Below are positions 1 to 39,895 of a DNA stretch of 39,895 nucleotides, in pieces; within the stretch, counting starts at the first letter, position 1; each line of letters opens with the position of its first letter. Origin of the DNA: Candidatus Kuenenia stuttgartensis (GTDB lineage Bacteria; Planctomycetota; Planctomycetia; Pirellulales; UBA1268); NCBI GenBank assembly GCA_945891385.1, contig CAMDDJ010000004.1, positions 67,932 through 107,826 of the forward strand. The letters are read 5' to 3'. The notes below the pieces were generated by a model that worked only from the letters and a program-made list of their open reading frames with translations, was not told the DNA's origin and ran no database searches. A program made the translations under genes and the position numbers.

Positions 1-1
1 C

Positions 2-1660
2 ACCTATCCGTTGCGGAAGTACGTCGGCCTCAACGAACGCACCTGCCAAAATCAAAAGCCGATCATCGCGCTCGGCCAAAAGGTCGAAAAGGGCGAGGTG
101 CTCGCCGATGGGGCTGCTACGTACAAGGGCGAGTTGGCCTTGGGCCGAAATGTGTTGGTCGGCTTCATGGCCTGGGATGGCTTCAACTTCGAAGACGCGA
201 TCATCATTAGCGAAGAGTTGGTGGAGGACGACGTCTACACCTCGATCCACATCGAGGAGTACGACATCGAGATTCGTGACACCAAGTTGGGCCGTGAGGA
301 ATTCACTCGCGACATTCCCAACGTCGGTGAGCGGGCGCTGCACAACCTCGACGAGGGTGGCATCGTCCGGATCGGGACGTACGTCCGCCCCGGCGACATT
401 CTCGTTGGCAAGGTCTCGCCCAAGAGCAAGACGGAACTGACTCCCGAAGAAAAGCTGCTCCATGCCATCTTCGGGCGGGCCGGCGAGGACGTGAAGAATG
501 ATTCGCTCGAGGTGCCGTCAGGCGTCGAGGGCATTGTGATCGCGACCGAGAAGTTTTCGCGGCAGATGAGCCTGTCGGAAGAAGAGCGTCGAGAGTTCCA
601 GAAGCAGTTGAAGGAAGCCGAAAGCGAAGGCAATCTCCGGGTGGCGGAGGCCTTCGCGGCGATGGTGTCGGAGATCGAGAAGATCATCGGCAAACCGCTT
701 CCAGCTGCCGATGGGAGCCCGCTTGTTCGTAACCAGGATCACAAGGTGGTGGCCGAGCGTGCGGCGGCCTTCAGGCCCGATGAGTTCGACAGTCGTTCGC
801 CACAAAAGAAAGCCGACGTCGACAGGATCGTGAAGGCGATGTGGCCCGCCGTCGAGGAGGCGATCGACGCCAAGGAGCGGCGGCTCAACAGCATGAAGCG
901 GGGGGACGAGCTTCGGCCCGGCGTCCTGCAGATGGTGAAGGTTTACGTCGCGGCCAAGCGGGTGATTTCGGTGGGCGACAAGATGGCCGGTCGCCACGGG
1001 AACAAGGGTGTGATCGCCAAGATTCTTCCCAAGGAAGACATGCCGTTCCTTGCCGACGGCACGCCCCTCCAGATCCTGCTCAATCCGCTGGGCGTGCCCA
1101 GCCGGATGAACGTCGGCCAGATTCTGGAGACCCACCTGGGCTGGGCCGGGAAACTGCTCGGCTTCCAGGCGATCACGCCGGTGTTCGACGGGGCGAGCGA
1201 AGACGACATCAATAAGGTGCTCGACGACGCCGGACTCCCGCGGCATGGCAAGGCCCAGTTGCACGACGGCCGCACGGGCGAGCGGTTGGAGCAGGAGACG
1301 ACCGTCGGCTACATCTACATGCTCAAGCTCCATCACCTCGTGGATGACAAGGTGCATGCCCGCTCGACCGGCCCCTACTCCCTGATCACTCAGCAACCGC
1401 TGGGTGGGAAGGCCCGGTTTGGCGGACAGCGGTTCGGGGAGATGGAAGTCTGGGCTCTGGAGGCGTACGGGGCGGCGTACATCCTGCAGGAGTTGCTCAC
1501 CGTGAAGAGCGACGACGTTGAAGGGCGGACCAAGATCTACGAGAGCATGGTCAAGGGCGAAAACACGCTCGAGGCGGGCACCCCGGCGAGTTTTGATGTG
1601 TTGACCAACGAGATCCGTGGCCTGGCCCTCAACATGCAGTTGGAGAAGAGACGGATTTGA
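2..1660 (+). CDS. rpoB: RNA polymerase beta subunit, C-terminal part (5' end outside window)
   Basis: This is the catalytic beta subunit of DNA-directed RNA polymerase. The reading frame is open at the left edge, so only the last ~552 residues are present; the internal codon at 11 is not a real start. Diagnostic segments are [19 protein letters not shown], which carries active-site-proximal basic residues, then the [17 protein letters not shown] segment, and near the C-terminus [18 protein letters not shown] followed by [11 protein letters not shown], the clamp-anchoring region that contacts beta'. The stop lies 132 bp before the rpoC start, the usual rpoB-rpoC order. That gap contains a small GC hairpin (1727-1744) but no U-tract, so cotranscription is expected. 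Identity is certain from these motifs. Confidence 0.98.
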
Positions 1661-1792
1661 CGTTGGTGTCGGCGCGGTCTGAGCCTGTGTGGGCTCGGGC
1701 CGCCAGGGGAGCCTTCGGGCGTCAAGCCGCCGGCGTGACGGCGGATGGTGGATCGAGAAAGACAACAGCCGGATTTACGAGGAGAGTCACCA

Positions 1793-6130
<4,338 letters not shown>

Positions 6131-6300
6131 GGTTTCGGCTGCGGTCCATCGCGTCCGCGGTTCGTCCCGGCCCGGTTCGCCCCGGCGCGGGTCGGCCACG
6201 AGTGGCTTTGCGCCTCCCGGCAGCGTAGAGTGACCGCTCGGGGCGGGCTGTATGCCGCCGGAAGCGTTCGGAAGAACGGCCCGATGGGGGTGAGACGACG

Positions 6301-7221
6301 ATGGTGCCGACGACGGAGTGGGTGGTGACCGATCGCGGCCGCCTTCCGGTCGCCAAGGTTGCTGCTCGGCAGTTGCGGACTCGTCTCACCGGCGTTTGGA
6401 CCATGCTGGAAGCCGCCTGCCGAGAACGGCATGAACCCAAGCGGCTGCACGAGCTTCGGGTCGCGTCCCGACGGACGCTCGCGGCCCTCGAGGGTTTCGG
6501 GGAGTTGGTCCCACCCAGGCAGGCTCGGTGGTTTTCCAAGCAACTCCGGCGAATCCGCCGGACGGCCGGCGAGACGAGAGACCTCGACGTGCTGTTGGAT
6601 CGGCTCACCAAGGAACCACAACCGAAGGGCGGCCCGCAGGATTGGCAACGGCTGCTGATCCGGCTGGCCCGACATCGCGACCAGTCGCGACGGCCCTTGA
6701 AGAAGTTACGGGGAAAGCTCAGGTCTGCCGAGTGGGTGTCGCGGGTCGAGAAACTCGGAAAGCGGGTGGCAGCGGCAGAAGCCGATGAGTCGCTGGCTGC
6801 ATTTGCCCGCCGTGGCCTCCCCTCGGTGCTGCACCGATTTTTCTCGCAGGCCGACCGCAGGCTGAAGGATCCCGAAGAGATGCACCAACTGCGGATCGCG
6901 GGCAAGAAACTCCGGTACATGTTGGAGGTGTTGGCTCCGGGGCTCTCGCAGGCTGCTCGCGCCAAGGGGCTGGTGGTCCTCGAGGAGATGCAGGAGTCGC
7001 TCGGATCCTTCGTCGATCACGCGGGGGCCGCTGAACGATTTCGTCGGTGGGCTCGGAAGGCGGACCCTCGGCGCACCCGTCGCTTGCTGATCGGCCTCGC
7101 GGAGCGGGAGGAAGACCTGGCGAACTCGGCCCGCAGGCGGTTTGCCCGCTGGTGGACGGTGACCCGGCGGCGGAAACTCAGCAAAAGTTTTCTGACGTCC
7201 TCGCGGAGGAGGAGAGCGTGA
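6301..7221 (+). CDS. CHAD-domain protein
   Basis: A 306-aa protein with a CHAD domain (conserved histidine alpha-helical domain), a family linked to binding of inorganic polyphosphate. The two helical halves each show the typical motif: HELRVASRRTLAAL near residue 44 and HQLRIAGKKLRYMLEVL near residue 198. The conserved His and the Arg/Lys-rich helices would line a basic pore. The protein is very rich in Arg and has no signal peptide or membrane segment, so it is cytosolic. ATG at 6301 follows a GGGGTGAG element. No CYTH domain or polyphosphate kinase lies nearby. Its stop overlaps the GTG of the next gene by 4 bp (GTGA), so the two are probably translationally coupled, although their known roles do not obviously connect. 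Family call firm, substrate inferred. Confidence 0.9.
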   Translation: MVPTTEWVVTDRGRLPVAKVAARQLRTRLTGVWTMLEAACRERHEPKRLHELRVASRRTLAALEGFGELVPPRQARWFSKQLRRIRRTAGETRDLDVLLDRLTKEPQPKGGPQDWQRLLIRLARHRDQSRRPLKKLRGKLRSAEWVSRVEKLGKRVAAAEADESLAAFARRGLPSVLHRFFSQADRRLKDPEEMHQLRIAGKKLRYMLEVLAPGLSQAARAKGLVVLEEMQESLGSFVDHAGAAERFRRWARKADPRRTRRLLIGLAEREEDLANSARRRFARWWTVTRRRKLSKSFLTSSRRRRA

Positions 7222-8324
7222 TCCACAAGCCGTGGACATCGTGTGCCGCTGTGATCCAGGCGACCGGCCTGGTCGTGGGGCTTGCCGCGGCCGCCTCGGC
7301 GGAACAAGCGATCCAGCCAGGATTCGCGGTGACCGTCGCAGGCGCCCCCCAGCCCCCCGGCGAGATTCCGAGCGGAATGGCCTGGATTCCAGGCGGTGAA
7401 TTTTCGATGGGCTGCGCCGACCCGCGGGGTATGCCCCATGGGGGAACCGATCCGATGCAGGACGCCCGGCCGATTCATCGGGTCCGACTTCCCGGATTCT
7501 GGATGGACGCGACGGAGGTTACGAATCGCCAGTTCGCCGCGTTCGTGTCCGCAACCGGCTATGTCACGGTCGCCGAGCGAACGCCAAAAGCCGAGGATTT
7601 TCCCGGAGCCCCGCCCGAGAGTCTCGTCGCTGGATCGATCGTATTCACACCGCCCGCCGAGAACGTGCCGCTCCGCGACGGCACCGGTACGGCCCATCTC
7701 CGGTGGTGGGCCTACGTGCCCGGGGCCGACTGGCGGCACCCTACCGGGCCCGCGAGTTCGATCGAAGGTCGCGACGAGGACCCGGTCGTCCATATCGCCT
7801 TCGAGGATGCGACCGCCTACGCCGTTTGGGCCGGCAAGCGGCTGCCGACCGAGGCTGAATGGGAATGTGCCGCCCGCGGCAACGCGGCTGGTCAGCCCTA
7901 TCCCTGGGGCGGTGAGTTTCGACCGGGGGGCACTTGGATGGCCAACACCTGGCAGGGGCGATTCCCGCTCGAGGACACGGCCGCAGACGGGTGTGCCGGA
8001 ATCGCCCCCGTGAAGACGTATCCGGCGAACGAATTTGGTCTGTTCGACATGTCGGGCAACGTCTGGGAGTGGTGCACCGATTGGTATCGCCCCGACACCT
8101 ACGCCCGTGACCATCGTCAGGGGATCGTCGAAGATCCCCGCGGTCCCGAACGGAGCTTCGATCCCCAGGAGCCCGGCCAGTCCAAGCGAGTCCAGCGAGG
8201 TGGATCCTTTCTCTGCAGCGAACAGTATTGTGCTCGCTACATCGTGGGCACTCGGGGAAAGGGCGAGGTCTCGAGCAGCACCAACCACATCGGCTTCCGC
8301 TGCGTCAAAGACGCCGCGCCGTGA
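7218..8324 (+). CDS. Formylglycine-generating enzyme (sulfatase-activating, SUMF1-type), secreted
   Basis: A 368-aa SUMF1/FGE-family protein. Members of this family oxidise a Cys (or Ser) of sulfatases to C-alpha-formylglycine. The GTG start at 7218 is preceded by GGAGGAGGAGAG and overlaps the upstream stop. Residues ~1-29 look like a cleavable signal peptide (hydrophobic stretch ending AAAASA), so the enzyme probably acts outside the cytoplasm. The FGE core begins at about residue 52 (GMAWIPGGEFSMG) and includes WAGKRLPTEAEWECAARG and FDMSGNVWEWCTDWY. The C-terminal segment GGSFLCSEQYCARY has Cys333 and Cys338 in the Cx4C spacing of the catalytic copper-binding pair of true FGEs. Many SUMF1-domain paralogues lack these cysteines. 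No sulfatase gene is in the window. Activity is inferred from motifs. Confidence 0.9.
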   Translation: MIHKPWTSCAAVIQATGLVVGLAAAASAEQAIQPGFAVTVAGAPQPPGEIPSGMAWIPGGEFSMGCADPRGMPHGGTDPMQDARPIHRVRLPGFWMDATEVTNRQFAAFVSATGYVTVAERTPKAEDFPGAPPESLVAGSIVFTPPAENVPLRDGTGTAHLRWWAYVPGADWRHPTGPASSIEGRDEDPVVHIAFEDATAYAVWAGKRLPTEAEWECAARGNAAGQPYPWGGEFRPGGTWMANTWQGRFPLEDTAADGCAGIAPVKTYPANEFGLFDMSGNVWEWCTDWYRPDTYARDHRQGIVEDPRGPERSFDPQEPGQSKRVQRGGSFLCSEQYCARYIVGTRGKGEVSSSTNHIGFRCVKDAAP

Positions 8325-8351
8325 GGGGGCTGAGGCAGTGTCCGTCGTCGG

Positions 8352-8489
8352 GTCGGGATTGCCCGTGCCTTGTCGCCGGACGCTCGCTCCGCCCATCCTG
8401 GGCTCCGCCCGCTCCGAGATAACCTTGGTTCGCCATCCATGGCTTCGCGGGTTATCGAGGCCAACTCTCGAGGCACGGGCAGCCCCGAC
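8352..8489. repeat. Nested inverted repeats between convergent genes
   Basis: A 19-bp arm at 8352-8370 pairs with 8471-8489 with two mismatches. Inside it, GATAACC (8418-8424) pairs exactly with GGTTATC (8450-8456), and GCCAT/ATGGC flanks the central CC. The element lies between the stop of the FGE gene (+) and the stop of the PolX gene (-). It could act as a bidirectional terminator or be a decayed repeat element. There is no U-run, and no function is shown by sequence alone. Confidence 0.55.
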
Positions 8490-8530
8490 TTGGTGACCTG
8501 GATGAGGAGGCTGGGATCAGGTGTCGTTTC

Positions 8531-10288
8531 TCAGCTACGGTTCCGCAGCTTTTTGAGATCGGCGAGGCTGCGGGTATTGGCGACGTCGCCGGCCTCGAGG
8601 CCCGCGCGGCGGGCTTGGAGAATGCCGCATCGCATCACGTCGAGGCCCTTTGTCGAGTGGGCATCGGTGGAGATCACGAGCTTAACGCCGGCAGCCTTGG
8701 CGGCCGCAGCGTGGCGATCGTCGAGGTCGAGCCGCCAAGGATTGGCGTTGATCTCCAGAAATGTGCCAGTGCGGGCCGCGGCCTCGATCACCGCCTCGAT
8801 ATCGACGTCGTACGCGGGCCGGCGGTTGATCAGCCGGCCGGTCGGATGCCCGATCACCGCGACGTGTGGATTCTCGATCGCCTCGAGGATCCTGGCGGTG
8901 ATCCGGTCGCGGGGCTGGTTCTGGCCGTAGTGGAGGCTGGCCACGACCCAGTCTGCGCGGGAAAGAATGGTGTCGGGCAGGTCGAGACCGCCCTTCTCAA
9001 GCATGTCCACCTCGATCCCCTTGAGAACGACGATCTGCGGCGGCCCATCGTCGGCAAGCGCGGCATTGAGGCGGTCGATTTCATCCCATTGCTTGAGCAA
9101 CCGGCGTTCGTCGAGTCCTCGCGCCATCGTGACGCGCTGGCCATGGTCGGTGATCGCCACGTAGGCGAGACCTCGGTCGATCGCGGCCCGCACCATGTCC
9201 GCCAGCGTGTCCTCGCCATCGGTGGCGGTGGTGTGCATGTGGAGATCGCCGCGAATATCGGCTAGGGTGATCAATTCTGGCAGTCGGCCTTGCTCCGCGA
9301 GAAGGAACTCGTCGCGGCCCTCGCGAAGCTCGGGCGGAATCCAGGGGAGTCCAACCGCCGCGTAGACATCGGCCTCCTCGCTGCCCCCAAGGGATGGGCC
9401 GGCGGCGGCTCCTTCGGCCGTCACGGCGTAGACACCGTACTCGTTGATCGAGAGGCCCTGATCGCGGGCACGGCCGCGGAGTCGGACGTTGTGTTCCTTC
9501 GAACCCGTGAAGTACTGGAGCGCGGCCCCAAACGACTCGCCTGGCACCACCCGCAGGTCGACCTGCACTCCCCGCGGTCCGCGAATGCTCGTCTTCGTCT
9601 CACCCCGGAGCAGGACGTCGGCCGTTTCGGACCAGGCCACGAGCCGGTCCATCACGGCCGCAGGATCTCCGCTCTCCACCAGGAGATCGAGGTCGCCGAC
9701 GGTCTCCCGACCCCGTCGGAGGCTGCCGGCCGACTCGATTCGGCGGACGGCTGGCGAGGCGGCCAGCCAGGCCATGAGTTGCGAGGCAATCGCATCGGCC
9801 TCGTTCCAGAGCAGTCGGGCCCGATCTGGGTCACGGGCGAAGGCGAGGTTTTCCAGGATCGCGGCTTCGGTCTTGGGTCCGAAACCCTTGATGTCGCGAA
9901 CCTTGCCTGCCCGGCAGGCCGCCTCGAGCGCGGCGAGCGAATCAATCCCGAGGGCGTCGACCAAGCTTTTGACCTTCTTGGGGCCGAGTCCTGGCACCCT
10001 CATCAGGTCGAAGACCACCGCGGGGACTTCTCGCTCAAGCTCCTCGACGAGTGGGAGCCGGCCGGTGTCGAGCAGTTGGCCGATCTTGGCGGCGAGGTCG
10101 GCCCCCACGCCATCGAGGTCGGTGAGTGACCGCTCAGGATCGGTACGAACCTTGTCGAGCGACTCGACGAGGCCGGCGATGGTGCGGGCAGCAGTCCGGT
10201 AGGCCCGCACCCGGAATACATTGTCGCCGCGGTATTCCAGGAGATCGGCGACGTGCTCGAACGCGGTGGCAATGTCGGCGTTGGTCAC
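8531..10288 (-). CDS. polX: DNA polymerase X family with C-terminal PHP domain
   Basis: A 585-aa bacterial family X DNA polymerase, a repair polymerase expected to fill short gaps in base-excision repair. The start chosen is GTG at 10288, with GGGAG 6 bases upstream; the open frame extends to 10510 but overlaps the upstream gene. An N-terminal 8-kDa-like region with helix-hairpin-helix motifs (VPGLGPKK near residue 98, IKGFGPKT near 133) precedes the palm. Palm metal ligands are Asp199 and Asp201 in GDLDLL and Asp244 in VQVDLRVV. The PHP phosphoesterase domain fills the C-terminal ~240 residues, with HMH at 350-352 plus ITDHG, GIEVDM, GHPTGR and STDAHS, so its metal ligands look intact. Length is close to the usual ~570 aa. 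It lies 52 bp downstream of the secreted-protein gene on the same strand. Confidence 0.95.
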   Translation of the reverse strand: MTNADIATAFEHVADLLEYRGDNVFRVRAYRTAARTIAGLVESLDKVRTDPERSLTDLDGVGADLAAKIGQLLDTGRLPLVEELEREVPAVVFDLMRVPGLGPKKVKSLVDALGIDSLAALEAACRAGKVRDIKGFGPKTEAAILENLAFARDPDRARLLWNEADAIASQLMAWLAASPAVRRIESAGSLRRGRETVGDLDLLVESGDPAAVMDRLVAWSETADVLLRGETKTSIRGPRGVQVDLRVVPGESFGAALQYFTGSKEHNVRLRGRARDQGLSINEYGVYAVTAEGAAAGPSLGGSEEADVYAAVGLPWIPPELREGRDEFLLAEQGRLPELITLADIRGDLHMHTTATDGEDTLADMVRAAIDRGLAYVAITDHGQRVTMARGLDERRLLKQWDEIDRLNAALADDGPPQIVVLKGIEVDMLEKGGLDLPDTILSRADWVVASLHYGQNQPRDRITARILEAIENPHVAVIGHPTGRLINRRPAYDVDIEAVIEAAARTGTFLEINANPWRLDLDDRHAAAAKAAGVKLVISTDAHSTKGLDVMRCGILQARRAGLEAGDVANTRSLADLKKLRNRS

Positions 10289-10340
10289 GCGTCGCTCCCG
10301 GGGTGGGTCGGGTTCCTCCCGGCTCCCGCGGGAAGCCGGC

Positions 10341-11441
10341 TCATCGTTGGCCGCGCCAGGCCGGCAGGGCTGCTGTCGGATATTGAACCGCACGTGGAGC
10401 AGGCAGGGAAGGCTGCCAGGACGTGGTGTGACTGGTCGGGGCGAGCAGACGCGGAAAGGCGCCGGTGGCGGCTCCAGGGCCTGTGCCCGGCAGTGTGGGC
10501 ATGCCGCCACGGCCCGCCTCGTCCTGGCCTGCCGCGGGATGCGGGGTGCCGGGTCCCGGATTCGTCCCGTTCGTCCCCGGCGTTGCGGTTCCGAGCCCCA
10601 GCGGCTGTCCGTTGGAGCCGGCTGGTCCGGACGGCTGGACTGACCGCGGCATCTCCGGAATCGGCTTGAGCGACGGAGCGGGGGAGAATGCGGGAGGCTG
10701 CGTCGGCTGGAGTTGTGTTGGCTGTTGTGCTGACGAAGCGGTTACGCCGGACTGCGGTACGATCGTCGCCGTCGGCGCGGGCTGCGAATACTGGTAGGTC
10801 GTGGCCGGCGGCATGGATGCCGGCGGGAGGGCCGGGGCAGCCACGCCGGGAAGCGGTTGCCGCGACACGTCTGCGCCGGCTGCACCCCAGGCCTGCGGCG
10901 TCGTCTGCACGGCGGAAAACGGGCTGGCCGCAGGGGCCATGGCCGGGGGTGGCACCGGCGAAGCTCCGGGGTAACCCTGCGGAGCGTAGCCAGGTTGCAT
11001 CTGCACATACTTTGTGGTGGTGACCGCCCGATACTGGGTTACCGGCACGCTGACTGGTTGCTGGACATACTGCGTGACCGGCTCCATGCATTCCATCGCG
11101 CACCCCGTGCAGGGATCGATCTCGCAGGAGGGCTTGTAGGTGGTGACTGGTACGCACTTGTATTCGGTACGGTAGGTCGTTTCGGGTACGTAGCTCGTTT
11201 GCTGGACGGGTACCATGACCGGTGGAGGCGGGGCTGGCACTGCGACCGGTGCGATGGGGGCAACGATGGGTGCTGCAACCGGGGCGACCGGGGCGACGGC
11301 ATAGACAGGCGGCTTCTTGCAGCCCGCCAAGCACCCGGAGAACAGGCCATCCAGGCAGCACTGGGCTTCGGCAGACCGCATATCGGCCAGACAGCAGCAT
11401 CCGGCTGTCAGCAGTCCAAGAGCCATCCGACGCACGTTCAT
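10341..11441 (-). CDS. Secreted Pro/Thr/Tyr-rich repeat protein, planctomycete type
   Basis: A 366-aa protein of unknown function. ATG at 11441 has GAGGAG 6 bases upstream. Residues 1-27 form a signal peptide ending in SAEA before QCC; a Cys cluster within the hydrophobic part (LLTAGCCC) leaves lipidation possible. The mature N-terminus has clustered cysteines. A central section (~70-170) follows with repeated short motifs of the type VPxTxY (YVPETTY, VPVTTYKP, PVTQYVQQ, PVTQYRAV). The remaining half is Pro/Ala/Gln/Gly-rich and low in complexity. Such VPxTTY-containing exported proteins are common in planctomycetes and are presumed cell-surface or cell-wall components; that role is inference. 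polX lies 52 bp downstream on the same strand. Confidence 0.8.
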   Translation of the reverse strand: MNVRRMALGLLTAGCCCLADMRSAEAQCCLDGLFSGCLAGCKKPPVYAVAPVAPVAAPIVAPIAPVAVPAPPPPVMVPVQQTSYVPETTYRTEYKCVPVTTYKPSCEIDPCTGCAMECMEPVTQYVQQPVSVPVTQYRAVTTTKYVQMQPGYAPQGYPGASPVPPPAMAPAASPFSAVQTTPQAWGAAGADVSRQPLPGVAAPALPPASMPPATTYQYSQPAPTATIVPQSGVTASSAQQPTQLQPTQPPAFSPAPSLKPIPEMPRSVQPSGPAGSNGQPLGLGTATPGTNGTNPGPGTPHPAAGQDEAGRGGMPTLPGTGPGAATGAFPRLLAPTSHTTSWQPSLPAPRAVQYPTAALPAWRGQR

Positions 11442-11608
11442 CTCGGTCTCCTCGTTGATCCGATGTGCCGTCCGGAAAGCCACGTCCAGCTCGGAAGGGA
11501 TCACGCAACCCTAGGTCGCCCCGCGGGGTTCGGGCGGCAAAAAACCACTACGCCGGATCATGAATTCGCCGGCGTTGCGTCGTACGACCGGCAGGCGCGT
11601 CAGAATCG

Positions 11609-12238
11609 TTACGGCTGGCGGGCGCGATACTCGAATCGGTCGTAGAGGTCCGAGAGCGACTCGCGGAGATTGCCACCGTGGCGAGCGTAGGTCTCCGTGA
11701 TATCGGCCGGTCCGATCAGGCCACCGTGATCGGGCAGTGCGGCCACGATCGCTTCGAGGAGCGGCAGTGAGGCCATCGTCATCACCGTCATGCCAACGCC
11801 GGCCGACCGATGGCTCGTCACCACCAGGCGACAGCCGATCAGCCGAGCCAGGAGTCGCACGCCGGCCCGGCCCGCCCAGCCGAGGCCGTCCCAGCCATCG
11901 AGGCACACAGTCGAGCCTCGCCGGGCCTTTCCGACTCGCCAGAGACACGCCCAGAGGTCTCGGCCACTCCGGACCTGAATGAGTCCAGCGAGCCGGCGGT
12001 CGGCTGCCAGTTCCGCAGCAATAGCCACCAGAAGTGTCGACTTCCCTGTTCCGTGCGGACCGACGATCGTCGCGCTGCCTCCAGCAGCCCCGATCGAGGC
12101 GACCAGGGCTGGCAGATCACGCCGCTCGGCAGCAGCCGTCAGGGGTCGAATTCTGCCCGGCTGGACATGACGGGTGGCGAAGGGATTGGCGATGTGGTGT
12201 GGAAGCGGGGCCGCGGTGGGCGGAGCGACGGTGTTCAT
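11609..12238 (-). CDS. Small P-loop ATPase, last gene of the alpha-CTD/DUF3592 operon
   Basis: A 209-aa ATPase not assigned to a named family. Walker A is GPHGTGKST at about residues 58-66. A Walker B-like strand, STVCLDGWDGL, lies near 105-115, and LVVTSHR near 135 resembles a sensor/switch strand. An N-terminal tail with NPFATRHVQPG precedes the nucleotide fold. The C-terminal ~50 residues (ITETYARHGGNLRESLSDLYDRFEY) look helical and could contact a partner. There are no membrane segments. ATG at 12238 overlaps the preceding gene's stop (ATGA) and is served by GGGGAAGG. Tight overlap suggests it energises or switches a process involving the two upstream proteins; that is inference. DnaA-like or STAND-type relatives cannot be excluded. 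Confidence 0.85.
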   Translation of the reverse strand: MNTVAPPTAAPLPHHIANPFATRHVQPGRIRPLTAAAERRDLPALVASIGAAGGSATIVGPHGTGKSTLLVAIAAELAADRRLAGLIQVRSGRDLWACLWRVGKARRGSTVCLDGWDGLGWAGRAGVRLLARLIGCRLVVTSHRSAGVGMTVMTMASLPLLEAIVAALPDHGGLIGPADITETYARHGGNLRESLSDLYDRFEYRARQP

Positions 12239-12657
12239 GAAACCTTCCCCGAGATCGCAGCAGGAATCCTGCCCAGATCGAAGACATGCTCCGAGACGAA
12301 ATCCCGTCCGCTTGCGAAAAACAGCCGAATACGGACGCACCAACGGATCTTTACGATGAGTCCTTCGTACGACAGGGGACTGCGGGGCAAGCCCACGGCG
12401 AAGCGGCCCTCCGGGGCCGCACCAGAGACCGCAGCGCGATCGGTCAATCGCTCGAAAAAATGGATTTCCAGATCCTCTTCTCCCTTACCCTCCGTGTACC
12501 AGAGAACCGAACGTTCGATGGCCCGTAGGCTACTGCCCGGAGGAAGCGAGATCTGGTAGCGGATGTCGATCGGTTCGAGCGTCTCGTAGATGCGGTCGGC
12601 CTTACAGAAAAATACCGTCACGACGGGGAGCCCCCGGCTTGGCTCGCCAGCGGTCAT
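12235..12657 (-). CDS. Small arrestin-like beta-sandwich protein (unknown function)
   Basis: A 140-aa cytosolic protein without a signal peptide. ATG at 12657 follows AGGAGG by 7 bases. Its pattern resembles one arrestin-type beta-sandwich domain: an opening segment PIDIRYQISLPPG, a central SVLWYTEGKGEEDLEIHFF, then a strand-rich end with LPRSPLSYEGLIVKIRWCVRI. That last segment, in which a Leu-Pro is followed by SYxG and alternating hydrophobic residues, is what makes me think of arrestin-like proteins; the call is from pattern only. It overlaps both neighbours by ATGA, between the DUF3592 membrane protein (whose C-terminal domain looks similar) and the ATPase. It is probably a soluble adaptor for one of them. 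Confidence 0.75.
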   Translation of the reverse strand: MTAGEPSRGLPVVTVFFCKADRIYETLEPIDIRYQISLPPGSSLRAIERSVLWYTEGKGEEDLEIHFFERLTDRAAVSGAAPEGRFAVGLPRSPLSYEGLIVKIRWCVRIRLFFASGRDFVSEHVFDLGRIPAAISGKVS

Positions 12658-13961
12658 GGGGTGGCCTCCTGGTCGGACGGTCCGAGCCGCGGGGCCGCGG
12701 GGTAGATCAGCACCGGAAATGAGCGGATGAAGGTTGGCCAGTGGGCGGGGCGACCGCGGATCACCACTCGCCATGTCAGGCTATTGTGCTCGGAGTTGAA
12801 GGAGTGCATGGCAGTGGCTGGAACCTGGAATTCCCCGCGTCCTTCGAAACGCGTCCCCGGAGCCAACTGAACATCCTGCCACGAATTGAGTGATGTCCGC
12901 CAGACCACGACTCGCTCGGTGCGGGTATCGGTACCCTGGCGAAACGTCGCCTGCTCTTCGAGTTCGACGGCCATCTCGAGGCTCGTGAACACCCCAGCAC
13001 CTCCCTGGCCAAGGAGCACCTCGTATCGGCCGCCCGGAAGGAGCGGGTGATCCGAGATCTCGACCTGCGTGGTGCCGACAGCGGTGGCGAGTATCAGCGC
13101 CCGGATGAAGACCACGATCCCGGCGACACCGACAGCGAGGAACGGCACCAGAATCGCGAGGAGCAGCCAGTCAATCCGTCCCCCCAGGAGATCGAAGCCG
13201 GCGTTGACGGCAAGCACGACCAGCACCGCGTTCCAGAGCAGCGCGAACAGCCCGAATCCCAATAAGGTCCAACTCTCACCGCTCTCGATCGGGAGCCGAA
13301 AAGCGAGGATCGTTCCCGGCGAATTCACCAGGTCTTCGCACGAGGGCACTCCGGGGCAGTCCTCCAGGCCCGGCTTTCTGCCGGTTGGAAGCGGTCGGTT
13401 GCCGAGGGCGGCCTGCCGCTCCTCCGACTTCCCCCACGCGGCGAACGCCCGAGCGACGCCAGATCCTCCGAAGGCGATCAAAGCCCCGGGCAGCAGCAGG
13501 GTGAGAGCCCACATCCACCAGTTGTAGCCCCGCTCCAACACGACCACGCCCGGTGCTTGCGGATCGTACCAGCAAACCAATTCACTTCCGAGTGAGATGG
13601 CAGCCAATGGCTTGGCTGCCGCGGACCGGTTCGCCGCGGGGTCGCCCCGAACCGCCCAGGCTTCCTCCGGTCCGGTCGTCGTCGGATACTGCAACCGAAT
13701 GCATGGCTGCCAAGTCGACTCCGTCGAGCCGGAAACGGCCCGTCGCGCGAGCCCCTTGCCGACCACGGTCGCCCGCGCTTCGAGAAAGTGATGGTTGATC
13801 CGCCACTCAGGCACGGCCGATCCGGTCAGGAGCATCGCCGCGAACACGAGTCCGGCAGCGAGCAGGATCGAGTGGAACAGGGCATCTCCGATCGAGCCCC
13901 AGACCTCCGCTCCGGTCCGGCGATCACCCCGTTTCTTCGCGAAGAATCGCGGCAACCTCAC
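12654..13961 (-). CDS. DUF3592-type membrane protein with C-terminal arrestin-like domain
   Basis: A 435-aa membrane protein. GTG at 13961 has CAGGAG 7 bases upstream. Predicted membrane spans are about 27-48, 146-170, 231-253 and 264-293. The loop between spans 1 and 2 has the DUF3592 pattern: a strand starting ATVVGKG, a WQPCIRLQYPTTTG section, then LGSELVCWYDPQAPG just before the second span. After the last span, residues ~297-421 form a strand-rich domain ending in HSFNSEHNSLTWRVVIRG and FPVLIYP, which resembles an arrestin-type domain. The function of this architecture is unknown to me. Its stop overlaps the next start by ATGA, and the alpha-CTD-like gene lies 42 bp upstream on the same strand. 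Confidence 0.85.
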   Translation of the reverse strand: MRLPRFFAKKRGDRRTGAEVWGSIGDALFHSILLAAGLVFAAMLLTGSAVPEWRINHHFLEARATVVGKGLARRAVSGSTESTWQPCIRLQYPTTTGPEEAWAVRGDPAANRSAAAKPLAAISLGSELVCWYDPQAPGVVVLERGYNWWMWALTLLLPGALIAFGGSGVARAFAAWGKSEERQAALGNRPLPTGRKPGLEDCPGVPSCEDLVNSPGTILAFRLPIESGESWTLLGFGLFALLWNAVLVVLAVNAGFDLLGGRIDWLLLAILVPFLAVGVAGIVVFIRALILATAVGTTQVEISDHPLLPGGRYEVLLGQGGAGVFTSLEMAVELEEQATFRQGTDTRTERVVVWRTSLNSWQDVQLAPGTRFEGRGEFQVPATAMHSFNSEHNSLTWRVVIRGRPAHWPTFIRSFPVLIYPAAPRLGPSDQEATP

Positions 13962-14003
13962 AAGCCAGCTCCTGGCGGCACTCCGAGACCGACCGGAGCG
14001 GCG

Positions 14004-14297
14004 CTACGACGCCTGCGATACCGGCTGTCGCGGCGGCTCTTCCTCCACCCCGGGAGATCGGAAAAACCCGATCTTTTCCAGGGCCTTGAACACCTCCTCG
14101 AGCGTCTTCTCGCCGAAGTTCGAGATCGAGAGCAGGTCAGCCCGGGTGCAGTTCAACAGATCGTGGACCGTAAAGATGCCCCGCTCCTCCAGGCAGTTCG
14201 TAGTTCGGACGGAAAGTCCGATCTCAGCCGTGCTCATTTCGAGTTTCTCGGCCATTTCGTCTGATTGGGTCAGGTCTTTGTATGGAATTCTCGGCAT
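14004..14297 (-). CDS. Stand-alone RNA polymerase alpha C-terminal-domain-like protein
   Basis: A 97-aa protein. ATG at 14297 has a GGGAGGGAA element upstream. Residues ~22-78 match the alpha-CTD fold of RpoA: EIGLSVRTTNCLEERGIFTV, then DLLNC, then LLSISNFGEKTLEEVFKAL. These are the two helix-hairpin-helix elements that in RpoA bind UP-element DNA and activators. No alpha N-terminal domain is present, so this is not RpoA itself. The C-terminal ~18 residues are a charged, Pro-containing tail. It could act as a transcription co-factor, a decoy alpha-CTD or simply a DNA-binding HhH protein. It opens the four-gene minus-strand cluster and is divergent from the UvrD gene. Confidence 0.85.
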   Translation of the reverse strand: MPRIPYKDLTQSDEMAEKLEMSTAEIGLSVRTTNCLEERGIFTVHDLLNCTRADLLSISNFGEKTLEEVFKALEKIGFFRSPGVEEEPPRQPVSQAS

Positions 14298-14380
14298 GGG
14301 TTCCCTCCCGTGCGGTGTGTGAGCGAGCCGACTCCCTCTAGCCAAACGTTGCATCCGGCCACCGAGGACGACTCTGGGCG

Positions 14381-14388
14381 AATATACT
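14381..14388. promoter_or_regulatory. Possible bidirectional -10-like AT island
   Basis: In the 170-bp space between the divergent alpha-CTD-like and UvrD genes there is one AT-rich spot. Read on plus it contains TATACT (14383-14388); on minus it contains TATATT (14386-14381). Both are good -10-like hexamers, about 80 bases from each start codon. I see no convincing -35 at 16-18 bp on either side, so this is only a candidate. Confidence 0.25.
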
Positions 14389-14467
14389 CGAAACCAAGCC
14401 AAATCGACTACGTTGACCGGGCCAGTCAGTACTCACGCCGCCGGCCCGGCCTTCGCTCCTCAGACCG

Positions 14468-16888
14468 TTGGTGTGCGGAAACCTCGTGCTTTTCCCCTCC
14501 CTCGACACCCTCAACGATTCGCAGCGGGCTGCGGCGACCCACGTCGAGGGACCGCTCTTGGTGCTAGCAGGCCCAGGCAGCGGCAAGACGAGGGTGGTGA
14601 CGCATCGGATTGCCCATCTGATCGCCTCTGGTGTGCGGCCGGCGTCGATCGTGGCGCTCACGTTCACCAACAAGGCGGCCGATGAGATGCGCCGCCGGGT
14701 CGGGGAACTCGTGGGGCCGCAGCCCGTCGAGATGGGAACGTTTCATCGATTCGCCGCCCGCCTCCTGCGGCGACACGCCCGACAGGTCGGGCTCACGGGT
14801 GATTATTCGATCTTCGATCCTGATGATTCAGCCGGTGTGCTCAAGCGGGCGGCGAAGAGCCTTGGGCTGTCACTCACGCACACGCCTGTCGATCGGGTGG
14901 CGGGCGTGATCTCACGCGCGAAAAACGATCTGCTCACCCCAGAGTCGTTCGAAGCCCGGTGGGGCAAACCGGTGGATGACGTGGCTCGGCGGATCTGGCC
15001 GGTCTACCAGGAAATGCTCCTCCGGGCGAACGCGGTTGATTTCGACGATCTGCTTGTGCATGTCGCGCGGCTTCTGGCCGACGATCCCGTGCTCCGCGCA
15101 ACGCTCGATGACCGGTATCGATTCATCCTGGTGGATGAATACCAAGACACCAACGCGGTTCAATACGGCATCCTCCGTGGGCTCTCGCTCGATCACCCGA
15201 ATCTTGCGGTGACCGGCGACCCTGACCAGGCGATTTATGGCTGGCGGGGTGCGAGCATCCGCAACATTCTGGAATTTGAGCGGGACTATCCGGCGGCCAC
15301 CGTGGTTACGCTCGAGCAGAACTACCGGAGCACGGCCAATATCCTCGGCACGGCCGATCGGTTGATCGCGCACAACTCCCGTCGCAAGCCGAAGCGGCTG
15401 GTGACCGATGCGCAGCCGGGCAAGCCCGTGCGGATCGTGCTCGATGCTTCGGGCCAGGATGAAGCCGCGCGGATCGCGACCGAGATCACAGCTGATGTGA
15501 CCGCCGGCCGGCGGCAGCTGCGGGACTTCGCCATCCTGTTTCGCACGGCCGCCCTGTCGCGGTCGCTGGAGATCGCCCTGCGAACGGCCGGTGTGCCGTA
15601 TCAACTCGTCCGTGGGCTTGAGTTCTTTAAGCGACGTGAGATTCGTGATGTGGTGGCCTGGCTGCGGCTACTCCGCAATCCACGCGACGACGAGGCCTTT
15701 CTCCGAGTGGTCAACGTGCCGACCCGCGGTATTGGCCGGCAATCACTCGACCGACTGGCTGCCTGGGCGGATGACCAGCGGGTATGCCGGCTGGAGGCCG
15801 CGGCTGCCGCCGCCAGCATTCCGGGCTTGCCGAAGCGGGCCGCCTTGTCGCTGGCGGGATTTGCCGGCCTGCATGCAGCGATCAGCGAGACGGCCGGGCG
15901 GGAGTCGAGCGTGGCGACCCTTCTCGAAAGTGTGCTCGAGAAGACTGGCTACCGGCGAATGCTCGAGGATGAACTCGACGACGAGGAGGGGCAGGAGCGG
16001 CTGGCCAACGTCGAGGAACTCGTGACTGCTGCCCGCCAGCACGACGAGGCGTTTGCTGCCGATTCCGGCTCCTTTGCAGACGGCGGTGCCGAGGCCGACT
16101 CGCTGGGCAGTTTCCTCGAGACCACCGCGCTCGTGGCCGACGCCGACGCCTGGGATGCTGGAGCCGACCGAGTCGCCCTGATGACCTTCCATGCCGCCAA
16201 GGGGCTCGAATTTCCGGTGGTCTATCTCGTGGCGATGGAGGACGGGATCCTGCCCCACGAGCGGAGCATCGATCGGCCCGACCAACTCGAGGAGGAGCGG
16301 CGACTGGTGTTCGTGGGGATCACACGTGCTCGTGAAGAGGCTCATGCGAGTTCCGCCCGGATGCGGGATTATCGGGGAACCCGCCGGATTTCGGCGCCGA
16401 GCGTGTTTCTTGCCGAGATGACCGGAAGCGAGACGGTGGTCTGTGGCGAGGAGGCGCCGACCGCTGGTTCCCGACCCTCATTCGATCCCTTCGGTGACGC
16501 CGCCAGGGCGGCTGCCGGAGGGGGCTTCGACGAATACGCCCAAGACGTGTCTGAACAGCCCCGGCTCAAGGTGTTCCGTCCCGATGGGCTGGCCTTCGAG
16601 GGGGAGCAGTCGGACGAGTTCAAGGAGCGGCAGCCGACGGGCTCTCGGCCCGCGAAGCATGCCCCACGATTGGAGCGGGCCAGCGACCTGGCGGCGCGAT
16701 TGTCCGGTGCCATGCCGGCTCGCTGCCGGTTCACCCAAGGCCAAAGGGTTCGGCATGCAGAGTATGGCGAGGGCGTCCTGACGAAGATCACGGGCGTGGG
16801 TCCGAGGTCGCTGGGCACCGTCTGCTTCGACGGCCCAGCCGGCACCCGCAAGTTCGTCCTCGGCCACGGATCGCTCGAGCCGGCCTGA
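14468..16888 (+). CDS. UvrD/PcrA-type ATP-dependent DNA helicase
   Basis: A superfamily 1A 3'-5' DNA helicase for repair and replication restart, ~806 aa. Motifs in order: Q-motif LNDSQRAAATH; Walker A GPGSGKT near residue 35; ALTFTNKAADEM; DEYQDTN; GDPDQAIYGWRGAS; EQNYRS; LMTFHAAKGLEFPVVYL; and LVFVGITRAREEAH. After the helicase core, a ~120-residue linker leads to a C-terminal Tudor-like domain (residues ~755-806, containing GQRVRHAEYGEGVLTKI), typical of PcrA/UvrD. The start is uncertain: TTG at 14468, GTG at 14471 and GTG at 14486 are all possible, and none has a strong Shine-Dalgarno. I kept the longest. PcrA versus Rep/UvrD cannot be decided from motifs. Confidence 0.93.
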   Translation: MVCGNLVLFPSLDTLNDSQRAAATHVEGPLLVLAGPGSGKTRVVTHRIAHLIASGVRPASIVALTFTNKAADEMRRRVGELVGPQPVEMGTFHRFAARLLRRHARQVGLTGDYSIFDPDDSAGVLKRAAKSLGLSLTHTPVDRVAGVISRAKNDLLTPESFEARWGKPVDDVARRIWPVYQEMLLRANAVDFDDLLVHVARLLADDPVLRATLDDRYRFILVDEYQDTNAVQYGILRGLSLDHPNLAVTGDPDQAIYGWRGASIRNILEFERDYPAATVVTLEQNYRSTANILGTADRLIAHNSRRKPKRLVTDAQPGKPVRIVLDASGQDEAARIATEITADVTAGRRQLRDFAILFRTAALSRSLEIALRTAGVPYQLVRGLEFFKRREIRDVVAWLRLLRNPRDDEAFLRVVNVPTRGIGRQSLDRLAAWADDQRVCRLEAAAAAASIPGLPKRAALSLAGFAGLHAAISETAGRESSVATLLESVLEKTGYRRMLEDELDDEEGQERLANVEELVTAARQHDEAFAADSGSFADGGAEADSLGSFLETTALVADADAWDAGADRVALMTFHAAKGLEFPVVYLVAMEDGILPHERSIDRPDQLEEERRLVFVGITRAREEAHASSARMRDYRGTRRISAPSVFLAEMTGSETVVCGEEAPTAGSRPSFDPFGDAARAAAGGGFDEYAQDVSEQPRLKVFRPDGLAFEGEQSDEFKERQPTGSRPAKHAPRLERASDLAARLSGAMPARCRFTQGQRVRHAEYGEGVLTKITGVGPRSLGTVCFDGPAGTRKFVLGHGSLEPA

Positions 16889-16905
16889 AGCCCTCTGGGG
16901 CTCAA

Positions 16906-16979
16906 CGGCTCGGGGGCGGCACACGTCGGGTCGGTGGCAAGGATGCGTCCCGATTGTTCTGCGAGCGTTCGCCGACACC
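16906..16979 (+). repeat. Dispersed hairpin repeat, copy A (diverged)
   Basis: This is one of four related intergenic segments in the window. It begins with ggctcgggggcggc and ends with gcgagcgttcgccgac, the two most conserved blocks of the family; the middle has drifted. It lies between the convergent ends of the UvrD gene and the GDP-fucose synthase gene, where a terminator function is possible. Confidence 0.6.
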
Positions 16980-17034
16980 GGCGGCTCAGACGCGGAGCCC
17001 ACACTCAGTTGAGATGCCAGATAACCAGGCCTGG

Positions 17035-17976
17035 TCAGGCCTGGGCTCGCCACCAGGCCACGGTGTTGGCGAGGCCGATGTCAAACTGCTGCCGCGGCGT
17101 CCAGTTCAGCAAGTCTCGAGCACGGGAGATGTCGAGGGCCCGGCGGGGTTGGCCGTCGGGCTTGGTTGAGTCCCAAGCGATCCTGCCGGAGTAGCTGCAG
17201 GCGGCAGCGATCTTGGACACGAGGTCACGAATCGCGATCTCCTGCCCGCCACCCAGGTTGATCGGCACTGGTTCTGTCATCACCTCGGCGGCTCGCACGA
17301 TTCCTTCCGCGGCATCGTCGACGTAGAGAAACTCGCGGGTCGCTGCCCCCGTACCCCAGCAGACCACCTCCTCATCCTCGGCCAGCCTGGCCTCCTCGCA
17401 TTTCCGGATCAGCGCCGGGATCACGTGGCTCGAGGCGGGGTTGAAGTTGTCGCCCGGGCCGTACAGGTTCACCGGAACGACCACCGCCGATTCGAGGCCG
17501 TACTCGCGGCGGTACCCATCGAGCATCACGAACAAGGCCTTTTTAGCGACACCGTAGGGGGCGTTGGTCTCCTCCGGGTAGCCGTTCCAGACGTCGTCCT
17601 CGCGGAACGGGATCGGGGCGAACTTCGGATAGGCACAGACCGTGCCCGTGTGCACGAACTTCTCGAGTCCAGTCCGGCGGGCGTGCTCGACCAGATGCAG
17701 TCCCATCGCCATGTTTGCAAAGAAGAATCGACCGGGGTGGGCCATGTTTGCCCCGATCCCGCCTACCTCGGCCGCCAGATGAATCACGACGTCGGGTCGG
17801 GCCGTCTCGTAGAGTCGCACCACGTCGGCCTCGATCGTGAGGTCGTAGTCGCGGCGGCGAGGGACGAAGACCCGTTCGTCGGCCACGCCTCGTTCCTGTA
17901 ACACACGGCATACAGCGCGTCCCAGGAACCCGGCGCCGCCGGTCACCACGATCCGCTTCGTTGTCAGGTCGGTCAT
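17035..17976 (-). CDS. fcl: GDP-L-fucose synthase (GDP-4-keto-6-deoxymannose epimerase/reductase)
   Basis: A 313-aa extended short-chain dehydrogenase that converts GDP-4-keto-6-deoxy-D-mannose to GDP-L-fucose using NADPH. The N-terminal Rossmann motif is VTGGAGFLG (residues ~11-19). The catalytic region has HTGTVCAYPK, with the conserved Cys before the YPK, and then YGVAK, giving the YxxxK pair. The NLYGPGDNFNP segment is typical of this family, whose usual length is 310-320 aa. ATG at 17976 lacks a clear Shine-Dalgarno, but gmd ends only 17 bp upstream, consistent with translation in an operon. It supplies the sugar nucleotide made from gmd's product and closes the minus-strand exopolysaccharide block. 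Confidence 0.94.
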   Translation of the reverse strand: MTDLTTKRIVVTGGAGFLGRAVCRVLQERGVADERVFVPRRRDYDLTIEADVVRLYETARPDVVIHLAAEVGGIGANMAHPGRFFFANMAMGLHLVEHARRTGLEKFVHTGTVCAYPKFAPIPFREDDVWNGYPEETNAPYGVAKKALFVMLDGYRREYGLESAVVVPVNLYGPGDNFNPASSHVIPALIRKCEEARLAEDEEVVCWGTGAATREFLYVDDAAEGIVRAAEVMTEPVPINLGGGQEIAIRDLVSKIAAACSYSGRIAWDSTKPDGQPRRALDISRARDLLNWTPRQQFDIGLANTVAWWRAQA

Positions 17977-17993
17977 CGGAACTGCCGAATGGG

Positions 17994-19160
<1,167 letters not shown>

Positions 19161-19910
19161 TCAGTCGGCCCGAGCCGCATCGGTGACTGCGGGCTGCGAG
19201 GCCGGAGCGGGCGGGAGGTCGCCCGCTGCCAATCCTGCGGCAAGCGACTCGTCGAGGGCCGGCACGAGTTGCGAGATGAAGGTCTCGCATTCGAGCATCG
19301 ACTGAGACGTACCCACCCGCGTCTGATCGACGATGGCGTAGAGTTTGTAGACGAACGGTTCTCCATTGAGCGCGATCCGGGCGATCGTCGGCGCGATCCA
19401 TTCGAGCGGCTCGCCAGCCGCCTTGCCCGGAACCCCGTAGGTCCAAAAGATTCGGAGCGTTTGGCCGGCCTTCACGAACGTTCCGGTGAAGGCTTCTACC
19501 TTTCGGCCGTCCTCCATCGGGATGGTCACACGATGCTCGCTCTCGCCCACCGTAAAGCCAGCCCCCGGATAACACCGGTCGGGAGTGTGGCCAGAAGCAT
19601 CGTGGGGGAGCGCACAGACGACGAATGCCGACACCCTGGCCTTGGACCGGCCATTGAGATAAAGACGCGAAATGTGCCCGACAGCCCCGGCCCGATCGAG
19701 CTCCTTCGGGTCGCTTTCCAGGACCTGCTCTTCGGCCCAATCGTTGAACTTTTTGGGAAACCAGGCCTCCAGCAGTTTGGCGGCCTGTTCGATCCGATCG
19801 CGGGACGCAGGAGCCCACCGCTCAGTGAAGCCTCCCTGCACGAGCGTGACGCCGATCAATAACGCCGCAGCCACGCCGAACGTCGCCAGATGCATCCCGG
19901 AGTTCCGCAC
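19161..19910 (-). CDS. EpsI family exosortase-associated protein
   Basis: A 249-aa protein of the EpsI (DUF3485) family, usually fused to or encoded beside exosortases and involved in exopolysaccharide and sorting systems. GTG at 19910 has AGGGAG 7 bases upstream; ATG at 19895 is an alternative. One N-terminal membrane span (~7-27) anchors it, with the rest probably extracytoplasmic. The hallmark segment is VVCALPHDASGHTPDRCYPGA, in which the His, Pro and Cys of the family's HxPxxCYP core are present. A strand-rich middle follows, with FWTYGVPG. The Pro/Ala-rich last 25 residues look disordered. It sits 39 bp after the chain-length/P-loop gene and is separated from the exosortase by that gene. 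Confidence 0.85.
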   Translation of the reverse strand: MRNSGMHLATFGVAAALLIGVTLVQGGFTERWAPASRDRIEQAAKLLEAWFPKKFNDWAEEQVLESDPKELDRAGAVGHISRLYLNGRSKARVSAFVVCALPHDASGHTPDRCYPGAGFTVGESEHRVTIPMEDGRKVEAFTGTFVKAGQTLRIFWTYGVPGKAAGEPLEWIAPTIARIALNGEPFVYKLYAIVDQTRVGTSQSMLECETFISQLVPALDESLAAGLAAGDLPPAPASQPAVTDAARAD

Positions 19911-19949
19911 GGTCGTTCTCCCTGTTCAGCTCCGTAGATCAGCCCGCAC

Positions 19950-22193
19950 TCAGCCGGGGAGCGGGGAGTTGTACTTCCGCCGAGCCGCTGTGTCGTCCAC
20001 GCCGTTGACCACCGCGCCGAGTACCCGCACACCCACGCCTCGGAGTTTGTCCAACGCGGCGGCCACCTGCGGCACCCGGCTCACGTCGCGCATCGTCGTG
20101 AGGATCGCCACGTCGCTCTGCTGGCCCAGGAGCAAAACGTCTGCGAAAGCCAGCACCGGCCCGGCATCGACCACCACTTCGTCGAACGAGTCGCGGAAAC
20201 TCTTGATCAGGGGCACGGTTTCAGGCCGGCCGAGGGCCGTGATCGCGGCGTAGTCGCAATTGCCACCGGTGATCGCAAACAAACCCTCGACGCCGGTCGG
20301 CTGCACGGCTTCGTCGAGTGTGACTTCGCCCCGCAGGAGCTCCGGCAGGCCATTTCGCAGGTCGAGTCCGAGGGCAAGATGAACGTTGGGATGCCGCAGG
20401 TCTCCGTCAAGCAAGAGCGTTCGCTTGCCGGATCGAGCGATGCTGGCCGCCAGTTGTGAAGCGAGGGTGGTCTTCCCTTCGTGCTCGACCGCACTCGTCA
20501 CGAGAATCATTTTCGGAGCCAGGCCCGACTGCATGATCACGGCTCGCACCGAATCGACACATTCGGCCACATGGGCTGGATTGACCCGCCGCGTGATCTT
20601 CGGCACCGTCCCCAGCACTCGCAGGCCGAGCCGCTGCGTCGGTTCCTCGGCGGTGCTGAGCCGATCCTGGATGTACTCAAGGGCCACCACCGAGCCTCCG
20701 CCGAGCACCAAGCCGGCAATGCCTGCCAGCGCCGTGAGCATCGTGCGGAACAGTTCGTCGCTACCCTCCGGCTTGCTCGCCTCTTCGATCAATTCAACGC
20801 GGTTGGGCATGGAGATGTCGATCTCGGTGGCATTGAGCTGGATGCCCATGTCGTCCGTGACCTTCATCAGTTGCTCGATTTCCTGCTTTCGTGCCATCAG
20901 GTCGGCGTTGGCCTGACCGAGCAGCTTGACTTCCTCCGATACCTTGTCGAAGTCCTTGGTAATTTCCTCGAGCTGCCGAGCCATGATCTCCCGCCGCATC
21001 CGGAGGATCACAGGGCTCTCGGCTGCCGCTCCGCTCCGCCTGGCAGCGACGTCCATCGCCAACTGGGTGATGATTTGCGGCTTCAATTCCTCGCGCCGCT
21101 GCTCCATGCGAACGAGCAGGCTGTTTCGCATGTCCTGGAGTTTCTTCACGGCTGGGTCGTTCCCGCCGCGGGCGCTCCGCTGGGCCTGGAAGACGATCGC
21201 CTCTTCGATCCCGGCGAGTCGGTCGCGAAGCTCCACAAATTGCGGATCCCTGAGCACCATTGCGTCGACCATCTCCTCGGGCACTGACTGCTCGAGCGTG
21301 ATCTCCCCGCGGGCCTTGGCATCCATGACGGCCAGTTCGGCGTCGACCATCGAAAGCTGCTGCTGAAGGGAGGTCTGCTGAGCCCGCAGCGTGCCGAGGT
21401 GGTCGAGAAGGAGCGCCCGCTGGGTGGCGACCTCCTCGCTGTCGGTCGTGCCGAGCGACCTGGCGAGGTTGTTGTAGGTGTCGAGGCGGCTACGGACTTC
21501 CGCCATATTCTCCTTGTACTTCTTTTCCAGGGTATCTCGCTTCTGGAGCCGCTCGGCCTTCTCCTTGTTGATCACGTCGTTGAGATAGGAGTTCGTCACG
21601 GCGTTGACGATGTCGGTCACCTCCTGGGGGTCTTCCCCGCGGAGGCGAATCTGAATCACTTCCGACTCCATCGGGGCCGACACCTGGACGTTCTTCATCA
21701 GCCAGCCGACCTTGTCGGATTCGCCTTCGAAGACCGACAGGTTGTCGACGCCCGGGCGGCGTAGCGCGGCCATCAGTACGAGCGGACTCTTGATCAGCTG
21801 CACCTGCGTCTTGCGGAACGCCTCATATTCGGCGTTATCGCGGCCCATGCCGGCCCCGAACATGCCCGACTTGTCACGCACCCGAAGCCAGGCCACCGCC
21901 TCAAATCCCTTGGGCAGGAACACCCAGGTCAGAACTCCGGCGAGCGTGCCGAGCGTCAACGCGAGCACGGCTGCTGGGATCCACCGCCGCCGCAAGGCAT
22001 GCCAAGCTCGGCGATAGTCGATGCCGCCGGCCAGGGGGTCGACACCCGGCTGAGAAAAGGTTCCGGGACCCTGCGAGCCTGGAAATGTCGTGAGTGCGGT
22101 ATCACGGATCGGCGCCAGCATGCCGCCGTGTGATTCCGCCGTGGCCGTGGTTGTGGGCCCGGAGCCGTCCGTGAATGCCTGCTGTTCGCTCAT
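19950..22193 (-). CDS. Wzz/Wzc-like polysaccharide chain-length protein with BY-kinase-type ATPase domain
   Basis: A 747-aa polysaccharide co-polymerase. ATG at 22193 was preferred; a TTG 11 codons upstream is also in frame. A variable 60-residue N-terminus precedes membrane span 1 (AVLALTLGTLAGVLTWVF). Then come a Wzz domain, a long coiled-coil periplasmic section (~175-475, many charged heptads) and a second span (LTALAGIAGLVLGGGSVVAL). The C-terminal P-loop domain has Walker A EHEGKTT around residue 573, Walker A' LLLDGDLRHP and Walker B VVVDAGP, as in bacterial tyrosine kinases. The C-terminus carries only one tyrosine (Tyr741 in RRKYNSPLPG) instead of the usual Tyr cluster, so autokinase activity is doubtful. 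Family function: control of exopolysaccharide length and export. Confidence 0.9.
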   Translation of the reverse strand: MSEQQAFTDGSGPTTTATAESHGGMLAPIRDTALTTFPGSQGPGTFSQPGVDPLAGGIDYRRAWHALRRRWIPAAVLALTLGTLAGVLTWVFLPKGFEAVAWLRVRDKSGMFGAGMGRDNAEYEAFRKTQVQLIKSPLVLMAALRRPGVDNLSVFEGESDKVGWLMKNVQVSAPMESEVIQIRLRGEDPQEVTDIVNAVTNSYLNDVINKEKAERLQKRDTLEKKYKENMAEVRSRLDTYNNLARSLGTTDSEEVATQRALLLDHLGTLRAQQTSLQQQLSMVDAELAVMDAKARGEITLEQSVPEEMVDAMVLRDPQFVELRDRLAGIEEAIVFQAQRSARGGNDPAVKKLQDMRNSLLVRMEQRREELKPQIITQLAMDVAARRSGAAAESPVILRMRREIMARQLEEITKDFDKVSEEVKLLGQANADLMARKQEIEQLMKVTDDMGIQLNATEIDISMPNRVELIEEASKPEGSDELFRTMLTALAGIAGLVLGGGSVVALEYIQDRLSTAEEPTQRLGLRVLGTVPKITRRVNPAHVAECVDSVRAVIMQSGLAPKMILVTSAVEHEGKTTLASQLAASIARSGKRTLLLDGDLRHPNVHLALGLDLRNGLPELLRGEVTLDEAVQPTGVEGLFAITGGNCDYAAITALGRPETVPLIKSFRDSFDEVVVDAGPVLAFADVLLLGQQSDVAILTTMRDVSRVPQVAAALDKLRGVGVRVLGAVVNGVDDTAARRKYNSPLPG

Positions 22194-22274
22194 GGTTACC
22201 GTATCGTGCCGAACCGAGTAGCCCAAAAGGGGGATCAGTCGGGCTCAGGAGTGCCTTGCCGCCCGTGACGTAGT

Positions 22275-23474
22275 CTAACCTTCTTTTTCGCCAGATTCTG
22301 CCCGCCCCGCGGATGGGCCAAATCCTGAGAGCACGGGAAATCCAGGTTGGGCCGGCCGCCGGGCTCCTCCAGCCCCCGCCGCGACCGAGGCAGCCGGCAC
22401 GAAGGCCGGCTGGAACTCGTCGCTCACGATTACATGGGAGAGCAGTTTGATCTCCAGCATGATGAACCCGACCGCCAGGCCCATCATCAAGAGCGCCGCC
22501 GGGGTGCTGTCGTGGAAGTTCTCGGCCACTTCGGCCGACACCCCGTAGAGCATGCCGGCCGTCGTAATCCGCATCGCGTTGGCGATGATCGCAATCGGGA
22601 TCGCGCTCAGGCCGATCACAAGGTTCTCCCACCAGTGGAGACCGCCGACGACGATCACCACTGCCGCCAGCCAGACGAAGATCGTGAGCATCTTCAGGCC
22701 CGCACAGGCATCTACGACGTTCATGACGTGCTCCTGACCGAGCCGAATCAGGTTGCCGTCCCGAAAGGCGTCGAATCCGAGCGTCTGGAGAACGAACGTG
22801 GCAACCATCGTATTGAAGGTCTGGAGAGGTCCGGTGATGTACCGCTGCGCCTCATCGGGCAGCGGGTACATGAAGATCAACAGCGCGAGCGGCGCCGCTG
22901 CCCAACGGAACACACTCCAGCCGCCTGCGACGAGGAATACCCCCAGGATCGCCGGAACGAAGGTGTACATGTCGAAAGTGACGATCCGGTATTTCGCGCA
23001 GAAGAGCCGGAGCAGGAACGTCGCGGCGAGGATCACAAAGCCGGTCATCCGGGCTGAAGCCGTCACCGGCGCGATCGGCTGACGCCGCCAGACGAGCAGC
23101 AGCACGCTGAACAGTGGCACGATCCAGCCATGCTGATACTGGGGATTGTCCCAGCTCGAGCGGGCATTCATGAGGCCCGGCCAATAGCTGTAGATCAGCA
23201 TCGCCGACAGGGAGGCAATCGCGAACCAGGGCAAAGCCTCTTCCGGAGACCGGAGGTCGTTGCCGAAGGCCGAGAGTCGCCGAAGAAACCCGGCAATCAG
23301 GCCTTCGTCCTCAGGGACGGGTTGGGACGACGGGGTTGCCCTGCCCGCTGCCGCCGCTGCCGGAATGAATACCTCGGCCGCAGCGCCTGACTGGAACACC
23401 CCCTGCTGCGACTCGGGAGCCGCAGGGGTGGGGCGGTTGGGGCCGACCGGCAGGATCGGAGAAGGAATGGTCAT
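22275..23474 (-). CDS. Exosortase (multi-pass transpeptidase of PEP-CTERM-type sorting)
   Basis: A ~399-aa integral membrane exosortase; the family cleaves C-terminal sorting tags such as PEP-CTERM. ATG at 23474 was chosen; ATG at 23498 is equally possible. A Pro/Ala-rich ~75-residue cytoplasmic leader precedes about eight membrane spans. The three catalytic residues are visible: Cys257 in VVDACAGLKML, Arg302 in IANAMRITTAG and His321 in AENFHDSTPA. Other family marks are YQHGWIVPLF and LFMYPLP-like IFMYPLPDE. The last ~40 residues after the final span are Ala/Gly/Pro-rich. It is followed 81 bp later by the chain-length protein gene and then EpsI. No PEP-CTERM substrate is encoded in the window. 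Confidence 0.93.
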   Translation of the reverse strand: MTIPSPILPVGPNRPTPAAPESQQGVFQSGAAAEVFIPAAAAAGRATPSSQPVPEDEGLIAGFLRRLSAFGNDLRSPEEALPWFAIASLSAMLIYSYWPGLMNARSSWDNPQYQHGWIVPLFSVLLLVWRRQPIAPVTASARMTGFVILAATFLLRLFCAKYRIVTFDMYTFVPAILGVFLVAGGWSVFRWAAAPLALLIFMYPLPDEAQRYITGPLQTFNTMVATFVLQTLGFDAFRDGNLIRLGQEHVMNVVDACAGLKMLTIFVWLAAVVIVVGGLHWWENLVIGLSAIPIAIIANAMRITTAGMLYGVSAEVAENFHDSTPAALLMMGLAVGFIMLEIKLLSHVIVSDEFQPAFVPAASVAAGAGGARRPAQPGFPVLSGFGPSAGRAESGEKEG

Positions 23475-23594
23475 GGAAAATTCCCGCGGCGAACCCATGC
23501 ATCATACCCCGCTTGGAAACCGATTTCATGCTTTCCGCCAGAAGAAAAAAACTTCCGGGCCGGAGATTGGTCTGGCTGCGTAGACCGAATCGTT

Positions 23595-24554
23595 TCAGCC
23601 AGATGTAAGGGCGGAATGAATCGCCAATTCGAGTGGCTGCCAGCAGGCGACCACGGCCGAATGCCAGGCGAGCGCCGCAGTTCCAGCAACTGCCAGCCCA
23701 AGTCCGGCATCCCCAGGAACGTTCTTTTTCCGTGTGGAAACCTGCACAACGGCCCCTGCCAGGGCCGTTGCAACCGCCACGACCGTCAACGTCTGCCAGC
23801 CGAGCACGCTCCCGAGCAGCGGCAGTGCGAGCCGCACCGAGCGGGTGTGGGCTGCCCAGGACATTCCCCACCCGACCGCGAGACCGACCAGGCTCGCCGC
23901 GACGCCCTGCACCGCGGCGGAATCCGTGGGCCAGCCACATCGACTCGACAACAGACAAGGCGGCGCGGCGGCGGGGGCGATGGCAATGACGGCCAGGACG
24001 ATTCCCGAGGCCACGAGGAACCAGCCACGTGGACACTTCCAGCCGATGCGATCCAGGAGCGCCCAGGTGACGATCGTCAGAATCACCCCGGCATGCAGGC
24101 AACAGGTCACAAGCAACTGCCAGTCACCGCGGAGGAGTCGATCGACCCCCTGGGGAAAACCTGTCGATGGCCCAGGTAGCCAGCGGCCTCCGGCGGCTAA
24201 TTCCGTTGCCGCCAGGGTGGCGGCCAACAGTCCGCAGAGAGCCTCCACGAGCGGATACTCGGGGGAAATCCCTGCTCCGCACGACCGACAACGCCCGCGG
24301 AGCAACAGCCAGCCGATCACCGGAATATTGTCGCGGGCTCGGATCGGGCAGCGGCAGTGCGGGCAGCGCGACCCTTCCCCGGCGACCGATTCTCCGAGCG
24401 GCAGTCGATGCACCACCACATTGATGAAACTGCCGAGCAGGCTGCCCCAGGCGAAGCCGAAGAAGATCACGGCCGCCTCGGCCCACGGCCAGGTGGCAAG
24501 CCACTCGGGCACGGCAGGCAGGTCGGCCGCGAATGGCAGGTGAAGCTCGGGCAT
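23595..24554 (-). CDS. Prepilin peptidase-like (A24) protein lacking the second catalytic Asp
   Basis: A 319-aa membrane protein of the type IV prepilin peptidase/N-methyltransferase family. The N-terminal A24_N domain is canonical: GSLLGSFINVVVHRLP, then the zinc-type tetracysteine CPHC (64, 67) and CRSC (89, 92), and the NIPVIGWLLLRGRC core. The peptidase half retains one candidate catalytic Asp (Asp168 in WALLDRIG). Where the GxGD motif should precede the ALPLLGSVLGW segment, the sequence reads AAHTRSVRL with no Asp. Peptidase activity is therefore doubtful, while methylation or a structural role may remain. About eight membrane spans are visible. No strong Shine-Dalgarno is seen at ATG 24554. 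The exosortase gene follows 120 bp downstream. No pilin genes are nearby. Confidence 0.85.
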   Translation of the reverse strand: MPELHLPFAADLPAVPEWLATWPWAEAAVIFFGFAWGSLLGSFINVVVHRLPLGESVAGEGSRCPHCRCPIRARDNIPVIGWLLLRGRCRSCGAGISPEYPLVEALCGLLAATLAATELAAGGRWLPGPSTGFPQGVDRLLRGDWQLLVTCCLHAGVILTIVTWALLDRIGWKCPRGWFLVASGIVLAVIAIAPAAAPPCLLSSRCGWPTDSAAVQGVAASLVGLAVGWGMSWAAHTRSVRLALPLLGSVLGWQTLTVVAVATALAGAVVQVSTRKKNVPGDAGLGLAVAGTAALAWHSAVVACWQPLELAIHSALTSG

Positions 24555-24628
24555 GTCGGCTGGGAGGAGGAGCGGTTTTCCGCTAGGGTACCGCCGATTT
24601 CCCTCGCTCGCCCCCCCGCAGGTTTTCC

Positions 24629-25651
24629 ATGACCGACGCCCTTCCTGGATCCGCCCCCCGCCGCGGTCTGCCCGGGTGGGTCGGTGTCGTTGCCCGCGTC
24701 GCCGCCACGGTCGGCCTGATGGCCTGGGCCCTCAAAGACGTCGACTGGGCCCGGTTTGGCGGCATCATCTCACGGGCCCAATGGTGGTGGTTCGTCGCCG
24801 CCGTCGGCGCGACCATTCTCGTCCAGTCGGTGGCCGGCGTACGGTGGGCGGCCTTGGCCCGGCCGCTGGGGTTCAAGTACCCCCGCTCGTTCTTTGTGCG
24901 CCGCTTTTTCGAGGGAATGTTTTTCAGCCTCTGCCTTCCGTCGAGCATCGGCGGCGATGTCATCAAGGCTGTGCGGATCGGAAACACAGCCCCGCTGCGA
25001 CTCTTGGCCGCCTGCTCGGTGGTGGTCGATCGGCTGACGGGCCTCTCGGCGCTCGGGGTGCTCGTCGGCACCGCCTTGGTCGCCCGCGAATATCGCCTGG
25101 GTCTGGCGGCCGCGGCGGGCGTGTTCGCCGCCTTGCTCGTGGCCGCCCTGATCGCGTTTCGGGTCGGCCTCCTGCTCCTCGACCGGCTCCATGATTGGCT
25201 CCCGGAGGGTTCGGGCGGCCGGGAGTTCGTTGCCCGGCTGCTTCCCTACCGTCAACAGCCCGAACTCGTGCTGGCGGCCGTCGCCTGGAGTTTCGTGGTC
25301 CAGATGGGGGGCGCGGTGTCGGTGGCACTCGTGGGGCGGGCCCTGGGGGTGGACCAACCGCTCGTCGTCTGGTTTTCGGTGGTGCCCCTCGTGGCACTGG
25401 CGATGGTGCTGCCGATCAGCATCGGCGGCTTCGGGGTCCGGGAAAATGCTCTCGAATACCTGCTGCGGTCGTATGGAGTGCCATCCGAGACCGGCGTCGC
25501 GATCGCACTGCTGTGGGGCTTGTGCACCGTGTTCGCCGGGTTGCTCGGCGGCGTGCTGTTTCTCCTGGAGCGTCGGCCGCTTGAAGCCGTCGCGCCGACC
25601 AGCCCAGTGCCGACCAGCCCAGTGCCGAGCGGCCCAGTGCCGAGCGGCTGA
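24629..25651 (+). CDS. Lysylphosphatidylglycerol synthase/UPF0104-type flippase-like membrane protein
   Basis: A 340-aa multi-pass protein of the UPF0104/LPG-synthase transmembrane-region family, which includes lipid flippase domains and AglD-like proteins. About eight spans are visible. The family signature regions are GVRWAALARPLGF, the FEGMFFSLCLPSSIGGDVIKAVRI loop with its conserved Gly-Gly-Asp, VVVDRLTGL, and near the end VLPISIGGFGVRENAL. There is no C-terminal GNAT-like synthase domain. The last residues are a PVPTS/PVPSG tandem repeat encoded by 15-bp units, so the tail is probably dispensable. ATG at 24629 is preceded only by a weak GCAGG. It is divergent from the prepilin peptidase-like gene. 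The substrate is unknown, although a role in polysaccharide or lipid export fits the neighbourhood. Confidence 0.85.
   Translation: MTDALPGSAPRRGLPGWVGVVARVAATVGLMAWALKDVDWARFGGIISRAQWWWFVAAVGATILVQSVAGVRWAALARPLGFKYPRSFFVRRFFEGMFFSLCLPSSIGGDVIKAVRIGNTAPLRLLAACSVVVDRLTGLSALGVLVGTALVAREYRLGLAAAAGVFAALLVAALIAFRVGLLLLDRLHDWLPEGSGGREFVARLLPYRQQPELVLAAVAWSFVVQMGGAVSVALVGRALGVDQPLVVWFSVVPLVALAMVLPISIGGFGVRENALEYLLRSYGVPSETGVAIALLWGLCTVFAGLLGGVLFLLERRPLEAVAPTSPVPTSPVPSGPVPSG
25595..25651 (+). repeat. 15-bp tandem repeat encoding the flippase-like protein's C-terminal tail
   Basis: Two identical 15-bp units (ccgaccagcccagtg, 25595-25609 and 25610-25624) are followed by a variant unit (ccgagcggcccagtg, 25625-25639) and a partial fourth that runs into the stop codon. 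The period is a multiple of three, so each unit adds five residues (PTSPV or PSGPV) without shifting the frame. Copy number is likely to vary between strains. Confidence 0.85.
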
Positions 25652-25662
25652 AGCGACGGCTC

Positions 25663-26217
25663 CTAGACTTCATTCATCCTGCGACGGGTCTCGTGGAGCA
25701 GGATCCCCGCCACGCTCTTGGCGTCGTGGATGCGGCCGTCGAGGCACATCGCCACCGCCTCGCTCCAGGGAACGACTCGGGTCGTGATCAGTTCGCCCGG
25801 CTCGAGCGCCTGGAGGCCGGCCGAGAGTCCCCGGGCCACGAACAGGTGCATCCGTTCCCGGAGGATGCCCGGCGACATCCAGAGTTCCCCCGCTGGTTCG
25901 ATGCTCTCGGCCCGGTAGCCGGTTTCCTCGGCGAGCTCCCGGGCGGCGGTCGCGAGTGGCGGTTCGTCGTGGTCGAGCGTGCCGGCCGGAAGTTCGAGGA
26001 GCCGCTCCCCTACGGCCACCCGCAGCACATCGACGAGACAGACCGTGTCGGGCGTGACCAGTGGGATCACCACCACGGCTCCGGGATGCACGACGATCTC
26101 GCGATCCCGCACGCTGCCGTCGTTGCAGGGCTGGGCGACTCGCTCCACGCGAAATCGCTTGGCCGTGAAGAGCGGAGGCGATGCAGCATCTCCGGGCCGA
26201 TTCGGTTCGTCGCTCAT
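25663..26217 (-). CDS. Nudix hydrolase, ADP-ribose pyrophosphatase-like
   Basis: A 184-aa Nudix hydrolase. The Nudix box is complete: Gly-x5-Glu-x7-REL-x-EE-x-G, beginning GTLDHDE and ending RELAEETGY. A Leu-Pro-Ala-Gly (LELPAGTLD) immediately before it, plus the upstream strands (VVHPGAVVVIPL), are typical of the NudF/ADP-ribose pyrophosphatase subgroup. Conserved downstream elements are ELWMSPGI and DGRIHDAKSVAGIL. The substrate is likely ADP-ribose or another nucleoside diphosphate sugar, by family only. ATG at 26217 overlaps the stop of the YgfZ-like gene by 4 bp (ATGA), indicating coupled translation. It converges on the flippase-like gene with an 11-bp gap. Confidence 0.92.
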   Translation of the reverse strand: MSDEPNRPGDAASPPLFTAKRFRVERVAQPCNDGSVRDREIVVHPGAVVVIPLVTPDTVCLVDVLRVAVGERLLELPAGTLDHDEPPLATAARELAEETGYRAESIEPAGELWMSPGILRERMHLFVARGLSAGLQALEPGELITTRVVPWSEAVAMCLDGRIHDAKSVAGILLHETRRRMNEV

Positions 26218-27197
26218 GATTGGCTCTCGAATTCGGGGTGACCTACCACCGACACGATCCGCGCGGGAGCCGCGGCCACCCGCAGCGGACCGCCCACGAG
26301 CCCGCGAGACTGGATGATAGCGAGGCCGACCGTGCAGCCGAGCCGAAGGGAATGCGTTGCTGAGGTGAGGAGCCCAACCGGCTGGTCGTCGAGCAGCACC
26401 CGGGCGGGCAGGTCGGTCCGGTGATCGCCGGCGATGGCCACGACGGCGAGCCTGCGGTTCACGTGGCCCATCGCGTCAAGCCGCGCCACGGTCTCCTGCC
26501 CGAGATAGCAGCCCTTCTTCAACGAGATCGCGCGAGCGTCGCGGCCGAGTTCCTGGGGCAGCGTCTTCTCCACGATGTCCACGGGCCGTGGATAGCCGGC
26601 TTCGATTCTGGCCGCCTCCAGTTCAGCCGCCTCAGCTCGGGGAAGGCGGGCGGCGGTGAGCGCCGCCGCGAGTGCCTCCCCGCGGCCGGCAGCCGACTGG
26701 AGCCAGAAACCATCGTTGCCCCTGCCGGTGACTCGGATGATTCGGACGGGGATGCCCGCGAGCAGGTATTCGGCATGCGCCGCGTCGGCCTGCGGCAGGT
26801 CGCCGCATCCGAGTGTCGCGAGCTGGTCGGCTGCGCCGGCTCCCGTGAGCAGAAACGTCGCCAGGTCGGCCGTAGCGTCGACCAGCGTCAGCGATTCCCG
26901 GATGTGGTACCGCTCGAGGTGATCCCGCAGCAGCGGCCCGATGCCGGAGGCCGCCACGATCGCGAGGCCGGTCGTTGTCCGCAGCACGGTGGCGAGGGCC
27001 AGCACCTGCCCACGGGCGTCGGCGAAGAAAGCCTCCGTTCCCTGGCCGATGGCGAGGGCCGAGACCGCCGCGGTGACGAAGTTGTCGACGAACCGCACGG
27101 CGTCGGGGCCGGTGGCGGTGACGACCGCCAGATCGCACGGCGCCCAGGCGGCGGACGTTCGAAGCGGCGTTTCCCCGGCGGGACTGGGGCTGGGCAT
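26214..27197 (-). CDS. ygfZ: YgfZ/GcvT-like folate-binding protein (iron-sulfur cluster repair)
   Basis: A 327-aa member of the YgfZ/IbaG-GcvT-fold family (CAF17-like), tetrahydrofolate-dependent factors that support Fe-S cluster assembly or repair of certain enzymes. The signature KKGCYLGQETVARL (KGCYxGQE, with the functional Cys) is clear near residue 255, followed by HVNRRL. A GcvT-type N-terminal fold begins with the DNFVTAAVSAL region. ATG at 27197 follows GAGGAG at 9 bases; the open frame runs further upstream to 27269, but that stretch lies in a repeat element. The downstream Nudix gene overlaps its stop. Other Fe-S genes are not adjacent. The symbol is by family similarity. Confidence 0.88.
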   Translation of the reverse strand: MPSPSPAGETPLRTSAAWAPCDLAVVTATGPDAVRFVDNFVTAAVSALAIGQGTEAFFADARGQVLALATVLRTTTGLAIVAASGIGPLLRDHLERYHIRESLTLVDATADLATFLLTGAGAADQLATLGCGDLPQADAAHAEYLLAGIPVRIIRVTGRGNDGFWLQSAAGRGEALAAALTAARLPRAEAAELEAARIEAGYPRPVDIVEKTLPQELGRDARAISLKKGCYLGQETVARLDAMGHVNRRLAVVAIAGDHRTDLPARVLLDDQPVGLLTSATHSLRLGCTVGLAIIQSRGLVGGPLRVAAAPARIVSVVGHPEFESQS

Positions 27198-27242
27198 CGA
27201 CGGAATCTCCTCGGCGGCAGGCGAGAACGCATTCAGCCATAG

Positions 27243-27329
27243 GTGTAGCACCGGCTCGGGGGGCGGCAAGGCGCGTCGCGGGCGAGGATACGCCCCGATG
27301 CTCCGCCAGCGTTCGCCGACCCCCGAGCC
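27243..27329 (+). repeat. Dispersed hairpin repeat, copy B (best terminal inverted repeats)
   Basis: This is an 87-bp copy. Its first 15 bases after the caccg lead (ggctcggggggcggc, 27253-27267) pair with the last 15 (gccgacccccgagcc, 27315-27329) with one mismatch. The interior contains a second perfect stem, gggcg...cgccc (27280-27295). The sequence is nearly identical to copy C on the opposite strand, including the gtgtagcacc lead. The whole element could fold as a long hairpin with an internal stem-loop. Confidence 0.8.
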
Positions 27330-27389
27330 TCAGGCTCGGCGTGCCGCATCAGCGGCAAGACCGAGCTTGCAAAAAAATCGGCCAAATCC

Positions 27390-27416
27390 TTGACACCGCG
27401 CGAACGATCCTACCGT
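27390..27416 (+). promoter_or_regulatory. Possible promoter upstream of the HTH gene
   Basis: A perfect -35 hexamer TTGACA (27390-27395) lies just after an A-rich run. The best -10-like element, TACCGT (27411-27416), keeps the three most conserved positions but is only 15 bp away, shorter than usual. This is a candidate only, oriented towards the HTH gene. Confidence 0.3.
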
Positions 27417-27688
27417 GAGCATCGTATTGCTGGGTGTTGCGACCAAGAGTCGCGTTGGGAAAGGCCGGGCAAAACCAGGGTTTTTCCGACGGGCTGGCCG
27501 CGGCACGTAGGCTTGTTCAGACGGGCGGTTCGGCAAGGCGCCTCCCGTGGCGGCGGGCCATCACGCGATTCGATCTTCCTTCCTCCGGTTCGCGTTTTCC
27601 CCAAGAAGTCGTTCGCGCTCCCGGTGCGCGCCGACATCGAGGGGATGACGAGGGCGGATGGGCCGACCACATACAGGAGGCATCCACC

Positions 27689-28306
27689 ATGGCGACCGTG
27701 CACTATGACCGTGACTGCCGCGACGACTTCGACGACGGCAGCGATCTCTACGACCCGCTTGCCGTCGCTGACAGCGAGCACTCCGATGCCGCGCGGGCGG
27801 AATTCGAGGCAGGCGACCGCGACGACCGCGCAGGAAACGACAAGAGCGTGGCATACCATCGGATCGCCGCCGTCCGCCAGCAACAGGGAGTGACGTTGCG
27901 GAACGTCGCCCGGCGACTCGGAATCCCCTTGCCGGTTGTCCGGCGGCAGGAGCAGGCCGACTGCGACATGCGGCTCTCTGAATTGCTCCGTTGGCAGGAG
28001 GTGCTGGAGGTACCGATCGCCGAACTCCTCGTCGAGGGCGACGGTCAACTCTCCGGACCCGTGCTGGCCCGCTCCAGAATGGTGAAGTTGATGAAGACGG
28101 CGGCAGCGATTCGGGAACGGTCTCAGGATCCATCGATTTCGCGGATGGTCGCGATGCTCGTCGAGCAGATCCTCGAGATCATGCCAGAACTGGCCGACGT
28201 CACGCCGTGGCACACCGTGGGACAGCGACGGACCCGCGACGACCTCGGCCGAACCGCCCGCATGGTGGTGCCAGAAGACGCTTTCCGCGGCGTTTACGAC
28301 TCATGA
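27689..28306 (+). CDS. Helix-turn-helix (XRE-like) regulator
   Basis: A 205-aa putative transcriptional regulator. ATG at 27689 follows a perfect AGGAGG by 8 bases. The first ~52 residues are acidic and probably disordered (many Asp/Glu, DDFDDGSD). Residues ~58-118 look like a five-helix XRE/Cro HTH: RIAAVRQQQGVTLRNVARRLGI, then PLPVVRRQEQ as recognition helix, and LSELLRWQEVLEVPIAELL. The C-terminal ~85 residues are mostly helical with no known domain, perhaps for dimerisation (AAAIRERSQDPSISRMVAML). The target is unknown. It has an unusually long upstream region and is divergent from the ygfZ-like gene. Confidence 0.8.
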   Translation: MATVHYDRDCRDDFDDGSDLYDPLAVADSEHSDAARAEFEAGDRDDRAGNDKSVAYHRIAAVRQQQGVTLRNVARRLGIPLPVVRRQEQADCDMRLSELLRWQEVLEVPIAELLVEGDGQLSGPVLARSRMVKLMKTAAAIRERSQDPSISRMVAMLVEQILEIMPELADVTPWHTVGQRRTRDDLGRTARMVVPEDAFRGVYDS

Positions 28307-28342
28307 CCGGCAAGGCCGGTTCGAAACTCGGGGCAGGGCGGT

Positions 28343-28384
28343 CGCGGCCCCGGTGAGCCGACCTTGTTCGGTCCCGGGGCCGCG
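28343..28384. terminator. Strong GC hairpin downstream of the HTH gene
   Basis: A perfect 11-bp stem (CGCGGCCCCGG at 28343-28353 pairing with CCGGGGCCGCG at 28374-28384) encloses a 20-nt loop that contains a further CCGA/TCGG pair. It lies 36 bp after the HTH stop. There is no U-tract after it, so intrinsic termination would be atypical; a Rho-assisted or processing role is possible. Confidence 0.5.
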
Positions 28385-28443
28385 TCTACCATCGACGGCG
28401 CACGTGGTTCGCAGGATGGCGAACCGTCCGTTCGCCCACCGTT

Positions 28444-28899
28444 TTACGAAGGACTCTGGCCGTGTTTTCGTTCGTCGGCGTTCTCGGTATTGCCCTGATC
28501 TTGTTTCTGGTAGTCGCGGTCACCGGCCGGTTGATCCTCGGCAAGTAGGCGGCGACCAACGGTGGCACCGAAGGCGACGAAAACCAGAAACCCGCCGAGC
28601 ACTCCGGCCAGAACGATCCAGGCGACCACAGCGAGGCTGAAGTAGTCTCGCAGCCAGACGAGTTCCGGAGGTTCGAGACTCTTCGGTACTTTCCGCTGGA
28701 CCGGACCCTCGCGGCCAGATTCCCGCCGCATCGCCTCGCGGAAGTCGTCCCAGCCGGCCTGGACGCCCGGCGCCGTGAGTGCGGTCAGACGTCCCTCGCG
28801 CCACCGTGCCAGGGCGAGCGGAGGTCCGACGACTGCCAACGCCCACGAGGCGACCAGCGCGATGCCCACCAGGGAGCGAGTCGGTTTCGGGCGGTCCAT
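28444..28899 (-). CDS. Small two-span membrane protein of unknown function
   Basis: A 151-aa protein that I do not recognise. ATG at 28899 follows GACGAGGA closely. Two hydrophobic spans are predicted at about 10-30 (VGIALVASWALAVVGPPLAL) and 87-112 (SLAVVAWIVLAGVLGGFLVF), separated by a charged loop with DDFREAMRRESGR. The final ~35 residues are Gln/Asp/Glu-rich and probably cytoplasmic and disordered. That low-complexity tail is encoded opposite a possible 28-codon plus-strand ORF, so the true extent of the gene is less certain than its membrane part. It is divergent from the secreted-protein gene at 29053. Confidence 0.6.
   Translation of the reverse strand: MDRPKPTRSLVGIALVASWALAVVGPPLALARWREGRLTALTAPGVQAGWDDFREAMRRESGREGPVQRKVPKSLEPPELVWLRDYFSLAVVAWIVLAGVLGGFLVFVAFGATVGRRLLAEDQPAGDRDYQKQDQGNTENADERKHGQSPS
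28462..28548 (+). CDS. Possible 28-aa single-span membrane microprotein
   Basis: A GTG-initiated 28-codon ORF whose product (FSFVGVLGIALILFLVVAV, then TGRLILGK) is one continuous hydrophobic helix followed by a short basic tail, the usual look of a small membrane protein. AAGGA lies 8 bases upstream of the GTG. It overlaps the 3' end of the opposite-strand 151-aa gene. Position, Shine-Dalgarno and composition favour a real microprotein, but 28 codons are too few to be sure. Confidence 0.35.
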   Translation: MFSFVGVLGIALILFLVVAVTGRLILGK

Positions 28900-29052
28900 G
28901 CTTCCTCGTCTCCCTGGTCTTCCTCGTCTGTGGCGAGCCTGCCGCTGCCGCCGATTGTGCGACTTTCCCGGGCGGTGAATCAGTCTGGCATCCCGGCGCG
29001 GTCGCTGCTACCGTCCCGGCCCAACGCAACGCTCGCCCTCGGAGTCGCCGCC

Positions 29053-30210
29053 GTGATCGCGTCGTCACCTGCCCGCCACAGCTCGGTACTGGTTCTGCTC
29101 GGGGCGTGGCTGCTTCTGCCGGCCGGATCGGTCCGAGCCGACGGGTGGCTGCCCACAGCCTGGTTCTCCCCTGCGGCCGTTGACCCTCAGGCCATGTATC
29201 CGCTTGCGGAGAAGGACGGACCGTGGCTCGTGTTGGCCACCACGTTTCGCGGTGAAACCGCGCGGGAAGACGCCCGCGCGCTCGTGCACGAGTTTCGTTC
29301 GCGGCACAGGATTCGGGCCTACACCCACGAGAAGGCCTTCGACTACCGGGGTGAACAGCGGGGCAACGGCCTCAATCCCGACGGCAGTCCCAAACGCATG
29401 CGATACGCCCAGGCCGCCGAGGTGCTCGAGGTCGCTGTGCTCGTAGGCGACTTCGCCTCCTTCGAGGATCCTCGCGGGCAGAAGGCCCTCCAGACCGTGA
29501 AGCAACTGCGGCCAGAAGCCCTGGGAGGCACCGGGGCCAAGAGCAGGCTGGTCGCCGACTTCCTTCAGGCAAACCAGCAGCACGCCAAGGCCGCCGCCTC
29601 CAAGCCGCCGATGCACGCCGCCATCCTGATCCCGAATCCCCTCCTTCCCGCCGACTACTTCAGCCGCCAGGAGGTGGACGATTTCGTGTTGGCCATGAAC
29701 GACGACGTGGCTCACAACCTGCTCGACTGCCCGGCGCGGTACACCGTGCGGGTGGCCACGTTCACCGGGGCAGGCAGTTTCGATACCGGTGCCGGTGACG
29801 GCTCCGTCGGAACGGGGTTGGTGGACGTCAATCGATTCGTGGCGGCGCTCAAGGGGAGCGGCTGGAAGGATCCACAGCTCACGGGGCTGGACTCGGAGAG
29901 CCGACTCGTCGAAGCCGCCGACAACGCCCATCGGCTTACCGAGGCGCTCCGCCGGGCCGGCTGGCAGGCCTGGGAGTTCCACGACCGGGATTCGAGCATC
30001 GTTTGCGTGGGCGCGGTCGATCAGTTGGCGGTGCCATCCGCCGACGGTGGGCCAACACCTCATCCCGAGATCGTTCGGATCGTCACCGCGCTCGGCCCGG
30101 ATCAGGCGGCCCTCGCCCGCGGCCAGGTCATGCCCCGCAGTTTTGGCGGCATCATGCTCGACCTCCAGCCAAAGCCCATCGACGTGCCCCGCCGCCCCGC
30201 CGGCCGCTAG
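29053..30210 (+). CDS. Secreted protein of unknown function
   Basis: A 385-aa protein with a signal peptide (residues ~1-29: hydrophobic VLVLLGAWLLLPAG, cleavage after SVRA). GTG at 29053 has CGGAG 8 bases upstream; the frame is open further left, but that part is Arg/Pro-rich and lies in the divergent promoter region. The mature protein begins DGWLPTAWF and contains several alpha/beta-looking stretches. These include GPWLVLATTFRGETAREDARALVHE, which resembles SPOR-like peptide-binding folds, and near the C-terminus GWQAWEFHDRDSSIVCVGAVD, which resembles another such repeat. That similarity is impressionistic. No catalytic motif is seen. A cell-wall or periplasmic role is a guess. Confidence 0.75.
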   Translation: MIASSPARHSSVLVLLGAWLLLPAGSVRADGWLPTAWFSPAAVDPQAMYPLAEKDGPWLVLATTFRGETAREDARALVHEFRSRHRIRAYTHEKAFDYRGEQRGNGLNPDGSPKRMRYAQAAEVLEVAVLVGDFASFEDPRGQKALQTVKQLRPEALGGTGAKSRLVADFLQANQQHAKAAASKPPMHAAILIPNPLLPADYFSRQEVDDFVLAMNDDVAHNLLDCPARYTVRVATFTGAGSFDTGAGDGSVGTGLVDVNRFVAALKGSGWKDPQLTGLDSESRLVEAADNAHRLTEALRRAGWQAWEFHDRDSSIVCVGAVDQLAVPSADGGPTPHPEIVRIVTALGPDQAALARGQVMPRSFGGIMLDLQPKPIDVPRRPAGR

Positions 30211-30260
30211 GGCGCATCCGAGATAGCTGTGGCGACGATTGGGCAAACTGAGCAGGAGAG

Positions 30261-30347
30261 GCGAGGGGGTCGGCAAACGCTCGAGGAGCATAGGGGCGTA
30301 TCCTCGCCCGCGACGAGACTTTTGCCGCCCCCGAGCCGGTGCTACAC
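30261..30347 (-). repeat. Dispersed hairpin repeat, copy C
   Basis: On the minus strand this 87-bp segment is nearly the same as copy B, starting gtgtagcaccggctcggg and sharing gcgggcgaggatacgcccc in the middle. Its distal inverted repeat is degraded (ccccctcgcc instead of cccccgagcc). It lies between the secreted-protein gene and the RdgB gene, both on plus. Confidence 0.8.
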
Positions 30348-30438
30348 GCAACTCGAATGCGCTCTAGGATCCAGCGGAGTCGGCTCGCGGTTCGATGCCC
30401 GAGCCGGGAAGCTTCCGCTGTCCTCGGAATGATCTGCC

Positions 30439-31062
30439 ATGCGCCGCTCGCTCGTGCTCGGCACAACCAACTCGGGCAAGGTTCGGGAACTCCTCGATCT
30501 GCTCGAGCCCTTCGGTGTGGGGTGTGAGTCGCTCGCCGGCCTGCCGGCCGCCGTCGAGGTCGACGAGATAGGCAGCACGTTCGCCGAGAACGCGGCCCTG
30601 AAGGCCACGCAGCAGGCGGTGGCGCTTGGTCGCTGGGTGTTGGCCGAAGACAGCGGCCTGGTCGTGCCGGCGCTGAACGGATCACCGGGCATTCACTCGG
30701 CTCGGTTCTCGGGGTTGACCGCGGCCGACGGCCGCGAGGCCGTCGACGTTGCCAACAATCGGCTGTTGCTCGAGCGGCTTGGGCACGCGACCGGCGTGGA
30801 GCGGGCGGCGCACTACGCCTGCCATGCGGCGCTGGCCGATCCCACCGGCCGAGTCGTGGCCGTGGCGGCTGGAACATGCGGCGGCTTGATCGCCACGGAA
30901 CCCGCCGGCACGGGCGGCTTCGGCTACGACCCGCTGTTCATCGTGCCGGAGTATCACCGGACGTTCGGCGAACTTCCGCCGGCGGTGAAGGCGGTGATCA
31001 GCCACCGGGCCCGGGCGATGCGGGAGATGATTCCAGCGGTCGTGCGAGCGCTCGCCGGCTGA
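30439..31062 (+). CDS. rdgB: Non-canonical purine NTP pyrophosphatase (RdgB/HAM1)
   Basis: A 207-aa enzyme that hydrolyses dITP, ITP and XTP to the monophosphate plus pyrophosphate, keeping deaminated purines out of nucleic acids. Family motifs are all present: TTNSGKVREL at the N-terminus, TFAENAALKA, AEDSGLVVPAL, GIHSARFSG, GTGGFGYDPLFIVPE and SHRARAM. The length matches the usual ~200 aa. ATG at 30439 has no strong Shine-Dalgarno, only GGAATGATC upstream. It converges with the glycosyltransferase-like gene, with a single base between the stop codons. Confidence 0.96.
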   Translation: MRRSLVLGTTNSGKVRELLDLLEPFGVGCESLAGLPAAVEVDEIGSTFAENAALKATQQAVALGRWVLAEDSGLVVPALNGSPGIHSARFSGLTAADGREAVDVANNRLLLERLGHATGVERAAHYACHAALADPTGRVVAVAAGTCGGLIATEPAGTGGFGYDPLFIVPEYHRTFGELPPAVKAVISHRARAMREMIPAVVRALAG

Positions 31063-31063
31063 T

Positions 31064-32170
31064 TCACGACGCCGTCGTGGCAGCCGCTCGCGCCTTCTGG
31101 GCAAGCCGGTGTTCGATAACCCGCAGCACGTCGGGAGTGCCGTCCATCCTGCCGCGGACGGACATCAGCGCCGCCTCCAGCGAATCGAGACCTGCGAGGA
31201 ACCTCGCCACCCGATCGGCCGTGACCTCCTCGAGTAAGGCGAATTCGCCACAGCCCATCGCCGTCAGGAAATGGCTGTTCATCAGCTGTTCCGAGTGGGC
31301 CTGCTCCGGCAGGACGAGCATCGGCTTGCCGAGATGAAGGGCCTCGCCGATCAGTTGGTTGCCGGCGGCCGATACCAGGCAGCGGCAGGCGGCCAGATCC
31401 TCGACGAATCGTCGCTCGTCGATGGCATGGAACGAGCAGGTGCCGACGGGGTCTCGTTCTCCGAGGCCGTACACTCGCACCGGTATGCCGCAGTCGGCGA
31501 TGGCTTCGATCGCCGAAAACGGCGTGTGCCGGCGGAGGTAGCTGAGGATGAATCCACCGTCGGTCGGCTGGGCTTCGAGCACCTCCCGGCGAAGCAGTGG
31601 ACCGACCTGAACCACATGCTCCCAGCCCCGTCGCAGCGGCGGCCGAAAGAAGGCTGACACGATCGTGTCGGCGGCCTCGCTGACATACATCCAGACCGCG
31701 TGGCTCATGACCCATGCGTTCCACTGCAGCGACCACGGGAGGGCGTCGAGGTCGTAGGCCAGAAGAAAGTGTTGGTGGTCGACGCTCACCAGCGGAATGC
31801 CCAGCCGCCCGGCGGCCCGGGGCAGCGCGGGTTCGAAGTCGGTGATTGCCAGGTCGGCGGCGAATTCGTCGAGATCACGGATCATCCGATCGACGAGCGG
31901 TCCGAGCTGCCGCGCCTGATAGTCCAGTCCGGCGGCGATCGACCGCATCACATCGAGCCGTCCGCTGGTGTATTGAAAAACCACTCCGGGAATTTCCTCC
32001 AGCCGTACCCGCGGATGCCGATTTCCCAAGTGGCGGCGGAGGAAGGCAAGGGCGTCGGCCGAGGTGTAGACCAGGATGTCGTGATCGGCGTCGAGCCGCT
32101 CCACGAGCGTGCTCATCCGGGTGGCATGGCCTCGACCTTCTCCGCAGAGGCTGATGGCGATTTTCGGCAT
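31064..32170 (-). CDS. Glycosyltransferase-like protein (MJ1255/VC2487-type, GT-B fold)
   Basis: A 368-aa GT-B-like protein. ATG at 32170 was chosen because MPKIAISLCGEGRGHATRM matches the start of the MJ1255-type family, which has a GEGRGHATR loop resembling UDP-sugar transferases such as MurG. The C-terminal half has the donor-binding region: LVSAAGNQLIGEALHLGKPMLVLPE followed by QAHSEQLMNS. No membrane segments are visible. Acceptor and sugar are unknown; a glycolipid or cell-envelope glycoside is plausible from the family but not shown. The Shine-Dalgarno is weak. It lies 161 bp from the divergent PpiC gene. Confidence 0.8.
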   Translation of the reverse strand: MPKIAISLCGEGRGHATRMSTLVERLDADHDILVYTSADALAFLRRHLGNRHPRVRLEEIPGVVFQYTSGRLDVMRSIAAGLDYQARQLGPLVDRMIRDLDEFAADLAITDFEPALPRAAGRLGIPLVSVDHQHFLLAYDLDALPWSLQWNAWVMSHAVWMYVSEAADTIVSAFFRPPLRRGWEHVVQVGPLLRREVLEAQPTDGGFILSYLRRHTPFSAIEAIADCGIPVRVYGLGERDPVGTCSFHAIDERRFVEDLAACRCLVSAAGNQLIGEALHLGKPMLVLPEQAHSEQLMNSHFLTAMGCGEFALLEEVTADRVARFLAGLDSLEAALMSVRGRMDGTPDVLRVIEHRLAQKARAAATTAS

Positions 32171-32331
32171 CGGCGTGGGGCCAGGGGGGAGGAGTCGGGT
32201 ATGACGGGAAGCAGCATTGTGTCGGCCGGAAGGGCCGGTCGCCAACCGGCGGCGGCTCACGGCGGTCTTCTGTGACGCTGCCCGTCAGGGTACGCTGCGG
32301 TCGATGCCTGGAATTGCCTCGGGAGAGTTTC

Positions 32332-33348
32332 ATGCCGCGTCGGCTGTCACGACCATTCGTCCTGGGCTTGCTCGGCTGGGCCGTGGCGCTCTGCTCCACC
32401 GGCGTTGTAGGTGCCGCCGGCCCCGACGACGTGATCGCCCGGTGCGGAGACGCGACGATCACCCGCGATCAGGTCGAGAGTGTGATGCGGCGGCTGGGAT
32501 CGTCGAGCCTGTCCCCGGGGCCGCAACGGCAGCGGGCCGAGGCGGCCGTCCTCGAGCAGTTGATCGACGAGCAGGTCCTCGAGGCGGAGTTGGTGAGGGC
32601 CGGGGTCGAAGTCGCCGATGCGGAAATCGATGCCATGCTCAGCCAACTTCGCCAGCAGGTGGAGGCTCGGGGCGAGAATTTCGAGGCGTTTCTGGCCGCA
32701 TCAGGCCGCTCCCCCGAGGCCGTTCGACGGCAAGTGGCCCTGGAGGTGGCCCTCGACCGCTATGTGCGTCCGCGGATCACGGCCTCGGCCATCGCCCAGG
32801 CGTTCGCCAAACACAAGCGAGACTACGACGGCACGCGGCTCCGGGTGAGTCATATTCTCCTGCGTCCCGAAACGGGAGGTGACGGCGAGGTGGCGGCCGA
32901 ATTGCTCGAAAGGGCGGCCAATCTCCGCAAGGACATCGTCCAGGGACGGATCTCGTTCGCCGAGGCAGCCGCACTGTATTCGGCCGGCCCAAGCCGGCGT
33001 CAGGGGGGTGATCTCGGCTGGATCAGCCGCGACAGTCCGATGCTCGACGCCTTCTCGAGCCAGGCCTACGCGTTGGCGAAGGGCGCGGTGTCCCCGCCTT
33101 TCACCACGCCTTTCGGCGTGCACATCGTCAAGGTGAACGACCTGCAGGAGGGGCGAATCGGCATCGACGCCGTGCGGCCGCGGCTCCAGCAACTCGTGGT
33201 CTCGGAACTCATCCGGGAACTCGTGCTGGCGGGGCGGCGGCGGACGCCTGTCAGCTTCGCAGCGGGCACGCCGTACCTCGACCCGCTCACGCTGGGCCAG
33301 CCAGCGGCCCAGCGGCGGGTCGTTGCCGGGGCGCCGGCAACGGATTGA
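32332..33348 (+). CDS. PpiC/SurA-type peptidyl-prolyl isomerase, exported
   Basis: A 338-aa periplasmic foldase. ATG at 32332 follows GGGAGAG closely. A signal peptide (~1-29, hydrophobic LGLLGWAVALCSTGVVGAA) precedes a SurA_N-like helical chaperone domain (~31-150). The parvulin domain is at ~168-268: RLRVSHILLR, GGDLGWISRDS and FTTPFGVHIVKV, with its conserved His residues. A C-terminal helical segment (~275-300) completes the chaperone module, and the last ~35 residues look disordered. Parvulins of this type isomerise prolyl bonds in envelope proteins. One parvulin domain is present rather than SurA's two. Neighbours give no further clue. Confidence 0.92.
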   Translation: MPRRLSRPFVLGLLGWAVALCSTGVVGAAGPDDVIARCGDATITRDQVESVMRRLGSSSLSPGPQRQRAEAAVLEQLIDEQVLEAELVRAGVEVADAEIDAMLSQLRQQVEARGENFEAFLAASGRSPEAVRRQVALEVALDRYVRPRITASAIAQAFAKHKRDYDGTRLRVSHILLRPETGGDGEVAAELLERAANLRKDIVQGRISFAEAAALYSAGPSRRQGGDLGWISRDSPMLDAFSSQAYALAKGAVSPPFTTPFGVHIVKVNDLQEGRIGIDAVRPRLQQLVVSELIRELVLAGRRRTPVSFAAGTPYLDPLTLGQPAAQRRVVAGAPATD

Positions 33349-33488
33349 GGCGTGTTGAGGCGTCTGGGAAGTCCGGGCGGAATCTGCGCCGCGGAACTGG
33401 CCATGTCAGTGCGGAGATTCCGGATTGTTTCGGCCAGCGGTGGCCGGTAGCCTCCCCGGGGTCCCAGCGCTTTTCTTCCGGGCTGCCG

Positions 33489-34055
33489 ATGAAGGTTCGC
33501 ACGTTTCTCCTCTTCGCCTGCATGATCGTTGTGCCTGGGTTGGCGATGTTTTCGCACCGAGTGCCGGCGGGGGTGCGGTCTGCCACGCGCTGCGCACTCT
33601 GGGATCCAATTCAGACCTGGGCGGAAGGCTGGTCGAAGCCGGATTCCGCGACGTTCCTGGCGGAGTCAGACGGCGGCGGGGCAGCCGTCGAGGCGGCCGC
33701 TGACGATGCCGGCGGGCCGGCGGGCGGTGGGGTGACTCGACCCGTCGGACTCGGGGGCCTGGGCCGACTGAGTGGGCAAGGAGGCGAATCTGCCGAAGAA
33801 CCGGCGGCTCGCCTTGCCGCCCTCGGCGCCTCGGGTGTCGACTGCCGCCCGTTCGAAGCCGAGACTGGCAGCCACGTCGCCTCATGCCGGGTGCCGATCG
33901 ACGCATCTGGGCAACTCCACCGGGTTTTCCAGGCGGCTGGTGGGTCGCCACAGGAGGCCGTTTCGTCTCTGGCGGATCAGGTCGAGGGGTGGCGCGACCG
34001 GCTGGCCGCTCGGGCCTCTGGCTCAGACAATCCCCGTGGCCCGGCGGGATTCTGA
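33489..34055 (+). CDS. Small membrane-anchored or secreted protein of unknown function
   Basis: A 188-aa protein that I do not recognise. ATG at 33489 begins an N-terminal hydrophobic span (TFLLFACMIVVPGLAMF, residues ~5-21) that may be a signal peptide or anchor. A Gly/Ala/Glu-rich low-complexity section (~60-105) follows. The C-terminal ~80 residues have a compact look, including LAALGASGVDCRPFEAETG and HVASCRVPID with two cysteines that might pair, then SPQEAVSSLADQVEGW. The Shine-Dalgarno is weak (CCGGG). It lies 140 bp after the PpiC gene and 36 bp before scpB on the same strand, so cotranscription is possible. Confidence 0.6.
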   Translation: MKVRTFLLFACMIVVPGLAMFSHRVPAGVRSATRCALWDPIQTWAEGWSKPDSATFLAESDGGGAAVEAAADDAGGPAGGGVTRPVGLGGLGRLSGQGGESAEEPAARLAALGASGVDCRPFEAETGSHVASCRVPIDASGQLHRVFQAAGGSPQEAVSSLADQVEGWRDRLAARASGSDNPRGPAGF

Positions 34056-34091
34056 TCGCCGTCTTTCGCCGCTTCGTCGCCCAGGTTTTTC

Positions 34092-34868
34092 ATGAACCAT
34101 ACCAGGGAACGCGCCGGCATCCGACCGACGCTCCGGGACCTCCTGACGAGCCTCCGGCGGGGTGTTCCACCGAATTTTCCTCAGGAGCGACGACCGTGGC
34201 GGCCGTTGGCTCCCTTGCCCCGTCGTGCCGCGGCCAGCTGCCGGGGTGAGCACGCTCGTTCGGACGACCTCGCCCGACTGGAAGCAGCGTTGTTTGTGGC
34301 GCGCGAGCCCCTCTCGACGCGGCGGCTCGCGAAGTTGGCCCGGCTGACCGACGGTACGCGGGCCAGGACGCTTCTCCGGGAACTCCGCGGACTCCAGGAT
34401 GCCGCCGGGTCGGCGATTCGGGTCGAGCAACTCGCCGGCGGATTCCAGCTTCTCTCGCGGGCGGCATTCGGCCCCTGGATTCGCCGGATCCATGGCCATT
34501 CTGCCGACGGCCGGCTCTCCCAGGCCGGTCTGGAGACGCTGGCCATCGTCGCCTATCGCCAGCCCGTCACGCGGGCGGAAATCGAGGCGATTCGCGGGGT
34601 GGGCAGTGAGGAAATGCTCCGGCACCTGCTCGAGCGTGATCTTGTGGCTGTCGGCGGCCGGGCCGATGATTTGGGTCGCCCGAACGTCTACGTGACGACT
34701 CGCCGGTTTCTAACTTTTTTCGGGCTGCCGCGGCTGGAGGACCTGCCGCCGATCGAGGGATTCCTGGCCCCCTCACCGGTCCCGAAAGTCTGCGATCCTG
34801 ACGCCGCAGAGCCATCCGAGGCCGATCAAGAAGGCGGGCAGGAAGCCGGCCAGAGGCCGTTCCGCTGA
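34092..34868 (+). CDS. scpB: Segregation and condensation protein B
   Basis: A 258-aa ScpB, the kleisin-binding winged-helix subunit of the SMC-ScpAB condensin complex. Diagnostic segments are LEAALFVAREPLS in the first winged helix, and GRLSQAGLETLAIVAYRQPVTRAEIEAIRGV plus GRPNVYVTTRRFLTFFGL in the second. The family core starts at about residue 60, so ~58 extra basic residues lie at the N-terminus. The frame permits a shorter protein starting near 34250, but I see no better Shine-Dalgarno there. The C-terminal ~35 residues are acidic and probably unstructured. scpA is not adjacent, unlike in many genomes. Confidence 0.93.
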   Translation: MNHTRERAGIRPTLRDLLTSLRRGVPPNFPQERRPWRPLAPLPRRAAASCRGEHARSDDLARLEAALFVAREPLSTRRLAKLARLTDGTRARTLLRELRGLQDAAGSAIRVEQLAGGFQLLSRAAFGPWIRRIHGHSADGRLSQAGLETLAIVAYRQPVTRAEIEAIRGVGSEEMLRHLLERDLVAVGGRADDLGRPNVYVTTRRFLTFFGLPRLEDLPPIEGFLAPSPVPKVCDPDAAEPSEADQEGGQEAGQRPFR

Positions 34869-35073
34869 GCAGACCAGATTCCGTCGCGGTGGTGGCTTGC
34901 AAGGCTCGCTACGAGGGGACACACTTTTCCTCCCTGAAGGTCGGTCTGCCTTGTGTCCGATAAACCGCTCGGTCTTTGCCGTCGTGGTTGATTGGACTCT
35001 GCCTGACAGATCGGGTAGAGATTCCGGCCGGATGGCATGGTCGTCGATCCGAAGATTCCCTGGAGGTTTTGCC

Positions 35074-35517
35074 GTGACGATTGCTGAGCGTGGCCGAGGC
35101 GACACGGGCTTGTCGACCGCTGAGATGTTCTCGTGGAGCGAGTTGCCCGAACTCCTCGCTGCGGAAGACCTCTTTGAATCAGGAGAGCCGCAGCGGGATC
35201 GCCCCATGGGCGACATCGTCGCTCGTGGTGAGGAAGAAGACGAGGACGAGGACGAAGACTTCGAGGACGAGGACGACGACCTCGAAGAGGAAGATGATTT
35301 CGAGGACGACGAAGAGGACGAAGACGAGGACGAGGAAGACGAAGAAGAAGAAGACGAGGAGTGGGAAGAGGTTGAGGACGAGGACGACGAAGAAGACGAG
35401 GAAGAGGAAGAGGAAGAGGAGGACGAGGAGTCAGAAGAGGACGAAGACTGGGAAGACGACGAGGACGACGATTGGGACGACGAGGATGAGGAAGAAGACG
35501 ACGACGACGATGACTGA
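35074..35517 (+). CDS. Extremely acidic low-complexity protein
   Basis: A 147-aa protein. GTG at 35074 has GGAGG 7 bases upstream; the open frame continues left to 34897 without a better start. Residues 1-52 are ordinary (MTIAERGRGDTGLSTAEMFS, then SWSELPELLAAEDLFESG). From residue ~53 to the end nearly every residue is Asp or Glu, broken only by single Phe, Leu, Trp, Val and Ser residues, giving a very low predicted pI. The DNA is a run of gac/gag/gaa triplets (35230-35515). The ordinary N-terminal region is likely the functional or targeting part; the acidic tail could chelate cations, mimic nucleic acid or bind basic proteins. Function unknown. Confidence 0.7.
   Translation: MTIAERGRGDTGLSTAEMFSWSELPELLAAEDLFESGEPQRDRPMGDIVARGEEEDEDEDEDFEDEDDDLEEEDDFEDDEEDEDEDEEDEEEEDEEWEEVEDEDDEEDEEEEEEEEDEESEEDEDWEDDEDDDWDDEDEEEDDDDDD
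35230..35515 (+). repeat. GAC/GAG/GAA trinucleotide low-complexity tract
   Basis: About 286 bp made almost entirely of gac, gag and gaa triplets, encoding the Asp/Glu tail. The purine-rich strand asymmetry is strong: the plus strand is nearly free of T except in rare Phe, Leu, Trp and Val codons. The tract is liable to slippage and length variation. Confidence 0.9.
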
Positions 35518-35518
35518 G

Positions 35519-36850
35519 TTAGTCTGAGTCGTCGATCAGCCGCGCGATCACAAGGAGCCCCTTTCTTTCCAGTCCGATCTGGCAATCCCTTCCCGCATTG
35601 CCCAATCGGCGGATCATTGCTCCCTGGTCAATGATCCGCTCTCCGTCGATCGTCACGAGACGATCGCCCGCGTGCAGGCCGCCGCGTGCGGCTGGTGAGT
35701 CGGTGGCGACCTCGATCACGAGTGGCAGGCCCGGATCAGCCGGATCGGCCCGGGAGAGGATGCCCCAGCGGCCACGCGGCGGTCGTACGGCCGGCCGCTC
35801 GCCTTCGAATCGTCGGCGAGTGACATTCGATTCGCTGCGGCAGGCCTCCCGGAAAGCCGGGACATCCTCGGCTTCGGTGAGTTCCATCACGATCTGGAGG
35901 CCGAGCCTCACGACCAGCGGAATGCCCGGCTGGTTCACCAGTGCCACGTCGTCGCTCGGGCGGTGGTATTGGTCGTGCAGCCCGGTATGGAGCATGGCGA
36001 CGGGAACGCCGGCCTCGACGAACGCATAGTGGTCGGAGTCTTCGTTCAGATCCCAATCAAAGACAAGTTCCAGGCCGCTGCCCCCCCCGCTCCGATTGTT
36101 CGCGGCCAGAAGAAGCGATCGAAGTCCGACGCCTGTCCGACTCCCGAAGACCGTCAGCCGGCGTTCTCGGAGCCGGCCGATCATGTCGAGGTTGAGGCAG
36201 AAGGCGAGCCGCTTGTCGGCGAGCACCGGGGGTCGGATTCGCAGGAAATGGCGGGAGCCGAGCAGCCCCTTCTCCTCACCGTCCCAGAACGCGAACAGGA
36301 TCGACCGCCGGGGACGCTCCGGAAGCTGCTGTACCGCCTCCATCAACTCGATCAGGCCGGCCACCCCCGAGGCGTTGTCATCGGCGCCGTTGTGGACGAA
36401 GCCGAACGGGCCGAAGCTGTTCTGGGCGGTCCCGTAGCCCACGTGGTCGTAGTGAGCGCCGACCACGACCACCTCGGACGCGACCTCCGGGTCGCTCCCG
36501 GGCAGCCAGGCCAGCACATTCCGCAGGCCGGCCCCAAACGACTGGTAGTAGGAGCCCTCGTCGCCGGCAGGCTGGTAGCCGAGAGATTCGATCTGCTCCA
36601 CGATGTACGTCGCCGCCGCGCGTCCCCCCCGACTGCCTCCCTCGCGGCCTTCGAAGGCATCATCGGCGAGCGCATGCACATGCCGAGCGGCCTCCTGCTC
36701 GGTGATCGAGGCCGGTGCCGGCAGGAGCCGTTCCGCCGCGAACGACACCCGGAATGCCGCGAGCAGCCAGCAAGCCGCAAACACCCTGCCGCCCAGGAAC
36801 GGGCGGCGAGGCTGCGCAAGGCGGGGGCGACGAATGTGGTTCCTGAGCAT
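35519..36850 (-). CDS. M28-family zinc aminopeptidase with PDZ domain, exported
   Basis: A 443-aa exported metallopeptidase. ATG at 36850 has AGGAGGAGG 8 bases upstream. An N-terminal signal or anchor (~21-38, FAACWLLAAFRVSFAA) precedes the M28 catalytic domain. Metal ligands and the catalytic Glu are visible: the His and Asp of GAHYDHVG and NGADDNASG, the Glu pair in FWDGEEKGLLGS, the Asp of CLNLDMIGR and the His of LHDQYHRPSDD. The C-terminal ~100 residues form a PDZ domain (IEVATDSPAARGGLHAGDRLVTIDGE). The family removes N-terminal amino acids from peptides; the exact substrate is unknown. Its stop codon lies 1 bp from the stop of the acidic-protein gene (convergent). Confidence 0.92.
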   Translation of the reverse strand: MLRNHIRRPRLAQPRRPFLGGRVFAACWLLAAFRVSFAAERLLPAPASITEQEAARHVHALADDAFEGREGGSRGGRAAATYIVEQIESLGYQPAGDEGSYYQSFGAGLRNVLAWLPGSDPEVASEVVVVGAHYDHVGYGTAQNSFGPFGFVHNGADDNASGVAGLIELMEAVQQLPERPRRSILFAFWDGEEKGLLGSRHFLRIRPPVLADKRLAFCLNLDMIGRLRERRLTVFGSRTGVGLRSLLLAANNRSGGGSGLELVFDWDLNEDSDHYAFVEAGVPVAMLHTGLHDQYHRPSDDVALVNQPGIPLVVRLGLQIVMELTEAEDVPAFREACRSESNVTRRRFEGERPAVRPPRGRWGILSRADPADPGLPLVIEVATDSPAARGGLHAGDRLVTIDGERIIDQGAMIRRLGNAGRDCQIGLERKGLLVIARLIDDSD

Positions 36851-36945
36851 GGCGGGGGCCTCCTCCTTGCGGGACGAGGATTCCGTGCTCAGAATAGCCT
36901 CCGGCGGGTTCGACCCGTCCACGGGAATTTCGACACCGTGTGCGA

Positions 36946-37035
36946 GGAGAGGTGGCAGAGTGGTCGAATGCGCGTCTTTGCTAAAGACGTGACCGGTCAA
37001 AAGCTGGTCCGCGGGTTCGAATCCCGCCCTCTCCG
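36946..37035 (+). tRNA. tRNA-Ser (anticodon GCU)
   Basis: A complete class II tRNA. The acceptor stem GGAGAGG pairs perfectly with CCTCTCC, followed by G. The D arm is GCA...TGC. The anticodon stem-loop is CGTCT-TTGCTAA-AGACG, giving anticodon GCT (decodes AGC and AGU). The long variable arm has GACC/GGTC, and the T arm is GCGGG-TTCGAAT-CCCGC. The length is 90 nt, and CCA is not encoded. It lies 95 bp from the start of the divergent M28 peptidase gene. Confidence 0.97.
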
Positions 37036-37064
37036 TTTGGTGACCCTGCCCGAGTTCGACGGTT

Positions 37065-37162
37065 CACCGGCTCGGGGGCGGCAAAAGTCGGTCGGAGGAC
37101 CGACTCCTCCGGATCGTCGCGGGGGAAACGCCGCTATGTTCCGCGAGCGTTCGCCGACCCCC
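37065..37162 (+). repeat. Dispersed hairpin repeat, copy D (with internal hairpin insertion)
   Basis: It begins caccggctcgggggcggcaa and ends gcgagcgttcgccgaccccc, as in the other copies, but carries about 20 extra bases. These include a small palindrome (GTCGGT CGGAGG ACCGAC). It lies between tRNA-Ser and the convergent ornithine decarboxylase gene. Confidence 0.7.
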
Positions 37163-37215
37163 ACGTCTACCGTCCCCGCTGGGCGACTCGTCGCTCCCGC
37201 CATCGGAGATCCGGC

Positions 37216-38352
37216 CTAGCGGTTGACGTGCACGACCTTCGCCGGAGGAAACCCGTTGAAGTGGGTGCTGCTGGCGGCGGAGTAGGCGCCGATGTTCTCG
37301 CTGAAGAGGTAGTCTCCGATGTCGAGATCAGGAAGGTGCTCGGCGAGGCTGATCGTATCGAGGGCGTCGCAGGTGGGGCCGAAGACGGCGCAGAGTTGCT
37401 TCGCTCCCCGCTTGAAACTCTGGAGGTGGTACGTGCAGTGATCGAAGATCACGCCCGAGTAGGTGTGATAGACGCCATCGTCGACGTAGTAGCCGAGTTT
37501 GCCGTTGCGAACCGCCTTGCCGATGATCTTGCAGACCGAGGTGCCCGCCGAGGCCACGAGGAATCTGCCCGGCTCCGCCAGGATCTCGATGTCAGCGGGA
37601 AACAACCGGTCGATCTCGTGGTTGATCTTCTTGGCAAGCGACGCGAATTTCGGCACGGATGCATCGTAGGCGGCCGGAAAGCCCCCGCCGATGTCGAGCA
37701 GCTTGAGGGTGAAGCCCCGCAGCTTCGCCTCGTTGAAGATGTTGGCAGAGAGGTGGAGTGCCTGGACGTAGTTCTCCGGATTCGTGCACTGGCTGCCGAC
37801 GTGGAAGGAGACTCCTTCGACCACCAAGCCGTGGTCGTGAGCCGCTTGGATGAGATCGACCGCCTCCCCCGGCGGGGAGCCGAACTTACTCGAGAGTTCG
37901 ACCATTGAGCCGGTATTGGGCACCTGGAGCCTGAGGCAGAGGCCGGCGTGGGGGGCGTGCTTGGCGATCTTTTTCACCTCCTCGACGTTGTCGTAGGTGA
38001 CGAGAGGCCGGTAGCGGTCGAGCTCGTGGAGGGTCTCGATCGGCTTGATGGGATTCGCGTAGATGATCTTGTCCCAGATGAAGTCCTGCCTGGCCTTGGC
38101 GGACAACTTCTTGATGAACTGGTAGACGGTGTGGAATTCCTGCATGCTGGCCACGTCGAAGCTGCCGCCGAGCTTGTAAAAGGTCTCGACGATCGCGGGG
38201 TCGCTGTTGACCTTGACGGCGTAGTAGGCCTGGACGCGGGGAAAGTGCTTCTTGAAGGTGGCGTAGTTCCTGCGGAGTTCGTCGTGGTCCACGACGAATA
38301 GCGGGGTGCCATGCTTCTTCGCCAGGTCGAGCAGGGTCTTCTGGTTCACCAT
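37216..38352 (-). CDS. Ornithine decarboxylase, PLP-dependent, alanine racemase-fold type
   Basis: A 378-aa fold-type III decarboxylase. Members convert L-ornithine (and sometimes lysine) to putrescine. The PLP lysine is Lys47 in AYYAVKVN. Other family sites are SFHVGSQC, the glycine-rich phosphate loop LLDIGGGFP, the substrate-binding ILAEPGRFLV and the dimer-interface GPTCDALDTI, where Cys328 acts across the active site. A CD (not CE) at this site favours ornithine over diaminopimelate. Length matches bacterial ODCs of this class (~380 aa). ATG at 38352 overlaps the homospermidine synthase stop by one base (TGATG) and has GGAG close by, so the enzyme supplies putrescine to that synthase. 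Confidence 0.9.
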   Translation of the reverse strand: MVNQKTLLDLAKKHGTPLFVVDHDELRRNYATFKKHFPRVQAYYAVKVNSDPAIVETFYKLGGSFDVASMQEFHTVYQFIKKLSAKARQDFIWDKIIYANPIKPIETLHELDRYRPLVTYDNVEEVKKIAKHAPHAGLCLRLQVPNTGSMVELSSKFGSPPGEAVDLIQAAHDHGLVVEGVSFHVGSQCTNPENYVQALHLSANIFNEAKLRGFTLKLLDIGGGFPAAYDASVPKFASLAKKINHEIDRLFPADIEILAEPGRFLVASAGTSVCKIIGKAVRNGKLGYYVDDGVYHTYSGVIFDHCTYHLQSFKRGAKQLCAVFGPTCDALDTISLAEHLPDLDIGDYLFSENIGAYSAASSTHFNGFPPAKVVHVNR

Positions 38353-39812
38353 CAGTCTCCGTCGGTGAGGAGGAAGTTCTTGAACTGCCAGGTGTCGGAG
38401 GCGTCGATCGCCGGCCGATTGAAACCGCGAAAGGCGTTGGAATAATACTTCAGCGGTGTCCAATCGCTGGGGGTGGAGATGAACTTGCCGAGGTACGGCT
38501 TGGCGATTCCCAAGACGTATTCGTGGGGCAGGTCGTCGGGCAAGCAGACTCCCCGCTCGGGGTTCTCGATCATCCACATCGTGGCGGCGACCACGGAGAT
38601 CGCCACCTGGACGGTGGTGGCGTTTTGGTGCGGCACGAGCTGCCGCGACTTTTCGATCGAGAGGTCGGTGCCGCACCACCACGACGTGAGCGGATGTCCC
38701 ATCACGAGTGCGCCGAGAATGTCACCGCCCCTGGTGATTTCGTCGGTCATGATCCGGAGTTTGGGCTGGAGGCGGTAGTTTTTGCCGCGGAGTTCCCAGA
38801 GGCTCGCGATGGCGGCGTCGCTCGGGCAATAGGCGTAGTGGACGGTCGGACGGTAAATCGTGGCGCCCGACTCGTCTCGCACGGAGAGCTTCTCGGTGAT
38901 CGAAAAAGCCTCGCCGTGGCGGACCACCATTCCAATGATCGTGTAACTCGGAACCCAGGAGACGACCTGGGTGTTGATCCCCATCCGGGCGAGGCAGATT
39001 TGGCTCTTCGGTCCGTCGGTATGCTCATAGGCGAAGGCAGGGAGTTCCTTCTCGTGGGTGCCCCAGCCCATTTCGGCCGTGGTGGTGCCCTCTTCTCGAA
39101 AACCTTCCACGCTCCAGGTGTTGACGAATTCATCAACGTCTTTCGGCTGGTCGGAAATCTGCGTGTCCCGCTCGCTGCAGTGGATCACCTTCACGCCCAG
39201 GGCGTGCGCAAGGTGGTTGAAGGCCTGATCGCGAGCGTGCTGGGCGACGCGGTCGGCCTGTTCGCCCTCGAGTTTCCGTTCGGCCAGGCACGCCTGGGCA
39301 ATGTCGAGGAGGGCATTCTTCGTGAAGTGGCTGATCAGCCCGGGATTGGCTCCGTGTTCCAGAACCGCGGTTGGACCCGGCGACGACCAGCCCTCGACCA
39401 TCCGCCGAATCTGCATGTGACGCCAATAGAGCGTCATCTGAGTGGGATGGGCACCCTTTGAGTTGGCATAGGGATCCCAGAGTTCGACCGATGTGTTGAG
39501 GTATCGCACGCCATGGTCGTGGCACCACTGCACGATCTCGCAGCAGTCGATGTTCCAGGCCAGGTCGATCAGAATGTCACCCGCCGAAACATGCTGTCCG
39601 AGGAGTTCTCCAAGGTTGTAGGGCCCCAGTTTGGCCCGCACGAGTTTCACACCCTGCTCCACCCAGGGCCGGATGGCGTCTTCGTCGGGTTCGAATTCGA
39701 TGAGCGTGATGTCCTCGGGCCGGACCCGCACATGCTTGAGGAGTACCGGGAGCGTGCAGCGGGCGACGAATCCGAAGCCGACAAACAGGATTTTCTTGGA
39801 GAAATGCAGCAT
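38352..39812 (-). CDS. Homospermidine synthase
   Basis: A 486-aa bacterial homospermidine synthase (saccharopine dehydrogenase-like). The enzyme joins two putrescines, or putrescine with spermidine, to give sym-homospermidine, using NAD+ as a hydride carrier without net consumption. The N-terminal Rossmann motif is ILFVGFGFVARC. Characteristic downstream stretches are DLAWNIDCCEIVQWC, NTSVELWDPYAN, LEHGANPGLISHF and WGWGTHEKEL-like EMGWGTHEKELPAF, all typical of this family. ATG at 39812 has GGAG but at a long distance. The downstream overlap with the decarboxylase gene gives a compact two-gene homospermidine pathway. Upstream of 39812 the window ends 83 bp later. Confidence 0.92.
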   Translation of the reverse strand: MLHFSKKILFVGFGFVARCTLPVLLKHVRVRPEDITLIEFEPDEDAIRPWVEQGVKLVRAKLGPYNLGELLGQHVSAGDILIDLAWNIDCCEIVQWCHDHGVRYLNTSVELWDPYANSKGAHPTQMTLYWRHMQIRRMVEGWSSPGPTAVLEHGANPGLISHFTKNALLDIAQACLAERKLEGEQADRVAQHARDQAFNHLAHALGVKVIHCSERDTQISDQPKDVDEFVNTWSVEGFREEGTTTAEMGWGTHEKELPAFAYEHTDGPKSQICLARMGINTQVVSWVPSYTIIGMVVRHGEAFSITEKLSVRDESGATIYRPTVHYAYCPSDAAIASLWELRGKNYRLQPKLRIMTDEITRGGDILGALVMGHPLTSWWCGTDLSIEKSRQLVPHQNATTVQVAISVVAATMWMIENPERGVCLPDDLPHEYVLGIAKPYLGKFISTPSDWTPLKYYSNAFRGFNRPAIDASDTWQFKNFLLTDGD

Positions 39813-39895
39813 CGTGGGAAGTGGTCTCCGCGTTTCGGGGCCGCAGGACGGCCCGCCATTCAGTGGTTGAAGGCGAGCCGGGAGATCGATACGAA

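Follow-up and report, generated by a model that had tools for sequence, protein, structure and literature searches.

Arrestins are central adaptors in eukaryotic signalling and endocytosis, and their superfamily includes the alpha- and beta-arrestins, TXNIP and VPS26. In prokaryotes they were known to a 2008 survey as Spo0M, a bacterial and archaeal family (PF07070) placed in the arrestin clan; the portion of that survey available to us reports no species with single-domain arrestins only and does not mention planctomycetes (PMC2515105). Spo0M is reported to interact with cell-division proteins (PMC5325327). A system that is comparable in the way it works is provided by RavA-ViaA and the MoxR AAA+ adaptor pairs, in which a bacterial ATPase is reported to have a dedicated adaptor at the inner membrane (PMC9489729).

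Here we describe a locus in the window, by which we mean the whole 39,895-nucleotide stretch of planctomycete DNA that was analysed. It encodes a membrane protein (MP), a single-domain arrestin-fold protein (ARR) and a P-loop ATPase (ATP). As in the arrestin superfamily, an arrestin fold is found in both ARR and MP residues 298-417, and the module has an N-lobe and a C-lobe. Unlike in that superfamily, the lobes lie on two proteins with the C-lobe encoded first, the C-lobe is fixed to a transmembrane (TM) hairpin, an ATPase belongs to the set and the host is a bacterium. The solved Spo0M structure 5cl2 is within the first six matches of both arrestin-fold models, and one fused relative of the type called type-B below exceeds the Spo0M cut-off (27.4 vs 23 bits), whereas the membrane tether, the split lobes and the ATPase belong to the module, and neither MP nor ARR of the window has a Pfam match to PF07070. 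In contrast to the RavA-ViaA and MoxR pairs, no Pfam match to MoxR or VWA was found here, and the adaptor is an arrestin fold. MP also matches, just under the Pfam cut-off, DUF3592 (PF12158), for which no function was found in the literature searched, but this domain is dispensable in the module. In this locus, single arrestin lobes are split over two genes, with one lobe fixed to the membrane. The papers listed in literature searches on bacterial and planctomycete arrestins, on arrestin domains with AAA+ ATPases in bacteria, on Spo0M and on DUF3592 (preprints and most subscription papers being outside their scope) gave no description of the three-gene module; the initial annotation had called the four-gene set undescribed-looking.

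Gene layout and conservation

The features of the locus are as follows:

14297-14004, minus strand: alpha-CTD protein, 97 aa, stand-alone; judged a neighbour outside the module
13961-12654, minus strand: MP, the membrane protein, 435 aa, GTG start
13539..13784, minus strand: DUF3592-like beta domain of MP, residues 60-141
13077..13280, minus strand: TM3-TM4 hairpin of MP, residues 228-295, the membrane unit preceding the C-lobe
12711..13070, minus strand: arrestin-fold C-lobe of MP, residues 298-417
12657-12235, minus strand: ARR, single-domain arrestin-fold protein of the N-lobe type, 140 aa
12238-11609, minus strand: ATP, P-loop ATPase, AAA+-like, 209 aa
12038..12061, minus strand: Walker A of ATP (GPHGTGKS), residues 60-67

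The four minus-strand genes lie where the initial annotation had placed them, with an ATGA overlap at both the MP/ARR and ARR/ATP junctions and a gap of 42 bp between the alpha-CTD gene and MP. The GTG start of MP is backed by homologues with the N-terminus M(V)RLPRFF.... Of the four-gene operon that had been proposed, MP, ARR and ATP stand as a real module, but the alpha-CTD gene is a neighbour whose linkage fades outside the family. Promoter and terminator scans gave no signal exceeding shuffles, and the sole Rfam match at the gathering cut-off was a tRNA elsewhere.

MP, ARR and ATP are a conserved membrane-associated system across genera, families and classes. The order MP>ARR>ATP is kept in 61 of 69 order-level loci and in nine of the 15 loci fetched outside the class. 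MP was present in 90 of the 98 genomes sampled from genus to order, and since nearly all of the order genomes sampled carry the module, what it does is probably useful to these cells in general. In addition, the family loci of sufficient length show the module at a conserved site in the genome. The suspected membrane-associated module is thus borne out by two arrestin folds with an ATPase, a conserved gene order and natural fusions of the arrestin parts. Searches of the class and phylum used samples of 297 and 292 genomes, respectively, with a minimum completeness of 85.

Two arrestin lobes, one at the membrane

The predicted structures of the 140-aa ARR and of the MP C-terminal domain both have an arrestin fold with a pLDDT of about 90 (ARR 90.1), confirming the arrestin-like character previously read into these two regions. 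Among the 50 PDB matches listed for the ARR model, 48 are named arrestin, ARRDC3, TXNIP/VDUP-1, Spo0M or VPS26C, and the remaining two (9mba) are named only "transducer-bound GPCR". Arrestins likewise head the Foldseek list for the predicted structure of MP 298-417 (ARRDC3 N-lobe, 4.5e-8; Spo0M, 1.5e-7). At the sequence level, ARR of the window is without any Pfam match, Arrestin_N and Arrestin_C match 11 and 13 of the 56 aligned ARR members weakly (E<=1, below cut-off), and these two models do not separate the lobes in the ARR alignment. When the ARR profile was run against PDB sequences, it returned seven matches, all of them arrestin-fold, which at E 0.49-1.3 serve as a lead only. PF00339, a model that misses the window's type, matched in nine of 195 phylum genomes and in 0 of 14 controls.

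Fourteen relatives hold both arrestin domains on one chain, compared with the two proteins of the window. Four of these fusions have the order C-lobe-N-lobe (MPC-ARR), and the other ten (type-B, ARR-MPC) consist of N-lobe, membrane segment and C-lobe, with a hydrophobic segment separating the lobes in 10/10. All four type-B fusions scanned against Pfam were above the Arrestin_N cut-off and two of the four above that of Arrestin_C; in some relatives the lobes are joined into chains that exceed the Arrestin_N cut-off, a further likeness to the superfamily. In the lobe profiles, a test that is partly circular because the ten type-B chains were retrieved with the ARR profile, all 56 aligned ARR proteins were N-lobe-like and all 56 MP domains C-lobe-like. 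The alignments comprised 56 rows for ARR (55 of 66 extracted plus the window), 56 for MP (55 of 69 plus the window) and 51 for ATP (50 of 62 plus the window). Proteins closely related to another row were left out, as were truncated or fused copies and sequences with an internal stop. Comparison of the ARR and MP-domain profiles found no sequence similarity, which is expected if the lobes differ and is no proof of pairing; on this mismatch we rejected the idea that the two are mutual duplicates. The initial annotation was therefore right to see an arrestin-like region in each protein, but these are two different lobes and not two similar regions.

MP is built of TM1, the DUF3592-like domain, TM2, a linker, TM3-TM4 and the C-terminal arrestin-fold domain of the C-lobe type. 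Its N-terminus is net basic (median +7, minimum +1, n=56 members), which suggests that it lies inside; the DUF3592 domain would then be extracytoplasmic, and the linker and arrestin lobe cytoplasmic. The Pfam DUF3592 match of the window protein (residues 74-146) scores 24.5 bits, just below the cut-off of 25.3, but at E<=0.1 the model finds 50 of the 56 aligned proteins, which upholds the earlier assignment of this domain, and the relatives L133 (117.3 bits) and L130 (41.3 bits) pass. The copy number varies from 0 to 2: the domain is duplicated in L133 and is absent from 18 of the 98 genus-to-order genomes, which keep the rest of MP.

The ATPase and its co-occurrence with ARR

The Walker A motif bears out the designation of the third protein as a P-loop ATPase, for which Pfam gives generic P-loop matches only. 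G63, G65 and K66 of this motif are kept in 51/51 ATP proteins, and NPF, Walker A, D114, H143 and R192 are invariant. R192 (51/51) lies in a GN(L/V)R motif that may be sensor-2-like. The Walker B pattern hhhhDE is lacking, as the residue after D114 (51/51) is G in 39 proteins and S in 12; position +3 from D114 is E (47) or D (4), giving DG[WY]E in most, and DE is present in the ATP of four type-B relatives. As to an arginine finger, the stretch separating H143 from R192 in the ATP alignment holds no Arg that is fully or almost fully conserved. A Walker B without the usual DE and the lack of an identified arginine finger count against the putative AAA+-type remodelling by ATP.

Across genomes, the presence of ATP mostly parallels that of ARR. 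Among the order genomes, 78 had both ARR and a strong ATP match, two had ARR only, none ATP only and seven neither (one of these, G017, being a contig break), a co-occurrence that is not independent of linkage because MP, ARR and ATP are adjacent within the order. The rest of the class sample gave 16 genomes with both, 11 with ARR only, one with ATP only and 182 with neither. In G099, G119 and G344 ATP is retained, though outside the stretch fetched around MP-ARR. ATP was not found next to MP-ARR at L042, L047, L055, L064 and L070, nor beside six of the ten ARR-MPC fusions and two of the four MPC-ARR fusions (L113, L116). An ATPase that largely co-occurs with arrestin lobes provides a handle on how arrestins act in bacteria.

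Possible function, alternatives and neighbouring genes

We see an even chance that MP, ARR and ATP form a membrane-tethered split arrestin adaptor with an AAA+-like ATPase to operate it. The split-arrestin reading draws on the gene order, the two modelled folds, lobe identity, the natural fusions and the co-occurrence of ATP. While the composition of the module is well supported, we infer its client capture and function. MP would be anchored by its four TM helices, with the arrestin C-lobe hanging from the TM hairpin on the cytoplasmic side, and ARR would be the soluble N-lobe. The two lobes may pair at the membrane into a bilobed arrestin, which would capture a client membrane protein by its cytoplasmic part, and ATP could drive loading, remodelling or release through a putative contact with the adaptor, as RavA does with ViaA. 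Outside the membrane, DUF3592 would serve as an optional regulator or sensor, present in 0, 1 or 2 copies. More tentatively, and with clearly less than an even chance, Planctomycetota may own an arrestin machinery of two separately encoded lobes, reversed in order relative to single-chain arrestins, joined at the membrane and loaded or emptied by a dedicated ATPase. To our knowledge, an ATP-driven arrestin cargo adaptor for membrane proteins is known in no bacterium; if the proposal is true, a bacterial phylum whose membranes are complex would have such an adaptor.

The variable extracytoplasmic domain on a constant cytoplasmic core might instead point to signalling, in which DUF3592 perceives the state of the envelope, a conformational change of the two arrestin lobes reads out that state and the ATPase, acting as a nucleotide switch, relays the signal, with no client being remodelled. 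The TM-DUF3592-TM unit weakly resembles the beta subunits of BK channels, which act as channel modulators. We consider this role unlikely, since MP is otherwise kept in the genomes without DUF3592 and no recurring kinase, cyclase or regulator was recognised beside the module by clustering and first residues. Planctomycetes are known for complex membranes, and a cargo or coat role in their deep membrane invaginations, like that of retromer/VPS26 or alpha-arrestins, would agree with Foldseek and weak sequence matches that include VPS26, VPS26C and alpha-arrestins. This role is decidedly doubtful, however: ARR is without a match in 190 of the 297 class-sample genomes, which argues against a general planctomycete membrane function, and no retromer-like or ubiquitin-like partner was recognised by eye from first residues at 12 distant loci. 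The initial annotation had also considered a defence module, and a small ATPase adjoining proteins of unknown function could suggest an anti-phage or other defence operon. We rejected this as exceedingly improbable, because PADLOC has no family for MP or ARR (ATP gives generic P-loops and the alpha-CTD protein a weak PglW match), ARR of the window is unmatched in 72,556 plasmids and 50,697 phages, and MP is almost always present from genus to order, at a conserved site within the family.

The fourth gene had been thought to supply a dedicated DNA- or polymerase-binding component, and RNA_pol_A_CTD is indeed clear in the 97-aa protein (PF03118, 1.2e-19). Its closeness to MP in the window, and its position up to about 225 nt upstream (by alignment ends) in 28 of the 29 close-relative loci L003-L031, would agree with a single operon of four genes, with the alpha-CTD protein as a regulator or a part of the module; at the exception, L026, it begins 434 nt upstream. 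Such an operon is very improbable, and we rejected the protein as a module component, because only 4 of the 31 loci outside the window's family have the gene upstream of MP at a distance of up to 300 nt, and alpha-CTD and ARR each occur without the other. The alpha-CTD gene is present with no ARR found in the order genomes G207, G257, G300, G315 and G361, and ARR is present with no strong stand-alone alpha-CTD match in G026 and G199; these genomes are drafts, where a gap is possible. The alpha-CTD gene usually adjoins a divergent UvrD gene.

Clustering of the neighbours at 61 loci (phylum loci excluded) gave P6 in 28 loci, alpha-CTD in 24, UvrD in 24, a mostly divergent PQQ-like gene in 19 and PolX in 13, all of them in genomes from the same order as the window. 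Another cluster was shared by four loci, of which L106, L118 and L120 are class or paralogue loci. With gene calls judged by their first residues, no neighbour was common to all 12 distant loci. We rejected the idea of a conserved neighbour that would name the module's pathway. L109 and L118 have sulfatase-like genes close to the module.

Gene order and distribution of the module

The four minus-strand genes that the initial annotation had drawn together were recovered exactly at 11609-14297 of the window, which comes from a 3.77-Mb draft genome (G000). The ATGA overlaps reported among the last three genes were also found, and the first two genes are 42 bp apart. These three genes encode a 435-aa membrane protein (MP), a 140-aa arrestin-fold protein (ARR) and a 209-aa P-loop ATPase (ATP); the first gene encodes a stand-alone RNA_pol_A_CTD (alpha-CTD) protein of 97 aa. 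Further features of the window, with the alpha-CTD gene, are as follows.

8531-10510 (-), downstream of P6; product we take to be a PolX-type DNA polymerase/PHP protein
10341-11441 (-), P6, downstream of ATP; Cys/Pro/Ala-rich and secreted-looking by eye
14004-14297 (-), alpha-CTD gene
14468-16888 (+), presumably a UvrD-type helicase gene, divergent from the alpha-CTD gene
36946-37035 (+), tRNA gene (Rfam RF00005)

A Pfam scan of P6 gave no match. P6 adjoins the module on the same strand in 28 of 61 compared loci, every one within the order, and the PolX-type gene is present in 13 of the 61.

MP was matched in 90 of 98 genomes, counting that of the window, and in 19 of 20 sampled families of the order; one of the eight genomes without a match is only 51% complete. 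All four sampled genomes of genus g11, of the window's family (G031, G039, G045 and G052), are without a match, and this genus is a natural loss for comparison. The initial annotation had proposed that conserved gene order in distant genera would support a system, and such conservation was found for the last three genes. Profiles were used to examine one locus per genome in 69 of the remaining MP-positive genomes of the order: ARR comes after MP in 66, and 61 have the full order MP>ARR>ATP. Two of the three exceptions (L006 and L039) stop at a contig edge, while L050 has ARR on a different contig and ATP close by on the opposite strand. ATP is not beside ARR in L042, L047, L055, L064 and L070; in L042 the gap from ARR to P6 is reduced to a few hundred bases. 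In the phylum sample ARR was matched in 39 of 292 genomes, 21 of them outside the class, and 9 of 15 loci fetched from outside the class keep the full order. At the threshold applied, so do 7 of 20 class or paralogue loci, which were chosen to take in odd architectures. The gene order in L033 (CAMCPF010000002.1) is that of the window's genus, with MP 66% identical. Sulfatase-like genes, called from an N-terminal motif, lie near the module in L109 and L118.

The alpha-CTD protein is not part of the module. It had been proposed as a fourth component, a proposal that does not hold outside the family, where only 4 of 31 loci have its gene at most 300 nt upstream of MP. In 13 others it is upstream by 0.6-4.5 kb, and in one it is on the opposite strand; the stretches fetched for the remaining 13, some of them short, showed no such gene. 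The usual companion of the alpha-CTD gene is the divergent UvrD gene. Stand-alone alpha-CTD proteins occur without an ARR match in G207, G257, G300, G315 and G361, and ARR occurs without a strong stand-alone alpha-CTD match in G026 and G199. The UvrD/alpha-CTD pair is often retained at sites away from the module.

Arrestin folds, lobes and the constant core

As the initial annotation had anticipated, the AlphaFold2 models of ARR (pLDDT 90.1) and MP (pLDDT 89.3) both match arrestin-fold proteins by Foldseek. The best PDB matches of ARR are the ARRDC3 N-lobe (2.6e-7), beta-arrestin 1, Spo0M and TXNIP, with VPS26C lower in the list; those of MP include ARRDC3 (4.5e-8, TM 0.65 by target), Spo0M and TXNIP. 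Spo0M is the name under which bacterial arrestin-clan proteins are known (PMC2515105, PMC5325327). The MP model has helices at 19-58, 148-175, 228-259 and 265-295, and beta domains at residues 60-141 and 298-417.

Both arrestin domains were found on one chain in 14 cases among the fetched loci. Four chains, from four different families, run from C-lobe to N-lobe (L063, L113, L116 and L144); ten, here called type B, run from N-lobe to C-lobe (L117, L118, L119, L122, L135, L136, L138, L140, L141 and L142), and in all ten the lobes are separated by one or two hydrophobic segments. The type-B chains supplied an N-lobe profile and a C-lobe profile, each built from ten lobes. The N-lobe profile scored better in 56 of 56 ARR members (median 41.0 versus 0.25 bits) and the C-lobe profile in 56 of 56 MP domains (45.3 versus -1.6 bits), and the reverse test agreed in all ten chains. 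This result is to be read with caution because the type-B chains were found, and hence their lobes labelled, with ARR and MP profiles; the independent part is the Pfam scan of four chains, which placed Arrestin_N above cut-off in all four and Arrestin_C in two. Within an alignment of ARR members (A1), the two Pfam models did not tell the lobes apart. ARR and the MP domain are probably the two lobes of one arrestin.

The DUF3592 domain of MP (about residues 50-130), predicted to lie outside the membrane, is missing in 18 of 98 genomes, its absence being scored where MP matched in two pieces separated by too little DNA. It is present twice in tandem in an MP relative at L133:5658-7466 (5e-34). 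Some order genomes carry second, paralogous clusters (L105-L108), in which smaller MP paralogues, comprising a TM segment or hairpin and a C-lobe, stand before ARR-like and ATP-like genes. The constant core is therefore the hairpin with the C-lobe, the N-lobe and usually the ATPase. DUF3592 has a weak likeness to BK-channel beta subunits. Two BK-channel entries with beta4 ranked 27 and 32 among the MP structure matches, and Pfam CaKB matched weakly in 6 of 56 MP members and in L133; we take this as likeness in build, not kinship.

The ATPase and a proposed mechanism

In ATP, NPF, H62, G63, G65, K66, D114, H143 and R192 are invariant in 51 of 51 members. Walker B is DG[WYF]E in most, and DE[ATM]Q stands at the aligned place in the four type-B ATPases found. 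We read ATP as a putative AAA+-like ATPase.

Co-occurrence was tallied from hand-typed lists over 297 genomes of the class sample, with a strong ATP match set at E<=1e-19. Within the order, 78 genomes had both ARR and ATP, two (G064 and G192, with weak ARR matches) ARR only, none ATP only and seven neither. Among the seven, G017 has a contig break: its MP runs off the end of one contig, and part of ATP opens another. In the rest of the class, 16 had both, 11 ARR only, one (G353) ATP only and 182 neither. Fisher p values were 6e-9 (order) and 5.5e-16 (rest of class), which are not true probabilities because the genomes are related and, within the order, the genes are linked. ATP is kept although elsewhere in the genome in G099, G119 and G344, all of one genus; in G330 ATP and MP are on opposite strands, about 2 kb apart.

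The N-terminal stretch of MP is conserved and basic, the median net charge over 25 residues being +7. Under the positive-inside rule a basic N-terminus lies on the cytoplasmic side, which would make the arrestin lobe of MP cytoplasmic, like ARR and ATP. The genes, folds, lobe identity, fusions and co-occurrence are observed; to these we add three proposed steps, namely pairing, client binding and use of ATP: ARR would dock on the MP C-lobe and complete a bilobed arrestin, this arrestin may hold a membrane-protein client, and ATP may load, remodel or release that client. No description of the MP-ARR-ATP set was found in the literature searched, and we know of no counterpart to the system as a whole; the finding belongs among arrestins, a known kind. 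For ATP with its arrestin adaptor, the nearest working analogy is the ATPase and adaptor pair RavA-ViaA.
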